NCBI RefSeq assembly: GCF_000384315.1 | Contig: NZ_ARVW01000001.1 | Span: 5,456,157-5,520,156, forward strand | DNA length: 64,000 nt | Origin: Amycolatopsis nigrescens CSC17Ta-90 | GTDB lineage: Bacteria; Actinomycetota; Actinomycetes; Mycobacteriales; Pseudonocardiaceae | Reading direction: 5' to 3' | Part shown: positions 1-64,000 of the stretch, in pieces | Position numbering within the stretch: the first letter of the stretch is position 1 | How the letters are laid out: each line of letters begins with the position of its first letter | Notes under the pieces: generated by a model | Told to the model about the DNA's origin: nothing | Seen by the model: only the letters and a program-made list of their open reading frames with translations | Databases searched by the model: none | Position numbers and translations under genes: made by a program

Positions 1-1042
1 CGACCACCCGCGTCCCGGCGCCCTCCGCGGTCTCCACCACGAGACCGAACCACGGTCCGTACACACTACGCAGCCGGCGGTCCACATTGGCCAGACCCAC
101 ACTGCCCGCGCTGCCCCGGCCGGCCAGTATCTCCTTGGCCTCCTCGGGGTCCATGCCGACGCCGTCGTCCTCCACGCTGATCACGCAGTCGTTGCCCTCG
201 GCCTCACCGCGCACCTGCACCAGCCCGCTGCCCGAGCGCGGCTCGATACCGTGCCGGATCGCGTTCTCCACCAGCGGTTCGAGCACCAGGTACGGCACCG
301 CCACGGCGAGCACCTCCGGCGCGACCCTGATCTGCACCTGCAGCCGATCGCCGAGCACGGCCCGCTGCAGCGCCAGATAGGTCTCCACGGCGTGGAACTC
401 TTCCGACACCATGGTGTACTCGCCGTGCCTGGCCAGGCTGTAGCGGGTGTAGTCGGCGAAGTCCAGCATCAGGTCGCGGGCCCGGTCGGGATCCGAACGC
501 ACCAGCGACGCGATCACGGTGAGCGCGTTGTAGACGAAATGCGGCGAGATCTCCGCCCGCAGCGCCCGCAGCTCCGCCTGCGCGGCCTGTTCCGCGGAGG
601 CCTCCAGCCTGCCGCGTTCGAGCGCGTCCACCACCAGCGCGGTGGCTTCGCGCACGGCCGCCGTCCTGACCTCGCCGGCCACCACCAGCACCCCGCTGAA
701 CTCGTCGTGGACGTGCAGCGGGACCGCGGTCAGCGGCGGGCGTCCACTGGGCGCCTCGGTGTGCAGCACCTCGTCGAGCAGCTCGGCGGTCGGTTCGTCG
801 GCCGAGGGCGTACCGGACCACAGCATCGAGCCGGTCAGGTCGGCCAGCCCGGCGCCGCTCGCGCCGAGCAGCCCGCGCAGCCGCCGCAGTGCCCGCTGGG
901 CCTTCGGCGCGGCGAGCCCGTCCTTGAGGTCGGCCGCGATCCGGCGGGTCAGCGCCAGTGTGTCGATCGGGTCCGCGGCCGCCCTGGACCGCCGGGCCCG
1001 GTCCGCGGCCCGGCGGAACGCGCTTTCCGCGGACACCGGCAT
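1..1042 (-). CDS. LytS/YehU-type sensor histidine kinase, 3' end outside window
   Basis: About 347 residues are visible. Around residues 75-145 there is a GAF-like ligand-sensing stretch, then the phosphoacceptor box ISPHFVYNAL with His168, then an HATPase domain with an N-box LVENAIRHG and a glycine box DDGVGM. This is the His_kinase (LytS/YehU) family layout, which autophosphorylates and usually passes phosphate to a LytTR response regulator; that partner would lie off the left edge. No membrane segment is seen in the visible part, so it may be cytosolic. The start is the ATG at 1042. A hairpin separates it from the sugar operon upstream, so it is probably transcribed separately. Confidence 0.85.
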   Translation of the reverse strand, partial: MPVSAESAFRRAADRARRSRAAADPIDTLALTRRIAADLKDGLAAPKAQRALRRLRGLLGASGAGLADLTGSMLWSGTPSADEPTAELLDEVLHTEAPSGRPPLTAVPLHVHDEFSGVLVVAGEVRTAAVREATALVVDALERGRLEASAEQAAQAELRALRAEISPHFVYNALTVIASLVRSDPDRARDLMLDFADYTRYSLARHGEYTMVSEEFHAVETYLALQRAVLGDRLQVQIRVAPEVLAVAVPYLVLEPLVENAIRHGIEPRSGSGLVQVRGEAEGNDCVISVEDDGVGMDPEEAKEILAGRGSAGSVGLANVDRRLRSVYGPWFGLVVETAEGAGTRVV

Positions 1043-1071
1043 AGCCGCTCATCCTAGATCGCCAGGATGCC

Positions 1072-1118
1072 CTTAAGGCCACCATAGGGGCGTTGAATGC
1101 CCTCATGGTGGCCTTAAG
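1072..1118. terminator. Hairpin of intergenic family A
   Basis: A perfect 14-bp inverted repeat (1072-1085 with 1105-1118) is extended inward by GGG/CCC across a one-base bulge. It lies just after the substrate-binding protein stop codon, between two minus-strand genes, so it most likely ends the sugar operon. There is no U-tract. The core AAGGCCACC and the loop GTTGAA are shared with the longer hairpins at 8721 and 11748. Confidence 0.7.
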
Positions 1119-1140
1119 AGCGCGGCTTCAGCGGGTCAGG

Positions 1141-2136
1141 TCAGCACTGTTGCTTGTAGAAGTACTGGGCGTTGGCGTCCATGTCGGCCTTGGTGATGGA
1201 GTGCAGGCCGGCGGTGATGGTGCGCTGGGTCGGCTTGTTCTCCAGCGCGGCCACGGCCTGCTGCACGCCCTGCTGCCCGATCGACGCCGGGTCCTGTGCG
1301 ATCAGGCCCTGGTACTCGCCCTTGCGCAGGCCCTCCACCTCGGACGGGCTGGCGTCGAAGCCGACCAGGTTCACCTGGCCGATCTTGCCCGCGTTGCGCA
1401 GGCCGGTGGCCGCGCCCTCACCGGTGTTCAGGTTGGTGGCGAAGATGCCGACCAGGTCCGGCGTGGCGGACAGGGTCGCGGTCACCTTGGACGCGGCCTG
1501 GTCCGGCTCGTTCTGGGTGAACTGGGTCTCCAGGCCCTTGAGGTTGGGGTGGTTCTTCAGCTCCTCCTCGAAACCCTTGGCCCTGGCGTTGGTGGTGGAG
1601 GTGCCGGCGATGGTGTCCAGCACCAGCACCGAACCCGGCTTGTCGCCGACCAGCTTGGCCAGCGTCTGCGCGGCCAGCTTGCCGCCCTCGGCGTTGTTCG
1701 AGGAGATCGACGAGACCGCGACGCTGGTGTCCTTCAGCGAGGTGTCCACCTCGACGACCTTGGTGCCCCGGTTCTTCACCTGCTGGATCGGCGCGAGCAT
1801 GGCCTGCTCGTCGGTCGGCGCGATGAGCAGCCCGGCCGGCGGCGCGGAGCCGAGCGCGTTCACCTTCTCGGTCTGCATCGCGGCGTCGAACTTCTGCGGC
1901 GCCTGGGTGTCCAATGTGTACCCGAGCTTCTTGGCCTCGGCCTCGGCGCCGCACTGCATCGAGATGTAGAACGGCTCCGCCTGCGCGCCGGGGATCAGGG
2001 TGAGCTTCTTGTTGTTCTGTGTCTGGCCGCCGGCATCGCCGGACTGGCCGACCTGGCCGCTGCCGCAGCCGGCCACCAGCGCCGCGACCGCGAACGCCGA
2101 ACCGGCGGCGGCGAGCGTCTTCCGGTTGAACTTCAT
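1141..2136 (-). CDS. Sugar ABC transporter substrate-binding lipoprotein
   Basis: 331 residues. It starts with a basic n-region and hydrophobic core ending in the lipobox LVAGC (Cys24), so it is a membrane-anchored lipoprotein. The rest follows the ribose-type periplasmic-binding-protein fold (RbsB, peripla_BP_4), with SGDAGG-type linker and motifs such as GLLIAPTDE and VDTS. It captures a sugar outside the membrane for the permease and ATPase encoded upstream. The ATG at 2136 is chosen because the signal peptide begins there; a longer frame upstream runs into the permease gene. Last gene of the LacI-regulated operon, 50 bp after the permease. Mannose or mannoside as ligand is inferred from context. 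Confidence 0.9.
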   Translation of the reverse strand: MKFNRKTLAAAGSAFAVAALVAGCGSGQVGQSGDAGGQTQNNKKLTLIPGAQAEPFYISMQCGAEAEAKKLGYTLDTQAPQKFDAAMQTEKVNALGSAPPAGLLIAPTDEQAMLAPIQQVKNRGTKVVEVDTSLKDTSVAVSSISSNNAEGGKLAAQTLAKLVGDKPGSVLVLDTIAGTSTTNARAKGFEEELKNHPNLKGLETQFTQNEPDQAASKVTATLSATPDLVGIFATNLNTGEGAATGLRNAGKIGQVNLVGFDASPSEVEGLRKGEYQGLIAQDPASIGQQGVQQAVAALENKPTQRTITAGLHSITKADMDANAQYFYKQQC

Positions 2137-2186
2137 CACTGCACCTCTTTGTGCTCGGTAACTGTGCTTGGGAACTGTGCTCGGGA

Positions 2187-3245
2187 CTAACGGGAGTTGC
2201 GAAGCCGGCGGCGTCGCTGGTCGAACCAGACGGCCGCGATGAGCACCGCGCCCACCGCGATCATCTGCCAGAAATCCTGAATTTGCGTGATGTTGAAGCC
2301 CTTCTTCAGCACTGCCGGGATGAACACCCCGATCACCGTGCCGAGTACCGAGCCGACCCCGCCGAAGAGGCTGGTACCGCCCATCACGGTGGCCGCGATC
2401 GCGTTCAGGTTGTCGGTGGTGTGCGCCGTGATGGTCGTCGACGCGTAGTACGCCAGCGACATGAAACCGGCGATCCCGGCCAGGAAACCGGTGAGCAGGT
2501 ACACCTTCAGCAGGTGCGCGGTCACGCCGATGCCGGAGCGCCGCGCCGCCTCCGCGTTGGAGCCGACCGCGTAGGTGTAGCGGCCGAACTTGGTGGTGTG
2601 CAGCAGCCAGGCGCCGATCAGGGTGATCACCACGGCCACGATCACCAGGTTCGGCACGCCGCCGAACGAGGTGCCGTAGCCGAGCGTGTTGTTCAGCGCG
2701 GTCGGCACGCTGCGCACGTCGGAGCCGTTGTTCAGCAGGTACGCGGCGCCGAGCGCGGCGCCCATCGTGCCAAGGGTGACGATCAGCGGCGGGATCTTCG
2801 CCACCGCGATCAGGAACCCGTTGAGCAGGCCCCATACCGTGCCGGCCAGCACCGCGGCGATCAGGCCGACGGTGATCACGCCCCAGCCGGCGGCGCTGGC
2901 GTTGCCGTCGCTGAGGCCTTCCATGGTCTTGCCGCCGACCATGCCCGCGAAGATCAGCACCGAGCCGACGGACAGGTCGATGCCGGAGGTGATGATCACG
3001 AAGGTCATCCCGACCGAGAGCACCAGCAGCACCGAGGTCTCGATCAGCAGGGTCTGCAGGGTGAACACGCTGGCGAACTCGGCCGGCCGCAGCGCGGTGA
3101 ACACCACGATCAGCGCGAGCAGCACCAGCGCGATCCAGAACGTGTTCGCCGAGACCAGCCTCGCCCCGAGCGGCCGTTTGGCGAACCCGCCGGTTCCGTC
3201 CACTTCGGACTGAACCGCGGCCTTGGTGTCGGTGGCCTTCGTCAT
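2187..3245 (-). CDS. Sugar ABC transporter permease (RbsC/BPD_transp_2 family)
   Basis: 352 residues, very hydrophobic, with about ten predicted membrane segments. Family-typical stretches include SGIDLSVGSVL, GLLNG and YAVGSNAEAARRSGI, the last being the cytoplasmic loop that contacts the ATPase. It forms the membrane channel for the sugar bound by the lipoprotein. The ATG at 3245 overlaps the stop of the ATPase gene by four bases, so the two are translationally coupled. The N-terminal 30 residues are hydrophilic and probably cytoplasmic. Confidence 0.92.
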   Translation of the reverse strand: MTKATDTKAAVQSEVDGTGGFAKRPLGARLVSANTFWIALVLLALIVVFTALRPAEFASVFTLQTLLIETSVLLVLSVGMTFVIITSGIDLSVGSVLIFAGMVGGKTMEGLSDGNASAAGWGVITVGLIAAVLAGTVWGLLNGFLIAVAKIPPLIVTLGTMGAALGAAYLLNNGSDVRSVPTALNNTLGYGTSFGGVPNLVIVAVVITLIGAWLLHTTKFGRYTYAVGSNAEAARRSGIGVTAHLLKVYLLTGFLAGIAGFMSLAYYASTTITAHTTDNLNAIAATVMGGTSLFGGVGSVLGTVIGVFIPAVLKKGFNITQIQDFWQMIAVGAVLIAAVWFDQRRRRLRNSR

Positions 3246-4009
3246 GCGGCCTCCTCCTGGGTCAAAGCGCCGGTCATCGCGGCGACGAGGTCTTCCAGCT
3301 TGGTGTCCCGCGAGGCGAACCTGGCCACCCGCCTGCCGAGGCGCAGCACCTCGACCCGGTCCGCGACCGAGAGCACCTCGGGCATGTTGTGGCTGATCAG
3401 CACCACCGCGATGCCCTCGTCGCGGACCCGCTTGATCACGTCCAGCACGCGCTCGCGCTGCACCACGCCGAGTGCGGCGGTCGGCTCGTCCATGAACACG
3501 ACCTTGCTGGCCCACACCACCGACCTGGCCACCGCGACGCTTTGCCGCTGGCCGCCGGACAGCGAGCCGATCGGCACGTCGGTGCTCTGCAGGGTGACGC
3601 CGAGCCGCTGGAACTCCTCGACCGCGCGGCGGCGCATCTCCGGCTTGTCCAGCATGCCGAGCTTGCCGAGGATGCCCTTGCGGTGGATCTCCCTGCCCAG
3701 GAACAGGTTCGCCGCCGGGTCGAGCTCGGGCGCCACCGCGAGGTCCTGGTACACGGTCTCGATGCCGAGCCGCCGCGCGGTGGTCGGCGAGTCCAGCACG
3801 ACCTTCTCGCCGTCCAGCAGCAGCGCGCCCTCGTCCGGCTGTTCCGCGCCGGAGAGGCATTTGACCAGGGTGGACTTGCCGGCGCCGTTGTCCCCGATCA
3901 GCGCGGTGACCTCACCGGCACGGGCCTGGAAGGACGCGCCGCGCAGCGCCTCCACCGAGCCGTACCGCTTGGTCAGCCCCTGCGCGTCGAGCAGGATCTC
4001 CTCGTTCAT
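3242..4009 (-). CDS. Sugar ABC transporter ATP-binding protein, single domain
   Basis: 255 residues. Walker A is GDNGAGKST (residues 39-47), the Q-loop is in TVYQDLAV, the signature is LSGGQ (150-154), Walker B is VVFMDEP (170-176), and the switch His is in LISHN. It energises uptake by the neighbouring permease. Ribose-type systems often carry a duplicated ATPase of about 500 residues; this one is half that length and resembles the fructose/FrcA-like single-domain group. Its ATG overlaps the isomerase stop by four bases. Confidence 0.92.
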   Translation of the reverse strand: MNEEILLDAQGLTKRYGSVEALRGASFQARAGEVTALIGDNGAGKSTLVKCLSGAEQPDEGALLLDGEKVVLDSPTTARRLGIETVYQDLAVAPELDPAANLFLGREIHRKGILGKLGMLDKPEMRRRAVEEFQRLGVTLQSTDVPIGSLSGGQRQSVAVARSVVWASKVVFMDEPTAALGVVQRERVLDVIKRVRDEGIAVVLISHNMPEVLSVADRVEVLRLGRRVARFASRDTKLEDLVAAMTGALTQEEAA

Positions 4010-5040
4010 CCCTGCCTCCCCGATACGGGTGGAAGGCAGCGGACCAACGTCAGGTCACCTTCCACAGTGGACTCTCCGGCGGCGTAGGGCACCACCAGCG
4101 TTTCACCTTTGGCCAGCGTGAGCTCGCCGCTGTGCTCGGTGCGAAGCGTGCCGGAGCCGTCCAGCACGACCAGCACCGCGAAGGACGGGTCCAGCGACAA
4201 CGACGGCGACGGCCGCACCTGCTGGGCGCGGAAGAACTCGGCGGCGTCGTCCACCAGCAGCTCGACGGTGGGGCCGGGCAGCCCGGCGGTCCGCTTGACG
4301 ATGCTCCGCAGCCGCTCCTCGTCCCAGCCGGAGGTGTCCAGCGCCTCGATCGCGGTCTCGAAGCCGAGGCCGAGGTGGCCCTTCTCCGGGTTCGCCAGGA
4401 AGTCGCGCCACTCCAGGGTGAGCGAGAAGTCGGTCGGCTGCTGCAGCTCGACCACGAACACGCCCTCGCCGATCGCGTGCGGCAGCCCGGCCGGGATGTA
4501 CACCGTGTCGCCGGCGGTGACCGGGACGCTGTTCAGCGCGTCGAGCATGGCCGGTGCGTCCTGTTCCCGCGCCCACTCGTTGATCGTCGCCGCGCTGTGT
4601 GACTCCTTGAAGCCGGGGTAGACGCGCGGGTCGTCGCCGTAGGTGCCGACCACGATCCAGGCTTCGGTCTTGCCGAAGTGCGAGTCGAAGTGCTCCTTGG
4701 CGAAGGAGTTCGAAGGATGGAAGTGCACCGGCAGCCGCTGCCCCGCGTCCAGCAGCTTGACCAGCAGGCCGGTGGAGTCGGCGAACGCCGCGACGTGCTT
4801 GGCGCCCAGCCAGGTTTCGGGATCGGCCCGCACCGCGTCCCGCAGCAACTGGCCGTCGGGCAGCCTGGTCAGCCCGTTCTCCGGCTGGCCGAACAGGGTG
4901 GTGGTGGAGCCGACCCAATCCTCGGGGCCGAACTTCGCGGACTCGCCCGCACCGCGCAGCGCGGCGATCGCGTCGCCACCGCGGTAGAACTGCGGCGGCT
5001 GGTTCGCCGGAAGCTTGATGGGGCTCGAATACCCGCTCAC
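4006..5040 (-). CDS. manA: Class I mannose-6-phosphate isomerase-like cupin
   Basis: 344 residues. The metal-binding cupin motif is visible as VHFHPS (His106, His108) with Glu127 in KTEAW and a later histidine in GLPHAIGEG, the ligand set of type I phosphomannose isomerases. These interconvert mannose-6-phosphate and fructose-6-phosphate in the cytoplasm. The GTG at 5040 is chosen because it overlaps the LacI stop codon by four bases and begins the conserved region. Placed between regulator and transporter, it supports mannose as the substrate of the locus. No sugar kinase is present nearby, so the phosphate must be added elsewhere. Confidence 0.85.
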   Translation of the reverse strand: MSGYSSPIKLPANQPPQFYRGGDAIAALRGAGESAKFGPEDWVGSTTTLFGQPENGLTRLPDGQLLRDAVRADPETWLGAKHVAAFADSTGLLVKLLDAGQRLPVHFHPSNSFAKEHFDSHFGKTEAWIVVGTYGDDPRVYPGFKESHSAATINEWAREQDAPAMLDALNSVPVTAGDTVYIPAGLPHAIGEGVFVVELQQPTDFSLTLEWRDFLANPEKGHLGLGFETAIEALDTSGWDEERLRSIVKRTAGLPGPTVELLVDDAAEFFRAQQVRPSPSLSLDPSFAVLVVLDGSGTLRTEHSGELTLAKGETLVVPYAAGESTVEGDLTLVRCLPPVSGRQG

Positions 5041-6092
5041 GGGCGGACCTCCCCGGAACCGCGGGCTACAAGACGCACAGGAAGAACTACCTTTCTCGGG
5101 GTGGACTGATCGCCCTCGACACGGGCGAAGAGCAGTTCTGCGGCCGATTCGCCGAGCGCGCTCACGTCGTGCGCGATCACGGTGACCGGCGGGTCGAGCA
5201 TGTCGGCCAGCTCGAAGTCGTCGAAGCCGACCACGGCCGGGCGCGCGACGTCGTGCGCGCCGTGCGCCAGCGCACGCAGCAGGTGCACGGTGACCCGGTT
5301 GTTGCCGGCCACGATGGCGGTGGCCGGTTCGGCGCCCGAAAGCAGCGCGCGGACCGCTTCGCCGACCGTTTCCGGGGTGGGCGTGCGCATCACGACCAGG
5401 CGCTCGTCGTAGCGGATGCCGGCCCGCGCGCAGCCTTCGCGGAAGCCGCGCAGCCGCTCGGCGGCGGTGAAGATGTCCGGGCTGTCCGCGAGGAAGGCGA
5501 TCCGGCGGTGGCCGAAGGACGCCAGGTGGGTGACCGCCTCGACGGTGCCGCCGATGTTGTCCACCAGCACGGTGTCCGCGACGATGTCGCCGGCCGGTCG
5601 GTCGATGAACACCACCGGGGTGCCGGCCCGCATCTCCGGCACCAGGTAGCCGTGCTGCATCCCGGCCGGCACGACCAGGATGCCGTCCACCCGGCGGGAG
5701 CAGAACTCCAGCGCCAGCTCGCGTTCCCGGCCCGAGTTCTCCTCGGAGGAGCCGGTGAGCACCTGGCGGCCGAAGGAGCCGGCGATCTTCTCCACGGCCC
5801 GGTTGAGCTCGGAGTAGAACGGGTTGCCGACGTCCTCCACGATCAGCCCGATGGTGCCGGTGGTGGAGCCGCGGCGCAGGTTGCGCGCGCCGAGGTTGCG
5901 CCGGAACCCGAGCTGTTCGATCGCGGCCAGCACCCGCTCGGCGGTCTCCGGGTGCACCGCCGGCTCGTCGTTCACCACCCGGGAGACCGTCTTGATGCTC
6001 ACTCCGGCCAGCCGGGCCACATCGCTCATGGTGGCCCGCCGGCTGGTCCCTTTGGGGGAACCGCCGCGGCCATCGGACGACAACGTTGTCAT
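5037..6092 (-). CDS. LacI-family transcriptional regulator of the mannose-type locus
   Basis: 351 residues from the ATG at 6092. The helix-turn-helix MSDVARLAGVSIKTVSRVVN starts at Met22, followed by the LacI hinge and a periplasmic-binding-protein-like effector domain (VEDVGNPFY, FIDRPAGD, VGFDDFELADML). LacI proteins repress catabolic genes until a sugar binds. First gene of an overlapping five-gene operon. A perfect 12-bp palindrome covers codons 1-5, and LacI proteins usually begin near the helix-turn-helix, so the true start may be Met22 (6029), which would put the operator in the untranslated leader. No Shine-Dalgarno is clear for either start. Confidence 0.9.
   Translation of the reverse strand: MTTLSSDGRGGSPKGTSRRATMSDVARLAGVSIKTVSRVVNDEPAVHPETAERVLAAIEQLGFRRNLGARNLRRGSTTGTIGLIVEDVGNPFYSELNRAVEKIAGSFGRQVLTGSSEENSGRERELALEFCSRRVDGILVVPAGMQHGYLVPEMRAGTPVVFIDRPAGDIVADTVLVDNIGGTVEAVTHLASFGHRRIAFLADSPDIFTAAERLRGFREGCARAGIRYDERLVVMRTPTPETVGEAVRALLSGAEPATAIVAGNNRVTVHLLRALAHGAHDVARPAVVGFDDFELADMLDPPVTVIAHDVSALGESAAELLFARVEGDQSTPRKVVLPVRLVARGSGEVRP
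6079..6090. promoter_or_regulatory. LacI operator O1
   Basis: GACAACGTTGTC is a perfect 12-bp palindrome with the central CG typical of LacI-family operators. It overlaps the upstream start codon of the regulator gene, fitting autoregulation of the isomerase and transport operon. Confidence 0.75.
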
Positions 6093-6210
6093 AGTGCAGC
6101 GGATTGCACACCAAAAACGGGCGGGCTGTCAATGCCTGACTCCATGCCTGAGTCGCTGCCTGAGCCGGATCGCGGGTTTGTCCGGTATCGGACAGGGTGC
6201 GCCAGGTTTC

Positions 6211-6240
6211 TTGACGCACGGCCTGCCGATGCGCCAGGTT
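6211..6240 (+). promoter_or_regulatory. Possible promoter of the GH92 gene
   Basis: TTGACG at 6211-6216 and CAGGTT at 6235-6240 are separated by 18 bp, which fits a housekeeping-sigma promoter. Transcription would start near 6247, just before operator O2. The -10 matches only the A and final T of the consensus, so this is tentative. Confidence 0.35.
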
Positions 6241-6258
6241 ACTGCTGGTACGAGCGTG

Positions 6259-6270
6259 GACAACGATGTC
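6259..6270. promoter_or_regulatory. LacI operator O2
   Basis: GACAACGATGTC matches operator O1 at 11 of 12 positions. It lies directly before the GH92 ribosome-binding site AGGAGG (6271-6276), where a bound repressor would block transcription or initiation. The two sites are 180 bp apart and flank the divergent promoters. Confidence 0.65.
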
Positions 6271-6282
6271 AGGAGGCTGCTC

Positions 6283-8703
6283 ATGCGACCGGTGAGGCCG
6301 ACCCGGAGTGCTGCACTCCTCCTGACCGCCGTGGTCCCGGCTGCCCTGCTGGTCCCGGCCACCGCCTCGGCGGCCCAGCGGCCCGCCGACCCGGTCGACT
6401 CGGTGAACACGTTCATCGGCACCAAGGACGACGGGAACACCTTCCCCGGCGCGTCCGCGCCCTTCGGCATGACCCAGGTCAGCCCGATCGGCTCGCACTA
6501 CGCCGGCTACCGGTACGAGGACCCGGCGATCCGGGGTTTCGGGCACTTCTTCCTGTCCGGCGCCGGATGTTGGGAGCAGGGCGGGCTGGTGTCCACGCTG
6601 CCGACCACCGGTTCGGTCGGGCCGGGCGCCGAGTTCGACACCACGAAGCCGGACACCTTCGACCACAAGCGGTACGCCTCCCCGTACACGCATGAAGGCG
6701 AGGTCGGCAAACCCGGCTACTACAAGGTGCGCCTGACTGGCTACGGCGGCGTGGACGTGGAGACCACCGCCACCACCAGGGCCGGGGTCGAGCGCTATAC
6801 CTTCGCCAAGGGTTCGGGTGCGAACGTCTTCGTGAACACCGGGCAGGCCAACGACAAGGAGCCGGTGACCGCGAGCAGCGTCCGGGTGCTGGACGACCGG
6901 ACGGTGGCCGGCACCGTCGAGTCGCAGGCGTTTTGCGGCGGAAAGCCTTACACCACGCACTTCGTTACCAGGTTCGACCGGCCGTTCAGCGGTTTCGGCA
7001 CCTGGTCGCCCGACGGCGGCACCCCCGGCGCCCGGGAGTCCGCGGGCGGGGCCGGGCTCCGCGGCGCGTGGCTCTCCTTCGGCGACGCCGGGCAGGTCAC
7101 CGCGACCACCTCGATCTCGCACGTGGACGCCGAGGGCGCGGCCGGGAACCTGGCCGCCGAGGGCACCTCCCACGGCAGGCTCCGCTCGTTCGACGACGTG
7201 CGGGACGGCGCGCAGCGGAACTGGCGCAAGGAACTGTCCACAATAGACATCTCCGGCGGGGCGCCGGACGACCGCACGGTCTTCTACACCTCGCTTTACC
7301 ACTCCCTGCTGCAGCCGCTGACCGGCAACGACGCCGACGGCCGCTACCGGGGCTTCGACGACAAGGTGCACCGGGCGATCGGCTGGACCTACTACGAGTT
7401 CTTCTCGCTCTGGGACACCTACCGCACGCAGAACCAGCTGCTCGCTCTGCTGCGGCCGGCCAGGGCGAGGGACATCGCGAAGTCCGTGCTGGCCATCCAG
7501 GACCAGGGCGGCTGGCTGCCGCGCTGGGCCTACGCCAACCAGGAGACCAACACGATGACCGGCGACCCGGTCACCCCGTTCCTGGTCGACCTGTGGCGCT
7601 TCGGCGCGCTGAAGGGCATGGAGGGCCAGGCTTACCGGGCGCTGAAGCAGAACGCGGAGCAGGTGCCGCCGGCCGAGTCGCCGTTCCAGGGCAGGTCCGG
7701 CAACGAGAGCTACCAGGCCAATGGTTTCGTGCAGTACGACCCGGACTTCCCGAAAAAGGGCCAGGACACCGACCCGAACCACGGTGCGTCGGCGACCATG
7801 GAGTACGCGCTCGCGGACTGCTCGCTTTCGCTGATGGCCAAGGGGCTCGGCAGGAACGGGGACGCGCGGGCGCTGGCCGAGCGCGGCCGGAACTACCAGC
7901 AGGTGTGGGACTCCAGCGTGTCCGACCGCGGGGTCACCGGCTTCCCGCGGCCGAAGGTCGAGGGCGGCTCCTGGTACAGCCCGCCGGACAAGCCGTACAC
8001 CCCGCAGGGGCAGGACGGTTTCCACGAGGGCACCGCCTGGCAGTACCAGTGGCTGGCGCAGCAGGACGTGACCGGGCTGGTGCAGCGGATGGGCGGCCGG
8101 GAGGCCACCGGCGCCAGGCTGGACGACTTCTTCGCCTACTCCGACCTGCTCGCCGACCCGGCCAAGACCGTGCGCGAGAAGTGGGTCATCGGCAGTTACG
8201 ACTACTACAACCAGTTCAGGTACAACCCGAACAACGAGCCCGACCTGCACGCGCCCTGGATGTACGCGCTGACCGGGCAGCCGTGGAAGACCTCCGCGGT
8301 GGTGCGGGCCGCGCACACCCTGTTCACCAACGCCCCGGACGGGGTGACCGGCAACGACGACCTCGGCACCATGTCCGCCTGGTACGTGTTCAGCGCGCTC
8401 GGCATGTACCCGGCGACGCCGGGCACCGGGCAGTTCGTGCTCAACGCGCCGCGGTTCGCCAAGGCCGTGGTGCACCTGGAGAACCGCCGCGACATCGTGA
8501 TCGAAGGGGCGGGGGCGCGGCCGTCGGAGATCCAGTACGTGCGGGACCTCAAGGTGAACGGCCGGCCCAGCGACCGGGTCTGGGTCGATCTCGAGCAGCT
8601 GACCCGCGGCGCCCGGCTCAACTTCGGCCTCACCTCCGACCCCGCCCAAGCCACCTGGGCCACTTCCCCCGCCTCCACCCCTCCCTCCCCCTGCTCCTCG
8701 TAA
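6283..8703 (+). CDS. Secreted GH92 alpha-mannosidase
   Basis: 806 residues. A Sec signal peptide occupies about residues 1-31, ending ASAAQ. The mature protein has GH92 hallmarks: NTFIGTKDDG near the N-terminus, GFGHFFLSG, YYEFFSLWDTYRTQ, the likely catalytic-acid region HEGTAWQYQW, and GNDDLGTMSAWYVFSALG near the C-terminus. GH92 enzymes are calcium-dependent exo-acting alpha-mannosidases that remove mannose from glycans. The ATG at 6283 is set by AGGAGG six bases upstream. Divergent from the LacI-controlled operon and sharing its operator, it probably supplies the mannose that operon imports. Confidence 0.93.
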   Translation: MRPVRPTRSAALLLTAVVPAALLVPATASAAQRPADPVDSVNTFIGTKDDGNTFPGASAPFGMTQVSPIGSHYAGYRYEDPAIRGFGHFFLSGAGCWEQGGLVSTLPTTGSVGPGAEFDTTKPDTFDHKRYASPYTHEGEVGKPGYYKVRLTGYGGVDVETTATTRAGVERYTFAKGSGANVFVNTGQANDKEPVTASSVRVLDDRTVAGTVESQAFCGGKPYTTHFVTRFDRPFSGFGTWSPDGGTPGARESAGGAGLRGAWLSFGDAGQVTATTSISHVDAEGAAGNLAAEGTSHGRLRSFDDVRDGAQRNWRKELSTIDISGGAPDDRTVFYTSLYHSLLQPLTGNDADGRYRGFDDKVHRAIGWTYYEFFSLWDTYRTQNQLLALLRPARARDIAKSVLAIQDQGGWLPRWAYANQETNTMTGDPVTPFLVDLWRFGALKGMEGQAYRALKQNAEQVPPAESPFQGRSGNESYQANGFVQYDPDFPKKGQDTDPNHGASATMEYALADCSLSLMAKGLGRNGDARALAERGRNYQQVWDSSVSDRGVTGFPRPKVEGGSWYSPPDKPYTPQGQDGFHEGTAWQYQWLAQQDVTGLVQRMGGREATGARLDDFFAYSDLLADPAKTVREKWVIGSYDYYNQFRYNPNNEPDLHAPWMYALTGQPWKTSAVVRAAHTLFTNAPDGVTGNDDLGTMSAWYVFSALGMYPATPGTGQFVLNAPRFAKAVVHLENRRDIVIEGAGARPSEIQYVRDLKVNGRPSDRVWVDLEQLTRGARLNFGLTSDPAQATWATSPASTPPSPCSS

Positions 8704-8720
8704 CCTCCCCGCCCCGGCTG

Positions 8721-8773
8721 TCCGTGAAGGGCACCTTGCCTACGTTGAAGGTAGGCAAGGTGCCCTTCACGGA
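8721..8773. terminator. 23-bp perfect hairpin, family A
   Basis: Arms 8721-8743 and 8751-8773 are perfectly complementary around the loop GTTGAAG. It starts 17 bp after the GH92 stop codon and probably ends that transcript. It lacks a U-tract. It is nearly identical to the hairpin at 11748-11802, with a compensated change in the stem. Confidence 0.8.
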
Positions 8774-8794
8774 CTAAACGGAGGAGTGGACACA

Positions 8795-8833
8795 ATGGAC
8801 ACGAGGGGCCGAGTTAACCGCTGCTACCAGTGA
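8795..8833 (+). CDS. Short translated leader, 12 codons
   Basis: ATG at 8795 follows a strong ribosome-binding site GGAGGAG (8780-8786) at eight-base spacing and opens a 12-residue frame, MDTRGRVNRCYQ, ending TGA at 8833. It is about 145 bp before the DUF3817 gene. The peptide matches nothing I recognise; the strong site is the only evidence of translation. It could be a regulatory upstream frame or chance. Confidence 0.35.
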   Translation: MDTRGRVNRCYQ

Positions 8834-8859
8834 TTATGCTCACCACCCCCGGTGTTCCG

Positions 8860-8873
8860 GTGATCGCGATCAC
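8860..8873. promoter_or_regulatory. 14-bp palindrome resembling a CRP/GlxR site
   Basis: GTGATCGCGATCAC is a perfect palindrome that contains GTGA-N6-TCAC, the core recognised by actinobacterial CRP/GlxR-type regulators. It lies about 105 bp upstream of the DUF3817 gene. Binding is inferred from the motif only. Confidence 0.45.
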
Positions 8874-8978
8874 GGCTCACACTGAGCTTCGACGTTCGAC
8901 GATGTGGTTGGCGTGAACGGAAACGTCCGTCGTCATCCGGTTACGGACGGTTTGGTGTGCTCTCACTAGGAGGAAGTC

Positions 8979-9344
8979 GTGTCCAGCAAGGCCGCTCTCT
9001 TGTTCCGCGTGGCCGCAGTCGCCGAGGCGTTCTCCTGGGCGGGTTTGCTGATCGGGATGTTCTTCAAGTACGTGCTCTCCCAAGGTGACGGCGGCGTGCC
9101 GGTGCTCGGCATGGTGCACGGCGTGGTCTTCGTCGTCTACCTGCTGGTCACCCTCGCCGTGTTCAAGCCGCTGGGCTGGCGCGGCAGGACCGTGCTGATG
9201 GCGCTGCTGTCCAGCGTTCCGCCGTTGTTCACCTGGCTGTTCGAGAAGTGGGCGCTGCGCACCGGCAAGCTCGACGGCACCGATCGGCTGTCCTACGGCG
9301 GCACCGGCCTGTTCGTCTCCCGGCAGGAGACCGTTTCCGCCTGA
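8979..9344 (+). CDS. DUF3817 small integral membrane protein
   Basis: 121 residues with three or four predicted membrane segments and the DUF3817 pattern: FRVAAVAEAFSWAGLLIGM at the N-terminus, GMVHGVVFVVYL in the middle, and VPPLFTWLFEKW near the end. The molecular function of this actinobacterial family is not known. The GTG at 8979 follows AGGAGGA (8968-8974). Its stop codon lies inside a CTGAGC microsatellite. Convergent with a MarR gene. Confidence 0.8.
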   Translation: MSSKAALLFRVAAVAEAFSWAGLLIGMFFKYVLSQGDGGVPVLGMVHGVVFVVYLLVTLAVFKPLGWRGRTVLMALLSSVPPLFTWLFEKWALRTGKLDGTDRLSYGGTGLFVSRQETVSA

Positions 9345-9364
9345 GCCTGAGCCTGAGCCTGAGG
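9341..9364. repeat. CTGAGC hexanucleotide tandem repeat
   Basis: Four tandem units of CTGAGC (last unit CTGAGG) overlap the DUF3817 stop codon at 9342-9344 and fill the gap to the convergent MarR gene. Adding or losing units would leave the stop in place. Confidence 0.7.
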
Positions 9365-9369
9365 CGTCG

Positions 9370-9870
9370 CTATTCGTTGAAGTCGCCGGCGGCCTTGCGC
9401 ACCTTGGTCAGCAGTTCGGTCAGCTGCGCGGTCTGCCTGCCGGTCAGGCCGGTGAGCCCGAAATCGATCTCGGTGACCGACTTGGTCGCCTCGGTGCGGC
9501 GCGTCCGGCCGTCCTCGGTGATCTCCACCAGTGTGGTGCGCCGGTCCGTCGGATGCGGCACGCGCTTGACCAGACCTTCCTTCTCCAGCCGGTCCACAAT
9601 GTTCGTCACGCTGGTCGGGTGCAGCTGGAGCCGCTCGCCCATCACGCGCATCGGCAGGCTCGCGTTGCGGGAGAAGGCCAGCAGCACCAGCGCTTCGTAG
9701 CGGGCGAAGGTGAGCCCGTGCGGTTTCAGCGCACCGTCCACGGCGAACTGGATGATCTGCTGGACGCGCATGATCCCGGTCACCGCGGCCATCGTGCCGG
9801 AAGGCCCGATGCGGTCCTCCCACAGCTGCGCCGCGCGGGCGATGGGGTCGAACGGCAACGGACGGTTCAT
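9370..9870 (-). CDS. MarR-family transcriptional regulator
   Basis: About 166 residues. The winged helix-turn-helix is clear: LTFARYEALVLLAF, LPMRVMGERLQLHPTSVTNIV (recognition region) and the wing KRVPHPTDRRTTLVEIT, followed by a C-terminal dimerisation helix. MarR proteins respond to small ligands. The ATG at 9870 is preferred over the GTG two codons upstream because a TAATTT -10-like element lies eight bases before it, suggesting a nearly leaderless message. Divergent from the thiamine-binding protein gene. Confidence 0.85.
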   Translation of the reverse strand: MNRPLPFDPIARAAQLWEDRIGPSGTMAAVTGIMRVQQIIQFAVDGALKPHGLTFARYEALVLLAFSRNASLPMRVMGERLQLHPTSVTNIVDRLEKEGLVKRVPHPTDRRTTLVEITEDGRTRRTEATKSVTEIDFGLTGLTGRQTAQLTELLTKVRKAAGDFNE

Positions 9871-9960
9871 GGCCACCGAAATTACCAGCGAGTATTGGAA
9901 AGCTGCGGCAGGGTGGTCACATCTTTCTCACAACGGCCGCAACGAGCACGAGGAGCAGCG

Positions 9961-10257
9961 ATGATCGTGGCATTCAGCGTCAGCCCGTCCGGCGGGGATC
10001 CGGACGGCGGGGTCAGCGAAGCGGTGTCGAAGGCGGTGCGGGTGGTCCGCGAGTCCGGCCTGCCGAACTCGACCAATGCCATGTTCACCAACGTCGAAGG
10101 CTCCTGGGACGAGGTGATGGACGTGGTCAAGCGCGCAGTGGAGGCGGCCGGGGAGGGCTCGGCCAGGGTCGGCCTGGTGCTCAAGGCCGATATCCGGCCC
10201 GGCTACGAGGGGCAGCTCGAAGCCAAGGTGGAGCGGATCGAAGAGCACCTGGCCTAG
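9961..10257 (+). CDS. MTH1187-family thiamine-binding protein
   Basis: 98 residues, the normal length for this UPF0045/MTH1187 family of small ferredoxin-like-fold proteins that bind thiamine in the cytoplasm. Characteristic stretches are MIVAFSVSPSG at the start, NAMFTNVEGSWDEVM in the middle and RVGLVLKADIRPG before the final helix. The ATG at 9961 follows GAGGAGCAG. Its role in thiamine homeostasis is family knowledge, not shown here. Confidence 0.85.
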   Translation: MIVAFSVSPSGGDPDGGVSEAVSKAVRVVRESGLPNSTNAMFTNVEGSWDEVMDVVKRAVEAAGEGSARVGLVLKADIRPGYEGQLEAKVERIEEHLA

Positions 10258-10263
10258 GGCCTG

Positions 10264-10680
10264 TCACAGCAGCGGTGGGGCGAAGGTGACCGTCCACTGC
10301 CCGCCGCTCTCCTGGACGGCCAGTGTGTAGGAGAACCGGCCGCCCGCCGCCAGCTCGCCGCTGATCGTGGCCAGCCGCGGCGCGCCGGGATCGGGGCCGA
10401 GCCGCACGTCGTTCACCTGCGCCCCCGCGTTGCGGAACCGGTCGAGATAGGCCCCGGCGAAGTCCTCGGCGTCCGAGGTCGGATAGTCGAGCACCTGCTC
10501 CAGCGCCTCCTGGTCGCCGTCGCGCAGCGCGGTGGCGAGGGTGCTCCGCAGCTCGTCCGGCGAGGCGACGCCGGGGCTGGGCTGGGTGGCGATCAGTACT
10601 GTGATCAGCACCACCCAGGCCGCGCCCACCGCGGTCACGATGAGCATCACCAGCCGCCTGCGAGTGAACAAGGTCCCCAC
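10264..10680 (-). CDS. Single-pass membrane protein with NTF2-like extracellular domain
   Basis: 138 residues. A hydrophobic segment at about residues 10-32 follows a basic N-terminus (TRRRLV), giving an Nin-Cout anchor. The rest looks like an NTF2-like or DUF4878 lipoprotein fold: [16 protein letters not shown] then alternating strands and a final GGQWTV strand. Such domains are common in actinobacterial cell-surface proteins of unknown role. Start GTG at 10680. No ligand or partner can be named. Confidence 0.6.
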
Positions 10681-10773
10681 TCCGATTCCGTCTCCGCCGA
10701 TCCGGCCGTCCGCCGCTCGTCAGCGCACCCCACCGGCGGTGAAACGTCCGGTCGAACGTGCCAGGATGAAAGC

Positions 10774-11748
10774 GTGACACATCCACGCGGATCAGCAGCG
10801 AAGTCAGCAGCCATGTCCGCCGCGCTGTCCGGTGCGGTCGATTTGTCCGCGCTGAAGGCGCGGGCCGACGCGGCGAAGCAGCAGCCGGCCGCCGGCCCGC
10901 CGACCGCGGCGCCGGGCGGTGCCCAGCCACCGGGCGCCGGCACGGCGGTGCTGGACGTCAGCGAGGCCACCTTCCAGGCCGAGGTCGTCGAACGCTCCCT
11001 CAACCAGCTGGTCGTGGTCGACCTGTGGGCGGAGTGGTGCGGGCCGTGCAAGCAGCTCAGCCCGGTGCTGGAGCGCCTCGCCGCGGAGAGCAACGGCGCG
11101 TGGGTGCTGGCCAAGGTCGACGTGGACGCCAACCCGCGGATCGCCCAGCTGTTCGGGGTGCAGTCCATCCCGACCGTGGTCGCCATCGGCGGTGGGCAGC
11201 CGGTGGACGCGTTCTCCGGTGCGCTGCCGGAGCCGGAGATCCGCAAGTGGCTCGGTTCGCTGCTGGACGCGCTGCGCGACAAGCTGCCCGGCATCACCGC
11301 CGCCGAGCAGGGCGGCGACGGCGTGGAGGAGCCGGCCGAGGACCCGCGGTTCACCGAGGCCGAGGACGCCATCGAGCGCGGCGACTACCTCGCCGCTGAG
11401 GCCGCCTACCTGCGCATCCTGGAAGCGGAGCCGAACAACGAGCAGGCCAAGGCGGCGCTGACCCAGGTCCGCTTCGCCGCCCGCGCGGCCACCGTCGACC
11501 CGTCCGCGGTGCAGCGCGCCGAGGCGTCGCCGGACGATCTGGACGCGCAGCTCGCGGCGGCCGACTTCGAGGTGGCCCAGAACGCGATCGAGGACGGTTT
11601 CGCCAGGCTGGTCGCGGTCGTGCGGCGGACCGCCGGCGACGACCGCAACCGGGTGCGGGAACACCTGATCGGCCTGTTCGACCTTTTCGACCCGAGCGAC
11701 GAGCGCGTCCTCAAGGCCCGCCGCGACCTCGCCTCCGCCCTCTTTTAG
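10774..11748 (+). CDS. Thioredoxin-TPR protein, CnoX/YbbN-like
   Basis: 324 residues. After a low-complexity Ala/Pro-rich N-terminus (1-55) comes a thioredoxin domain with an intact WCGPCK active site, then a C-terminal tetratricopeptide region ([20 protein letters not shown]). This architecture is that of CnoX/YbbN, a chaperone-linked redox protein that protects and hands substrates to GroEL or DnaK. Escherichia coli CnoX lacks a complete CXXC; this protein keeps it and may be a true disulfide reductase. GTG at 10774 has CAGGAT six bases upstream and may be leaderless. Confidence 0.85.
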
Positions 11749-11802
11749 TCCGTGAAGGCCACCTTGCCTACTTTGAAGGTAGGCAAGGTGGCCTTCACGG
11801 AC
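11748..11802. terminator. 24-bp perfect hairpin, family A
   Basis: Arms 11748-11771 and 11779-11802 are perfectly complementary around TTTGAAG. The first base of the left arm is the G of the preceding TAG stop. It sits between two convergent genes and probably terminates both. Compared with the hairpin at 8721, the stem GGGC/GCCC is GGCC/GGCC, a change on both arms that keeps pairing. Confidence 0.8.
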
Positions 11803-11816
11803 GAACGTAAGGGGGC

Positions 11817-13262
11817 TTAGCCGAACTGGTCGGTGCAGGACTTGGACGTTTCCAGGTAGCCCTTGCGCATGGCGGCGACCCTGGCGAAGCCGCTGGCCAC
11901 CCGGTTGCCGTTGACGTCCGCGGCGACCAGGCTGTCCGGCCGCAGCAGGTCGGAGATGGCTTCGTCCAGGTCGCCGGGGGACAGCCGCAGCTTCTGGCCC
12001 TGCTGGGTGGTCACCTTGGCCCACGCGCCGACCAGGCAGGCCGTGCGCAGCCCCGCGTTGGTGTTGTCCAGCGAAGCGCCGACGGCCTTCTGGATGCCCT
12101 GCGTGTAGCGGGAGGCGACTTCGGCGAACACCGCGAAGTCGCCCATCCCGCCGGGATCCTCCCCGGCCATCTCGGCCTCCACGTCCACCGACCGGCCGAG
12201 CTGGGTCAGTGCCGGCAGGTCCACGGTGACCGCGTTGGTGTCCGCGCAGTAGGACGCCGGCGGGGTGCTCGGCCCGTTCGGGCAGGCGCCGCCGCCGGGC
12301 ACGATCCGCGGCGGCTGCGCGCCGGTCCCGGTGAACGAGCCGTCCAGGCTGGCCTGGAGCAGGCCGAGGGTCTGCTGGTTGATCTTGCTGTCGCCCTTTC
12401 CCTTGTCCTCCGGGTCGAACGGGACTTCGGTGATCCGCGACTGCACCTCGGCCATGTCGATCGCGGCGCAGTCCTTCGGGCCCTTTTCGAACCCGCGCTG
12501 GAAGGCGAAGGTCCGGTCGAAGGCGGAACCGTGCGCGCCGCGCTCGGTGGCGGATTCGCCGGCCTGGTCCCGGATCAGGTAGAGCGACGCGAGCACCTGG
12601 CCCAGCCCTTCGGAGGTGGAGACGCGGTAGAACTTGCTCTTGTCCTCGGCGACCCAGCGGAAGTAGCCGCCGGCGAAGCAGTCCGCCTGCTGCTCCTTCA
12701 CGATGGTCGGGGTGTTCTGGCCGATGCCGGCCTTCTCCAGCAGCCGGTACTGCACGGCGTGTCCGAACTCGTGTGCCAGCACGCCGACCACGGCCATCGG
12801 GCCGAACCGTTCGAGCAGCATCGGCAGCAGCACGCCGCGGTCCCAGGCCACCGAGTCGTCCCGGCCGCAGTAGAAGGCGTTGACCTGCTTGGCGGTGCCG
12901 CCGCAGCCGGTCTCCTGGTCCTCGCCCTTCGCGTCGTAGGACAGCAGCGACTTCACCGGCTCGAACTTCTGCCCGTCGAAGTCGGCGGGCAGGTGCTCGC
13001 TCCAGTAGTCCGACACGTCCGCGATGGTCGCCACGGCCAGCCGGTCCGGCTCGGTGTCGGTGACGTTGCGCACTTCCAGCGACGGCTTCGGCGCACCTTC
13101 CTTGAGGCCGCTCGCGAAGTGCGTGACGGGCAGGCCCGCCACGTCGCCCGGCGTCCTGGCCTCGCCCGCGGTGCTGTTGCAGGACGCGAGAAGCGCCGCG
13201 CCCAGCCCGGCCGCGACGATCTTGATCGCGATGGCCGCCCTGCCCACTGAGAACTTGTTCAC
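11817..13262 (-). CDS. Secreted zinc metallopeptidase lipoprotein
   Basis: 481 residues. A signal peptide ends in the lipobox LLASC (Cys28), so it is a lipoprotein outside the membrane. The zinc motif HEFGH is at 165-169, followed by QADCFAGGYFRW, the downstream Glu/Asp region of the YpfJ-type neutral zinc metallopeptidase family. Several cysteines (TGCGG, FYCGRDD, KDCAA, GACPNG) suggest disulfides. Substrate unknown. Convergent with the thioredoxin-TPR gene across a perfect hairpin and divergent from glycogen phosphorylase. Confidence 0.85.
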   Translation of the reverse strand: MNKFSVGRAAIAIKIVAAGLGAALLASCNSTAGEARTPGDVAGLPVTHFASGLKEGAPKPSLEVRNVTDTEPDRLAVATIADVSDYWSEHLPADFDGQKFEPVKSLLSYDAKGEDQETGCGGTAKQVNAFYCGRDDSVAWDRGVLLPMLLERFGPMAVVGVLAHEFGHAVQYRLLEKAGIGQNTPTIVKEQQADCFAGGYFRWVAEDKSKFYRVSTSEGLGQVLASLYLIRDQAGESATERGAHGSAFDRTFAFQRGFEKGPKDCAAIDMAEVQSRITEVPFDPEDKGKGDSKINQQTLGLLQASLDGSFTGTGAQPPRIVPGGGACPNGPSTPPASYCADTNAVTVDLPALTQLGRSVDVEAEMAGEDPGGMGDFAVFAEVASRYTQGIQKAVGASLDNTNAGLRTACLVGAWAKVTTQQGQKLRLSPGDLDEAISDLLRPDSLVAADVNGNRVASGFARVAAMRKGYLETSKSCTDQFG

Positions 13263-13396
13263 GCGGGCACCCTACCTATTGCGAACGGGCGATATGCGCG
13301 CCTTCGGCCAACCGGTACCACCGATCAGGTGGGTCCGGATGCCGCGTGCAGGTCACCCGGCAGTGGCTCTTGATCAGGCGGCTATCGTCGATCCGC

Positions 13397-15946
13397 ATGA
13401 GAGCAATCCGCCGGTTCACCGTCCGTGCGAGCCTGCCGGAGCCGCTCTCCGGTCTCACCGCACTGGCCACCAACCTGCGCTGGACCTGGCATCCGCCGAC
13501 CCGCGACCTGTTCGCCTCGATGGACGACGAGCTGTTCCGCCGGATCAGGGACCCGCTGCGGATGCTCACCGCGGTGCCGGCCGCCAGGCTGGAGGAGCTA
13601 GCCGGGGACGAGGAGTTCCTGGCCAGGGCTCGCGCCACCACCGAGGATCTGCACCGGTACCTGACCGAGCCCCGCTGGTACCAGCGCGGCGGCGGCGCGG
13701 ACTCCCCGGCCGCGATCGCCTACTTCAGCATGGAGTTCGGCGTGCACGAGGCACTGCCGAACTATTCCGGCGGACTCGGTGTGCTGGCCGGCGACCATCT
13801 CAAGGCCGCATCCGATCTCGGCGCCCCGATGATCGGGGTCGGCCCGCTGTACCGCGCGGGCTACTTCCGCCAGTCGCTGTCGCTGGACGGCTGGCAGGTG
13901 GAGCACTACCCGGTGATCGACCCGGCGGGGCTGCCGCTGGAGCTGCTCACCGAGGACGGCGGCGAGCCGGTGCTGGTGCGGGTGGCCATGCCGGGCGAGC
14001 GGGAGCTGCGGGCCCAGGTGTGGCAGGCGCGGGTCGGCCGGATTCCGTTGCTGCTGCTGGATACCGACATCGAGGACAACGACGAGGACCTGCGCGGGGT
14101 CACCGATCGGCTCTACGGCGGCGACGCGGACCACCGGATCCGCCAGGAGCTGCTGGCCGGGGTTGGCGGCATGCGCGCGGTGCGCCGGTACTGCGAGCTG
14201 ACCGGGCATCCGCAGCCGGAGGTGTTCCACACCAACGAAGGCCACGCCGGTTTCCTCGGCCTGGAACGGGCTCGCGAGGTCATCGCGGACTCCGGGCTCG
14301 GCTTCGACGACGTGCTCGCCGCGGTTCGCGCGGGCACCGTGTTCACCACGCACACCCCGGTTTCGGCCGGCATCGACCGGTTCCCGGTGGATCTGGTGCG
14401 GCACTACTTCGGCGACGGCAGGCTGCTGCCGGGGATCGACGTGCAGCGGGTGCTCGCGCTCGGGGCCGAGGACAACCCCGGGATGTTCAACATGGCGCAC
14501 ATGGGCCTGCGGCTGGCCCAGCGGGCGAACGGGGTGTCCGCGCTGCACGGCCGGGTGTCGCGGCGGATGTTCGCCCGGCTCTGGCCAGGGTTCGACGAGG
14601 CCGAGGTGCCGGTTTCCTCGGTCACCAACGGGGTGCACGGGCCGACCTGGGTGGCCAGGGAGATGAGCGCGCTGCTCGGCGGCCGTGACGAGGAGTGGGG
14701 GCACGACGGCGACGGCGGCCTGTCGAGCGCGCGCGCGAGGGTCAGTGACGAGCAGCTGTGGGCGCTTCGCCGTGACCTGCGGGAGAAGCTGGTCGCCGAG
14801 GTGCGGCGGCGGGTGCGCGCGGCCTGGCTGCAGCGCGGCGCGTCGGCGCTGGAGCTGGGCTGGACCGACACCGTGTTCGACCCGGACGTGCTGACCGTCG
14901 GCTTCGCCAGGCGGGTGCCGACCTACAAGCGGCTCACCCTGATGCTGCGCGACCGGGAGCGGCTGCGCGCGCTGCTGCTGGACTCCGAGCGGCCGATCCA
15001 GGTGGTGGTGGCCGGCAAGTCGCATCCCGCGGACGAGGGCGGCAAGGCGCTGATCCAGCAGATCGTCCGGTTCGTGGACGATCCCGAGGTGCGGCAGCGG
15101 ATCGTCTTCCTGCCGGACTACGACATGTCCATGGCGCGCTACCTCTACCGCGGCTGCGACGTGTGGCTGAACAACCCGACCCGACCGCTGGAGGCCTGCG
15201 GCACCTCCGGCATGAAGTCCGCGCTCAACGGCGGGCTGAACCTGTCCATCCGGGACGGCTGGTGGGACGAGTACTACGACGGCAGCAACGGCTGGGCGAT
15301 CCCCACCGCGGACGGCATCACCGACCCGCTGCGCCGCGACGACCTGGAGGCCGCGGCGCTCTACGACCTGCTCGGCCAGCAGGTGGCGCCGCTGTTCTAC
15401 GACCGCGACCCGGCCGGCGTGCCGCGGGGCTGGCTGTCCATGGTCTGGCACACCCTGGAAACGCTCGGGCCGCGAGTGCAGGCGTCCAGGATGGTGCGCG
15501 AGTACGTGGAGAACTACTACCGCCCGGCCGCCGGCATGGTCGCCGCGGCCGCATCGGACGGTTACGCGGGTGCCATGGCGCTGGCCGCGTACCGCAAGAA
15601 GGTCGACCTGTCCTGGCGGCAGGTGCGGATCTTCGACAGCGAGCTGACCGTGGAGGCCCCGCAGGCGCTGGTGGTGGGCAACGAGGTCCGGGTGCGCGCC
15701 AGGATCGACCTCGCCGGCCTCGAACCGTCCGATGTGGACGTTCAGGCGGTGGTCGGCAGGGTGGGCGACACCGACGAGCTGCAGGACCCGGTGACCGTGC
15801 CGATGCCGTGCACCGGGATCGGCGAGTTCAGCGCGGCGCTGCGGCTGCCGCACGCCGGCTCACTCGGCTACACGGTGCGCGTGCTGCCCCGGCACGACCT
15901 GCTCGCCAGCCCCGCCGAACTAGGCCGCGTCGTCCTGCCCTCGTGA
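13397..15946 (+). CDS. glgP: Alpha-glucan (glycogen) phosphorylase
   Basis: 849 residues. It has an N-terminal DUF3417 domain (LATNLRWTWHP, typical of the short actinobacterial/archaeal GT35 subfamily), then the phosphorylase core: YFSMEFGVHEALPNYSGGLG, HTNEGHAGFLGLER, and the pyridoxal phosphate site GTSGMKSALNGG with Lys607. It releases glucose-1-phosphate from glycogen or maltodextrin in the cytoplasm. The ATG at 13397 is preferred because homology starts there, with TATCGT eight bases upstream; an earlier in-frame start at 13346 has no support. The stop codon is inside a long hairpin. Confidence 0.93.
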   Translation: MRAIRRFTVRASLPEPLSGLTALATNLRWTWHPPTRDLFASMDDELFRRIRDPLRMLTAVPAARLEELAGDEEFLARARATTEDLHRYLTEPRWYQRGGGADSPAAIAYFSMEFGVHEALPNYSGGLGVLAGDHLKAASDLGAPMIGVGPLYRAGYFRQSLSLDGWQVEHYPVIDPAGLPLELLTEDGGEPVLVRVAMPGERELRAQVWQARVGRIPLLLLDTDIEDNDEDLRGVTDRLYGGDADHRIRQELLAGVGGMRAVRRYCELTGHPQPEVFHTNEGHAGFLGLERAREVIADSGLGFDDVLAAVRAGTVFTTHTPVSAGIDRFPVDLVRHYFGDGRLLPGIDVQRVLALGAEDNPGMFNMAHMGLRLAQRANGVSALHGRVSRRMFARLWPGFDEAEVPVSSVTNGVHGPTWVAREMSALLGGRDEEWGHDGDGGLSSARARVSDEQLWALRRDLREKLVAEVRRRVRAAWLQRGASALELGWTDTVFDPDVLTVGFARRVPTYKRLTLMLRDRERLRALLLDSERPIQVVVAGKSHPADEGGKALIQQIVRFVDDPEVRQRIVFLPDYDMSMARYLYRGCDVWLNNPTRPLEACGTSGMKSALNGGLNLSIRDGWWDEYYDGSNGWAIPTADGITDPLRRDDLEAAALYDLLGQQVAPLFYDRDPAGVPRGWLSMVWHTLETLGPRVQASRMVREYVENYYRPAAGMVAAAASDGYAGAMALAAYRKKVDLSWRQVRIFDSELTVEAPQALVVGNEVRVRARIDLAGLEPSDVDVQAVVGRVGDTDELQDPVTVPMPCTGIGEFSAALRLPHAGSLGYTVRVLPRHDLLASPAELGRVVLPS

Positions 15947-15983
15947 GTGAAAAGTGTTGCCCTGGCAACACTTTTCACTCACG
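15942..15983. terminator. 20-bp hairpin, family B
   Basis: Arms 15942-15961 and 15964-15983 are perfectly complementary and read CGTGAGTGAAAAGTGTTGCC on the left. The glgP stop TGA (15944-15946) is inside the left arm. It lies between convergent glgP and the Xre gene and probably terminates both. A related copy is at 28124. Confidence 0.8.
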
Positions 15984-16014
15984 ACCTCTGACCTGCGGTT
16001 TCGCGGAAATGAGT

Positions 16015-16758
16015 TCAGCGTAGGTCGCCATCGCTGTTCCCTTCAAGGTCAGGCAGGTCGGCGAGCATCTTCTCGATCAGCCGGATCGACTCTTCCGGTG
16101 ACGGTGCGATCGCGCTCAGCTGCTTGAAGACGGACTTGGCCTGTTCCACTTGTTCGAGATCATCGGTCCAGAGTGATAGCTGCTCGCGCATCACTTCGGG
16201 GCCGCCCACCATCCGGCGCAGCGCCGATTCATCGATCACTGCCTCCAGGTACAAAGGATCTTCTTTCTCGGATAAGCGCCCTTTGCGAATCCGCCGCACC
16301 GCTATCAAGTTTTCGGCGCACCCACGCGTCCAGGCTTGACGTGCACCGGTGAAGCGGGCGCGGATGTAGTCCGCGGTCTGCAGAATGCCGGGAACCGCGG
16401 TTGTGTGGAACGTGCGAGCCCGGCTTGCCTCGGTCTCCATGTCGACATAAGTGATCTGGCTTCTCGGGCCGATGTAGGGATACCACCAGGCTCGTTTTTT
16501 CGTCGCGCGGGCGAGGTCGAGCAGCTCGTCATCTCGCTGGTCGTAGAGGTCCGTCATGGTGCGGATCAGGTGCACGTCGGCCAGGGTTTCGCCGACCTCG
16601 ATGCGGTGCAGGCTGGTGCGGGTCTTGTCCAGCCTCGGCGCGGCGATGTCCAGCGTCATCCCGGCGCGCTCACGCATCTCGCGCAGCCGTCGGCCGATCT
16701 TGCGCTTGAGGTACGTAGGACTGCTCCGCCCGACCACGGTGACGACCTCCCCACTCAC
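16015..16758 (-). CDS. Xre-type regulator with a shortened DUF5753 domain
   Basis: 247 residues. The N-terminal helix-turn-helix (LREMRERAGMTLDIAAPRLD...SLHRIEVGE) is followed by the start of DUF5753 (TFHTTAVPGILQTADYIRA, LYLEAVIDESALRRMVGG). The family then normally has a beta-rich stretch with VTVQVLPF before an ending like LSPEESLRLI. Here REQLSLWTDDLEQ passes directly to AIAPSPEESIRLIEK, so about 60 residues of the middle appear to be missing in frame. Such pairs usually act with DUF397 proteins; none is adjacent. It may be functional but altered. No Shine-Dalgarno is clear before GTG 16758. Confidence 0.8.
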   Translation of the reverse strand: MSGEVVTVVGRSSPTYLKRKIGRRLREMRERAGMTLDIAAPRLDKTRTSLHRIEVGETLADVHLIRTMTDLYDQRDDELLDLARATKKRAWWYPYIGPRSQITYVDMETEASRARTFHTTAVPGILQTADYIRARFTGARQAWTRGCAENLIAVRRIRKGRLSEKEDPLYLEAVIDESALRRMVGGPEVMREQLSLWTDDLEQVEQAKSVFKQLSAIAPSPEESIRLIEKMLADLPDLEGNSDGDLR

Positions 16759-16815
16759 GGTGATCGGTTCATCATCGCACCGGAAGCGGAAGGGCCGGAA
16801 TTTCCGACCCGCGGT

Positions 16816-17208
16816 TCAGGGCACTGCGGGGGTGCCGCCGGGGCGGATGGGGAGGCCGGCGGCGGCCCAGGCGCGGAAGCCACCGGCCAGGTCGGTCGCC
16901 TTGGCGAGGCCGAGCCGTTTGAGGTCCGCGGCGGCGAGGCTGGACGCGTAGCCCTCGTTGCACACCACGACCACCGCCCGGTCCGCGCGGACCTCGGGCA
17001 GCCGGTGCTCGCCGTCCGGGTCCAGCCGCCATTCCAGGTGGATGCGCTCCACCGGTATCGAACCGGGGATCTCCCCTTCGGCGGACCGGTTGGCGAACGG
17101 CCGGATGTCCACGATCAGCGCGCCCTCGGCCTGCAGGGCCCGTGCGGTGGCGGGGTCCGCCCGGTCCAGGGTGGACCGGGCGGCGGCCAGTACGTCCTCG
17201 ATGCCCAT
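16816..17208 (-). CDS. Rhodanese-like sulfurtransferase
   Basis: 130 residues, one rhodanese domain. The active-site loop CNEGYAS holds the catalytic Cys83; LIVDIRPFANRSAEG and GGFRAW are other family landmarks. It transfers sulfane sulfur in the cytoplasm. Its ATG (17208) overlaps the last base of the cysteine dioxygenase stop (TAATG), showing tight coupling. With that enzyme it forms a cysteine-sulfur oxidation or detoxification pair controlled by a cysteine leader. Confidence 0.88.
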   Translation of the reverse strand: MGIEDVLAAARSTLDRADPATARALQAEGALIVDIRPFANRSAEGEIPGSIPVERIHLEWRLDPDGEHRLPEVRADRAVVVVCNEGYASSLAAADLKRLGLAKATDLAGGFRAWAAAGLPIRPGGTPAVP

Positions 17209-17750
17209 TAGCTGATGATCGCAGGCAGCGGCGGGATCTCGGCGGGTACGTCGGCCAGCGAGGCGTACTCGCGGGTGGCCACCAGCGGCGGCGAGTAGGC
17301 GTGCACGCTGGCCGCCGGGCCGTTGCCTGCGCCGGTCACCTGGTGCGCCCGGCCGGCGCCGAAGCCGAGCCCGTCCCCGGCCCGGTGCGTGCGGCTGCGG
17401 ATCGGCCCGCCCGCGTACCGGTACTCCTCGGCCAGTTCGCCCTGTAGCACGGTGAACGAGCCGGACGCGCCGCCGTGGTCGTGCGGTTTGGTCTGCTGGC
17501 CTGGCAGCCAGGACAGCAGCCACAGCTCCACCCCGTCGGTCAGCGCCAGCCGCGCCCACCAGCGCTGCTCCTCTTCGAAGCGCAGCAGCTCGCGCAGGCC
17601 GGTGGTGAGCTCTGCGGCCACCGTGCCGGTCAGCTCGGCCAGCTCACGGGGAGTCCACAGTAGACGTTCCGGGTGCAGCAGGTCGGCCAGCAGCGGGTCG
17701 GTGAGCTGGGGGTGGATCTCGAATTCGGGACGGGCAATGGACACGGTCAT
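17208..17750 (-). CDS. Cysteine dioxygenase
   Basis: 180 residues, a bacterial type I cysteine dioxygenase cupin. The three iron ligands are visible as KPHDH (His90, His92) and AGRAHQV (His136). The enzyme oxidises L-cysteine to cysteine sulfinate with O2 in the cytoplasm. The ATG at 17750 is fixed by AGGAG eight bases upstream; an earlier in-frame GTG would run back through the leader hairpin. First structural gene of the operon with rhodanese, preceded by a leader peptide containing adjacent cysteine codons. Confidence 0.9.
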   Translation of the reverse strand: MTVSIARPEFEIHPQLTDPLLADLLHPERLLWTPRELAELTGTVAAELTTGLRELLRFEEEQRWWARLALTDGVELWLLSWLPGQQTKPHDHGGASGSFTVLQGELAEEYRYAGGPIRSRTHRAGDGLGFGAGRAHQVTGAGNGPAASVHAYSPPLVATREYASLADVPAEIPPLPAIIS

Positions 17751-17791
17751 TGGGGGAGCTCCTGACTGAGTGCGCGGGTGAAGGGCGATCA

Positions 17792-17868
17792 CGCGACGCG
17801 ACACGGCGAGCACCCACCGCACCGGGAAGAGTTCCGTGCAGAGCGCTCAGCTGAGGTGTCGCGTCGCG
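17792..17868 (-). promoter_or_regulatory. Putative cysteine attenuator inverted repeat
   Basis: A perfect 13-bp inverted repeat pairs 17856-17868 (in RNA CGCGACGCGACAC, the last codons of the leader peptide) with 17792-17804 (GTGTCGCGTCGCG), across a 51-base loop. A ribosome stalled on the cysteine codons at 17871-17879 would cover the first arm and stop the stem forming. This is the geometry of a leader-peptide attenuator. Whether the stem is terminator or antiterminator cannot be told from sequence. Confidence 0.6.
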
Positions 17869-17966
17869 GTACACCCGCAGGACGCGACGAGGAGCAGGTC
17901 GATGGCACGGCGGCGCCAGAACGAGCCCGCGGTGGCGGGTGCGCTGGAGATCGCCGGAGTGCTCAC
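17847..17966 (-). CDS. Cysteine-responsive leader peptide
   Basis: A 39-codon frame from GTG 17966 to TGA 17847 encodes a peptide whose second half reads RRRAIDLLLVASCGC and ends TATRHLS. This closely resembles the short actinobacterial leader peptides found before sulfur-metabolism genes, which share a basic patch, a DL-x-x-V-x-S segment and one or more cysteines. Its Cys codons TGC and TGT are at 17877-17879 and 17871-17873. CATATT lies seven bases before the GTG, so it may be leaderless. It is too small for automatic gene calling. Resemblance is from memory of the family, not a search. Confidence 0.65.
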   Translation of the reverse strand: MSTPAISSAPATAGSFWRRRAIDLLLVASCGCTATRHLS

Positions 17967-18100
17967 GAGACCGAATATGCCACAGCCTGCTGGCCCGGTG
18001 CGGCTGGTCTCACGAACTGGTACGCCGGGACGACCAGCGCCGACGGCCCCGCACGGGGTGCCGCCGCGACATGATCAACTCTCCCGGCCACAATGGGCTC

Positions 18101-18913
18101 GTGAGTGAGCCGACGCAGCCGTATGACCTAGACGATCTCGTGGTGCGGATGGACGGCGTAGGGGTACGGCGGGGGCACAACGAGCTGCTCGCCGGACTCG
18201 ACTGGGCCGTTGAACTGGATGAGCGCTGGGTGGTGCTCGGCCCGAACGGCGCGGGCAAGACCACCCTGCTCAGGCTGGCCGCGGCCGAGCTGCATCCCAC
18301 CACCGGTGTCGTGCATCTGCTCGGGGAGCGGATGGGCCGGGTGGACATCTTCGAGCTGCGGCCGCGGATCGGTTTCACCTCGGCCGCGGTGGCCGGCCGG
18401 GTGCCGCCGGACGAGATCGTGCGGGACGTGGTGGTCAGCGCCGGCTACGCGGTGCTCGGCCGCTGGCGTGAGGTTTACGACACCATGGACACCGAGCGGG
18501 CCGAGGAGCTGCTGGCCACGCTCGGCATCGCGCACCTGGCCGAGCGCACGTACGGCACGCTGTCCGAGGGCGAGCGCAAGCGGACGCTGATCTCCCGCGC
18601 GCTGATGACCGACCCCGAGCTGCTGCTGCTCGACGAGCCGGCGGCCGGGCTCGACCTCGGCGGCCGGGAGGATCTGGTGGCCAGGCTGTCCGCGCTCGCG
18701 CTGGACCCGGACGCCCCGGCGATGGTGCTGGTCACCCACCACGTCGAGGAGATCCCGCCGGGCTTCACCCACGCGCTGCTGCTCAAGGACGGCCGCGCGG
18801 TGGTCGCCGGTCTCATCGACGACGTCCTGACCAGCGAGAACCTGGCCAAGACCTTCGACCAGGACCTGCTGCTGGAGCGCTCGGGAGATCGATTCTTCGC
18901 CCGGCGCCGGTAA
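18101..18913 (+). CDS. Stand-alone ABC transporter ATPase
   Basis: 270 residues. Walker A is GPNGAGKTT, the signature is LSEGE rather than LSGGQ, Walker B is LLLLDEPAAGLDLGG and the switch His is in THHVEE. It belongs to a conserved actinobacterial group of ATPases related to ModF or iron-chelate systems, but no permease or binding protein is adjacent. The GTG at 18101 is preferred because CACAAT lies six bases before it, with GCGACA 17 bases further up (leaderless pattern); an in-frame ATG at 18071 is the alternative. Divergent from the cysteine leader. Confidence 0.85.
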   Translation: MSEPTQPYDLDDLVVRMDGVGVRRGHNELLAGLDWAVELDERWVVLGPNGAGKTTLLRLAAAELHPTTGVVHLLGERMGRVDIFELRPRIGFTSAAVAGRVPPDEIVRDVVVSAGYAVLGRWREVYDTMDTERAEELLATLGIAHLAERTYGTLSEGERKRTLISRALMTDPELLLLDEPAAGLDLGGREDLVARLSALALDPDAPAMVLVTHHVEEIPPGFTHALLLKDGRAVVAGLIDDVLTSENLAKTFDQDLLLERSGDRFFARRR

Positions 18914-18974
18914 CTCGTTCTACCGGCCGGTAGGCTCCGAAACAAGCTGATTGCTGGCCGAAGGAGGAGTGAGC

Positions 18975-19754
18975 GTGGGCGAGTTCGTACGGCTCGAGGT
19001 GGACGCCGGGGTGGGCACGATCCGGCTGGACCGTCCGCCGGTCAACGCGCTGAACAACCAGGTGCAGGGTGAGCTGGCCGAGGCGGCCAGGGAGGCGTCT
19101 GAACGCGACGACGTGCGCGCGGTGATCCTCTACGGCGGCGAGAAGACCTTCGCCGGCGGCGCGGACATCAAGGAGATGGCCGCGAAGTCGTATGTCGAGA
19201 TGACCAAGTTCGGTGCCGCGCTGTCCGGTTCGCTCAGCCTGCTCGCCGCGATCCCCAAGCCCACCGTCGCCGCGATCACCGGCTACGCCCTCGGCGGCGG
19301 CCTTGAGCTGGCGCTCACCGCGGACCGGCGGGTGGCCGGCGACAACGTGAAGGTCGGCCAGCCGGAGATCCAGCTCGGCATCATCCCCGGCGCCGGCGGC
19401 ACCCAGCGCCTTGCCAGGCTGATCGGCCCGAGCAAGGCCAAGGACCTCGTCTACACCGGCCGGTTCGTCAAGGCCGAAGAGGCGCTCGCGCTGGGCATCC
19501 TGGACGAAGTGGTCGCTCCGGACGACGTCTACGCGGCCGCGCACAAGTGGGCCGCGCAGTTCGTGAACGGCCCGGCGGTGGCGCTGCGGGCGGCGAAGGC
19601 CGCCATCGACGGTGGGCTGGACCTCGACCTCGCCAACGGCCTCAAGCTGGAGACGAACCTGTTCACCGCGCTGTGGGCGACCGAGGACCAGGCCAACGGG
19701 ATGCGCTCGTTCGTCGAGAACGGTCCCGGCAAGGCCACCTTCGAGGGGAAGTGA
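18975..19754 (+). CDS. Enoyl-CoA hydratase/isomerase
   Basis: 259 residues, crotonase fold. The oxyanion-hole segments FAGGADIKEMA and ALGGGLELAL and the catalytic acid region GQPEIQLGIIPGAGG (both glutamates present) mark a true hydratase. It adds water across trans-2-enoyl-CoA in beta-oxidation. The GTG at 18975 is set by AAGGAGG (18961-18967). It begins an apparent operon with a methyltransferase seven bases downstream. Confidence 0.9.
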   Translation: MGEFVRLEVDAGVGTIRLDRPPVNALNNQVQGELAEAAREASERDDVRAVILYGGEKTFAGGADIKEMAAKSYVEMTKFGAALSGSLSLLAAIPKPTVAAITGYALGGGLELALTADRRVAGDNVKVGQPEIQLGIIPGAGGTQRLARLIGPSKAKDLVYTGRFVKAEEALALGILDEVVAPDDVYAAAHKWAAQFVNGPAVALRAAKAAIDGGLDLDLANGLKLETNLFTALWATEDQANGMRSFVENGPGKATFEGK

Positions 19755-19761
19755 CGTCGGC

Positions 19762-20739
19762 ATGACCGAGGCGACCGATCCGGCCCCGCACCCGCACGCC
19801 ACCGAGGAGGAGGTGCAGGCGGCCTACCGCGACCCGAAGCTGGCGAACGTGCTCTACCACGACTGGGAGGCCGGCACCTACGACGAGAAGTGGTCGATCT
19901 CCTACGACGAGCGCTGCATCGCTTACGCCACCGACGTGTTCCGCGCGGTGGCGGGCGAGGAGACCGAGCCGTACCCGACCGCGATGGAGCTGGGCAGCGG
20001 CACCGGTTTCTTCCTGCTCAACCTGATGCAGGGCGGGGTGATCAAGAAGGGCTCGGTCACCGACCTCTCACCCGGCATGGTCGAGGTGGCGCTGCGCAAC
20101 GCGGAGAAGCTCGGCCTGGACGTGGACGGCCGGGTGGCCGACGCGGAGCGCATTCCCTATCCGGACAACAGCTTCGACCTGGTCGTCGGGCACGCGGTGC
20201 TGCACCACATCCCGGACGTGCCGGCCGCGTTCGCCGAGGTGCTGCGGGTGCTCAAGCCCGGTGGCCGGTTCGTCTTCGCCGGTGAGCCGACCAAGATCGG
20301 GGACACCTACGCGCGCAAGCTCGGCCAGCTCACCTGGTGGCTCACCACCAACCTGACCAAGCTGCCCGCGCTGCGCGGCTGGCGCCGTCCGCAGGAGGAG
20401 CTGGACGAGTCCTCGCGGGCCGCGGCGCTGGAGGCGGTGGTGGACATCCACACCTTCGACCCGTCGGACCTGGAGCGCAAGGCGCTCGGCGCGGGTGCGG
20501 TGGACGTGCACGCGGTCACCGAGGAGTTCGCCGCGGCGCTGCTCGGCTGGCCGATCCGCACCTTCGAGGCCGCGGTGCCGCAGGAGAAGCTGACCGTGCG
20601 GTGGCGGCTGTTCGCCTACCACGCCTGGCTTCGACTGTCCGCTTTGGACAAGAAGCTGCTGGCGAAGGTGCTGCCGCGCGAGCTGTTCTACAACGTGATG
20701 ATCACCGGCACCAAGCCGCCGGCACCGGTCGAGATCTGA
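19762..20739 (+). CDS. Class I SAM-dependent methyltransferase
   Basis: 325 residues. Motif I is MELGSGTGFFLLNL, followed by the acidic loop and the post-I segment AERIPYPDNSFDLVVGHAVLHHIPD, typical of Methyltransf_11 enzymes. The C-terminal 130 residues form an extra helical domain with TWWLTTNLTK. Substrate unknown. It begins seven bases after the hydratase and is followed four bases later by the THUMP-like gene, so the three are probably co-transcribed. Confidence 0.85.
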   Translation: MTEATDPAPHPHATEEEVQAAYRDPKLANVLYHDWEAGTYDEKWSISYDERCIAYATDVFRAVAGEETEPYPTAMELGSGTGFFLLNLMQGGVIKKGSVTDLSPGMVEVALRNAEKLGLDVDGRVADAERIPYPDNSFDLVVGHAVLHHIPDVPAAFAEVLRVLKPGGRFVFAGEPTKIGDTYARKLGQLTWWLTTNLTKLPALRGWRRPQEELDESSRAAALEAVVDIHTFDPSDLERKALGAGAVDVHAVTEEFAAALLGWPIRTFEAAVPQEKLTVRWRLFAYHAWLRLSALDKKLLAKVLPRELFYNVMITGTKPPAPVEI

Positions 20740-20743
20740 GCCG

Positions 20744-21907
20744 TTGGCCTACGCGTTCTCGCTCGGTGACGTCGCGTTCCTGCGCTCGCCGGAGGGCGCG
20801 TCGGCACTGGACGCCTGCGCGCGCCTCAACGCCGGTTCCATCGCCGACGTGACCGCCGCCCGCCGCACGGCGGGCGAGCGGTTCGCGTCGGCGGTGCTGG
20901 AAACCGTGGAGCTGCGCCGGAACGCTGTGTCCAAAATAGATTCACCGGCGGACTGGCTGTTCACCGGTGACGCGCTGCAGCAGGCGAGCGCGGCACCGGT
21001 GGCGCGGCACCGGGCGGCCAGGCTGGCCGGGCGGGATGTGCACGACGTGACCTGCTCGGTCGGCGCGGACCTGGTCGAGCTGGCGCGGGTGACCCGCCGC
21101 TGCGCCGGTTCCGATCTGGACGAGGTGCGGCTGGCGATGGCCAGGCACAACTCCCGGGTGGCCGGGGTGGCCCCCGCCCTGCTGCGTGCGGACGCACTGG
21201 CGCCGTCGACAAGGGAAACCGTGGTGGTGGCCGATCCGGCACGGCGGGACTCGGCCGGCCGCCGTGCCTGGCGCCCTGCCGATTTCGTGCCGCCGCTGGA
21301 CGAGCTGGCCGCGGTGTACGCGGGCCGGGACCTGGTGGTGAAGTGCTCGCCGGGGATCGACCCGGCCGCCGTGCCGTGGGCGTCGGAGGTCGAGCTGGTG
21401 TCGCTGGACGGGCAGGTGCGCGAAGCCTGCCTGTGGAGCGCCGGGCTGGCCGGGGTCTCCAGGCGGGCCACCGTGCTGCGCTCGGACGGTCCTTCGTGGA
21501 CGGTCACCGACGCGGACCCGGACGACGTCGGCGCCGCCGAGCCGGGCGAGTGGATCATCGACCCGGACGGCGCGGTGGTGCGGGCCGGGCTGGTCCGGCA
21601 CTACGCCGCCCGGCACGGGCTCTGGCAGCTCGACGAGCGGATCGCCTACCTCACCGGCGACCGCCCGCCGCCGGGGGTGCGGGCCTTCCGCGTGCTGGAG
21701 TCCGGCGCGTACCGGGAGAAGGAGCTGCGTGCCGCGTTGCGGCGGCTGGACGTCGGCAGGCTGGAGATCCTGGTGCGCGGGCTGGACGTGGACCCGGATG
21801 CGCTGCGCCGCCGCCTCAAGCCACGGGGCGCGGGCGAGCTGAGCGTGGTGCTCACCCGGATCGGCCGTTCTCCCCGCGCGTTTCTCTGCCGGGCCGAAAG
21901 GACCTGA
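20744..21907 (+). CDS. SAM-binding THUMP-like domain protein
   Basis: 387 residues. The middle holds a degenerate methyltransferase core (VHDVTCSVGADLVELA, SDLDEVRLAMARHN, VVVADPARRDSAGRR) and the C-terminus matches the THUMP-like domain found in this actinobacterial family (RPPPGVRAFRVLESGAYREK, LKPRGAGELSVVLTRI). A role in rRNA or tRNA modification is suggested by the domain but not proven. TTG at 20744 is the only start that keeps the N-terminus next to the previous stop, four bases away. Confidence 0.8.
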   Translation: MAYAFSLGDVAFLRSPEGASALDACARLNAGSIADVTAARRTAGERFASAVLETVELRRNAVSKIDSPADWLFTGDALQQASAAPVARHRAARLAGRDVHDVTCSVGADLVELARVTRRCAGSDLDEVRLAMARHNSRVAGVAPALLRADALAPSTRETVVVADPARRDSAGRRAWRPADFVPPLDELAAVYAGRDLVVKCSPGIDPAAVPWASEVELVSLDGQVREACLWSAGLAGVSRRATVLRSDGPSWTVTDADPDDVGAAEPGEWIIDPDGAVVRAGLVRHYAARHGLWQLDERIAYLTGDRPPPGVRAFRVLESGAYREKELRAALRRLDVGRLEILVRGLDVDPDALRRRLKPRGAGELSVVLTRIGRSPRAFLCRAERT

Positions 21908-22019
21908 ATCACGCCGGAAATCCGGGCTGAAAGGGCGCCAAAAGGACGGTTCGGGTGGAGTTGCCGGCCGGTCCGCGTCTAGGTTCTGCGAGTCCTGTGT
22001 GTACTGAGATGGGGGAAGC

Positions 22020-22775
22020 ATGTTCCGCAGTAGTCTGGTGAAACTGGCCGCGGCGGCGGCCGTTGGGGCGAGTGCGGTCGGGGGAGTGACCGCGTTGGCG
22101 GGCACCGACGACGGTGCGCACGCCCGGCAGCCCGCCAACCTCGGGCAGGTGAAGAACGACGTCAAGGCATACTACGGCGACTACCTGGACGCCGCGGGCA
22201 AGCACCACTACTCGGAGACCGGCGACTGGGCCACCGATACCGCCCGGCAGGTCGGCGACGCCCGTCAGTTCCTGGCGAAGCGGCTGGCCGACGGGGTGGC
22301 GAACCCGGCGATCGTGCTGGACATCGACGACACCTCGGAGAGCACCTACGGCTGGGAGGCGGACAACGACTTCGGCTTCGACCCCGTCAAGCAGGAGCAG
22401 GCGATCGAGTCCGGCGAGTTCACCGCCGTCAAGCCGACCCTGGAGCTGGCGAACTGGGCCGCCCAGCGCGGGGTGCAGGTTTACTTCCTGACCGGGCGCA
22501 AGGAGCACCAGGGCCCGGCGTCGCTGAAGAACCTGGCGAACGAGGGCTACCCCGCGCCGGCCGGAGCGTTCTTCAAGCCGGAGACCGCCGCGCCGGACTA
22601 CCTGCCGTGCGGGCTGAGCTGCAACACCGTGCAGTACAAGTCCGGCACCCGCGCACATCTCGAGTCCACCGGCGCGACCGTGCTGCTCAACGTCGGCGAC
22701 CAGTACAGCGACCTCGAAGGCGGCCACGCCGAGCGTTCCGTCAAACTCCCGAACCCGATGTACTACCTTCCCTGA
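22020..22775 (+). CDS. Secreted HAD-family acid phosphatase
   Basis: 251 residues with a Sec signal peptide (residues 1-36, ending HARQP). The class B-like acid phosphatase motifs are VLDIDDTSES (nucleophile and acid Asp), FLTGRK (motif II) and NVGDQYSDLEGG (motif III). It would dephosphorylate organic phosphates outside the cell. ATG 22020 follows GGGGGA. A TAGGTT -10-like element lies upstream, and the gene appears monocistronic. Confidence 0.88.
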   Translation: MFRSSLVKLAAAAAVGASAVGGVTALAGTDDGAHARQPANLGQVKNDVKAYYGDYLDAAGKHHYSETGDWATDTARQVGDARQFLAKRLADGVANPAIVLDIDDTSESTYGWEADNDFGFDPVKQEQAIESGEFTAVKPTLELANWAAQRGVQVYFLTGRKEHQGPASLKNLANEGYPAPAGAFFKPETAAPDYLPCGLSCNTVQYKSGTRAHLESTGATVLLNVGDQYSDLEGGHAERSVKLPNPMYYLP

Positions 22776-22780
22776 GCTCG

Positions 22781-23170
22781 CTACTTCATGGTGGCGATCT
22801 GGATCAGGTTGCCGCAGGTGTCGTCGAGGACGGCGGTGACCACCGGCCCCATGTCGATCGCGTCCTGGGTGAATTCGACGCCAAGCCCTTTGAGCCGCTC
22901 GACCTCGGCGTACACGTCGTCGACGGCGAACTGGGTGAACGGGATGCCGTCGGTGACCAGCGCCTTCTTGAACGGGCCTGCCGCCGGGTGGCCGTCCGGC
23001 TCCAGTAGCAGCTCGACCCCGTCCGGGTTCGCGGGAGAGACCACGGTGAGCCAGCGGGCCCCGCCGGCGGGCACGTCGGTCTTCTTGATGAACCCCAGCT
23101 TCTCGGTGTAGAAGGCAAGCGCCTTGGCCTGGTCGTCGACGAACACGCTGGTGATGTTGATGCGGATCAC
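22781..23170 (-). CDS. VOC (glyoxalase/extradiol) superfamily protein
   Basis: 129 residues, two beta-alpha-beta-beta-beta modules of the vicinal-oxygen-chelate fold: INITSVFVDDQAKALAFYTEKLGF and VDDVYAEVERLKGLGVEF, ending DTCGNLIQI. Members range from glyoxalases to antibiotic-binding and demethylmenaquinone-type proteins, so the substrate is open. The GTG at 23170 is chosen for AGAGGAA eight bases upstream; the frame extends further but without a binding site. Convergent with the phosphatase, six bases apart. Confidence 0.85.
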   Translation of the reverse strand: MIRINITSVFVDDQAKALAFYTEKLGFIKKTDVPAGGARWLTVVSPANPDGVELLLEPDGHPAAGPFKKALVTDGIPFTQFAVDDVYAEVERLKGLGVEFTQDAIDMGPVVTAVLDDTCGNLIQIATMK

Positions 23171-23271
23171 GGGTTGAGTTCCTCTCGGTCGGTGGAAACC
23201 CCACGCTAGGACACGACCCCGGCCCCGCACGTCCGCCCACCACTTCGCGCGACCCCCGACCGTGGCAGCTC

Positions 23272-24099
23272 TTAGCGAACGGTCAGCGGCCGTTCGGCGG
23301 TGGCGCAGGTGTGCAGGATGGTGTCGGCGACCAGGCCGGGGGCGTCGCTCATCGGGACGTGGCCGCAGTCGGGGAGCAGCACGTGCCGCGCGGACGGCAG
23401 CAGCCGGGTCGCGCGGAACGCCTGCCGCGGCGGGAGCAGCCGGTCACCGGCGCCCCAGGCGACGGTCAGCGGCACCGCCGGCGATGGGCCGTTCCAGGCG
23501 AAATCCTCGCCGGCGGCCAGCGTCGGTTCGAAGGACGCCGCTCCCCGCAGCGCCCCCATGTCGCCGAGCGCGGTCTTCAGGTCGATCCGCTCGGGATGCG
23601 CGTACAGCATCCGCAAGCTGCCGTTGCGCAGGGCGTCGCTGCGCAGCACGATCCTGGTCGCGGTCTGCGGCGCCCGCGCGCCGCGGCGCATCCAGCGCAG
23701 CGCGGCGAACGCGCGGGCCCGGTCGCGGCGGTTCCAGAACCCGGCCGGTGACAACGCGGTCGCCGAAGCGACCAGGCCCTGCGCGGCGGCCTCGATGGCC
23801 AGCAGCCCGCCGAGCGAATTGCCCGCCACGTGCGGATTTTCCACCCCGAGCGTCTGGAAGATGCCGCGCAGGACGCCGACCGAGCCGCTCAGGTCGTGCG
23901 CGGTGCCCTCGGGCAGCCGCGGCGAGCGGCCGAACCCCGGCAGGTCGACGGCGAAGACCTGATGCCGCTCGGCGAGCCGGTCGAGCACCGGCAGCCAGGC
24001 CTGCCAGCGGTGCCCGATCCCGTGCAGCAGCACCAGCGGGCTGCCGCTCCCTCGGCGTTCGTAGTTGACGGTGATGTCCATATCGGCCTCGCTGCTCAT
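23272..24099 (-). CDS. Alpha/beta hydrolase
   Basis: 275 residues. The oxyanion segment VLLHGIGHRW, the nucleophile elbow GNSLGG (Ser), an acid in WGAGDRL and the final CGHVP histidine complete the triad. It is the last gene of the monooxygenase operon and overlaps its stop codon by four bases (ATGA). In that setting it plausibly opens the ester or lactone produced by the Baeyer-Villiger enzyme. That link is inference from context. Confidence 0.88.
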   Translation of the reverse strand: MSSEADMDITVNYERRGSGSPLVLLHGIGHRWQAWLPVLDRLAERHQVFAVDLPGFGRSPRLPEGTAHDLSGSVGVLRGIFQTLGVENPHVAGNSLGGLLAIEAAAQGLVASATALSPAGFWNRRDRARAFAALRWMRRGARAPQTATRIVLRSDALRNGSLRMLYAHPERIDLKTALGDMGALRGAASFEPTLAAGEDFAWNGPSPAVPLTVAWGAGDRLLPPRQAFRATRLLPSARHVLLPDCGHVPMSDAPGLVADTILHTCATAERPLTVR

Positions 24100-25553
24100 T
24101 TGCTTGTTTCGAAGTCTTCGGCGCGGAAGCGCAGGCGTCGGTCGAGCCTGGCCAGCGACCACGGCCAGTTGGCGATGTTGTGCCCGGTCTCGTCCAGGTA
24201 GTAGCTGACGCAGCCGCCGGCGTTGTACACCGTCGGCCGCAGCCCTTCCTGCACCTCTTCGTTGAACCGCCGCTGCACGTCGGCGCGGACGTCCACGCTC
24301 GCCCAGCCCCGCTCGCGCATGGTCGTGACCGCGTCGGCCACGTACCGCGCCTGCGACTCGATCGTGCCGAGCACGGACGCGTGCCCCGGCACGATGTTGG
24401 GGCCGAGGAAGGTGAACAGGTTCGGGAAACCGGCGATCGCGGTGCCGAGGTAGGCGCGGGCGCTGCCCTGCCAGTGCTCGGCGAGACTGCGGCCCTCGGC
24501 GTCGAACACGTACCGCGCGATCGGCGGTTCGGTGACCTCGAAACCGGTGCCGAAGATGACCGCGTCCACCTCGCACTCGGTGCCGTCCGCTCCGACCACG
24601 GACCGCTCGCGCAGCTCGGCCACCGCGGTCGGGTGCACCCGCACGTTCGGCCCGGCGAGCGCACGGTAGTAGCCGTTCGACAACAGGATTCGCTTGCAGC
24701 CCAAGGTGAATCCCGGGGTCAGCGCGGCACGCAGGGCCGGGTCGCGCACCTGGCGGCGCAGGTGCAGCAGCGCCGCCCGCTGGAGCACCCGCATCAGCCG
24801 CTCGCGGCGGAACGCCACCCCGGCCGCCTCATGCACCGCGTAGACCCCGTACCGCAGCGCGTTCCCGGCGCCCGGCACCAGCCGGAAGAGCTGCTGCGCG
24901 GTCCACGGGATCGGGAAGTCGAGCTTCGGCAGCACCCAGGGCGCGGTGCGCTGGAACAGGTGCAGCCGCTCGACCCCGCGCGCGATCTTCGGCACGAACT
25001 GGATCGCGGACGCGCCGGTGCCGATCACCGCGACCCGCTTCCCGGCGAGCGGGTACTCGTGGTCCCAGCGCGCGGAGTGGAAGGTCTTCCCGGTGAAGCG
25101 CGCCAGTCCCGGCACGTCCGGCAGCGCCGGTTCGTGCAGCGGTCCGGCCGCCGCGACGAGCACCGTGGCGGTGTAGCGGCCGCGGTCGGTCTCCACCCGC
25201 CAGCACCGGCCCGTAGCGTCCCAGCGCGCCGAGTCGACCCGCACGCCGAACTCGATGTCCTCGTACACCCCGTGTCGCCGCGCGCTGGCCCGGAGGTAGC
25301 GCTGGATCTCCGGCTGACGGCTGTAGAACCGGCTCCAGAACGGGTTGGGGTCGAAGGAGTAGGAGTACCAGACCGACGGCACGTCGCAGCCGCAGCCGGG
25401 ATAGGTGTTCTCGCGCCAAGCCCCGCCGACGTCGTCGCCCTTTTCCAGCACGGTGAAGTCGGTGATACCGGCTTGTCGTAGCTTGATCGCGGTGGCGACC
25501 CCGGAGGCGCCGGCCCCGATCACCAGCACCCGGACCGATTTCGCGGCGGCCAT
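24096..25553 (-). CDS. Baeyer-Villiger flavin monooxygenase
   Basis: 485 residues. Two Rossmann motifs, GAGASG (13-18, FAD) and GTGASA (178-183, NADPH), flank the Baeyer-Villiger fingerprint F-x-G-x-x-x-H-x-x-x-W, seen as FTGKTFHSARW (153-163). Such enzymes insert oxygen beside a ketone to give an ester or lactone. The layout with an SDR, diiron enzyme and hydrolase recalls the Mycobacterium tuberculosis mymA operon. The ATG at 25553 overlaps the previous stop by one base. Confidence 0.92.
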   Translation of the reverse strand: MAAAKSVRVLVIGAGASGVATAIKLRQAGITDFTVLEKGDDVGGAWRENTYPGCGCDVPSVWYSYSFDPNPFWSRFYSRQPEIQRYLRASARRHGVYEDIEFGVRVDSARWDATGRCWRVETDRGRYTATVLVAAAGPLHEPALPDVPGLARFTGKTFHSARWDHEYPLAGKRVAVIGTGASAIQFVPKIARGVERLHLFQRTAPWVLPKLDFPIPWTAQQLFRLVPGAGNALRYGVYAVHEAAGVAFRRERLMRVLQRAALLHLRRQVRDPALRAALTPGFTLGCKRILLSNGYYRALAGPNVRVHPTAVAELRERSVVGADGTECEVDAVIFGTGFEVTEPPIARYVFDAEGRSLAEHWQGSARAYLGTAIAGFPNLFTFLGPNIVPGHASVLGTIESQARYVADAVTTMRERGWASVDVRADVQRRFNEEVQEGLRPTVYNAGGCVSYYLDETGHNIANWPWSLARLDRRLRFRAEDFETSK

Positions 25554-26446
25554 CAGACGGTGTACCCGTAGCGGTGCCACAGTTTCTTGGCCGCGGGGGT
25601 GAGCAGGCCGAGCTCGGCGTAGAACGGCCGGAACCGGCTCATGCAGTCGTCCAGGGTGGCGCGCCAGTGCGGGTTCGTCTTCGCCGCGCGGGCCGCTTCG
25701 TTCGCGTCGAGCCCGGCCTCGGCGTACATCGCCGGTACCCGCCAGGACCGTTCCACCACGCCGAGGCCGATCGCCACCGCCAGCGCGAGGCCCTCCCGGT
25801 ACGCCCTCGGCAGCCGGGGCACCATGCGCAGCAGCTCCTCGCGGGCGTAGCGCATGTGCCTTGCCTCCTCGATCACGTGTATCCGGTTCACCTGGCGGAC
25901 CAGCGGCTGGATCGAGTCGTCCTTCATGGCGCCGCGCTGGATCGCGTCGAAGATCTCCTCGACGAACAGCACCGCCACGAAGGCCAGCGGCTTGGTGGAG
26001 AAGGCGCGCAGCAGATCGGTCATCACCCGGTCCACCAGATGCGGCCGGTACGGGCCGCGGTCCAGCTTGACCAGCGTCCGGCTGAACATCGTGGAGTGCC
26101 GGGTCTCGTCACCGACCTCGGTGAGCGCGTACCGCAGGTGCTCCGAGACCGGATCGAAGGTGAGCGCGTGCCGCACCAGCATCTGGATGAACATGGTCTC
26201 CACCCAGATGCCGAACCCGAGCATGTTCGCCACCTCGCAGCGGGTCAGCTCCACCCGCTGCCGGTGACTCATCCGGGCCCAGATTTCGGTGCCGTACAAG
26301 GAGGAGTAGGCCGGTGGCGCGAAGAACGCCCCGTCCACCAGCGGCGCGTCCCAGTCGATGTCCAGCTCCGGGTCGTAGCTGCGGTCGGGTGAAGCGGTGA
26401 GCAGGCGTCGTGCGGTGGCTTCGCGGTCGGTTTCCCTACGTGCCAT
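25553..26446 (-). CDS. AurF-like diiron oxygenase
   Basis: 297 residues, mostly helical. Metal-ligand motifs are visible as ANMLGFGIWVE, EVGDETRHS, VLFVEEIFD and VIEEARHMRYA, giving the Glu/His pattern of the AurF (PF11583) diiron family, which oxidises amines or C-H bonds. Its ATG overlaps the upstream SDR gene by 11 bases. It may hydroxylate the substrate of the pathway before SDR and Baeyer-Villiger steps. Exact chemistry unknown. Confidence 0.82.
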   Translation of the reverse strand: MARRETDREATARRLLTASPDRSYDPELDIDWDAPLVDGAFFAPPAYSSLYGTEIWARMSHRQRVELTRCEVANMLGFGIWVETMFIQMLVRHALTFDPVSEHLRYALTEVGDETRHSTMFSRTLVKLDRGPYRPHLVDRVMTDLLRAFSTKPLAFVAVLFVEEIFDAIQRGAMKDDSIQPLVRQVNRIHVIEEARHMRYAREELLRMVPRLPRAYREGLALAVAIGLGVVERSWRVPAMYAEAGLDANEAARAAKTNPHWRATLDDCMSRFRPFYAELGLLTPAAKKLWHRYGYTV

Positions 26447-27320
26447 GGTTCGAGCTCCCTCGCCGTTGAAGCAGTCTCATCGCCAGTCCCTCCAGCCGGG
26501 ACATCGTGGCCTCGCCGCCGAAGCGGGCGGTGACCCGCATCGCCGGCGGGAACAGGTGGGCCAGGCCGTAGGCGGCCCAGGCGCCGGGGGTCACCGGCAC
26601 CACCGGCCGGTTCCGCCGCACCGCGCCGAGCACCCGGCGCGCGACCAGTTCCGGACCTGGTGCCCAGCGGCCGAAGAACTCGCCGGCCAGCCTGCCGCGC
26701 TCCCGTCCGGCCGCCGCGGTGAGACCGGTGAAGACGGTGGAGGCGTAGATGTCGGTGGCGATGAACCCGGGGCAGATCGCGCTCACCCCGACCCCGTGCG
26801 GCGCCAGTTCCGCGCGCAGGCACTCGGAGAGCATCAGCACCGCGGCCTTGGTGGTCGCGTAGGCGGGCAGCGCCTTGCTCGGGGTGAAGGCCGCGGCCGA
26901 GGCGATGTTGACCAGGTGGCCGCGGGTCTCCGGCCGCTCGCGATGCCGCTCGGCGAGCTGGGCGCCGAACAGCCGGCAACCGTGCACCACACCCATCAGG
27001 TTCACGTCGATGATCCGGCGCCAGTCGTCCGTGCCGTGGTCGAGGAAGCCGCCGCCCATGCCGATCCCGGCGTTGTTCACCACCACGTCCGGCACGCCGT
27101 GCTCCTCGCGGACCCGGCCGGCGAAGGTCTCCCACGCTTCGGCGTCGGCCACGTCGAGCCGGACGGCCTCACCGGTCAGCCCGTTCGCGGTCCGCTGCGC
27201 CGCGGCCAGGTCGATGTCCGCGCAGATCACCGTGGCCCCTTGCCGGCCGAAGGCTTCCGCGGTGGCCCGCCCGATTCCGGCTCCGGCGCCGGTGACCACG
27301 ACCAGCTTCGGCTCGATCAT
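26436..27320 (-). CDS. Short-chain dehydrogenase/reductase
   Basis: 294 residues. The cofactor motif TGAGAGIG (10-17), NNAG, catalytic Ser in NIASAAAF and the pair YATTK are all present. ADIDLAAA after the second strand suggests NAD preference because Asp follows it. The C-terminal 80 residues (RVLGAVRRNRPVVPVTPGAW...) are typical of SDRs in mymA-like operons. First gene of the operon, likely oxidising an alcohol to the ketone used by the Baeyer-Villiger enzyme. Divergent from a MerR gene with a palindrome between. Confidence 0.9.
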   Translation of the reverse strand: MIEPKLVVVTGAGAGIGRATAEAFGRQGATVICADIDLAAAQRTANGLTGEAVRLDVADAEAWETFAGRVREEHGVPDVVVNNAGIGMGGGFLDHGTDDWRRIIDVNLMGVVHGCRLFGAQLAERHRERPETRGHLVNIASAAAFTPSKALPAYATTKAAVLMLSECLRAELAPHGVGVSAICPGFIATDIYASTVFTGLTAAAGRERGRLAGEFFGRWAPGPELVARRVLGAVRRNRPVVPVTPGAWAAYGLAHLFPPAMRVTARFGGEATMSRLEGLAMRLLQRRGSSNHGT

Positions 27321-27355
27321 CCGTCCCACCTTCGCGACGACGACATGAACGAATG

Positions 27356-27374
27356 TTACATCGGGCGATGTCAA
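27356..27374. promoter_or_regulatory. Candidate MerR operator and SDR-operon -35
   Basis: ACATCGGGCGATGT (27358-27371) is an inverted repeat with 6-bp arms and a GG centre. On the minus strand TTGACA (27374-27369) overlaps its right arm and could be the -35 of the SDR operon promoter. It lies between the divergent SDR and MerR genes. Confidence 0.5.
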
Positions 27375-27397
27375 GATGGGAAGGATAAGGTTGCCCG

Positions 27398-28135
27398 GTG
27401 GCCGAGTACCGCATCGACGAGCTGGCGCGTCTGGCCGGGACCACCACCCGGAACGTCCGGGCGTACCAGGACCGCGGGATCCTGCCACCGCCCCGCCGGG
27501 AGGGCCGGGTCGGCATCTACACCGACGCCCATCTGGCCCGGCTGCGGCTGATCGGCTCGCTGCTGCGGCGCGGCTACGCCTCCGCGCAGATCTCCGAACT
27601 GCTCTCCGGCTGGGAACAGGGCAAGAATCTTGGCGAAGTGCTCGGTCTCGAAGAAGCGATCAACAGCCCGTGGACCGACGAGATCCCGGCCTACCTGCCC
27701 ACCGACCAGGTGCGCGAATTGCTCGGCGGCGACGAGCAGTTCGACCGGGTGGTGCGGCTCGGCCTGCTCGAACCCGATGGCGAGCGCTGCCTGGTGACCA
27801 GCCCGCAGCTGCTCAGCGGGTTCACCGAGCTGACCGGCTCCGGGTTCAGCATCGGCGAGCTAATCGAGCTGTACGAGGACATCGCGCCGGCGGTGGACGT
27901 GGTGGCGCGGCGGATGGTGGAGGCGGGCGCGTCCCGGCTGATCGCCGAGCACGGTGACGCGTGGCTGCCGGAAAAGGACGAGGTGGCCGAGGTGACCCAG
28001 CTGCTGCGGCAGTTGCGGCTGGTCGCGATGAGCTCGGTGCAGGGAATCCTCGGGCACGCGCTGGAGCGCAACATCGAGTCGGTGCTCGGCGAGCACCTCG
28101 CCAGGGTGATCAAGCAAAACCAACCTCGTGAGTGA
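27398..28135 (+). CDS. MerR-family regulator of the monooxygenase operon
   Basis: 245 residues. The N-terminal winged helix DELARLAGTTTRNVRAYQDRGILPPP is a classic MerR DNA-binding domain; a long helical C-terminal domain without clustered cysteines suggests an organic effector. Divergent from the SDR, diiron, Baeyer-Villiger and hydrolase genes, it probably activates or represses them. GTG at 27398 has TAAGGT six bases upstream and no Shine-Dalgarno, so the message is probably leaderless. Its last codons and stop lie inside a family B hairpin. Confidence 0.88.
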   Translation: MAEYRIDELARLAGTTTRNVRAYQDRGILPPPRREGRVGIYTDAHLARLRLIGSLLRRGYASAQISELLSGWEQGKNLGEVLGLEEAINSPWTDEIPAYLPTDQVRELLGGDEQFDRVVRLGLLEPDGERCLVTSPQLLSGFTELTGSGFSIGELIELYEDIAPAVDVVARRMVEAGASRLIAEHGDAWLPEKDEVAEVTQLLRQLRLVAMSSVQGILGHALERNIESVLGEHLARVIKQNQPRE

Positions 28136-28171
28136 AAAATGTTGTTGGGACAACACTTTCCACTCACGAGG
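28124..28171. terminator. 22-bp hairpin, family B
   Basis: Arms 28124-28145 and 28150-28171 pair around TGGG with two exceptions, at 28135 and 28139. In plus-strand RNA these are A-C mismatches; in minus-strand RNA they become G-U pairs, so the stem is complete only in the transcript of the snapalysin gene. It contains the MerR stop codon TGA (28133-28135). It separates convergent genes. Confidence 0.75.
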
Positions 28172-28185
28172 TCGGCGGGCGTGGG

Positions 28186-28758
28186 TCAGCGGGTGGGGAA
28201 GCTGCCTGCGTAGATCTTCATCTCACCGGCGGTCCTGGCCAGACCGTTGGCCCACAGGGACTCCACCCTGGACCGCTCCTCCGCGTTCGGGTTCGCGTTG
28301 GTGCAGGACGGGCCGGGGCCGCCGCCGGACATCAGTTCCGAGCACGGGCCCTCGTAGTGGTCCGGCAGGCCCAGCGCGTGCCCGGACTCGTGCGCCGCGA
28401 TCCGGGTCTGGTCGTACTGCTGTGCCTGGGTGTAGTCGATGAAGATGGTGCCGTTGCCGTGGCCGTCGGTCTGTGCGTAGGAGCCGCGCGGGTCGTTGCC
28501 CTCGGTGTAGCGCAGGGTCGCGCTGCCCGCGTTCTCCTCGAACTTCACGTTGTTGACCGCGTTGTTCCAGTTGGAGAGGCCGGCGGCGATGGCGTCGCGG
28601 AAGGTCGGCGCGCCGGAGGCGTCGTAGTAGACCGTGGCGGCCATGATCGCGGGTTCGGCCTGCGGCGCGGCTGGTGCGGCCAGCGCGGTGCCCGCGAGCA
28701 TCGGGGTGGCCAGCATCGCGACACCGACGGCGCCGGACATGAAGGTCTTGATCGACAT
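28186..28758 (-). CDS. Snapalysin-type secreted metalloprotease
   Basis: 190 residues with a Sec signal peptide (1-28, ending ALAAP). The motif [12 protein letters not shown] is the H-E-x-x-H-x-x-G-x-x-D signature of the M7 snapalysin family, in which Asp is the third zinc ligand. One disulfide is likely between PCSEL and PSCTN. It is a small extracellular protease. Upstream lies about 218 bp without another gene. In Streptomyces such genes sit beside a LysR activator; none is here. Confidence 0.92.
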
Positions 28759-28976
28759 GCGAAACTCCTCGTCCTCAAAGGAACAAACAGCTGAGCGATC
28801 CGGTGGGTGAAAAACTTTCGTGTCGCTGAATATAAGGAGATCTTGCGGAGGAGGGCATCCGACTTTCGTACTGAAAGCGGGGCAGGCTGTAACGCTGGGC
28901 GAACACCTCGGAGAAATGCGGCAAAACGTGCGGCCGATTACCTACGAACGGCGCTTAAGTTGTTCTTGGAAAAGGA

Positions 28977-29546
28977 CTATTGAGCGCGTTCGATGATCGC
29001 CTTCAGGCCGGCCGTCAGCTCGCGGCCGGAGGGGGCGCGGTCCGGGTCGATCAGCCATTGCGCCATCACCCCGGTCAGCAGCGCCTGGTAGAGCGTGCCG
29101 ATCCCGGTCGCCGCCTCGTCCGTCTCCTCGATGTCCTGGATCAGCGCGGCGAGGCCGAGCCTGGCCTCCTGCATGCCGTCGCTGAAGTACCGGCGCACCT
29201 CTTCGGCGTGGTCGAGCTGGGCGATGGCTTCGAAGGTGGCCACCCAGAGCGGGCGGTGGGTGGCGAACAGCTCGATGATCCGGGTCCACGCGGTCTCGAA
29301 CCTGGCGAGCGGGGCTGCGTCCCGGTCCGCCGCGGTGGACAGCGCTTCGCTGAGCCCTTCGCCCCATTCCCTGGACGCCTCGATCAGCGCGGTGTTCAGC
29401 AACTTCTCCATCGAGCCGAAGTGGTAGCCGATGGACGCGAGGCTGGTGCCTGCCGCGGCCGAGATGTCGCGGGCGGTGGTGCGCGCGTAACCCTTCTCGT
29501 AGAGGCAGCGCTTTGCTCCGGCGAGCAGGTCGTCCCGGTTTCCCAT
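28977..29546 (-). CDS. TetR-family regulator
   Basis: 189 residues. Helix-turn-helix ARTTARDISAAAGTSLASIGYHFGS is at residues 21-45, followed by an all-helical ligand domain. ATG 29546 has TAGGGT six bases upstream and no Shine-Dalgarno, fitting a leaderless transcript. No divergent target is adjacent; it may act on itself or on distant genes. Confidence 0.85.
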   Translation of the reverse strand: MGNRDDLLAGAKRCLYEKGYARTTARDISAAAGTSLASIGYHFGSMEKLLNTALIEASREWGEGLSEALSTAADRDAAPLARFETAWTRIIELFATHRPLWVATFEAIAQLDHAEEVRRYFSDGMQEARLGLAALIQDIEETDEAATGIGTLYQALLTGVMAQWLIDPDRAPSGRELTAGLKAIIERAQ

Positions 29547-29608
29547 GCCGCGACCCTACGACAGCGCTGGAACGACCGTCTAGGACGGGTGTTCTAGTCT
29601 TGGGGGCC

Positions 29609-30187
29609 TTAAGGGGCGGGCACGAGAGAGTGGAGGGTGGAGACGGCGGTGCGGGGGTCGTCGGCGTGGAAGCGGAGGCGGGTGGCGGTACCGGTGGTGC
29701 CGTCCGGCAGCCGCACGGTGACCGGTTCGGACAGCTCGACCAGCACCGTGGTCCGGTTGCCCATGATGACGCTGGCTTCCTCGTCGCCGAGCTGAACCGA
29801 GTGGCTTTCGTGGTCCTTCCCGGCCGCCCGCACGGCGGTCACCGAGGCCAGCGGGACCTCCAGGGTGAACAGCGCTCCCTGGCGCAACAGCAACCAGCCG
29901 CCGCCCGCCACATGCGGTCGGGTCACGTTGGTGGCGAGCATGCCGAGCACCTGCAGCACCGCCAGCACGTCCAGCACGTGGATCAGCGGCCACGGCACGA
30001 GCATGCCGACCACCACCGTCTCCAGCCCCAGCGCGAAGGCGATCGCGACCATCTTCGGGACCTCGTCGCGGGCGTAGCCGAGCGCGACGTCATCCGGGCC
30101 GACGCCGTGACGGCGGCGAAGCAGCCAGAACCACAGATCGCCCAGTGCGCGGATCTGGTGCAGCAGCAGGCGGCGGGGCAGGCTCAT
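29609..30187 (-). CDS. Membrane protein co-expressed with MerR regulator
   Basis: 192 residues. Two hydrophobic segments (about residues 45-66 and 67-85) are followed by a hydrophilic beta-rich domain with WLLLRQGALFTLEVPLA and EPVTVRLPDG, resembling a PH-like domain. I do not recognise the family. It overlaps the MerR stop/start by four bases (ATGA), so the two are translationally coupled; the MerR protein may control it. Confidence 0.6.
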   Translation of the reverse strand: MSLPRRLLLHQIRALGDLWFWLLRRRHGVGPDDVALGYARDEVPKMVAIAFALGLETVVVGMLVPWPLIHVLDVLAVLQVLGMLATNVTRPHVAGGGWLLLRQGALFTLEVPLASVTAVRAAGKDHESHSVQLGDEEASVIMGNRTTVLVELSEPVTVRLPDGTTGTATRLRFHADDPRTAVSTLHSLVPAP

Positions 30188-30966
30188 GACCCGCTCCGCT
30201 CGGCGAACAGCCGCACCGCCCGGCGGATCACCTCGGCCTGCGCCGGGGCGAACGAGCCGAGCAAGGCCGTGCCGAACGCGTCCACCGGATCGGCCGCGGC
30301 CGGAGCGATCGCGGCGGCCAGCCCCGGCGGGATCGCGCCGGCCAGCTCTTCGGCGAGCGGCGCCACCCTCGGATCGTCGGCGGTGGCGTCGCCGAGTTCG
30401 TCGAGCCGCCGGTGCAGCTCGTGCCCGGCGGCCGCGGCGGCCGGGTCGGCTGCCATCGGTCTGATCGCCGCGAGCACCCGGTCCCGCTGTTCCGGGTCCG
30501 CGCTGGTGTCCAGCAGCGCCAGCAGTTCCCGTTCCCGGACGGCCATCGGGGACGGCGGCAGCGCACCGGTGGTGCGCTCGAGTTCCCCGAACAACGCCGC
30601 CATCTCCGGTGACACCGAATCGTCGGCGTGCACCAGGCCCCCTTCGGCGCGTTCGATCAGCCGGCCGAGCCGAGCCCGGCGGTCCCGGATCAAGGCTTCC
30701 TGCCGGGCCAGGTCCTCGTCCAGCTCGGCCAGGATCTCCGCGAGGTCGCGGCCCTGATCGCCGGCGAGCGCGTCCCGGACCTCGTCCAGGCTCAGGCCGA
30801 GCTCGGTGAGCCGCCGGATCCGGGCTAGCACGATGGCGTCGCGCAGGCCGTACTCCCGGTAGCCGTTCGCCAGCCGTGCCGGTTCGGGCAGCAGACCGCG
30901 GCGGTGGTAATGCCGCACGGCGCGGGTCGATACGCCGATCATGGCGGCGAGCTCACCGATCCTCAT
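30184..30966 (-). CDS. MerR-family regulator with long C-terminal domain
   Basis: 260 residues. MRIGELAAMIGVSTRAVRHYHRRGLLPEP is the MerR winged helix; the next 60 residues form the usual dimerisation coil (LDEDLARQEALIRDRRARLGRL). The Ala-rich C-terminal region is of the kind that binds organic ligands. It starts directly from a MerR-style promoter (19-bp spacer dyad) that ends six bases before ATG 30966, so it is probably autoregulated and leaderless. It overlaps the downstream membrane protein. Confidence 0.88.
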   Translation of the reverse strand: MRIGELAAMIGVSTRAVRHYHRRGLLPEPARLANGYREYGLRDAIVLARIRRLTELGLSLDEVRDALAGDQGRDLAEILAELDEDLARQEALIRDRRARLGRLIERAEGGLVHADDSVSPEMAALFGELERTTGALPPSPMAVRERELLALLDTSADPEQRDRVLAAIRPMAADPAAAAAGHELHRRLDELGDATADDPRVAPLAEELAGAIPPGLAAAIAPAAADPVDAFGTALLGSFAPAQAEVIRRAVRLFAERSGS

Positions 30967-30972
30967 CAGCCC

Positions 30973-31007
30973 AGTTAAAACCTTGACCTCGCGACAAGGT
31001 CAAGGTT
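30973..31007 (-). promoter_or_regulatory. MerR-type promoter with 19-bp spacer and dyad
   Basis: On the minus strand TTGACC (31003-30998) and TTAACT (30978-30973) are 19 bp apart, the over-long spacing MerR activators correct. A perfect 11-bp inverted repeat AACCTTGACCT (30979-30989 with 30997-31007) covers the spacer and -35. The dyad also overlaps the stop codon of the upstream TetR gene. Confidence 0.65.
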
Positions 31008-31599
31008 CGGCGCGGAGGAACCTGGTGACGATCAGCCGGAGCATCGCGAGTTGTTCCCCGGCGTCGAAGGACGGGTCGACGGCGGCGCGGAAGAAGACCG
31101 TGTCGATCAGCGCGCTCACCCAGGTGGCCGCGAGCACCGGGTCGAGCGAGGCGTCGACCGTTCCCTGTTCGGCCGCGCGGGCGAGCAGCCCGGCCAGGCC
31201 GTCGCGGAGCGCGATGTCGTTGCGGTTCAACAGCTCGGCGAACTCCGGGTCTCGTCCCGCGTGCGCGGTCATCTCGGCGACCAGGCCGGCCACGTCCGGA
31301 TAGGTGACCTGCCCGGCCTGGGTTTCGACGAGTTCGAGCACCGCGCTCCAGGCGTCTTCGGCTTCGGCGGCTTTGGCCAGCTGGGCCGCGATCTCGCGGC
31401 CGTCCTGCTCGAAGATCGCCAGGAACACCGCGCGTTTGGTGGGGAAGTAGTGGAAGAGGCTGCCCGAGCTGATGCCGGCCTCGGCGCAGATGTCCGCGGT
31501 GGTGGTCCGCTCGAACCCCTTGCGGGCGAAGCAATCCGTCGCCGCGTCCAGGATGCGCCGTCGTTTCGCCTCGTGCTTGGCCGGGTCGACGGTGCGCAC
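31000..31599 (-). CDS. TetR-family regulator
   Basis: 199 residues. The helix-turn-helix spans TTTADICAEAGISSGSLFHYF and is followed by a ligand-binding domain resembling TetR_C_6 (AcrR-like). GTG 31599 begins one base after the stop of the preceding membrane-protein gene, so it is translated from an operon message. Its stop lies inside the promoter dyad of the next MerR gene. Confidence 0.85.
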   Translation of the reverse strand: MRTVDPAKHEAKRRRILDAATDCFARKGFERTTTADICAEAGISSGSLFHYFPTKRAVFLAIFEQDGREIAAQLAKAAEAEDAWSAVLELVETQAGQVTYPDVAGLVAEMTAHAGRDPEFAELLNRNDIALRDGLAGLLARAAEQGTVDASLDPVLAATWVSALIDTVFFRAAVDPSFDAGEQLAMLRLIVTRFLRAEP

Positions 31600-31600
31600 G

Positions 31601-32338
31601 TCAGCGCTGTCCGCTCAGCCGCCAGTACTGGTGCTTCTTCTCGTCGCGGACCAGCACGCCGAGCTTGACCAGTTCGGCGCGGATCACCGAAGCCTCCTCG
31701 GACTCGTGCTTGCGCAACGCCCGCGTCCTGGCGCGGAGCAACGCGTTCGCGCCGGCCGGCAGGTCGGGCATGTCCTCCACCCAGAGCCGGTAGTCGTCGG
31801 CGAACGGGTCGCCGCCGTCCTGCCAGGGCAGTCCCTGGCCGCGGAACGCCTCCCGCAAACGTTTGCCGCTGAGGTCCGTGCTGGCCGAGGCGAGTTCGCT
31901 GCCGGACTCGTCGAGCAGCGTGAGGTTCTTCCCGGTCAGGAAGACCGCGCTGATCTCCGGCCGGGGGACCCGCTGCACCTTGCCGCCGCGCTCCAGCGCG
32001 ACTTCGGCATGGCCGATCCGCACCGTGAGCAGGTCCGCGACCACCAGGTAGGCCAGCACCAGCCCGGCCGCGACGCCGATCGCGATCGCACCGAGCATGC
32101 CGAGCGGCTCGGGAATGGACTCGATCAGCTCGAGCGGCCCCTTGAACGGCACCCAGCTCAGCGAGAGCAGCCAGCCCGCCGCCAGTTTCAGCCCCCAGCC
32201 CGCCGCGCCGCCGAGAAACGGGCACACCAGCCAGGTGGCGGGCCGCAGCCACACCGGGTCCGCGACGATCGTCGCGTCACCGGTCACCTGTCGTTCAGAA
32301 CTCTCCCCGACCATGCGGGCCATTATCAGAGCAGCCAC
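31601..32338 (-). CDS. YqeB-like membrane protein
   Basis: 245 residues. Two hydrophobic segments (about residues 35-57 and 78-103) are followed by a cytoplasmic domain starting LTVRIGHAEVALERGGKVQRVPR and ending WRLSGQR, which resembles YqeB-family proteins. Function unknown. Met9 (32314) is an alternative start. Co-directional with the TetR gene one base downstream, suggesting that this protein is part of the regulated unit. Confidence 0.55.
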   Translation of the reverse strand: MAALIMARMVGESSERQVTGDATIVADPVWLRPATWLVCPFLGGAAGWGLKLAAGWLLSLSWVPFKGPLELIESIPEPLGMLGAIAIGVAAGLVLAYLVVADLLTVRIGHAEVALERGGKVQRVPRPEISAVFLTGKNLTLLDESGSELASASTDLSGKRLREAFRGQGLPWQDGGDPFADDYRLWVEDMPDLPAGANALLRARTRALRKHESEEASVIRAELVKLGVLVRDEKKHQYWRLSGQR

Positions 32339-32363
32339 TCTGTTTTAGCAAATCCGCCGCGGC

Positions 32364-32765
32364 TCAGGGAATCGCCAGCCCAGCCACGCGCAGTGCCTCC
32401 TCCACCCGCAGCCGTTCCAGCTCGCGGTCCATCCCTTCGGCCAGTTCGCCGAGCCGGTGCTCGACGCCGACCGCAGTGCTGGCCTGAACCAACAGCGCGT
32501 CGTACGCCTGCCGCGTACCGGTCCGCCGGGCCGCCGGCGTGCCCGGCTGGTAACCGGCGAGCAACCGGTGCACCCGGCGCAGGTCCGCGGCCAGCGTCTG
32601 GATCGGTGGGCCGGCCGGGGACGGCCGCACCGGGCGCAACCGCCGCGACAGCAGGCGGGCCAGCGCCGGCGCGCGCAGGATCGCCCAACCCGCTGCGGTC
32701 GGCAGCACCGCGATGACCGCATACAGCAGCACGTTGGCGAGCGGGAAGGAAGCCGCGCCGGCCAT
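32364..32765 (-). CDS. Small membrane-anchored protein, unknown
   Basis: 133 residues. One strong membrane segment at about residues 10-30 (NVLLYAVIAVLPTAAGWAIL) is followed by an Arg-rich linker and a coiled helical tail (EHRLGELAEGMDRELERLR). No family recognised. It may start the minus-strand operon that continues through the YqeB-like and TetR genes, being 25 bp upstream. Composition matches its neighbours. Confidence 0.5.
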   Translation of the reverse strand: MAGAASFPLANVLLYAVIAVLPTAAGWAILRAPALARLLSRRLRPVRPSPAGPPIQTLAADLRRVHRLLAGYQPGTPAARRTGTRQAYDALLVQASTAVGVEHRLGELAEGMDRELERLRVEEALRVAGLAIP

Positions 32766-32852
32766 GTCTCATGCTAACTCCGCGGGCCTGGCCGGGAAAT
32801 CCGGAAAATGGCAGCGTTCCGGCCGAAGTTGTCATCGCTGTACGGTTGGCGC

Positions 32853-33461
32853 ATGTCGGCCGAACAAACCGCCGGGCGTCGTCGGCCCACCCGCGCCCAG
32901 ACCCGTCGTCGGCTGCTCGACGCGGCCGCGGCGGTGTTCGCCGAGCGGGGTATCGGCGGCACCTCGATCAACGACATCTCGGCCGCCGCCGGGCTGACCA
33001 AAGGCGCCTTCTACTCCAGTTTCGCCGGCAAGGACGAACTGGTGCTGGCGCTGATGGAAGAACACCTGGTGGCCAGGGTGGACGCCGCGACGGCCGCCTT
33101 CGCCGAACTGGGCGACGTCGGCGAAGCGGCGCACGAGGCGGGCGCCAGGCTGCTGCTCGCGGTGCACCAGGACGCGACCTGGCACCGGCTTTTCCTGGAG
33201 TACTGGGGCGCGGCGATGCGCGATCCCGAGGTGCACGCCGGCCTGGCCGAACGGCGGGCCCAGCTCCGGCGCGCGATGACCGAAGCGATCCAGCGGGCCG
33301 CGGACGTCCGGCGGCTCACCCTGCCGTTGCCCGCCGAAGAGCTGGCCGTCGCGATGCTGGCCCTGTCCAACGGGTTCGCCATCGAGCGCGGGATCGACCC
33401 GGACGCCGTGCCGGAGCGGCTGTTCGGCACCGTGCTCGCCAGGCTCATCGGCGACGCCTGA
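32853..33461 (+). CDS. TetR-family regulator
   Basis: 202 residues from ATG 32853. The helix-turn-helix is TSINDISAAAGLTKGAFYSSFAG; the C-terminal domain has the TetR_C_6-like HRLFLEYWGAAMRDP. TACGGT lies six bases before the ATG with no Shine-Dalgarno (leaderless pattern); a longer in-frame start at 32808 would add residues outside the family's usual N-terminus. Divergent from the small membrane-protein operon, which is a plausible target. Confidence 0.85.
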   Translation: MSAEQTAGRRRPTRAQTRRRLLDAAAAVFAERGIGGTSINDISAAAGLTKGAFYSSFAGKDELVLALMEEHLVARVDAATAAFAELGDVGEAAHEAGARLLLAVHQDATWHRLFLEYWGAAMRDPEVHAGLAERRAQLRRAMTEAIQRAADVRRLTLPLPAEELAVAMLALSNGFAIERGIDPDAVPERLFGTVLARLIGDA

Positions 33462-33485
33462 GGAGTCCACTGAGGACGGTTGTGC

Positions 33486-33770
33486 TCAGCGTATCCGGTG
33501 CAGCCAGAGCCGCCAGACGATCAGCGTCGGCACGCCGGCGACGAGCAGGGTGCCGATCACGATCAGCACCGGAGAGGATTGCTGCGCCCCGAGCACCATG
33601 ACCACCAGCCCGGCCGCGATGGTGGTCAGGATGCCGAGCACCCCGACTACCGCGGCCGGTAGCCGCATCGGCCGTAGCTCGGCCAGCCTGTCGGCGAGCC
33701 TCGGATCGTCCTCAGCCAGCCGGCGTTCGATCTCGGCCAGTCGGCGTTGTTCCTCATCATGAAGTGTCAT
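33486..33770 (-). CDS. DUF3040 small membrane protein
   Basis: 94 residues. An N-terminal helix of the DUF3040 type (HDEEQRRLAEIERRLAEDDP) is followed by two membrane segments. DUF3040 proteins are common in actinobacteria and have no defined function. ATG 33770 gives the family's usual N-terminus; GGAGG lies about 11 bases upstream. Confidence 0.75.
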   Translation of the reverse strand: MTLHDEEQRRLAEIERRLAEDDPRLADRLAELRPMRLPAAVVGVLGILTTIAAGLVVMVLGAQQSSPVLIVIGTLLVAGVPTLIVWRLWLHRIR

Positions 33771-33963
33771 CGCCTGCACCACCTCCAGCCATTATCGCCC
33801 TCGAGCGCCGTCGTGTCACGGTGTCCCTTGCCAGTGTGTGCCCTTCTGCCGGTCGGGGCCCGCTGAGACGAAGGTATTGAGTCCTTTGGCGGTCATCCGC
33901 GGCTACGGAACGTGCGAATGTGAACACGGTGCACGGCTGTTCGGCGCGAAGGGGCGTGGTTCG

Positions 33964-36249
33964 GTGGCCGGAGTTCTGGGTCGTGTGCTCGCCACGATCG
34001 TGCTGGTGCTCTCCGTCGTGGTGGATCCGGGCTCCGCCGTCGCGGACGAATCCCCGCGGCTGTACACCAATCCGATCTCCGCCGCCGCGGCGGACACCTT
34101 CGCCGACCCCGTGCTGATCCGCGGCAAGGACGGCTTCTGGTACGCGGTGAGCACCAGCGACCCGTTGCGGGAAGGCGAGATCTTCCGGCACCAGCTGCCG
34201 ATCCTGCGCTCCGCCGACCTGACCACCTGGGAGCACGTGGCGGACGTGTTCAGCACGGCCACCCGGCCCGTCTGGATGGCGCCGGACGCAGAGCTGTGGG
34301 CCCCGGACATCCGCTATGTGGACGGGCGGTACCTGCTGTACTTCATGGTCACCGACACCAATCTGTACCCGGGCGGGGACTCGGCCATCGGGGTGGCCAC
34401 CGCGGACAGCCCGGTCGGGCCGTGGTCCGACGCGGGCGGCCCGCTGGTGGCGCCGCGGCCGGACACCGAGGGTGGTTTCAAGTGGACCTTCGACCCGGCC
34501 ATGTTCACCGATTCCGACGGCACGCGCTGGCTCTACTACGGCTCCTACCTCGGTGGGCTGGTCGTGGTGCCGCTGTCCGCGGACGGGCTGCGCGTGACCG
34601 GCGAGGAGATCCAGATTTCGACCAGCCACCGGTACGAAGGCGCGTACGTGGTGCGTCACGGCGACTGGTACTACCTGTTCGGCTCAGCCTCGAACTGCTG
34701 CGCCGGTCCCACTGCCGGCTACAGCGTGTTCGCCGCCCGCGCGCGCGGCCCAGCGGGACCGTTCATCGACCGCGACGGCGACTCGCTGCTCGAATCGCGG
34801 ACCGGCGGCACCCCGGTGCTCCAGCCGAACGGCAACACCTGGATCGGCACCGGGCACAACGCGATGATCCGTGATACCGCCGGCCAGGAATGGCTGGTCT
34901 ACCACGCGATCGACCGCGACGATCCCTACCTGAACCGGCCCTTCGTCGACGTCGAGCGGCCGATGCTGCTGGACCGGCTGGACTGGATCGACGACTGGCC
35001 GGTGGTGCGGGCCGGTGCGGGAGCCTCCGACGGTCCGCAGCGCGCACCGGTGGTCGCCGGGCCGGTCGGCGACCGGTTCGAGCGGTCCGGGCTCGGGCCG
35101 GGCTGGCGCACACCGGCCCCTGGCTGGGCGGTGCTTCCCGCCACCGGCACCGATTCCGGCGGCCTGCTGCGCCACGGCGGTCCCGGCCGGGACCGGTTGT
35201 GGTCCACCGCGCGGATTCCGGCGGACCTGCAGTTCGATGTGGATCTCCGGCTGCCGCGGGAAGAGGGCGCGGCCGGGGTCACCGTGCGGCTCGGCGCCGA
35301 TGGCGAAGAGGTGACGGCCACCATCGACCGGCGAGCGGGCGCGCTCGTGGTGGACCTGTACTCCGGCGGCGGGCACGATCGGCGGGCCACCCCGCTTCCC
35401 CGCGATTTCCGTTACGGCACTTGGCATACGCTCTCCGTCCGGATCGACGGCCGGACGCTGACCGCGAGCGTCACCGAGGACAGGCTCGGCAATCCGGTGG
35501 CACAGCAGGCCCGTTCGGTGCCACCGAGACCGCGCGACGGCGCGCTGGCGCTGACCGCCGACGGCGCGGCCGAACTGGACAACGTGTCGGCCGCACCCGC
35601 CGCCCGCCTCGGCCGGAACCCGGTGCCCACCCCGGAACCCGGCCGGCTGGACCGGTCCCGTTCCGACGAGTTCGGCACCGTGCTGGACCCGGCGTGGCGG
35701 TGGGTGCGTCCCGACCCGGCCGCGACGGTGGCCGGCGGGGCACTGCGCTGGCCGGCGCAGGCCGCGGATCTGGTCGGCACCACGAACAACGCCGGGGTGT
35801 TGCTGCGGGACGCCCCGGACGGCGACTACCTCGTGGAGACCAAGCTCGGCCTCGCCCTCGGCGAGGACTCCACGCGCAACTACCAGCAAGCCGGCCTGAT
35901 CGCTTACGCCGGCGACGACGATTTCGCCCGGCTGAGCCAGGTCGCCATCTGGAACACCCGGCAGCTCGAGTACGGCCGCGAACTTCCTTACGCCGGCGCG
36001 CTTTCCTTCGGCGGCATGGCGCTCACCGCACCGGCGGAGACCACCTGGCTCCGGCTCGCGCACAGCGTCGGCGAGACCGGCGAGCACCGGTTCCGAAGCG
36101 CGGCGAGCCGCGACGGCGAGCACTGGACCTGGGGCGGTACCTGGACTTTCCCGGCCGGGCCCGCGCCGCGGATCGGGCTGGTGGCACACGGCGGGGACAC
36201 CCCGCCGGTGACCGCGGTCTTCGACTACTTCCGGGTCTACCGCCGCTGA
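33964..36249 (+). CDS. Secreted modular GH43 arabinanase-like enzyme
   Basis: 761 residues from GTG 33964. A signal peptide (to about residue 27) leads to a five-bladed GH43 domain: the catalytic base in FADPVLI, the second Asp in TFDPAMF, and the general acid Glu in RYEGAYV, plus SNCCAGPTAGYSVF typical of arabinanase subfamilies. Then comes a concanavalin-like lectin region (about 370-555) and a second such domain like the beta-xylosidase C-terminal domain (about 570-761). It likely cleaves arabinan or arabinoxylan side chains outside the cell. Its 3' end overlaps the convergent methyltransferase by 13 bp. Confidence 0.85.
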   Translation: MAGVLGRVLATIVLVLSVVVDPGSAVADESPRLYTNPISAAAADTFADPVLIRGKDGFWYAVSTSDPLREGEIFRHQLPILRSADLTTWEHVADVFSTATRPVWMAPDAELWAPDIRYVDGRYLLYFMVTDTNLYPGGDSAIGVATADSPVGPWSDAGGPLVAPRPDTEGGFKWTFDPAMFTDSDGTRWLYYGSYLGGLVVVPLSADGLRVTGEEIQISTSHRYEGAYVVRHGDWYYLFGSASNCCAGPTAGYSVFAARARGPAGPFIDRDGDSLLESRTGGTPVLQPNGNTWIGTGHNAMIRDTAGQEWLVYHAIDRDDPYLNRPFVDVERPMLLDRLDWIDDWPVVRAGAGASDGPQRAPVVAGPVGDRFERSGLGPGWRTPAPGWAVLPATGTDSGGLLRHGGPGRDRLWSTARIPADLQFDVDLRLPREEGAAGVTVRLGADGEEVTATIDRRAGALVVDLYSGGGHDRRATPLPRDFRYGTWHTLSVRIDGRTLTASVTEDRLGNPVAQQARSVPPRPRDGALALTADGAAELDNVSAAPAARLGRNPVPTPEPGRLDRSRSDEFGTVLDPAWRWVRPDPAATVAGGALRWPAQAADLVGTTNNAGVLLRDAPDGDYLVETKLGLALGEDSTRNYQQAGLIAYAGDDDFARLSQVAIWNTRQLEYGRELPYAGALSFGGMALTAPAETTWLRLAHSVGETGEHRFRSAASRDGEHWTWGGTWTFPAGPAPRIGLVAHGGDTPPVTAVFDYFRVYRR

Positions 36250-36845
36250 ACGACCGGACGGCGGCAGACGTAGCTGATCGCCGGTGGCGTGTTGCGCCAC
36301 ACCACGCTGGTGACCAGCACCTCGTCGAACAACGAGCGCAGCAGGGCGCGGAACCGCCTTGCCGGGGCCAGCGGCAGCGCGTGCAGGTAGGCGAAGGTGG
36401 TGAAGGTGCCGTCGGGGGTCAGCGCGCCGGTGACCTCGGCCAGGATCCGCTCCTGGCGCCCGGTACCGACCAGTGCCCAAGGCAGCCCGCTGACCACCGC
36501 GTCCACCCGCCCGACCCCGTGCACCGCGAGCAACGCGCGCAGGTCGGCGGCGTCGCCGTAGGACACCTCAAGTTCCGGCCTGGTCCGGCGCAGGTACTCG
36601 ACGAGTTCCGGGTCGATCTCCACGGCGAGCTGACGGCCGCCTTCGGGCAGCCGCCTGGCGATGGCCGCGCTGACCGAGCCGGTGCCCGGCCCGAGCTCCA
36701 CCACGGTGGGCAGGCCGAAGCTGGGCACCACCGAGGCGAGCCGGTCGGCGAGGGTGGCCGAGCTGGGCGCGATCGCGCCGATCACGGCGGGCCGGCGGGC
36801 GGCCGCGGAGACGAAGGTGCGCAGGTCCTGTGCGGTGCTGGTCAT
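36237..36845 (-). CDS. PmtA-like phospholipid N-methyltransferase
   Basis: 202 residues from ATG 36845. Motif I is VVELGPGTGSVSAAI, followed by AVEIDPELVEYLRR and the SGLPWALV segment that resembles the SGLP motif of PmtA-type phospholipid methyltransferases. An rRNA-dimethyltransferase-like enzyme is another possibility. It lies convergent to and overlaps GH43 by 13 bp, and is divergent from the two-component system across an intergenic hairpin. Confidence 0.7.
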   Translation of the reverse strand: MTSTAQDLRTFVSAAARRPAVIGAIAPSSATLADRLASVVPSFGLPTVVELGPGTGSVSAAIARRLPEGGRQLAVEIDPELVEYLRRTRPELEVSYGDAADLRALLAVHGVGRVDAVVSGLPWALVGTGRQERILAEVTGALTPDGTFTTFAYLHALPLAPARRFRALLRSLFDEVLVTSVVWRNTPPAISYVCRRPVVQRR

Positions 36846-36884
36846 GATGATCACGGTGGCCGCGACCGCATCTTCACGCCTCCG

Positions 36885-36912
36885 CCTGCCGGCCGGGTTC
36901 GCGGCCGGCAGG
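36885..36912. promoter_or_regulatory. Intergenic 10-bp GC hairpin
   Basis: CCTGCCGGCC (36885-36894) and GGCCGGCAGG (36903-36912) form a perfect stem between the divergent methyltransferase and sensor-kinase genes. It is not at a gene 3' end, so operator or leader structure is more likely than a terminator. Confidence 0.4.
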
Positions 36913-36973
36913 ACGACCCGGTCTCCTCCTTCGGCAGGAGGCGTGCCAGTAGGGGATCGCTTAGCGTCGAGAC

Positions 36974-38149
36974 GTGCTCATCAAGCAGGTTCTCATCATT
37001 CCGGGCAGGTTCGTCCCGCTCGCCGTGGCGGCGGCCGCGGTCGCCCTGCTGCCCGGCGAACCGCCCGGTGCGCTCGACTGGACCGTTGCGCTGGTCTCGG
37101 CGGTGCTGACCATCGGCGGCGGCACCTGGCCGCTCGCCGTCGCGCTGGCGCAGTCGGCGTTGCTCGCGCTGGCCGTGCCGGGTACCACGGTCGGCCGGGA
37201 AGTGGTGCAGGTGCTGGCCGCGTGGGCGGTGCTGGAACTGGTGATGCGGCGCGGCGAACGTAGCCCGGTGGCCGCGCCGACGGTGCTCGCCACGCTGGCG
37301 CTCGCCGCGGCGACCGCGTTCCACGCCTGGCGGGGCAGCGGTGGTGACTTCGCGGTCAGCGTGTTCTGGGTGGTCGTGGTGGCCGGCGCCGCCACCGGAC
37401 TAGGGGTGCACATGTGGTCCCTGCGACTGTGGATGACCCGGTACTTCGCCAAGGCGCACGAAGCCGAGCGGCTTCGGGAGTCGGAGACGATCGCGGCCCG
37501 TGCCACCGAACGCACCGCCATCGCCCGCGAACTGCACGATCTGGTCGCCCACCACGTCGCCTCGATCGTGTTGCGGGTGGGGGTGGTCCGGCACGTGGTC
37601 GCGGATGCCGACCCGCGGGTGACCAGTGTGCTGGATGACGTGCACGCGACCGCGGACTCGGCGCTGGCCGACCTGGCCGAGTTGGTCGGCGTGCTGCGCG
37701 ACCCGGCGACCGTGCGCGACGACCCGCACCAGCCGATGCTGGACCCGGCCGACCTGCCCGCCGCGTTGACCGACGTGGTGGACCGGATCCGGCGGTCCGG
37801 CCTGCCAGTGCGGGTCGAGCTGGACCCGCGGGTCACCGAGCTGGACGCGATCCGCCGGCTGGCCGTGCTGCGGATCGCGCAGGAGGGGCTGACGAACGCG
37901 CTGAAACACGCCGACCGGGCGACCGGGGCGCGGCTGCGGGTGGCGCTCGACGATTCCGGCGGGGTGCGGGTGGAGGTGTCCGATGACGGGGCGGCTCCGC
38001 GGGAAACCGCGCCGCCTGGCGGTTTCGGCCTGATCGGCCTCGGCGAGCGGGTGGAGCTGGCCGGCGGCACGCTGACCGCCGGGCCGGGCGCGGAAGGCTG
38101 GCTGCTGGTGGCCGAGCTGCCGCCGGTGCACTCGGAGGCGCACCGGTGA
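36974..38149 (+). CDS. NarL-type sensor histidine kinase
   Basis: 391 residues. Four or five membrane segments (about residues 12-145) precede a HisKA_3 dimerisation domain with the phosphoacceptor box RELHDLVAHHVASI and an HATPase domain with EGLTNALKHA and FGLIGLGERV. No large extracellular sensor is present, so the signal is probably sensed within the membrane. GTG 36974 has TAGCGT six bases upstream and may be leaderless. Its stop overlaps the response regulator start by four bases. Confidence 0.9.
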   Translation: MLIKQVLIIPGRFVPLAVAAAAVALLPGEPPGALDWTVALVSAVLTIGGGTWPLAVALAQSALLALAVPGTTVGREVVQVLAAWAVLELVMRRGERSPVAAPTVLATLALAAATAFHAWRGSGGDFAVSVFWVVVVAGAATGLGVHMWSLRLWMTRYFAKAHEAERLRESETIAARATERTAIARELHDLVAHHVASIVLRVGVVRHVVADADPRVTSVLDDVHATADSALADLAELVGVLRDPATVRDDPHQPMLDPADLPAALTDVVDRIRRSGLPVRVELDPRVTELDAIRRLAVLRIAQEGLTNALKHADRATGARLRVALDDSGGVRVEVSDDGAAPRETAPPGGFGLIGLGERVELAGGTLTAGPGAEGWLLVAELPPVHSEAHR

Positions 38150-38793
38150 TCCGGGTGCTGCTCGTGGACGACCAGCAGTTGGTGCGGGCCGGGCTGCGCA
38201 TGCTGTGCGACTCCAGCGACGACATCGAGGTGGTGGGGGAGGCCGCGGACGGGAACGAGGCCGTCCAGCTCGCCGCGCGGTTGGTGCCCGACGTGCTGCT
38301 GATGGACCTGCGCATGCCGAGAATGAACGGGATCAGCGCGACCGAACGAATTCTGCGTGCGCACCCGGCTGCCCGCGTCGTCGTGCTGACCACCTTCGAC
38401 GACGACGATCACCTCTATCCCGCGCTGAACGCCGGCGCCTGCGGGTTCCTGGCCAAGAACGCCGCCCCGGCCGAGCTGCTGGACGCGATCCGCCGCGCCG
38501 CGGCCGGGGACAACCCGTTCAGCCCGGCCGTGCTGCGGCGGCTGGTGGACCAGGCGATGCGATCGAGGACCACCCGGGACGACGACCCGAAGCGGAGGCT
38601 GGACGGGGTCACCGAGCGGGAACGTTCGGTGCTGGCGCTGGTCGGCGCCGGGCTGCCGAACGCCGACATCGGCCTCCAGTTGCACCTCGGCGTCACCACG
38701 GTGAAGACGCACGTGGCGAATCTGATGCTGAAAACCGGTTGTGCGAACCGGGTCCAGCTCGCCGTACTCGCCGCCCAATGCGGCCTGCTCTGA
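38146..38793 (+). CDS. NarL/LuxR-type response regulator
   Basis: 215 residues. The receiver domain has DD near the start (LLVDDQQ), phosphoacceptor Asp in LLMDLRMPRMNG, Thr in VLTTFDDDD and Lys in FLAKNA. The LuxR helix-turn-helix follows: VTERERSVLALVGAGLPNAD then VTTVKTHVANL. It is the cognate regulator of the overlapping sensor kinase. No target gene is evident; the adjacent methyltransferase or P450 could be candidates, but nothing shows it. Confidence 0.92.
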   Translation: MIRVLLVDDQQLVRAGLRMLCDSSDDIEVVGEAADGNEAVQLAARLVPDVLLMDLRMPRMNGISATERILRAHPAARVVVLTTFDDDDHLYPALNAGACGFLAKNAAPAELLDAIRRAAAGDNPFSPAVLRRLVDQAMRSRTTRDDDPKRRLDGVTERERSVLALVGAGLPNADIGLQLHLGVTTVKTHVANLMLKTGCANRVQLAVLAAQCGLL

Positions 38794-38802
38794 CCCTTAC
38801 CC

Positions 38803-38890
38803 GCGAGTCCCACGTTCGCGCATCGCGAGTCCCACGTTCGCGCATCGCGAGTCCCACGTTCGCGCATCGCGAGTCCCACGTTGGCGCATC
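38803..38890. repeat. 22-bp tandem repeat array
   Basis: Four head-to-tail copies of a 22-bp unit begin at 38803, 38825, 38847 and 38869, with a partial fifth. The unit begins GCGAGTCCCACGTT and contains the small palindrome TCGCGCATCGCGA across the unit boundary. Three copies are identical; the fourth differs by one base. It fills the gap between convergent genes and may act in termination or be a minisatellite. Confidence 0.85.
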
Positions 38891-38910
38891 GCGAGTTCTG
38901 CGTGAGGGGG

Positions 38911-39516
38911 TTAGTGGGGGCGGAGGCCGGAGAGGAGGCGGCGGGTGAGGGTGGCGCATTCGTCGCGGACGCGGGGCTTGTCGGCTTCTTTCGCGTCGGC
39001 GAGGCTGCTGCCCATCGCACCCAGCAGGGCGAACAGGAAGCGGGTGGTCAGCTCCATCGGGCTTTGCTGGATATAGCTCGCATCCATCAGCGACCGGACG
39101 AACTGCTCGGTCAGGCCGTACGCGTACTTCTCTTCGCATTGCTTCCAGCGGTCCCAGCCGAGGGCGACCGGGCCTTCCTGCCAGACCAGCTTGCCGTACA
39201 CCGGGTCGCAGCACTGCTCCAGGAACGCGTCGAGCCCGATCAGCGCGGCTTCCCAGGCGTCCGTCGCTTCGGAGGCCGCGCTCGCGACCCTGCCCATCGC
39301 GGTGATCTCCAGTGCTTCCAGCACGGCTTCGAACAGTTCCCGTTTACTGGCGAAGTGGTGGTAGACCGCGCCTCTGGTCACCTGGGTGGCGGAGGCGACG
39401 TCTTCCAGCGCGGTGCCGGCGAACCCGCGTTCGGCGAACAGGGCGGTCGCCGTCTCCAGCAGGGCGGCGCGGGTCGCCTCGGAGTACTGCTCCCGGCGGC
39501 TCTTGACAGCGGACAT
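38911..39516 (-). CDS. TetR-family regulator of P450 gene
   Basis: 201 residues. Helix-turn-helix TALEDVASATQVTRGAVYHHF, then the TetR_C_11-like ligand domain (RELFEAVLEALE, VWQEGPVALGWDRWKQ). ATG 39516 follows TAAACT by six bases with no Shine-Dalgarno. It is divergent from a P450 gene with an inverted repeat between, so it probably controls that gene and itself. Confidence 0.88.
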   Translation of the reverse strand: MSAVKSRREQYSEATRAALLETATALFAERGFAGTALEDVASATQVTRGAVYHHFASKRELFEAVLEALEITAMGRVASAASEATDAWEAALIGLDAFLEQCCDPVYGKLVWQEGPVALGWDRWKQCEEKYAYGLTEQFVRSLMDASYIQQSPMELTTRFLFALLGAMGSSLADAKEADKPRVRDECATLTRRLLSGLRPH

Positions 39517-39531
39517 ACGCTGAGTTTATCG

Positions 39532-39548
39532 ACATACACAGAGTATGT
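39532..39548. promoter_or_regulatory. Candidate TetR operator
   Basis: ACATAC-N5-GTATGT is an inverted repeat between the divergent TetR and P450 genes. The half-site GACATAC recurs at 39512-39518, over the TetR start codon, giving a second contact point. Confidence 0.5.
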
Positions 39549-39571
39549 GACCACCGCAAAGTAGGTGAACC

Positions 39572-40786
39572 ATGACCGACAGCGCCGTCACGTTCGAGTT
39601 CAACCCCTTCGCACCGGGATTCGCCGAGGATCCCTACCCCCACTACGCGGAGCTGCGCGCCGCCGCGCCGGTGCACGAACACCCGCTCGGGTTCTGGATC
39701 CTTTCCGCGCACGAGGACGTGGCCTCGCTGCTGCGTTCCGGGCACTCGGTCGACGCGCAGCACGCCAGGCCGGGCCCGCTGCGGGAGATGATCGAGGCCG
39801 CCTACGGCGAGCGCGGTCAGCGCATGCGTGGGCTGTCCATGCTCGATGTCGACCCGCCGGACCACACCAGGCTCCGCAAGCTGGTCTCCAAGGCCTTCAC
39901 CCCACGCGCCGTCGCCGCGCTGGAACCGCGGATCGTCGAGCTGGTGGACGAGGCGCTGGACCGGATCGCCGCCGCCGGGAACGCGGACGTGGTCGCCGAA
40001 CTGGCCTTCCCGCTGCCGTTCGCGGTGATCTCCGAAATGCTCGGCATGCCACCGGTGGACCACGTCCGGCTGCGCGAGCTGACCGGCACCGTGGTGCGCT
40101 CGCTGGAGCCGGTGGTCGACCCGCAGGTGCACGCCGCGATCGCGGACGCCGACCGGGAGCTTTCCGTGATCGGCGCGGAGGTGATCGACTGGAAACGCCG
40201 CAACCCCGGCGAAGACCTGCTCACCGCGCTCATCGCCGCCGAGGACGACGGGGACGTGCTCAGCGACGACGAGCTGGTGGCGCAGGTGCTGCTGCTCTAC
40301 ATCGCCGGGCACGAGACCACCGTCAACCTGATCGGCGGCGGCATCCTCGCCCTGCTGCACGACCGCGCCCAGCTGGAACTGCTGCGCGACCGCCCCGACC
40401 TCGGCGGCAACGCGGTGGACGAACTGCTCCGGTTCGACAGCCCGGTGCAGATGAGCAGGCGGATCACCCTGGAGCCGTACCCGGTGCGCGGGTATGAGAT
40501 CCCGGCTGGCAGCTTCGTGCTGGCCGGGCTCGCGTCGGCGAACCGCGACGAGGAGTTCTGGGGCGCCGACGCCGGCGAGCTGCGGCTGGACCGGGAGAAC
40601 GCGCGACAGCACGTCTCCTTCGGCGCCGGCCCGCATCACTGCCTCGGCGCGTCGCTGGCCCGGCTGGAGGGACGGGTGGCGATCGAGCGGTTCGCGCGGC
40701 GCTTCCCGGCCGCCGAGATCGGCGACCTGCACTGGAACGGCCGGATCAACCTGCGCGGCCTGGACACCCTCTCGGTGACCGTTTAG
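39572..40786 (+). CDS. Cytochrome P450
   Basis: 404 residues, soluble bacterial class. The oxygen-activation helix AGHETT (245-250), the E-x-x-R pair in DELLRF, and the haem loop FGAGPHHCLGA with Cys357 as axial ligand are all present. It resembles CYP105/CYP107-type secondary-metabolite or xenobiotic oxidases. No ferredoxin is encoded beside it. Divergent from a TetR gene, so probably inducible. The P450 at 42115 belongs to a different subfamily. Confidence 0.92.
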   Translation: MTDSAVTFEFNPFAPGFAEDPYPHYAELRAAAPVHEHPLGFWILSAHEDVASLLRSGHSVDAQHARPGPLREMIEAAYGERGQRMRGLSMLDVDPPDHTRLRKLVSKAFTPRAVAALEPRIVELVDEALDRIAAAGNADVVAELAFPLPFAVISEMLGMPPVDHVRLRELTGTVVRSLEPVVDPQVHAAIADADRELSVIGAEVIDWKRRNPGEDLLTALIAAEDDGDVLSDDELVAQVLLLYIAGHETTVNLIGGGILALLHDRAQLELLRDRPDLGGNAVDELLRFDSPVQMSRRITLEPYPVRGYEIPAGSFVLAGLASANRDEEFWGADAGELRLDRENARQHVSFGAGPHHCLGASLARLEGRVAIERFARRFPAAEIGDLHWNGRINLRGLDTLSVTV

Positions 40787-40792
40787 GCACCG

Positions 40793-40833
40793 CGTTCGAG
40801 CGCCGTTGACGGGGGGTCAGCGGCGCTCGAACG
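40793..40833. terminator. 13-bp hairpin after P450
   Basis: CGTTCGAGCGCCG (40793-40805) and CGGCGCTCGAACG (40821-40833) form a perfect stem, with TGAC/GTCA pairing further in. It begins seven bases after the P450 stop codon and separates that gene from the minus-strand remnant. Confidence 0.75.
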
Positions 40834-40848
40834 TGCTCGGCGCGAAGG

Positions 40849-41021
40849 TCAGAGCCGGGCAACGATCTCGATGGTGAGGTGCAGCCGCCGGCCGGTCATG
40901 CCCTTGGCGGCGGTCACCCCGAACGCGTAGCGGTCGATCGTCGTCGTCGCGCGGGCGGTGAGCGTCCTGCCGTCGCCGGACACGGACTGGCCGGGCAGCT
41001 CGACTGCCCGGCGCGCCGAGG
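40849..41021 (-). pseudogene. YceI-like C-terminal remnant
   Basis: A frame reading DGRTLTARATTTIDRYAFGV then TAAKGMTGRRLHLTIEIVARL to TGA at 40849 resembles the final strands of YceI-family lipocalin-like proteins, normally about 180 residues. Only some 50 codons remain, directly after the hydrolase stop, with no usable start. It looks like the tail of a gene whose front was lost. Recognition is from memory of the family. Confidence 0.45.
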
Positions 41022-42077
41022 CTACTGCGTGCCGACCTTGCGGTCCGCCCACTCGACGACCGCCCGGTGGTAGTCGGGCGCGTTGGGCGCGTAGTTGATC
41101 GCGTGCCCGTAGCCCTGCAGGGCATAGGTGTTCAGGTCCGCGGCCGGCGAGTAGTACGCCGCCTCGGTCCGTTTGATCCCCTCCGCGGACGAGCAGTCGG
41201 TGGCGAGCAGGCCGCAGAAGACGCTGTCCTGCCCCAGCGCGATCATCACCGGCGCGTCGATCAACTTCGAGTACGGCAGGATCACGCCGAGCGGGAACAG
41301 GTCAACCGCCTGGGTGTGCACCGAAGTGTCCTTTGTGGCCTCATCGAAGGCGATGGCGCCCTCCACCATGGGCCCTGGCTTGTGGAAGATCGAGTAGCGG
41401 GTGTTCGGCAAGGTGGTCAGGTAGGCGAGATCGTGGCCGTCGCCGGCGAACTTGGGATCGAGGAACGCCGGGAGCGTCGCGGCGAAGATCGGCACCGCGC
41501 CGCCGACGTTCAGCCGGTGCGCCAGCCCGGTGACCAGCACGCCGTCCACGTCGTGGAAGGTCGCCGCCTCCACGATGGCCACCCCGGAACCGAAGGAATG
41601 CCCGCCAAGGATCACCTTTTCGAACCGCGGCCCCTTTTCACCGGACTTCAGCATCTGGACCACTTCGTGCACGGACCCGGCCTCGGTGATCGTGGTCAGC
41701 AGCACGCTCGGCGGCACCGAACTGCGGCCGGTGCCGAGCCGGTCGAGCGCGAGGGTGGCGTATCCGGCCCTGTTCATGGCCAGCCGGTACGACCGTTTTT
41801 CCGGCTCGAACCCGATATCCCAGTACGTGCTGTTGTAGGTGCCACCGGGAATGAGCACCTGAACTGTTTCCGAACCACCGGCCGGCACGCACAGGTTGCC
41901 GTGCATCGTTTGCGGGGTACCGAGCAGGGTCACCGGAAAATACATCTCCCGGCAGGTCGGCTCGGCCGCCAGTGCTGGCGCGGGAGCCGGCAGAAAAGCG
42001 AGTGCCACCACCGCGAGTCCGGCGGCCAGGCAACGGCGGATCGAAACGCTCTTCCGTCCACCGCGGAACCGGTACAC
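41022..42077 (-). CDS. Secreted alpha/beta hydrolase
   Basis: 351 residues with a signal peptide to about residue 38 (ALAAE). The nucleophile elbow GHSFG holds the serine; LALDRLGTGRS and the late GHAINY histidine support the fold. Cysteines in CREM, NLCVP, VFCGLL and TDCSS suggest disulfides in an exported protein. It follows the P450 gene on the same strand after 37 bp, so the pair may act together. Substrate unknown. Confidence 0.82.
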   Translation of the reverse strand: MYRFRGGRKSVSIRRCLAAGLAVVALAFLPAPAPALAAEPTCREMYFPVTLLGTPQTMHGNLCVPAGGSETVQVLIPGGTYNSTYWDIGFEPEKRSYRLAMNRAGYATLALDRLGTGRSSVPPSVLLTTITEAGSVHEVVQMLKSGEKGPRFEKVILGGHSFGSGVAIVEAATFHDVDGVLVTGLAHRLNVGGAVPIFAATLPAFLDPKFAGDGHDLAYLTTLPNTRYSIFHKPGPMVEGAIAFDEATKDTSVHTQAVDLFPLGVILPYSKLIDAPVMIALGQDSVFCGLLATDCSSAEGIKRTEAAYYSPAADLNTYALQGYGHAINYAPNAPDYHRAVVEWADRKVGTQ

Positions 42078-42114
42078 AGGATTTACCTCCGGTAATATAG
42101 TTGTTCGGATAAAT

Positions 42115-43440
42115 CTAAAGATGTGGCACCGCGGTCATCGGCATCCGGCTCGGGTAGGCCGCCGAGGTGACCTTGGTCCGCACCGGCTTGCCCGGCACCG
42201 GAACAAGCCGCCAGCCTGCCATGATGGTCGCCGCAGCAACGGTTATCTCGGTCTGCGCGAACGCTTTGCCGATGCACTGGCGGGTGCCGGCGCCGAACGG
42301 GATGAACGCGCCTCGCGGTATTCGCGCGGCCCGTTCCGGCAGCCAGCGATCGGGGTCGAACCGGTCCGGGTCCTCGTGGTACCTCGGGTCGAAGTGCAGC
42401 GAGTACGGGCTGAACATGAACTCGGTGCCCGCGGGCAGCCTGGTTCCGCCGAGTTCGACGTCCACCAGCGCGCGGCGCATCAGAATCCAGATCGGGTACA
42501 TCCGCAGGACTTCGTCCACGACCCGGCGGGTGTACTCCAACTTCGGCACGTCGTCGAAGGTCACCGGGCGCCCGGCCAGCACCTCGTCCAGTTCGGCCCG
42601 CACCCGCCGCTCGACCTCCGGATGCCGGGCGATCTCGTGGAAGAACCAGGTCAGCGCGACCGCGCTGGTCTCGCTGCCCGCGGTGAGCAGGGTGATCACC
42701 TCGTCGTAGACCTGCTGGTCCGTCATGCCTTCGCCGGTGTCCTCGTCCTGCGCGAGCATCAGCATGGACAGCAGGTCGCCGCGGTCCTCGCCGTCCGCCC
42801 GCCAGGCCGCGATCACCTCGAACACGATCCGCCGCAGCCGTTCGATGGCTTGGTCGAACCGCCGGTTGGCAGGGATCAGCGGCACCCGCTCGAAGATCTT
42901 CGGCGACAGTGCCCGGATCATGCCTTCCTTGAGCACCACCGGAATCGACCGGCGCGCCTCGGCGATGGCCCGCTTGCCCAGTTCAGTGGAGAAGAGCGTC
43001 TCGCCGACGACCGTGATGGCGAGGTGCTGCATGTCGTCGTCCACTTGGCGGACCTCGCCGGCGCGCCAGCCTGCGGTCAGCTCGGCGGAGACCCGGACCA
43101 TCGTGTCCACGTAGCAAGCGAGCCTGGTGTGGTGGAACGCGGGTTGCACGAGCCGCCGCTGACGCAGGTGAAAGGCGCCCTGCGACATGACGAGCCCGTT
43201 GCCCATAAACGGCCGGAACCGGTCGAAAATGGCGCCCTTCGAAAAACTGGTTCCTTCGCTGACCAGCACGCGATTAACCAACTCGGGGCTGGTCAGGAAA
43301 TACGTCCGCAGCGGGCCGAGATAGATCTCCACCAGGTCGCCGTGTTCGCGCAGGGAAGAGGTGTACCCGACCCGATGCCGCAACATCGACGGGGTGTGTC
43401 CGAGAAAGATCCAACGGCCGGGCGCGACCGGGACGCTCAT
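42115..43440 (-). CDS. Cytochrome P450, CYP3/CYP4-like fold class
   Basis: 441 residues. Motifs are AGSETSA (I helix), DEVLRMYP (E-x-x-R), the FDPDRW segment and the haem loop FGAGTRQCIGKAF with Cys389. The layout, with a proline-rich-like N-terminus and PERAARIPRGAFIPFGAG, is that of eukaryote-like bacterial P450s used on terpenoids or fatty acids. It is upstream of the secreted hydrolase and divergent from a methyltransferase. No redox partner is nearby. Confidence 0.9.
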   Translation of the reverse strand: MSVPVAPGRWIFLGHTPSMLRHRVGYTSSLREHGDLVEIYLGPLRTYFLTSPELVNRVLVSEGTSFSKGAIFDRFRPFMGNGLVMSQGAFHLRQRRLVQPAFHHTRLACYVDTMVRVSAELTAGWRAGEVRQVDDDMQHLAITVVGETLFSTELGKRAIAEARRSIPVVLKEGMIRALSPKIFERVPLIPANRRFDQAIERLRRIVFEVIAAWRADGEDRGDLLSMLMLAQDEDTGEGMTDQQVYDEVITLLTAGSETSAVALTWFFHEIARHPEVERRVRAELDEVLAGRPVTFDDVPKLEYTRRVVDEVLRMYPIWILMRRALVDVELGGTRLPAGTEFMFSPYSLHFDPRYHEDPDRFDPDRWLPERAARIPRGAFIPFGAGTRQCIGKAFAQTEITVAAATIMAGWRLVPVPGKPVRTKVTSAAYPSRMPMTAVPHL

Positions 43441-43508
43441 TCTCTCTCCTCAGCAGAGGGAAACGGATGTGCCACCTTAGGCGCTGCCCGGTGGGTAGCG
43501 ACAGCACC

Positions 43509-43538
43509 CCATCGGCTGACATGCCGTCACACCGATGG
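43509..43538. promoter_or_regulatory. Operator-like inverted repeat
   Basis: CCATCGG (43509-43515) pairs with CCGATGG (43532-43538), and TGAC (43517-43520) pairs with GTCA (43526-43529) inside it. It lies between the divergent P450 and methyltransferase genes. No adjacent regulator gene claims it. Confidence 0.35.
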
Positions 43539-43602
43539 ATCAATCGTCCGCGTGTGGCGGCTCGGTAGGCTCTCCGGCACAAAAGTGAATGAGGGACGTG
43601 AG

Positions 43603-44424
43603 ATGACACAACAGCAGGACTGGGTTCCACCGGGTATCGACACCACGACCCCGAGCAGCGCCCGGACGTACGACTGCCTGCTGGGGGGTGCGCACAATTT
43701 CCAGGCCGACCGGGAAGCCGCGGTGCAGGCCGAAAAGATCATGCCCGGCATCCGGGACGTGGCCAGGCTGAACCGCGCGTTCCTCGGCCGGGTGGTCCGG
43801 AGCATGATGGCCGAGGGCGTCCGGCAGTTCCTCGACATCGGCTCCGGCATCCCGACCGTGAACAACGTGCACCAGGTCGCCGAGCGGATCGACCCGGAGT
43901 GCCGGGTGGTGTACGTGGACCGCGACCCGATCGCGGTGGCGCACAGCAGGTTGATCCTCGCCGCCAACGAACGCGCCGCGATCGTGCACGCGGACTTCCA
44001 CGACCCGGACGAGATCTTCGCCAGTCCCGAGGCGCGCCGGCTGCTCGATCTCGACGAGCCGGTCGGGGTGCTGATGGTGGCCCTGCTGCACTGGATCCCG
44101 GACGGTGACCGCCCGACCGAACTGCTCGCCGAGTACCGGCGGCGCGTCCCGGTCGGGAGCTACCTGGCGATCTCGCATCTGAGCAGCGACCAGCGGGCCG
44201 AGCGGATCGACAGCGCGGTGGGCATGTTCAACCGCGCCAAGGGACGTGACCAGGCGACCACCCGGACCTACGACGAGGTCGAGGCGATGTTCGGGGACTT
44301 CGAGCTGATCGAGCCGGGACTGGTCGGCTGCGCGCTGTGGCGGCCAGGCGGGCCTGGCGACATCTCTGACGATCCCGATGCCAACGCGCAGATCTACGGC
44401 GGTGTCGCCAAGAAGACCCGGTAG
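43603..44424 (+). CDS. SAV2177-type SAM-dependent methyltransferase
   Basis: 273 residues of the actinobacterial PF04672 family. The N-terminus has the family-specific IDTTTPSSARTYDCLLGG...NFQADREAA, followed by motif I FLDIGSGIPT and VVYVDRDPIAVAHSR. These are common in Streptomyces and relatives with large copy numbers and unknown substrates. ATG 43603 follows GAGGGA. It starts within about 160 bp of the divergent P450 gene. Confidence 0.87.
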   Translation: MTQQQDWVPPGIDTTTPSSARTYDCLLGGAHNFQADREAAVQAEKIMPGIRDVARLNRAFLGRVVRSMMAEGVRQFLDIGSGIPTVNNVHQVAERIDPECRVVYVDRDPIAVAHSRLILAANERAAIVHADFHDPDEIFASPEARRLLDLDEPVGVLMVALLHWIPDGDRPTELLAEYRRRVPVGSYLAISHLSSDQRAERIDSAVGMFNRAKGRDQATTRTYDEVEAMFGDFELIEPGLVGCALWRPGGPGDISDDPDANAQIYGGVAKKTR

Positions 44425-44434
44425 CGCAGGGCTT

Positions 44435-45121
44435 TCAGACGCTGCGCAGCACCGAAACGACGGTGCCGAGCACCACGGCCTTGTCGCCGTCGATGACCTC
44501 GTAGTCGGGGTTGCGCGGTTCGAGGTAAACGTGGCCGTTGCGGCGGCGGTACACCTTGACGGTGGCCTCGTCGTCGATCATCGCGGCGACGATCTGGCCG
44601 GAATGGGCCTCGGGCTGCTGCTTCACCACGACGATGTCGCCGTCGCAGATCGCGGCGTCGATCATCGAGTCACCACGCACCCGCAGGCCGAAAACGGTGC
44701 CGCGCCCGGTGAGCCCGCGGGGCAGCGTCAGCATGTCGTCGACGTGCTCCTCGGCCGAGATGGGCGTTCCCGCCGCGATGTGGCCGACCACGGGCACGGA
44801 CACCGAGTCGTCGGCGGGCTCCCGGGTGGACGGTTCGCCGAGGAACGCGCGCACGTCGATCGGCCGGGACATCGTGTCGCTGCGCCGCAGGAAACCCTTT
44901 TCCTCCAGGCTCGTCAGGTGCTTCGACACCGAGGACGAGGACCGCAGGCCGACCGCGTCGCCGATCTGCCGGGTGCTCGGCGCGTATCCGTACCGGACCA
45001 CCCAGTCCCGGATGGTGACCAGGATCCGCTGCTGACGGGGCGGCAGCGCCGCGGTGTCCAGGTGCTCGAAGAGGTCAAGATCGTGGTAGGCGGTCACCCG
45101 CGGAATGGTAGAGGCTCGCAC
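44435..45121 (-). CDS. LexA-family self-cleaving repressor, paralogue-like
   Basis: 228 residues. The winged helix (LPPRQQRILVTIRDWV, YAPSTRQIGDAVGLRSSSSV) is followed by a peptidase S24 domain with the Ala117-Gly118 cleavage site in HIAAGTP, Ser152 in RGDSM and Lys189 in ATVKV. All self-cleavage residues are present. No TCGAAC-N4-GTTCGA box lies upstream, unlike normal autoregulated lexA. GTG 45121 is used; GTG 45097 is an alternative. It could be the cell's LexA or a second, specialised copy. Confidence 0.85.
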   Translation of the reverse strand: MRASTIPRVTAYHDLDLFEHLDTAALPPRQQRILVTIRDWVVRYGYAPSTRQIGDAVGLRSSSSVSKHLTSLEEKGFLRRSDTMSRPIDVRAFLGEPSTREPADDSVSVPVVGHIAAGTPISAEEHVDDMLTLPRGLTGRGTVFGLRVRGDSMIDAAICDGDIVVVKQQPEAHSGQIVAAMIDDEATVKVYRRRNGHVYLEPRNPDYEVIDGDKAVVLGTVVSVLRSV

Positions 45122-45150
45122 CCTCGCCGTTTATCGAGGTCCGGGCTTGG

Positions 45151-45783
45151 CTAGGTGCCGGTCCCGTACGCGGCGAGGAAGACACGGGCGCCCTCGTCGG
45201 CGAACTCGTCCAGCTCGGCCTTCGTGCCGGCGGCCGCATTGCCCATGAACGCGGTGCGCTGCAACGGGATCGACACGACGAGCCAGGTGAACAGGAAGGC
45301 CGCGCGCCCGGGGTCGTCGACCTTGAGCAGGCCGCGCTCGGTCAGTCGGGTCAAGGTTTCCGCCAGCAGGCCGGTCGTCCGCACCCAGCTGCGTTCGTAG
45401 TACTGGCGGCCCACCTCGGGGAACCGGTCCGCCTCGGCCATCACCAGGCGGCGCATCTGGAGCACCTCGGGGTTCATGATCCCGGCGACCGTGACGCGGG
45501 CATGCTGCCGCAACGCGGTCCCGAGGTCGTCGGTCTCGGCGAGGGCGAGGATGTGCGGCCGGAAGTACTCGTAGCCGCGGTCCACTGTTTCGAGGACGAC
45601 CGCCGCGAACAGCTCTTCCTTGTCGGCGAAGTACTGATACACGGTCCGCTTGGACGCGCCGGCCGCCGCGGCGACCGCGTCCATGCTGGTGCCGAGGTAG
45701 CCGTGCGTGGTGAACACCTTTCGCGCGGCGGCCACGATCTCGGCACGCTTGGCGGCCGACCGCTCCTCGCGGCGCCCTGTCAT
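45151..45783 (-). CDS. TetR-family regulator
   Basis: 210 residues. Helix-turn-helix TSMDAVAAAAGASKRTVYQYFADKEE, then a TetR_C_7 (AefR-like) ligand domain with MRRLVMAEADRFPEVGRQYYE. ATG 45783. Divergent from the DUF1761-DUF1801-hydrolase operon, with a strong promoter and overlapping palindrome between, it is very likely the repressor of that operon. Confidence 0.88.
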   Translation of the reverse strand: MTGRREERSAAKRAEIVAAARKVFTTHGYLGTSMDAVAAAAGASKRTVYQYFADKEELFAAVVLETVDRGYEYFRPHILALAETDDLGTALRQHARVTVAGIMNPEVLQMRRLVMAEADRFPEVGRQYYERSWVRTTGLLAETLTRLTERGLLKVDDPGRAAFLFTWLVVSIPLQRTAFMGNAAAGTKAELDEFADEGARVFLAAYGTGT

Positions 45784-45795
45784 GGGAAGCCCCCC

Positions 45796-45826
45796 TTGAC
45801 TCCGGAAACTACCCGGTTTAGTTTCC
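45796..45826 (+). promoter_or_regulatory. Promoter with embedded TetR operator
   Basis: TTGACT (45796-45801), a 17-bp spacer and TAGTTT (45819-45824) form a near-ideal housekeeping promoter. GGAAACTA (45804-45811) and TAGTTTCC (45819-45826) are perfect inverted repeats in the spacer and -10, so a bound TetR dimer would block polymerase. Confidence 0.7.
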
Positions 45827-45889
45827 TCTTATGAACACTAGCCAGTGTAGTTTTCTCATCCAGTACTCCGCCAGACCGGGCGGTGTGAG

Positions 45890-46255
45890 ATGACCGTCAT
45901 CGCCGCGATCCTGACCTCGGCGGTCGCATCCTTCGTGATCAGCAGCGTCTGGTACTCGGTGCTGGACCGCGACCGCGCCGCGGACGGCCGCCCGTCCCCG
46001 CTGCAGATTGTCGCCGAGTTCGGCCGCAGCGCGCTGGTGGCGGGTGCCATCGCCGGGTTGGCGAAGGCCATGGACATCGCGACGATCGGCCCGATGCTGC
46101 TGCTCGCGCTGGTGCTGTGGGCGGCGTTCCCGTTCGTGCTGCTGTCCGGATCTGTCATGTGGGACAAGGTTCCGGTGGCCACAGCGGCCCGGCATGGCGG
46201 AGACTGGCTGATCAAGCTGCTCGCCGTGGGCATCATCGTCGGTCTGTGGCTGTAG
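45890..46255 (+). CDS. DUF1761 membrane protein
   Basis: 121 residues with four predicted membrane segments and the DUF1761 pattern (SFVISSVWYSVL near the start, FPFVLLSGSVMW in the third helix). Function unknown. First gene of an operon that continues with a DUF1801 protein 11 bases downstream; the promoter and TetR operator are directly upstream. Confidence 0.75.
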   Translation: MTVIAAILTSAVASFVISSVWYSVLDRDRAADGRPSPLQIVAEFGRSALVAGAIAGLAKAMDIATIGPMLLLALVLWAAFPFVLLSGSVMWDKVPVATAARHGGDWLIKLLAVGIIVGLWL

Positions 46256-46266
46256 GGGAGGGCATC

Positions 46267-46671
46267 GTGAGTTACCAGAAGGACCCGCGCGTCGACGACT
46301 ACATCGACAAGCTGCCGGACTGGCAGCAGGAAATCTGCCACCAGGTGCGCGACATCGTGCACGCGGCCGACCCCGAGGTCGTCGAGACGATCAAGCGGAC
46401 GGTCCAGCCCTACTTCGTGCTGAACGGCAACATCTGCGCGCTGCTCGCCGCGAAGAACCACGTGAACGTGTTCCTCTACGATGGCGGCATCGTCCCCGAC
46501 CCGGAGGGCATCATCACGGCCGGGCACCAGAACAAGACCGCCAGGATGATCTCCTACTACGAGGGCGAGCCGATCAACGTGCCCGCACTCAGCCAGCTTC
46601 TCAAGCACATCATCGCGAACAACCGCGCCGGCGGCTGGCGAAAGATTATTGCCGCGAGGAGCCCGAAATGA
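46267..46671 (+). CDS. DUF1801 (YdhG-like) protein
   Basis: 134 residues of the DUF1801 family: VDDYIDKLPDWQQEICHQVR at the N-terminus, ETIKRTVQPYFVLNG in the middle. Relatives have been proposed as iron or small-ligand carriers, but function is uncertain. GTG 46267 is in the operon between DUF1761 and the hydrolase and its stop overlaps the hydrolase start by four bases. Confidence 0.78.
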   Translation: MSYQKDPRVDDYIDKLPDWQQEICHQVRDIVHAADPEVVETIKRTVQPYFVLNGNICALLAAKNHVNVFLYDGGIVPDPEGIITAGHQNKTARMISYYEGEPINVPALSQLLKHIIANNRAGGWRKIIAARSPK

Positions 46672-47468
46672 CCTGTGTGACGTCGAAGGATGGCACGTCG
46701 ATCGGCTACCAGCGCGCCGGAGCCGGTCCGGCGGTGCTCCTGGTGGGCGGCGGGCTCGATGACGGTTCGGAGAACGAGGCGCTCGTCCCGGAGCTGGCGC
46801 GGAACTTCACCGTCTTCAACTACGCGCGCCGCGGCCGGGGCGACAGCGGCGACACCCTCCCGTACGCGGTAGCGCGTGAGATCGAGGACATCGACGCGCT
46901 GATCAGCGAGGCCGGTGGGTCGGCGCACCTGTTCGGCGCCTCGTCGGGCGGGGCGCTCGCACTCGAGGCGGCCGCCGCCGGACTCGCCGTCGACCGGATC
47001 GCCGTGTACGAGGTTCCGTACATGGACAACGACGTGGCGGCAGAACAGTGGTCGGAGTACGTCGGCCGGCTGACCGCGGCGCTAGCCGACGGCCAGCGCG
47101 GCGACGCGCTCGAACTGTTCATGCGCCTGGCGGGCTCGTCGGACGAAGACATCGCCGGAGCGCGCGCCTCGTCGTTCTGGCCCAGCCTGGAAGCACTCGC
47201 CCCCACGCTCGCCTACGACGCGGCCTGCCTCGGCGACGGACGGCCACCGGTCACCCGGCTGGCGACCATCACCCAGCCGGCACTGGTGGCGACCGGCGGC
47301 ATCCCGGACCCGCAGCTGGGAGGCCTGCAACCCGGCTTCTTCGACGCGGCCGCGGACGCGATCGCCGCGGCACTTCCCACGGCAGAGCGCCGGATCATCG
47401 AGGGCCAGACCCACGTGGCCGACCCGAAGGTGCTCGCCGGCGTGCTCGAGCAGTTCTTCACCCCATGA
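46668..47468 (+). CDS. Alpha/beta hydrolase
   Basis: 266 residues. VLLVGGGLDDGS replaces the usual HG oxyanion loop, the nucleophile elbow is FGASSGG, and the histidine is in GQTHVA. Family members close to this one hydrolyse small esters. Last gene of the TetR-controlled operon, coupled to DUF1801 by ATGA overlap. Convergent with the flavin monooxygenase gene six bases away. Confidence 0.82.
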   Translation: MTCVTSKDGTSIGYQRAGAGPAVLLVGGGLDDGSENEALVPELARNFTVFNYARRGRGDSGDTLPYAVAREIEDIDALISEAGGSAHLFGASSGGALALEAAAAGLAVDRIAVYEVPYMDNDVAAEQWSEYVGRLTAALADGQRGDALELFMRLAGSSDEDIAGARASSFWPSLEALAPTLAYDAACLGDGRPPVTRLATITQPALVATGGIPDPQLGGLQPGFFDAAADAIAAALPTAERRIIEGQTHVADPKVLAGVLEQFFTP

Positions 47469-47474
47469 CACAGG

Positions 47475-48605
47475 TCATGAGGCTTGTTCGGCTCCGGTCA
47501 TCATGGCGACCATGCTGTGCGGTGCGTCGTCACCGAACATGATCTTGTAGATGTCGTCGTCTCCTGCTTCGGCGGCCGCGCGGGTGAGCATGATCCGTTC
47601 GTATTCGGCGAGCGCGGTCTCCACGTCGTGGGGGTGCGCGATGATGGCCTGACCGAGTTCGGCACCGTCCAGCATGGCCAGGTTGGCGCCTTCGCCGTTC
47701 GGTGGCATGAGGTGGGCGGCGTCGCCGAGCAGGGTGACCCCCGGCGCACGATCCCAGCGGTGCCCGATCGGCAGCGTGCAGAGGCGGCGCAGGACCGGTG
47801 GGGTATCGCTGTCGGTGATCAGGGCGGTGAGCTCGGGGGCCCAGCCGTCGAACTCCTCGACGACCCGCGCGGTCACGGTTGCGGCATCGGTGAAATCAAT
47901 GCCGGCGAGCCAGTCCGGTGGCTTCAGCAGTTGCGTGTACGTGTGCAGGGTCCCGCCGCTCTCCCGATGAGCCAGGATTCCCCTGCCCGGCGCGAGCGCG
48001 AAAAGCGATCCGGCGCCGACCGCCTTCGCGGCGGCGGAATGGCGGGTGTCACCGTCGAACAGGAAGGTCTCGATGACTGAGACGCCGGCGTACTCGGGAG
48101 TGGCGTCGGAGAGCAACGGACGAACCCGCGACCACGCGCCGTCCGCGCCGACGAGCAGGCTTGTGACGACGGTGCTGCCGTCGGCCAGGCTCACCTCGTA
48201 GCGACCTTCGTCCAGCGCCCGCACACCGGTCACCTTGTGTCCCCATCGGACGACATCGTGCGGAAGCGAATCGAGCAGCAGCTGCCGCAGCTCGCCGCGC
48301 TGCACCTCGGGACGCTCGCCGGTGCCGTCGTCTCGCCGGTCGAGCAGCACGGTCCCGTTCCGGTCGAGGACCCGGTAGGACTCGCGGCCCTCCAGGATGA
48401 GCTTGCGAAATCCCTCGGTCAGGCCGGCCGCTTCGAGTGCCGGCTGGCCGTTCCAGGGGTGGATGTCGAGCATCCCGCCCTGACGGCGCGAGGTCGGCGA
48501 GGACTCCGCCTCGTAGACCGTGACCGGGATGCCGTGCCCGTGCAGGACGCGGGCCAGTACCAGACCGCCGAGGCCGGCACCGATGATCGTGACCGGTGTG
48601 GTCAT
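47475..48605 (-). CDS. TetX-like class A flavin monooxygenase
   Basis: 376 residues. FAD motif GAGLGG (9-14), the DG motif in VGADGAWSRVR and the GD motif in LLGDAAHLMPPNGEG identify a class A monooxygenase. Length and segments such as GGMLDIHPWNGQ and RPEVQRGELRQLLL resemble TetX-type tetracycline-inactivating enzymes, although substrate cannot be inferred from this. Divergent TetR gene with two matching palindromes between suggests induction by a small molecule. Confidence 0.8.
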   Translation of the reverse strand: MTTPVTIIGAGLGGLVLARVLHGHGIPVTVYEAESSPTSRRQGGMLDIHPWNGQPALEAAGLTEGFRKLILEGRESYRVLDRNGTVLLDRRDDGTGERPEVQRGELRQLLLDSLPHDVVRWGHKVTGVRALDEGRYEVSLADGSTVVTSLLVGADGAWSRVRPLLSDATPEYAGVSVIETFLFDGDTRHSAAAKAVGAGSLFALAPGRGILAHRESGGTLHTYTQLLKPPDWLAGIDFTDAATVTARVVEEFDGWAPELTALITDSDTPPVLRRLCTLPIGHRWDRAPGVTLLGDAAHLMPPNGEGANLAMLDGAELGQAIIAHPHDVETALAEYERIMLTRAAAEAGDDDIYKIMFGDDAPHSMVAMMTGAEQAS

Positions 48606-48627
48606 GGTGTTGCTCCCAAGAGGTTCG

Positions 48628-48644
48628 TTGGATCGCTACTCCAA
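48628..48644. promoter_or_regulatory. TetR operator copy 1
   Basis: TTGGATCGCTACTCCAA has 17-bp dyad symmetry with a few mismatches and shares TTGGATCG and TCCAA with the perfect copy 32 bp downstream. It is closer to the flavin-monooxygenase start. Confidence 0.55.
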
Positions 48645-48659
48645 CAACTTAGCACGGCT

Positions 48660-48676
48660 TTGGATCGGCGATCCAA
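48660..48676. promoter_or_regulatory. TetR operator copy 2
   Basis: TTGGATCGGCGATCCAA is a perfect 17-bp palindrome with a single central base. It lies 10 bp before the TetR start codon, suited to autorepression. Confidence 0.7.
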
Positions 48677-48686
48677 CAATGCAATA

Positions 48687-49361
48687 ATGACGCCCATGGC
48701 GAAGAAGGCTCAACGGCGCACGGACGGGCTGTCCAAGGAGCTGATCGTCAAGGTCGCGACCGACCTTCTCGACGCCGGCGGCGAGACCGCGCTTACTTTC
48801 CGCACCCTCACCACCCGGCTGAACACCGGCTACGGGGCGATCTACCACCACGTCGCGAACAAGAGCGACCTGCTCGCGGCGGCCACCGACGAGATCATCG
48901 CCCGCGTGATGACCGGCGTGGTCACCGATGCGGAGCCGAGGGAAGCGCTGCGTACCGTCGCACTGGGTCTGTTCGACGCGATCGACGCACACCCCTGGGT
49001 CGGCGCTCAACTCTCCCGGGAACCGTGGCGCCCCGCACTGCTGGAGATCTACGAGAGCATCGGCAGCCTGCTCGACGCGCTCAACGTTCCCGAGCGGTCG
49101 CTCTTCGATGCCGCGGGCGCGCTCGTCAACTACGTCCTCGGCGTCGCCGGGCAGAATGCCGCGAACGCCAGGGTCCTCACCTGCAGCGATGCGGACCGAT
49201 CGGTCTTCCTGGCCACCATCGCTGCGCAATGGGCACAGCTCGACCCCGGCCAGTACCCGTTCGTGCACAAGGTGGCGACGCAGCTGCGCGAGCACGACGA
49301 CCGCGAACAGTTCCTCTCCGGCATCGACATCTTCCTGGCCGGTATCGCGACCCTTCGCTAG
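48687..49361 (+). CDS. TetR-family regulator of TetX-like gene
   Basis: 224 residues from ATG 48687 (48696 is an equal alternative). Basic N-terminus, helix-turn-helix LTFRTLTTRLNTGYGAIYHHV, then a TetR_C_1-like domain rich in helices. Divergent from the flavin monooxygenase, with a perfect palindromic operator just upstream, it is almost certainly that gene's regulator. AACAAT six bases before the ATG fits a leaderless start. Confidence 0.88.
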   Translation: MTPMAKKAQRRTDGLSKELIVKVATDLLDAGGETALTFRTLTTRLNTGYGAIYHHVANKSDLLAAATDEIIARVMTGVVTDAEPREALRTVALGLFDAIDAHPWVGAQLSREPWRPALLEIYESIGSLLDALNVPERSLFDAAGALVNYVLGVAGQNAANARVLTCSDADRSVFLATIAAQWAQLDPGQYPFVHKVATQLREHDDREQFLSGIDIFLAGIATLR

Positions 49362-49376
49362 GGATGTCCTTCCCGG

Positions 49377-50963
49377 TCAGGTGCTCGGCACCGCGACCGA
49401 TCTCACCAGCACCTGGTCCAGGACGTCGGCGAGGAACCGCGCCGGGTCCGGAACCGGTGCCGCGACCCGCATCGCGACGATCGCGTCCGGTCGCACGAGC
49501 AGGGCCCCGTCGTCGGACAGCCACGGTGCGGCGATCCGGTGCGCCGGCAGGCCGGCGTCCGCCGCGGCGGCGAGCCACTCCTCGCCCGCGGCGCCCACCA
49601 GCAGGGTCCACCGGGACGCGACCAGATCGAGCGTGGAAACCCCGTCGACCCACGCGTGGGGCACCCGTGAACCCGGCGACCCGTCCAGCGCCACCGCCAG
49701 GTCCACAGTGGACGGAAGTTGCGGCCGCGGGTCGATGACGGCGGCCGAGTCGTACCGCTGGCCGAGGTGCACGACCGGCGCCGCCCACACCCCTGCGGCT
49801 GCCCTGGCGGCGTCGGCCTCAGGTCCGCGCCCCCAGTGCAGCGCCGGGTCGGCGAGCCTGCGCATCGCCTGGTCCTGCGTCGCCGCGGCAACCGGCTCGC
49901 GCTCCTGCGCGTAGGTGTCGAGCAGCCCGGCGCCCGCCTCGCCCTGGTGCACGGCGGCCAGCTTCCACGCCAGGTTGTGCGCGTCGGCGACCCCGGTGTT
50001 GAGGCCGAACGCGCCCATCGGCGACACGGTGTGCGCGGCGTCGCCGACGAGGAACACGCGGCCGACGGCGAAGCGGTCGGCCAGGGAGCTCCGGGGTCGC
50101 CAGGGGAGCACGCTGCGCACCTCGACGTCGAGGTCGGGGTCGCCGACCGCCGCCTGGACGATCGTGGCGCAGCGCTCGTGCGTGAAGTCCTCGGGACGCT
50201 CGCCCCCATCGACGTCGCAAGCGACGTGGAGGACCCAGTTCGTCTCGCCGTCCACGGTCGCCAGCAGGCCGGGCGCCTCCGGCGTGGTGATCGTGCAGGT
50301 GGCGAAGGACATTCCACGCAGATGGGGCCGGAGGTCGGCGCGGAACAGGATGTTGATCATCGACTTGCCCAGGTCGCCGGCCCCGGAGGTGGCCACGCCG
50401 AGCGCGGTCCGCACGGTGCTGTGCGCGCCGTCCGCGGCCACCACGCGCGCGCAGCGCAACGAGTAGCGGCCGTCGGGCCCCTCCAGCTCGACGTCGACCC
50501 CGTCCGCGTCCTGCGCGATCCCGACCAGGCTGGTCGACCAGCGCAGATCCGCTCCGCGGCGCGCCAGGTCGGCTGCCACCACGGCGTCGAGGCGGTCCTG
50601 CGCGCAGACGCCGCGCAGCCTGAACGGCGTCGTGTCCAGTTCAGTGGCCGAGGGGGCCGGCATGGGCACGGTCATGACGTCGCCAGTGCCCATCTCGACG
50701 ACGGTCCGCGCCACCGCCTTGCCCGCGCCGCCCCGGAGGTCGACCGCGGCGGCGTCGACGGCGGTGTCGAGCCCGAGCTCGCGGAGGACCTCGACGGTGC
50801 GCGCCGCGATGCCGGTGGCGCGCGGGTGGACCGACGGCCCGGACCGGCGTTCGGCGAGCACCGCGGGGACGCCGTGGTGGCTGAGCAGCGCCGCGGTGAG
50901 CAGTCCGACGCTGCCGCCTCCGACCACGAGCACTGGCAATTCTGGATACGCTGTTGCTGTCAT
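49377..50963 (-). CDS. Class A FAD monooxygenase (FAD_binding_3)
   Basis: 528 residues. FAD motif GGGSVG, the DG motif in VVAADGAHSTVR and GDAAHTVSPMGAFGLNTG with its neighbouring NLAWKLAAV are all visible; the C-terminal 150 residues form the thioredoxin-like domain of PgaE/MhpA-type aromatic hydroxylases. ATG 50963 gives the usual N-terminus. It hydroxylates an aromatic or polyketide-like compound. Divergent TetR gene with a palindrome over this start codon. Confidence 0.88.
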   Translation of the reverse strand: MTATAYPELPVLVVGGGSVGLLTAALLSHHGVPAVLAERRSGPSVHPRATGIAARTVEVLRELGLDTAVDAAAVDLRGGAGKAVARTVVEMGTGDVMTVPMPAPSATELDTTPFRLRGVCAQDRLDAVVAADLARRGADLRWSTSLVGIAQDADGVDVELEGPDGRYSLRCARVVAADGAHSTVRTALGVATSGAGDLGKSMINILFRADLRPHLRGMSFATCTITTPEAPGLLATVDGETNWVLHVACDVDGGERPEDFTHERCATIVQAAVGDPDLDVEVRSVLPWRPRSSLADRFAVGRVFLVGDAAHTVSPMGAFGLNTGVADAHNLAWKLAAVHQGEAGAGLLDTYAQEREPVAAATQDQAMRRLADPALHWGRGPEADAARAAAGVWAAPVVHLGQRYDSAAVIDPRPQLPSTVDLAVALDGSPGSRVPHAWVDGVSTLDLVASRWTLLVGAAGEEWLAAAADAGLPAHRIAAPWLSDDGALLVRPDAIVAMRVAAPVPDPARFLADVLDQVLVRSVAVPST

Positions 50964-50980
50964 GGTTACAGCGTAGCCAT
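50962..50980. promoter_or_regulatory. Candidate TetR operator
   Basis: ATGGTTAC-N3-GTAGCCAT is an inverted repeat with one mismatch in eight. It overlaps the flavin-monooxygenase start codon, so binding would block initiation directly. Confidence 0.5.
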
Positions 50981-51018
50981 AAGTTAGGATGCAGGTCAAC
51001 GAAGAAAGGAACAACTCG

Positions 51019-51723
51019 ATGACCGAACCCGCTCCTTGGTCGGTGTGGACAAGGCCTCGCCCCGAACCGCGCCGGCGCGCGCCGGGGGTGGACCAGTACG
51101 TGGCCGCCGCACTGGCCGTCGCCGATGCGGAGGGTTTGGCCGCGGTGTCGATGCGCCGGGTCGCGGGCGACCTCGGTTCCGGGACGGCCACCCTCTACCG
51201 CTACATCACCAACCGCGACGAACTGGTGGACCTGATGATCGACGCGGCGCAGGGCGAGGACCCGCTCCCCGAGCCCTCGCGGGACTGGCGCGCCGGCCTG
51301 GCCGCGGTCGCGCACGCGCTGCGCGCGACCCTGCTGCGGCATCCGTGGTTGGCGGGCGAACTGACGGGCAGGCCCTCGCTCGGCCCCAACTCGTTGCGGC
51401 GGTCCGAATCCGCGCTGCGCGCCGCTGTCGCGCTCACGCCCGACATCACCATGGCCTCGCAGGCACTCGGTGCCGTGCGCGCGTACGTGCTGGGCTCGGT
51501 GGCCACCCAGCAGGCCGCCCGGCGCGCCGAGCAGCGCACCGGCCTGACCGAGGAGCAGTGGCAGCGCAGCGTCGGCCCCTACATCCGCGAGGTCATCGCG
51601 GCGGGCGAGCACCCGATGCTCGCCCGCCGCGTGCACGAAGCCGAGGAACTCGAGCCCGACGTCGAGTTCGCGTTCGGCCTGGACTGCGTGCTCGACGGTC
51701 TCGCGGCCCGAATGGGTCGCTGA
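51019..51723 (+). CDS. TetR-family regulator (TetR_C_1 type)
   Basis: 234 residues from ATG 51019, set by GAAAGGA (51005-51011). A 40-residue Pro/Arg-rich N-terminus precedes the helix-turn-helix VSMRRVAGDLGSGTATLYRYI and a TetR_C_1 domain (DLMIDAAQGED, WLAGELTGRP). Divergent from the 49377 flavin monooxygenase and convergent with rox four bases away. Confidence 0.88.
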   Translation: MTEPAPWSVWTRPRPEPRRRAPGVDQYVAAALAVADAEGLAAVSMRRVAGDLGSGTATLYRYITNRDELVDLMIDAAQGEDPLPEPSRDWRAGLAAVAHALRATLLRHPWLAGELTGRPSLGPNSLRRSESALRAAVALTPDITMASQALGAVRAYVLGSVATQQAARRAEQRTGLTEEQWQRSVGPYIREVIAAGEHPMLARRVHEAEELEPDVEFAFGLDCVLDGLAARMGR

Positions 51724-51727
51724 CCGA

Positions 51728-53311
<1,584 letters not shown>

Positions 53312-53734
53312 CTATAAGCCAGGGCGGCACCCGTCCAATCCTTTTCCAGCGTCACTGGCGTTGGCGCGGTCGATTTCGGCCATGTGCTGCTCGGCCCAGG
53401 TCCGAAGCGCCGCCAGCGGGGTCTCCAGCGACAGGCCCAGCTCCGTGAGCCGGTAGTGCACCCGCGGCGGCACGGTCGGCTCGACCCGGCGGGCGACCAA
53501 CCCGTCCCGGACCAGGCTGTGCAGGGTCACCGACAGCATTTTCTGCGAAACACCGGGCATCCGGCGCCGCAACTCGGCGAAACGCACCTCGTGCGGGGCA
53601 GCCTCCGCGAGGACCTTGACCGCCATCGACATCCACTTCGTGCCGATCCGGTCCAGCAGCTGGCGGGTCGGGCACTCGGGATCGAACAAGTCACCGCGCC
53701 CGTTTCCTGCCGAGCGCGCCGCCTGGGAGGTCAC
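53312..53734 (-). CDS. HxlR-family regulator
   Basis: 140 residues from GTG 53734. CPTRQLLDRIGTKW opens the HxlR winged helix, followed by RFAELRRRMPGVSQKMLSVTL (recognition region) and PRVHYRLTELG (wing). A TTG at 53779 would add 15 residues starting with two cysteines. Upstream of rox on the same strand and divergent from an epoxide-hydrolase-like gene with repeated GGTAAC sites, it could regulate either or both. Confidence 0.82.
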   Translation of the reverse strand: MTSQAARSAGNGRGDLFDPECPTRQLLDRIGTKWMSMAVKVLAEAAPHEVRFAELRRRMPGVSQKMLSVTLHSLVRDGLVARRVEPTVPPRVHYRLTELGLSLETPLAALRTWAEQHMAEIDRANASDAGKGLDGCRPGL

Positions 53735-53784
53735 CTGGAGCTCACCACCTGTGGAGAAGGTGCCGTCTTGGCAGCACAACTGGA

Positions 53785-53817
53785 GTTACCTACCGTTCCC
53801 TGGTAACCAATGGTAAC
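53785..53817. promoter_or_regulatory. GGTAAC repeats, candidate HxlR sites
   Basis: GTTACC (53785-53790) and GGTAAC (53802-53807) are inverted; a third GGTAAC follows at 53812-53817 as a direct repeat within TGGTAACCA units. They fill the space between the HxlR and hydrolase genes. Confidence 0.45.
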
Positions 53818-53833
53818 CATCCTTGGAGGCTAC

Positions 53834-54736
53834 ATGCCCGGCACCTCACCAGCGAGCACTTCCGCACGGCACCGCGCCGGCATCGTGCTGCGGCAAATCA
53901 GCACCAACGGCATCCAGGCCAACGTGGCTGTCGCCGGCACCGGGCCGGCAGTCCTGCTGCTGCACGGCTTTCCACACACCTGGCGGCTCTGGACCGAGAT
54001 CATCGGTCCCCTGGCCGGACAGCACCGGGTCATCGCCCCGGATCTGCGTGGGCTCGGCGCCAGCACCCGCGCGGCGGGGGGCTACGACGCGGGCACGCTG
54101 GCCGCCGACGCCGAAGGCATTCTCGACGCCCTTGGCGAACCCACCGCCGCCGTGGTCGCCATCGACGCCGGCACCCCGGTCGCCTTCCTGCTCGCCATGC
54201 GGCGGCCGGACCTGGTGCGCCGACTCGTGGTGATGGAGTCGCTGCTGGGCTCACTGCCGGGCGCCGAGGACTTCCTCGCCGGTGGGCCGCCGTGGTGGTT
54301 CGGGTTCCACTCCGTTCCCGGTCTGGGTGAAACGGTCCTGATCGGACACGAGGCGGAGTACCTGGACTGGTTCCTCGCCGCAGGCACCCACGGCCGGGGT
54401 GTACCGCCGGAGATCCGCGACGCCTTCGTCAGCGCCTACACCGGATACGATGCCCTGCGCTGCGCCTTTTCCCACTACCGCGCCACGGCGACCAGTGCGC
54501 GTCAGATCAGCGAGGCCGTGGCGGGTGGTCGGCTCACCGTGCCCACGATGGCGATCGGTGCCCACCCCGTCGGCCGCGCACTGGAACAGCAGTTGCGCCC
54601 GGTCGCCGACGACCTCGCCGGTCACCTCGTTCAGGATTGTGGCCACATCATTCCGCTGGACCGGCCCCAGGAACTGCTCCGCCTCCTGCCGCCCTTCCTG
54701 GCCGCCGGATCACGCGATCGCACCCTTCCGCGGTAG
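53834..54736 (+). CDS. Epoxide hydrolase-like alpha/beta hydrolase
   Basis: 300 residues. LLHGFPHTWRLW opens the fold; the nucleophile position reads AIDAGTPVA, with Asp where esterases have Ser, as in epoxide hydrolases and haloalkane dehalogenases. CGHIIP supplies the histidine. ATG 53834 follows TTGGAGG. Between HxlR and MarR genes, in the oxidoreductase-rich region, it could open epoxides made by a monooxygenase. Confidence 0.82.
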   Translation: MPGTSPASTSARHRAGIVLRQISTNGIQANVAVAGTGPAVLLLHGFPHTWRLWTEIIGPLAGQHRVIAPDLRGLGASTRAAGGYDAGTLAADAEGILDALGEPTAAVVAIDAGTPVAFLLAMRRPDLVRRLVVMESLLGSLPGAEDFLAGGPPWWFGFHSVPGLGETVLIGHEAEYLDWFLAAGTHGRGVPPEIRDAFVSAYTGYDALRCAFSHYRATATSARQISEAVAGGRLTVPTMAIGAHPVGRALEQQLRPVADDLAGHLVQDCGHIIPLDRPQELLRLLPPFLAAGSRDRTLPR

Positions 54737-54743
54737 CCGAGTC

Positions 54744-55205
54744 CTACCCGACCTCTTCGATCGCCGGGACGAGCCGCCGGAGCAACGCGACCAACTGTTT
54801 GCGTTCCCCTGGCGAGAACACGGCGAACGCCTGCGCCTGACGTTCCCGCCGACGCGCCAGCAACCGCGCCATCCGGTCCCGGCCGTCCCTGGTGAGGGTT
54901 ACCAGCACCTTCCGCTCGTCGTGCGGTGACCGCCGCCGCACGACCACCCCGGCGGCCGCCAGCTGCTGCAGCATCCGGGTGGCTGTCGGGATCGAGACAT
55001 CCGCGGCCGCGGCGAGGCGCCCCACCGGCAACTCGGTGTCGCCCACCAGCGGCTCCAGCAGGGTGAGCTGCGGCAACGACAGCCCGCCGTCACGATCGGC
55101 GCCCGTCGAACGAGCCTTGCGTACCGCGAAGAACAGCTCGTCGGCGGCCTGGGCGAGCTCGTCGACCTCCGTCGGCGTTGGCGGAACGTTGCCGGTCGTC
55201 TTCAT
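54744..55205 (-). CDS. MarR-family regulator
   Basis: 153 residues. The winged helix LSLPQLTLLEPL, LPVGRLAAAADVSIPTATRML and wing RRRSPHDERKVLVTLT are typical. ATG 55205 has TAATCT seven bases upstream and no clear Shine-Dalgarno. Divergent from the amidohydrolase with an inverted repeat between, likely controlling it. Confidence 0.87.
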   Translation of the reverse strand: MKTTGNVPPTPTEVDELAQAADELFFAVRKARSTGADRDGGLSLPQLTLLEPLVGDTELPVGRLAAAADVSIPTATRMLQQLAAAGVVVRRRSPHDERKVLVTLTRDGRDRMARLLARRRERQAQAFAVFSPGERKQLVALLRRLVPAIEEVG

Positions 55206-55226
55206 GCGAGTTAGATTAGCATGGCA

Positions 55227-55246
55227 ATAGTTAGCAACCTAGCTAT
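55227..55246. promoter_or_regulatory. Candidate MarR operator
   Basis: ATAGTTAG-CAAC-CTAGCTAT is an inverted repeat with one mismatch in eight. It lies directly before the amidohydrolase ribosome-binding site AGGAGG (55248-55253), so binding would block that gene. Confidence 0.55.
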
Positions 55247-55262
55247 CAGGAGGCTCTACGCC

Positions 55263-56192
55263 ATGACCGGCCGGATCGACGTGCACCAGCACCTGCTCCC
55301 ACCTCGCTACCGGCAAGCGCTGGAGAACAGCGAGCGCACTCCCGGCGGCTGGCCCGTCCCCACGTGGGACGCCGGCGCCGCCACCGCGATGATGGACGAC
55401 GCCGGTATCGCCACCGGGGTGCTCTCCATCAGCGCCCCTGGCGTCCACTTCGGCGACGACGCCGCGGCTCGCGAGCTGGCCCGTGAGATCAACGACTTCC
55501 AGGCGGAACTCGTCAAGGACTCGCCGGATCGCTTCGGCCACTTCGCCGTTCTCCCACTGCCGGACTTCGACGGCGCCCTGGACGAAGCCGTGCGCGCCCT
55601 GGACGAACTGCACGCCGACGGAGTCGTCCTCCTGTCCAACGCACACGGCCATTACCTCGGCGACCCCGCGTACGAGCCGCTCTGGACGGAACTGGACTCG
55701 CGGGACGCCGTGGTTTTCGTGCACCCGACCGAACCACCGATCCCGCAACTGGCCGGCCTGCCGAGCCCGCTGCTGGACTTCCCGTTCGACACCACACGCA
55801 CGGCACTCGACCTCGTCGCGCACGGCGTATTCGACCGGCACCCGCGCCTGCGCGTGATCCTGTCGCACGCCGGCGGTTTCCTGCCCTTCGCCGCACGCCG
55901 CTTCGTCGGCGCAGCGATGTTCAACCCAGACACCACACCGGAAACCATCATGGCCGGGCTACGCCGCTTCTACTTCGACACCGCCCTGTCCGCCAGCCCC
56001 ACGGCCCTGCCTTCCCTGCTCGCCTTCGCCGAACCCGGCCACATCCTCTACGGCAGCGACTTCCCCTTCGCCCCAGCGGAATGGCGCGCCGACTTCGACC
56101 ACTGCCTCACCACCTACGACGGCCCCGACGCCGACCGGCTCACCGCCGTGGACCGGACCGCCGCGCAAGCGCTGTTCCCCCGACTCGCCTGA
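55263..56192 (+). CDS. Amidohydrolase_2 family metal-dependent hydrolase or decarboxylase
   Basis: 309 residues. The first metal motif is IDVHQHLLPP; VLSHAGG and LYGSDFPFAP hold the later His and Asp ligands, as in the ACMSD/gamma-resorcylate decarboxylase group. It would act on an aromatic acid or ring-cleavage product in the cytoplasm. ATG 55263 is set by AGGAGG; an earlier in-frame start overlaps the operator. Divergent from MarR. Confidence 0.87.
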   Translation: MTGRIDVHQHLLPPRYRQALENSERTPGGWPVPTWDAGAATAMMDDAGIATGVLSISAPGVHFGDDAAARELAREINDFQAELVKDSPDRFGHFAVLPLPDFDGALDEAVRALDELHADGVVLLSNAHGHYLGDPAYEPLWTELDSRDAVVFVHPTEPPIPQLAGLPSPLLDFPFDTTRTALDLVAHGVFDRHPRLRVILSHAGGFLPFAARRFVGAAMFNPDTTPETIMAGLRRFYFDTALSASPTALPSLLAFAEPGHILYGSDFPFAPAEWRADFDHCLTTYDGPDADRLTAVDRTAAQALFPRLA

Positions 56193-56266
56193 CCCGCACG
56201 CGACGGACCCACCGGCGTACTCCACGCGGCATGAGCGTGTGCCGAGTGCGGCTGTTGTCTGGGTGC

Positions 56267-56854
56267 CTACAGCATTCCCGCCGCGCGGAAGAGCCGGTCA
56301 TAAATCGCGCGGACGGTCTCCTGCTTGCGCGCGTTGTAGTCCATGACGCGCCCACCTCCTTGGACTGCCGCTCGTTTGGCGTCCTCGTACTGAGCGCGGT
56401 CCTCGGGGTGGGCGCGCAGCCAGTCGCAGAACATGCGGTGCCGGATGAGCTCCGGGCACTCTGGTCCGAACACGTGCAGGTTCACGCGGGGCTCGGCCAA
56501 CATCAGGCACCGGTGTTCGTGCCAGGACGGCTCCCGAACCGTGAGGATGTAGCCGATCCGCGTGAGCTGAGGGACGTACCGCTTCTCGTCGCGGGGATCG
56601 GCCACCGTCAGATCGATGTCGATGACGTCCTTGGCGGCCAGTCCTTCGACGGAGGTCGACCCGACATGCTCGAGGTCCACCACCACCGGGCCGAGCGCCG
56701 CGCGGATCTCCGTCGCCGCGGCCCGGTAGGAGCGCGGCCACTCGGGCTTGTAGGCAACGATCGAGACCGTCTCCGGTGCTGGGGGGCCGTGCACCCACGG
56801 GCTCTCGGCCGGGTCCGGGTCCTGGTGTCGGGTGATCTCCTCGAAGGTGGGCAC
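56267..56854 (-). CDS. GrpB/UPF0157 family protein
   Basis: 195 residues. VSIVAYKPEWPRSY, VEHVGSTSVEGLAAKDVIDI and HEHRCLML are the signature of the GrpB family, related to nucleotidyltransferases and to a domain fused to dephospho-CoA kinase. Function unknown. GTG 56854 gives the usual start; the open frame extends further upstream without support. Confidence 0.85.
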   Translation of the reverse strand: MPTFEEITRHQDPDPAESPWVHGPPAPETVSIVAYKPEWPRSYRAAATEIRAALGPVVVDLEHVGSTSVEGLAAKDVIDIDLTVADPRDEKRYVPQLTRIGYILTVREPSWHEHRCLMLAEPRVNLHVFGPECPELIRHRMFCDWLRAHPEDRAQYEDAKRAAVQGGGRVMDYNARKQETVRAIYDRLFRAAGML

Positions 56855-56933
56855 CCGGGTCAACGTAGCAGCGGACCGCTGGGGAGCCGATCTTCTTGTA
56901 CGCGGACGCGACTCCAAAGGAGCGACATCGGCC

Positions 56934-58118
56934 TCAGGCCGGGCGTCCGGCGCCCGCGTAGTCGTCGCCCGCCTTGCGGTAGGTGTGCACCTGCACCGCT
57001 TGGCCGAAGGTGGGCGCGTCGATCATCTGCTGGTTGCCGATGTAGAGCCCGACGTGGTGGATCTTCGTGGACGGTTCGCCGTAGAAGATCAGGTCGCCCA
57101 GCTCCGGCTCGCTGCCCTGCGGGATCAGCGGCACGCTGCCGTACTGCCAGTGCGCGGTGCGTTTCAGCGTGATGCCCGCGGTGCCGTACGCGGCCGTCGT
57201 CAGACCGGAGCAGTCGAACCCGAGATCGCCCTTCTCCTCACCGTTGCCGCCCCACACGTAGGGCAGGCCGATCTTCTCGATGGCGAAGTTCACCGCCTGC
57301 AGCACCGCCGGTTTCGGTGGCACGGACGCCTTTCCGATCGTGCCGTACACGTTCGCGGTGGCCAGCGCCCGGTGCAGGATCACCGGTGCGCTCTGCAGCA
57401 CGGCGACGCCGTCCCACCACGCCTTGCCCACCGCGAGGTCGCGGTCGCCGTCGCAGAGCGCGCGGCCGGCGGCCAGCGCGCTGTCGTCGATGTTCTGCAC
57501 GTCGGCCGCTTCGCCGCGGTACTTCTGCCACAGCGCGGGGGTCAGCTGCATCGGGCCGGTGGCCTTCGGGGCGGATACCACCTTGTCGTAGAAATCGCGC
57601 ACTCCGACCGTGCCGATCGGTGCGCCCGCGGTGCCGTCGTCACCGATCGGGCCGCCGCCGGTCCGGCCGTGGTTCGTGGCCACCCGGCCAACCGCGGCCA
57701 GTGTCACCCAGGAAAGGTGGCAGTTCGGGCGTTCCTTGGCCATGGCCACGGTCGCCTTGGCGTACCCGGTCATCACCCTGGCCGGCACGTCCAGCCATTC
57801 GGCCACCTTGCCGACCCAGGCGTCGAACTCCTGGCCTTGGCGCGCCGGTGCCTGCGCGGGCGGCTGGGAGGGCGGTGGCTGCTGGCTCGACGGCGGCGGC
57901 ATCGACGACGGCAGCTCCGGCAACGGGCCCGCCGGCGCGGTGTTCGCCACCGGTGCCGCATCCTCCGGCGGTGCCAGCTGGGTGACCGCGACCAGGGTGC
58001 CCGCCGCCACGGCGACCGCGGCCACCGTCACGATCAGCTTCCGGCGCCCGCTCGGCTGCCGCTCACCGTTCTGTTCCTCGTCCGGTACCGCTTCTTTTCC
58101 AGCGTCCTGTTCGGTCAT
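56934..58118 (-). CDS. NlpC/P60 hydrolase with degenerate transglycosylase domain
   Basis: 394 residues. A single membrane segment (28-48), a Pro/Ser-rich linker, a lytic-transglycosylase-like domain (about 95-250) and a C-terminal NlpC/P60 domain with catalytic Cys303 in FDCSGL and His in IHHVGLYIG. In the middle domain the catalytic Glu of the usual GRVESDHG is Ala147 (GRVATNHG), so this half is probably binding-only. It cleaves peptidoglycan peptides outside the membrane. Its start overlaps the nucleoside hydrolase stop by four bases. Confidence 0.88.
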   Translation of the reverse strand: MTEQDAGKEAVPDEEQNGERQPSGRRKLIVTVAAVAVAAGTLVAVTQLAPPEDAAPVANTAPAGPLPELPSSMPPPSSQQPPPSQPPAQAPARQGQEFDAWVGKVAEWLDVPARVMTGYAKATVAMAKERPNCHLSWVTLAAVGRVATNHGRTGGGPIGDDGTAGAPIGTVGVRDFYDKVVSAPKATGPMQLTPALWQKYRGEAADVQNIDDSALAAGRALCDGDRDLAVGKAWWDGVAVLQSAPVILHRALATANVYGTIGKASVPPKPAVLQAVNFAIEKIGLPYVWGGNGEEKGDLGFDCSGLTTAAYGTAGITLKRTAHWQYGSVPLIPQGSEPELGDLIFYGEPSTKIHHVGLYIGNQQMIDAPTFGQAVQVHTYRKAGDDYAGAGRPA

Positions 58119-59077
58119 CGCTTCGCCCCCGAAATCCGCTCCAGTACGAAGGTGCGGAGCCCGTCCAGATCGGTGTCCACAGCCACGTCCACAGTATGCG
58201 GCTCCTCGCCGGTTTCGCCGCGCAATCCGGGCAGGCGGCTGTCCACCACGGTGGCGCCGCGACTCGGCCCCAGCGAGCACTCGACCTCCACCGGCAGCGC
58301 CTCGGTGCGCAGCATCCCCGGCCGGATCGCCTCCGCGACCGCGACCGCGTCGTGCAGCACGATGCCGTCCCAGCCGAGTGCCTTCTTGTAGTGCTCCAGG
58401 TAGTCCGGGGTGAGCGCGTTCAGCGCCGCGCCGATCGGGGAGGACCCGGCCAGCTCCGCCAGCCAGCCGGTGTCCACCGCGCAGCGGTAGGTCAGGTCCA
58501 TCGGCACCAGCACGGCGGGCACCGCCTCCTCGACCAACACCCGCCTGGCCGCTTCGGGATCGCTCCAGATGTTGAACTCCGCGGCCGCGGTGGTGTTGCC
58601 ACGGACGAGGCCGCCGCCCATCAGCACGATGCGGTCGATCTTCTCCGCGATCCCCGGATGCGCGGCGAGCAGCAGCGCGATGTTGGTCAGCGGGCCGATC
58701 GGGGCGAGCGTGACCGGCTCGTCCGCGGCCTCCAGCAGGGACACCAGCATGCTGACCGCGTCCACCGGCTCCAGCGCGCGCACCGGGTCGGGCAACTCGC
58801 CGGCGCGGCCGGACAGCCCGTCCGCGCCATGCGCGTACCTGGCGCGATGCGGATGCGGGTAGACCAGCGGCCGCGCGGCACCGGCCGCGACCGGCACGTC
58901 GGCCCGCCCGCACAGCGAGAGCAGCCGGAGCGCGTTGCGGGTGGTGGCCGACAGCGGCACGTTGCCGAACACGGTGGTCACACCCAGCAGCTCCACGTCC
59001 TCGCTCAGCGCGGCCAGCGCGATCGCGAACGCGTCATCGACACCAGGGTCGGTGTCGATGATCAGTTTCCTGCCCAT
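58115..59077 (-). CDS. Inosine-uridine type nucleoside hydrolase
   Basis: 320 residues. The calcium-binding N-terminus IIDTDPGVDDA (Asp8, 10, 14, 15), LAPIGPLTNIA and FNIWSDPEAARR are the family's landmarks. It cleaves ribonucleosides to base and ribose for salvage. It overlaps the peptidoglycan hydrolase gene by four bases, an odd pair in function. Start ATG 59077. Confidence 0.92.
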   Translation of the reverse strand: MGRKLIIDTDPGVDDAFAIALAALSEDVELLGVTTVFGNVPLSATTRNALRLLSLCGRADVPVAAGAARPLVYPHPHRARYAHGADGLSGRAGELPDPVRALEPVDAVSMLVSLLEAADEPVTLAPIGPLTNIALLLAAHPGIAEKIDRIVLMGGGLVRGNTTAAAEFNIWSDPEAARRVLVEEAVPAVLVPMDLTYRCAVDTGWLAELAGSSPIGAALNALTPDYLEHYKKALGWDGIVLHDAVAVAEAIRPGMLRTEALPVEVECSLGPSRGATVVDSRLPGLRGETGEEPHTVDVAVDTDLDGLRTFVLERISGAKR

Positions 59078-59128
59078 TGAGCTCCCTCGGCTTCGAAATC
59101 ACCCTGCCGACAGGTTACGGTCACGGAC

Positions 59129-59884
59129 ATGACGTCCATGTGGGGTTCCCCCGCGCTCTCGCGGTTGCGTGCCTGGCAGCGGGCCCGCCGCGACCCGCGG
59201 CAGGCCCGCTTCCTGACCGCGGACTCGTTGCGCTGGGCGCTGCGCAACCGGGCGTACACCCCCTGGTACCTGGTGCGGTACTGGCGGCTGCTGCGGTTCC
59301 GGCTGGCGAACCCGCACATCATCCTGCGGGGCATGGTCTTCCTCGGGAAGGACGTGGAGATCCACTGCCGCCCCGGCTACGGCCGCCTCGAGATCGGCCG
59401 GTGGGTGCACATCGGGGACGGCAACGCGATCCGCTGTCACGAGGGCTCGCTGCGGATTGGCGACAAGGCGGTCTTCGGCAGGCAGAACGTGATCAACGGC
59501 TACCTCGACATCGAGCTCGGCGCGGCGACACTGGTCGCGGACTGGGTCTACATCTGCGACTTCGACCACGTCACCACCGACATCAACCTGCCGATCAAGG
59601 ACCAGGGCATCGTGAAGTCGCCGGTGCGGATCGGGCCGGACACCTGGATCGGCACCAAGGTCTCGGTGCTCAAGGGGACCAGGGTCGGCCGCGGCTGCGT
59701 GCTCGGCGCACACGCGGTGGTGCGCGGCGACATTCCGGACTACGCGATCGCCGTCGGCTCCCCGGCCAGGGTGGTTCGCGACCGCCAGGCCGACTACGCC
59801 GCCGACGCCGCCCGCCGCGAGGCCGTCGCCGACATGGCCCGCAAGGCGAACAAGGCCCTGCAGAAGACCCTCGGCGAGTCCTGA
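59129..59884 (+). CDS. Left-handed beta-helix (hexapeptide) acyltransferase
   Basis: 251 residues. Hexapeptide repeats run from about 65 to 205 (GKDVEIHCRPGYGRLEIG, RIGDKAVFGRQNVING, IGPDTWIGTKVSVLKG) with VADWVYICDFDHVTTD in the trimer active-site loop. The N-terminal 60 residues are basic and helical. Such enzymes acetylate sugars or other acceptors. Divergent from the nucleoside hydrolase. Substrate unknown. Confidence 0.85.
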   Translation: MTSMWGSPALSRLRAWQRARRDPRQARFLTADSLRWALRNRAYTPWYLVRYWRLLRFRLANPHIILRGMVFLGKDVEIHCRPGYGRLEIGRWVHIGDGNAIRCHEGSLRIGDKAVFGRQNVINGYLDIELGAATLVADWVYICDFDHVTTDINLPIKDQGIVKSPVRIGPDTWIGTKVSVLKGTRVGRGCVLGAHAVVRGDIPDYAIAVGSPARVVRDRQADYAADAARREAVADMARKANKALQKTLGES

Positions 59885-59904
59885 CCCGATCGTGTAATCG
59901 CAGT

Positions 59905-59920
59905 TCGAACGCCTGTTCGA
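59905..59920. promoter_or_regulatory. LexA (SOS) box
   Basis: TCGAACGCCTGTTCGA is a perfect match to the actinobacterial SOS consensus TCGAAC-N4-GTTCGA. It lies 13 bases before the HNH gene's GTG and just 5' of the -10 TATTCT (59922-59927), so LexA would block transcription. Confidence 0.85.
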
Positions 59921-59933
59921 GTATTCTGAAGGC

Positions 59934-61157
59934 GTGGACGAAACACAGGCAGTGCCGGCGTGGCAGCTCTCCGATGGGGAGCTGACCGCGGCGCTGCTGC
60001 ACACCCAGGCCGTGCTTTCCCGGACCTACGGCCGAATGCTGGCCCTGGTTGCCGAAGTCGACGGCCGAGGGCTGGCTTCGGCCAAGGGCTACCGCAACAC
60101 CGCGGCCTTCCTGTCCGGGGCGATGCGCCTGTCCGCGCGGGAGGCGAAGGCCAGGGTGGCGCAGGCGACCACCCCGATGCCGCTGACCGGCAAGGCGCTG
60201 GCCGAAGGTGTCATCACCGTTGAGCACGTCACCGAGATCCATCGCGTCCTGGTCAGGGCTCCCGAAGGTCTCGACCCGGAAAAGCTGGAGTACGCCGAGC
60301 AGGCGCTCGTCGAGCTGGCCGGGCAGGCGCCGCCGTTGTCCGTGCGTCAGGCCGGGGCGAGGCTGCTCGCCTACTGGGATGTGGACACGAAAGGTCCGGG
60401 CGACCCCGAAGACGGGCTCGCCCGCCCGCGGCGGAGGTTCCGGTACTGGTTCGCCGCCGATGGGCAGATGCACTTCGCCGGGGAGCTCGATCCCGAGACC
60501 GCGGCACTGCTCCAGTCGATCGTGACCCCATTGGCCCGCCCTCGCCCGCTCGACGAGTTCGGCCGGGAAGACGGCCGCACCCTCGCCCAGCGCCAAGGCG
60601 ACGCTTTGGCGGAAACGATCGGGCTCGCGGCCCACGCCCCGGAACTTCCCGTCACCGGCGGCGAACGCGCGCTGATGATGGTCACCATCGGCCTGGATGA
60701 ACTGGAGCGCCGCGCCGGAGCCGCCTATCTCGACGGGGTCGGCTACACGAGCGTCAGCCAGCTTCGCCGGCTGTGCTGCGATGCGAAAGTCGTGCCCGCG
60801 GTGCTCGGCTCCAGTGGCGAGATCCTGGACCTCGGCCGCGCCCGACGACTCGCCTCTCCCGCACAGTGCCGCGCGCTGGCCATCCGCGACCGCGGCTGCG
60901 CCAGACCGGGCTGCGGCCGCCCGCCCAAATACTGCCAGGCCCACCACATCAAGGAATGGGTCGACGGCGGCGACACCGACATCGGCAATCTTGTGCTGCT
61001 GTGCGAATTCCACCACCGCGAACTGCACCACACCGGCTGGTCCGTCCGGATGGCCGACAGCGGCGTCCCGGAGTTCATCCCGCCGAAATGGCTGGACCAG
61101 GAACAACGGCCGATCCGCAACACCGCCCACGACCTACCCCACCAGCACGCCGCCTAG
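59934..61157 (+). CDS. SOS-regulated 13E12-repeat HNH nuclease-like protein
   Basis: 407 residues. The N-terminal two-thirds is DUF222 (LSDGELTAALLHTQ, GLASAKGYRNTAAFL), the 13E12-repeat family of mycobacteria and relatives. The C-terminal HNH motif CARPGCGRPPKYCQAHHIKE...NLVLLCEFHHRELH has all metal-binding Cys and His residues. GTG 59934 has TATTCT six bases before it and no Shine-Dalgarno, so it is leaderless. A LexA box controls it. Whether the protein cuts DNA has not been shown for the family; DNA-damage induction is strongly implied. Confidence 0.9.
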   Translation: MDETQAVPAWQLSDGELTAALLHTQAVLSRTYGRMLALVAEVDGRGLASAKGYRNTAAFLSGAMRLSAREAKARVAQATTPMPLTGKALAEGVITVEHVTEIHRVLVRAPEGLDPEKLEYAEQALVELAGQAPPLSVRQAGARLLAYWDVDTKGPGDPEDGLARPRRRFRYWFAADGQMHFAGELDPETAALLQSIVTPLARPRPLDEFGREDGRTLAQRQGDALAETIGLAAHAPELPVTGGERALMMVTIGLDELERRAGAAYLDGVGYTSVSQLRRLCCDAKVVPAVLGSSGEILDLGRARRLASPAQCRALAIRDRGCARPGCGRPPKYCQAHHIKEWVDGGDTDIGNLVLLCEFHHRELHHTGWSVRMADSGVPEFIPPKWLDQEQRPIRNTAHDLPHQHAA

Positions 61158-61177
61158 ACAGGGAGCCTTCAGTGCAT

Positions 61178-61197
61178 CCGCGCCAAAGGGCGGTTTT
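61178..61197 (+). terminator. Rho-independent terminator after HNH gene
   Basis: CCGC/GCGG with GCC/GGC pairing and a bulge forms a short GC stem around AAA, followed by TTTT. It is the only hairpin in the window with a U-tract. It starts 20 bases after the HNH stop. Confidence 0.6.
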
Positions 61198-61267
61198 GCC
61201 AGATTTGGTTTGTTGATATAACTAACTACCTTTGGTGCTGGTTACCCGGATCTTGGAGGAGTGGCTC

Positions 61268-62557
61268 GTGTCCAGACAGCGTTTGCGCGGCGGCCTGATC
61301 GGCCTCAGTGTGTGCACCCTGATCGTCACCGCCACCCCGGCCCTCGCGGCCACCGACCAGCTCGACCGGGTGCAGCCCGGGGACGCGGCCTTCCTCTCGT
61401 CCGCGCAGCAGTGCAGCGAAACCCCGCGTGAGCTGCCGATCAACGAGTTCACCGACCACCGTGAGCTGGGCGTGGAGCTGGCGCGGATCGAGCGGGTGAG
61501 CAAGGGTCGGGTCGACGTCGAGCAGGCCGGTCGCAGCAACCGCGGCCGGGAGATCTGGTCGGCGCGGGTGGGCACCGGCCGCAAGGTGGTGCTGCTGACC
61601 AGCGAGATCCACGGCAACGAGAAGACCGGCACCGACGCACTGCTGAACATGCTGAACTGGGTCGGCACCGATGAGTCGGCCAAGGCGAAGCGCTGGCGCA
61701 GCGAGCTGACCATCGTCGCGATCCCGAAGATGAACCCGGACGGCGCGGAGCTCGACCGCCGCGGCAACGACATGACCTGGCAGGAGGTCACCGCGCGGAA
61801 CCCGCAGCTGCGCGAGGCCAAGCCGGCCTGGAACTACTACACCGGCTCGATGCAGGGCGACGACTACTCGGCCAAGCCCGGTTTCGACACCAACCGCGAC
61901 TACAACCCGGATCTGTCCTACGTGCCGCGCCCGACGGACTTCCCCGGCGACTCCGCCAAGACCGGCTGGTACATCACCCCGGAGTCCCAGGTGGTGCGGG
62001 ACGTCTACCGCGGGCTCAGCACCGAGTTCGGCAAGGTGGACACCTACGTGGACCTGCATCACCAGGGTGCCTGCTACGTGATGCCGGACGACCAGGACGA
62101 GTTCGTCACGATGTCCATCTCCGGCAAGTTCGTGGACGACCCGGCGCAGACACCGGAATACCGGAAGTACCAGAAGAACTACGACCTGAACTACTCGAAG
62201 AAGCTCAACGTCGCGGTGCACAACGCCCTGCAGGGCGCGGCGAACAACCGTCCGCTGTTCGGCAACATCACGCTGTACCCGCAGGACACCAACCTGCCCG
62301 GCACCGGACTCGGCTCGTTCCAGCTGAACGGCAGCGGCGCGGTGCTCTTCGAGGTGCGAGGCCAGACCCAGACGCTGGGCCAGCAGTACCGCGCGGTGCT
62401 CACCAAGACGGTCAACATCGGGCTGGACGGACTGCTCTCCTCGGTCGCCAGTGGCAGGGTGAACCAGCTCGACCCGGCCGCCTACGACGCCATCCCGCCG
62501 CGCGGCCCCAACATCGGCACCCCCGCCGACGACTCGCGCGTCCTGGTCGACAACTAG
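61268..62557 (+). CDS. Secreted M14-family metallocarboxypeptidase
   Basis: 429 residues from GTG 61268, set by GGAGGAG (61255-61261). A signal peptide ends near residue 28 (ALAAT). Zinc ligands His115 and Glu118 are in SEIHGNEKTG, the third His is in DLHHQG, and catalytic Glu is in LFEVRGQ. It removes C-terminal amino acids from exported peptides or cell-wall stem peptides. An AT-rich promoter region with TATAAC at 61217 precedes it. Its end overlaps the convergent acyl-CoA dehydrogenase by four bases. Confidence 0.9.
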   Translation: MSRQRLRGGLIGLSVCTLIVTATPALAATDQLDRVQPGDAAFLSSAQQCSETPRELPINEFTDHRELGVELARIERVSKGRVDVEQAGRSNRGREIWSARVGTGRKVVLLTSEIHGNEKTGTDALLNMLNWVGTDESAKAKRWRSELTIVAIPKMNPDGAELDRRGNDMTWQEVTARNPQLREAKPAWNYYTGSMQGDDYSAKPGFDTNRDYNPDLSYVPRPTDFPGDSAKTGWYITPESQVVRDVYRGLSTEFGKVDTYVDLHHQGACYVMPDDQDEFVTMSISGKFVDDPAQTPEYRKYQKNYDLNYSKKLNVAVHNALQGAANNRPLFGNITLYPQDTNLPGTGLGSFQLNGSGAVLFEVRGQTQTLGQQYRAVLTKTVNIGLDGLLSSVASGRVNQLDPAAYDAIPPRGPNIGTPADDSRVLVDN

Positions 62558-63777
62558 CTGCTGAGGTTCGGCCTGCTGTCCGGGCCGGTTTCGTCGAAGC
62601 CGACCACGGGTGCGGTGGCGACGCCGAGCGCGCTGGCGCCGATGAGCTTGCGCGCGGCCAGGTTGCCCATCGGCATGAAGGTGCCGGCCTGGGCGTCGCG
62701 CCACATCCGCTCGAACGGCAGCGACCGGGTATAGCAGGCGCCGCCGAGCACGTCGACGAGTCGTTGCAGCACGCGGACCGCGTTGTTGCTGGCCACGTAC
62801 TTGACCAGCGCGCAGCGGGAGATCCCTTCCTGCACCCCGAGTTCGAACAGCCGCCTGCTGCGCACCTCGTCGGCGTGCCGGTACATCAGCGCGCGCGAGC
62901 TCTCCACCAGGATCTCGCACTCGCCGATGGCGTCCTGGACCAGCGGGTCCGCCTCGCGGCCGCGGCGGGTGAGTTGCCGCGCCGCCCAGTCGACCGCGCC
63001 GGCGGCGATTCCGGTGTACACGGCGGAAAAGGCGGGCATCGCCCAGGACCACACCGTTTCGAAGACGCGCGCGTCGAGGTGCCCGACCGGCAGTGAGTGC
63101 ACCACGTCGGCGTCGGCCACGAAGACCTCGCTGAGGTCGAGGTCGTTGCTCTGGGTGGCCCGCATGCCCATGGTGTCCCAGGTCCGCAAGACCTCAACTC
63201 CCGGCTGGTCCAGCGCGATCTGGCAGAGCAGCAGCCGCGGCCCACCGTCGGCGTCCTCGTACCGTGCGGTGGTGGAGCAGTGGGTGGCCACGGAGGTGTT
63301 CGTCGCGAAGCTCTTCCGGCCGGTCAGCCGGAAACCGCCCGGCACCTTGACCGCCTTGCTCAGCGCGTCGGTCATGTCGTTGCGCAGCCCCATTTCGCTG
63401 GTGACCGACGCCCAGACCAGCTTGTCCTGCGCCGCTTTTCGGAGCAGCTGCTCCAGCCGGGGGTTCCGCGTGCGGCGCCAGACCGACGCCCACTGCCCGA
63501 GCGGGGAGATGTGCATGGTCACCGAGAGCGCGGTCGCGCCGTCGCCCATCGCGAGCCGTTCCAGCACCGGCAGGATTTCCGGCAGCCCGGCGCCGAGCCC
63601 GCCCAACTCGGTGGGCACCGACAGCCGCAGGAAACCGGCGGCCCGGAGTTCGTCGTAGTTCTCGTGCGGGAAGGTGTTCTCCCGGTCATGCCCGGCCGCG
63701 CGTTCGGCGAACCGGTCCGCGAGCTCGCCCGCCCGGTGCTCGAGTTCCCGCTGTTCGGTAGTCAGGCACTGCTTCAC
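62554..63777 (-). CDS. Acyl-CoA dehydrogenase/DszC-like flavoprotein
   Basis: 407 residues. The N-terminal helical, middle beta and C-terminal helical domains of the family are recognisable: LSVPTELGGLGAG, WASVTSEMGLRN, GRKSFATN and the late helix with VLGGACYTRSLPFERMWRDA. No strict catalytic Glu position can be set by eye, and its partner is a sulfonate-type ABC ATPase, so a DszC/SfnB-like monooxygenase for organosulfur compounds is as likely as a beta-oxidation enzyme. GTG 63777 overlaps the ABC gene stop by four bases. Confidence 0.78.
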   Translation of the reverse strand: MKQCLTTEQRELEHRAGELADRFAERAAGHDRENTFPHENYDELRAAGFLRLSVPTELGGLGAGLPEILPVLERLAMGDGATALSVTMHISPLGQWASVWRRTRNPRLEQLLRKAAQDKLVWASVTSEMGLRNDMTDALSKAVKVPGGFRLTGRKSFATNTSVATHCSTTARYEDADGGPRLLLCQIALDQPGVEVLRTWDTMGMRATQSNDLDLSEVFVADADVVHSLPVGHLDARVFETVWSWAMPAFSAVYTGIAAGAVDWAARQLTRRGREADPLVQDAIGECEILVESSRALMYRHADEVRSRRLFELGVQEGISRCALVKYVASNNAVRVLQRLVDVLGGACYTRSLPFERMWRDAQAGTFMPMGNLAARKLIGASALGVATAPVVGFDETGPDSRPNLSS

Positions 63778-64000
63778 AGACTCTCCTTGGTCCTGTCCCC
63801 GGCCCGGCTCAGCAGCCGCGCCACCTCGCCCCGCAGGGACACGAACTCGGCCGACTCCCTGGTGGTGATCTGGTCCCGAATGGCAGGCAGCGAGACCGCC
63901 AGGTCGGCGACGATGGTGCCCGGCGAGCTGGACAGCACGAGCACCCGGTCGCCCAGGTACACGCTCTCGTCGATGTCGTGCGTGACCAGGAGAACCGTGC
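63774..64000 (-). CDS. Sulfonate/nitrate-type ABC ATPase, 5' end outside window
   Basis: About 75 C-terminal residues are visible: LLVTHDIDESVYLGDRVLVL with the switch His, then SSSPGTIVADLAVSLP, which is characteristic of SsuB/TauB/NrtD importers. Walker motifs lie beyond the right edge. Coupled by overlap to the flavoprotein, suggesting uptake and oxidation of an organosulfur or related compound. Confidence 0.82.
   Translation of the reverse strand, partial: TVLLVTHDIDESVYLGDRVLVLSSSPGTIVADLAVSLPAIRDQITTRESAEFVSLRGEVARLLSRAGDRTKESL

Follow-up and report, generated by a model that had tools for sequence, protein, structure and literature searches.

The cysteine dioxygenase-rhodanese operon of Amycolatopsis nigrescens CSC17Ta-90 is probably controlled by translational attenuation, in which a ribosome that is stalled at a Cys codon of a short leader would switch the operon on. 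The site lies ahead of both genes, on the minus strand at positions 17966-17792 of the window (the whole stretch of 64,000 nucleotides that was analysed), and the leader frame, its UGU codon and two RNA helices are shown by the comparison of related loci. An earlier note on this DNA had proposed a Cys-codon attenuator before these genes, and the conservation, covariation and position of the parts give this proposal good support. Its logic, i.e., on at high cysteine, is not supported: the folding models predict that a stalled ribosome frees the Shine-Dalgarno sequence of the dioxygenase gene and that a stall means ON. The type of the switch is known; its place on a cysteine-degrading operon is unexpected. 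The features of the site are collected in Table 1.

Table 1. Features of the dioxygenase-rhodanese operon and its leader region (positions are those of the window)
Feature	Position	Strand	Basis or remark
Cysteine dioxygenase (CDO)	17208..17750	-	PF05995, E 8.2e-13; ATG at 17750
Rhodanese	16816..17208	-	PF00581, E 4.8e-14; start overlaps the CDO stop (TAATG)
Upstream promoter element GTGAGAC	18007..18013	-	GGTGRGAC-like consensus, ~33 nt before the -10-like box; putative function
Promoter -10-like box TGGCATATT	17974..17982	-	Sequence pattern; spacer of 7 nt to the start codon of the leader
Leader ORF, 39 codons, GTG start	17847..17966	-	Translation VSTPAISSAPATAGSFWRRRAIDLLLVASCGCTATRHLS; probably leaderless
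Arm A, GCTCCT within codons CTG CTC CTC	17890..17895	-	Complementary to the dioxygenase Shine-Dalgarno
First Cys codon, TGC	17877..17879	-	Comparison of relatives; not conserved
Conserved Cys codon, TGT	17871..17873	-	TGT in 92/92 unique sequences
Arm B, leader codons after Cys, CGCGACGCGACAC	17856..17868	-	Covarying hairpin
Arm C, GTGTCGCGTCGCG	17792..17804	-	Covarying hairpin
Arm D, AGGAGC, dioxygenase Shine-Dalgarno	17758..17763	-	Pairs with arm A

The operon and the conservation of its leader

The genome comprises 9.1 Mb in one contig. In its dioxygenase, R67 was aligned to an Arg in the cysteine dioxygenase structure 3eqe, which we take to be an enzyme of the B. subtilis type, and an Arg at this position presumably marks a cysteine-type active site and not a 3-mercaptopropionate-type one; the top PDB sequence matches of the protein (8qfl and its relatives) have a Ser at the equivalent position. 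The dioxygenase-rhodanese pair is catabolic by annotation and is thought to break down cysteine. A dioxygenase match was found in 33/40 related genomes, with the same-genus genome G011 having a distant match only. The comparison included the best 80 of 181 confirmed dioxygenase loci (hereafter the named loci), of which at least 71 have a rhodanese-like frame after the dioxygenase as judged by a crude motif.

The 39-codon minus-strand frame that the earlier note had read from 17966 to 17847 was borne out. The leader was found at 78/80 named loci and in all 23 same-genus close orthologues, the host genome being among the 23; some genomes occur in both of these sets, and the later counts are of unique sequences. 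The search pattern, which lies behind 97 of the leaders and demanded a Cys at the conserved position, matched 74 of the 80 named loci. Inspection of the six loci that it missed revealed four that have a leader with that Cys (L078, L097, L105 and L110) and two that lack a leader, L104 and L109, both of which are Prauserella. Relatives that keep the dioxygenase and lack the Cys codons, which the earlier note had named as the case that would speak against an attenuator, were thus limited to these 2/80 named loci, and the proposal was not refuted. In both Prauserella loci, in which the dioxygenase is kept, a TG(C/T)CATCAT box that resembles the leader promoter remains, as seen by eye. Seven CDO homologues from the same order are more distant (L024-L030), and the leader pattern matched only L024 among them. 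When plasmids were searched for the leader region, no match was obtained.

The core of the leader approximates W-R-x-R-x-[IV]-D-L-L-L-V-A-S-x-x-C. Conserved residues are encoded by different synonymous codons, e.g., at Ala -4 (GCG 25, GCC 22, GCT 11, GCA 1), so selection appears to maintain the frame of the peptide. The length from the start to the conserved Cys varies from 57 to 96 nt, as does the N-terminus, and the Kibdelosporangium-type leaders read DLQKLNLC, in which the Leu codons -7 and -6 are replaced by Gln/Lys. In three Amycolatopsis loci (L073, L077 and L085), the leader frame runs without a stop before the dioxygenase start, and 6-8 nt of arm A are still complementary to the Shine-Dalgarno.

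The earlier note had overlooked a promoter-like box that immediately precedes the GTG. A [CT]Ann[AT]T box precedes the leader start in 96/97 loci, and when 87 unique regions were aligned on the box, TG at -3,-2 and the C were present in all 87, and 86 had the second A; A2 and T6 of the box were fixed by the search pattern. The form of the box is TGGCAnnAT, not TAnnnT. In 55 of these regions the box is separated from the start by 7 nt, and in the other 32 by 6 nt. Reading the box as an extended -10 element would place the start of transcription at the start codon, which would make the message probably leaderless, with the GTG of the leader as its beginning. Further upstream, the last TG[AG]GA[CGA] match preceded the box by 32-34 nt in 58/87 regions and was located elsewhere in 7, with no match in 22; this GGTGRGAC-like element is possibly an activator or regulator site. 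A scan of 17600-18100 for the sigma-70 consensus found no promoter.

Apparent selection on the cysteine codon

The Cys codons had been described as adjacent in the earlier note; the sequence actually reads TGC-GGG-TGT (Cys-Gly-Cys), and only the second Cys is conserved. At the first position, 65 unique segments had Cys in 38, Ala in 13, Ser in 13 and Gly in 1, and the Cys codon was TGC in 34/38. By contrast, the second position was Cys in all of the leaders found, 78/78 named and 23/23 same-genus, and its codon was TGT in every one of them, i.e., in 92/92 unique sequences. The search pattern partly required Cys at this site and never TGT specifically. In the background, TGT accounted for 10/143 of the Cys codons in the window and 122/1059 in the loci, i.e., 7-12%, in ORFs that were chosen by length and G+C-rich third positions; a laxer ORF filter gave 20/172. 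As UGU is invariant against this background, selection seems to act on the codon itself, which peptide function could not explain. UGU is served, as far as is known, by a single tRNA-Cys, and we infer that it is a slow, wobble-read codon. The exceptionless UGU, compared with its use of about 10% in genes, lends itself to a direct test of whether a "hungry" codon has been chosen here.

Two helices around the leader and the Shine-Dalgarno

The key element, which the earlier note overlooked, is the complementarity between the Leu-Leu-Leu-Val codons of the leader and the Shine-Dalgarno of the dioxygenase gene (arms A and D). In the free-state fold of the window sequence, the leader GCUCCU was paired with the Shine-Dalgarno AGGAGC, and the z-score of the whole fold was -2.34. 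When 16-nt segments of 92 unique loci were compared, complementarity to the Shine-Dalgarno peaked 8-28 nt before the Cys codon, with means of -13.5 and -13.9 kcal/mol in the peak segments and of -6.0 to -10.5 kcal/mol elsewhere. In 72 unique pairs, the own partners of A:D reached -14.7 kcal/mol compared with -12.6 after synonymous recoding (0/300 as good) and -12.8 after swapping (0/5000). Moreover, the base after CTCCT covaried with the base before AGGAG (n=50: C-G 24, G-C 16, C-C 7, and G-G, G-A and T-C 1 each; Fisher p 1.7e-6 on the C/G cells, a value that is inflated by sequence relatedness, as are the swap tests of both helices). Ten of these 50 combinations are not complementary, and the window belongs to the seven C-C cases. 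Both sides are changed in the Kibdelosporangium-type loci L064, L066, L070, L072 and L081, where a leader CTCCAG is found with a Shine-Dalgarno CTGGAG, and the leader of L074, which is of the same type, has CTTCAG. In Sciscionella (L105 and L110), the complement is shifted, as judged by eye, to CGGCTCC just past the Cys codon. The pairing is short in the window (6 bp), and the longest exact match is 0-4 nt in 8/65 loci. The predicted pairing of the leader with the downstream Shine-Dalgarno is nonetheless supported by covariation and by the null tests.

The second helix, B:C, corresponds to the perfect 13-bp inverted repeat of the earlier note, which was confirmed; its second arm, previously placed 40 bases before the dioxygenase, lies 41 nt before the ATG by a hand count. 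A perfect repeat of at least 13 arose in 1/2000 dinucleotide shuffles of the 217-nt stretch. In 75 unique named segments and the window, the 11 pairs of B:C were formed in 92.8% of the cells (14.9-67.0% in the slid controls), and double changes were present in 8/11 pairs and 95 cells, compared with a shuffle mean of 27.3 (0/500 as high); for further pair types, 5/500 shuffles were as high. These counts supersede those from a hand-chosen set of 34 rows (33/75 segments and the window), which missed most of the loci with a weak B:C and in which 94.5% were paired; its weaker measures were the pairs with double changes (21/500 shuffles) and the further types (60/500), and RNAalifold recovered the B:C helix from it unaided. 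The duplex of B and C had an energy of -28.0 kcal/mol with its own partners, -25.2 when they were swapped (0/5000 as good) and -21.1 when C was shuffled. The computation skipped L073, L077 and L085, and B:C was weak or uncomputed in 6/85 unique loci (L067, L069, L075, L082, L091 and L102). B:C would serve to bring A and D together. A role of B:C as a spacer received no support from a correlation test, its strength being uncorrelated with the distance from the leader to the gene (rho -0.08, p 0.49).

Ribosome position and the predicted logic of the switch

The effect of the ribosome position was computed with a modelled footprint that extended 18 nt upstream and 12 nt downstream of the base with which the A-site codon begins. 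In the folding model of 85 unique loci, the cost of opening the Shine-Dalgarno dropped when the A site was occupied by codons -11 to 0, where 0 is the conserved Cys. The mean change was -2.3 kcal/mol when the A site was at the conserved Cys and -3.3 when it was at the position of the first Cys, compared with -0.9 at +1, -0.3 to -0.8 at +2 to +8 and -0.9 at the stop codon. With a margin of 0.5 kcal/mol, a stall at Cys was better than the stop position in 50/85 loci, worse in 16 and within the margin in 19, and in a simpler version of the model, the cost was lower with the stall in 69/85. For the sequence of the window itself, the values were -3.7 at Cys and -3.4 at the stop codon, which the model does not separate. 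The opening interval includes the Leu/Val codons, and the fold alone is not cysteine-specific.

In the mechanism that we propose, the leaderless message would start at the GTG of the 39-codon leader. By default, CUG CUC CUC (arm A) would pair with the Shine-Dalgarno (arm D), with the strong B:C helix between them, and the operon would be poorly translated. If charged tRNA-Cys is short, a ribosome would stall once UGC or UGU occupies its A site and would cover arm A partly or completely and arm B for the most part, by which the Shine-Dalgarno would be freed (ON). If Cys-tRNA is plentiful, the ribosome would continue to the stop codon that directly follows arm B; arm A would then be released and the Shine-Dalgarno masked (OFF). 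Because a stall at Cys would free the Shine-Dalgarno, a shortage of Cys-tRNA is expected to mean ON; the stall and the response to cysteine are what we infer here. It counts against this explanation that a cysteine-degrading enzyme that is on at low Cys-tRNA looks paradoxical. Either the enzyme does not serve the disposal of excess cysteine (but, e.g., makes sulfur available to assimilation), or it is not low cysteine that the leader responds to.

A second dioxygenase behind a Cys-codon leader

A second dioxygenase (CDO2) at 5607321 is preceded by a leader of the NF042934 type, and a third, more distant dioxygenase match is located at 1285368. The CDO2 set consisted of 20 same-genus regions and the host genome; the matches in G011 and G013 and one in G021 were left out. 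All 20 regions (L124-L143) have a Cys-rich leader that ends in Cys-Cys-Arg, and the last 11 codons of the CDO2 leaders contain TGT 65 times and TGC 9 times (65/74 Cys codons TGT). In the host genome (region 5607122-5607671, L114), 10 nt of the CDO2 leader are exactly complementary to the Shine-Dalgarno of this gene. A general anti-Shine-Dalgarno in the CDO2 leaders was rejected, the exact matches being of 4-5 nt in 17/20 regions and of 7-8 nt in 3/20. Attenuators that respond to amino acids are classically known from the control of biosynthesis; in this genus, leaders with Cys codons precede two different cysteine dioxygenases. ON at a shortage of Cys-tRNA is predicted for the first dioxygenase only.

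Alternative explanations

Transcription attenuation is an unlikely alternative to this control of translation, although it would have the same sign (low Cys-tRNA means ON) and differ in its output: the B:C hairpin, or Rho acting on the untranslated stretch downstream of the leader, would end transcription once the ribosomes clear the leader, and a stall would prevent this. The strong and covarying B:C, whose arm B sits where a stalled ribosome would cover it, fits such a mechanism, and Rho was suggested for the mycobacterial cys leaders in PMC1262725. However, no terminator-like site with a T run, and hence no intrinsic terminator with a U run as in a classical transcription attenuator, was found in 17600-18100, and the covariation of A:D would be left unexplained.

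Two further readings would restore a response to high cysteine through the Leu and Val codons. It is quite unlikely that the leader is a sensor with two inputs, in which excess cysteine would lead to Val/Leu starvation and to a stall on LLLV, which is the anti-Shine-Dalgarno itself, so that cysteine oxidation would be turned on and UGU would set the edge of the switch; if true, a starvation-type device would have been turned into a high-cysteine alarm. A sensor of branched-chain amino acids, in which excess cysteine starves valine/leucine and a stall at LLLV frees the Shine-Dalgarno (ON at high cysteine), is very unlikely. The opening interval from -11 to 0 contains LLLV, and 53/62 unique segments have at least five Leu/Ile/Val codons at -11 to -1, the other 9 having 3 or 4. 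Additionally, cysteine inhibits acetohydroxyacid synthase and perturbs the valine supply in C. glutamicum according to PMC11893703, and in yeast, as described in PMC6696984, cysteine excess disturbs translation in a manner that leucine relieves; these observations keep the branched-chain reading alive. On the other hand, the Kibdelosporangium-type loci have Gln/Lys in place of Leu -7 and -6 while the UGU never changes, the CDO2 leaders are rich in Cys, and the [IV]DLxxV core is also found in leaders ahead of other genes.

There is also very little probability that the leader is an arrest peptide that senses high cysteine, with the nascent peptide stalling when cysteine is abundant and the catabolic operon thereby being ON, as in the case of TnaC. 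In the tryptophanase operon, the TnaC leader is a sensor of free tryptophan, and its effect is exerted via Rho. The likeness consists in a leader peptide on a catabolic operon for the amino acid of its key codon; Rho and the sensing of the free amino acid are features of TnaC. The conservation of R-x-[IV]-D-L-x-x-V-A-S-x-x-C at the amino-acid level, with synonymous changes, and the catabolic annotation of the operon are in line with this reading. DLQKLNLC in the Kibdelosporangium-type leaders would, however, be a large change for an arrest peptide, sensing by the peptide does not explain the invariant UGU, and the CDO2 leaders share the preference for UGU even though they are unrelated in sequence. 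Finally, a small functional protein with incidental RNA pairing is extremely improbable: the leader amino acids are conserved, but the length and the N-terminus vary, and the pairs covary with the Shine-Dalgarno of the downstream gene.

Comparison with known systems and other Cys leaders

Translational attenuation with a stall at Cys, which is the reading that we prefer, can be compared with several known systems. Leaderless short ORFs with Cys codons occur before sulfur genes in mycobacteria, and Cys leaders were proposed there by Shell et al. 2015 (PMC4633059). In translation attenuation in general, the pairing between an upstream ORF and the Shine-Dalgarno is released by stalling, and the cysteine biosynthetic genes of M. 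smegmatis are given as an instance in PMC13236596. Our leader has in common with the mycobacterial attenuators that respond to cysteine at the level of translation (Shell 2015; Canestrari 2020) a short ORF with Cys codons, which is probably leaderless here, and an upstream ORF:Shine-Dalgarno pairing that a stall is predicted to release; the pairing findings of Canestrari 2020 lie outside this comparison. It differs from them in having 1-2 Cys codons instead of a contiguous Cys run, an anti-Shine-Dalgarno in Leu-Val codons together with a covarying hairpin downstream of the Cys, and a catabolic annotation of the operon. In the literature searched, which did not cover Canestrari 2020, no paper on a leader before a cysteine dioxygenase was found.

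A similar arrangement is seen in the LEU element upstream of the actinobacterial leuA, in which, according to PMC1262725, Leu codons of the leader pair with the Shine-Dalgarno as the base stem, as do arms A and D. In contrast to that element, our gene is a cysteine dioxygenase and not leuA, the leader has a conserved Cys codon and the identity of Leu is not required. Moreover, a pseudoknot was published for the LEU element, whereas the hairpin is nested here, where nested helices alone were considered. The authors of that paper regarded a mechanism based on leader translation as unlikely in their case.

Among the NCBIfam families, NF042934 (cis_reg_atten), NF042933 (Ms5788A) and NF042936 (Ms4527A) have the [IV]DLxxVxxxxC core in common with the window leader, which scored 20.7, 15.9 and 13.8 bits, respectively, and hence below all of the cut-offs (27, 45 and 45). 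The leaders of seven CDO1-type relatives were likewise below these cut-offs or had no match. Rfam gave no gathering-score match in five loci, including the one in the window (L001), and four sub-threshold hits in 17500-18200, the best of which had an E of 0.51. The NF042934 search of the host genome yielded six plausible leaders (E <=0.011), three of which were over the cut-off, the dioxygenase leader studied here not; at a permissive E <=10, the family also matched 10/14 control genomes, with none over the cut-off.

The preference for UGU may be wider among actinobacterial Cys leaders. In the Ms5788A-type Cys-Leu-Cys leaders (L144-L150 and L154-L157), the last Cys codon is TGT in all 11. An anti-Shine-Dalgarno in leaders of this type was rejected, with matches of 4-6 nt only (13/14 loci recognised, L151 not, and additionally L113), in a test that is weak for L144-L150, where the start picked was that of the second gene. 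Four other Cys leaders were found in the host genome, and the genes behind them were named by eye: that at 3803556 (L111) lies before a TSUP-like permease, that at 373439 (L112) before a gene resembling nitrite/sulfite reductase, that at 3857306 (L113) before a DUF4395-like/sulfurtransferase pair and that at 2779527 (L115), after a long gap, before a secreted protein.
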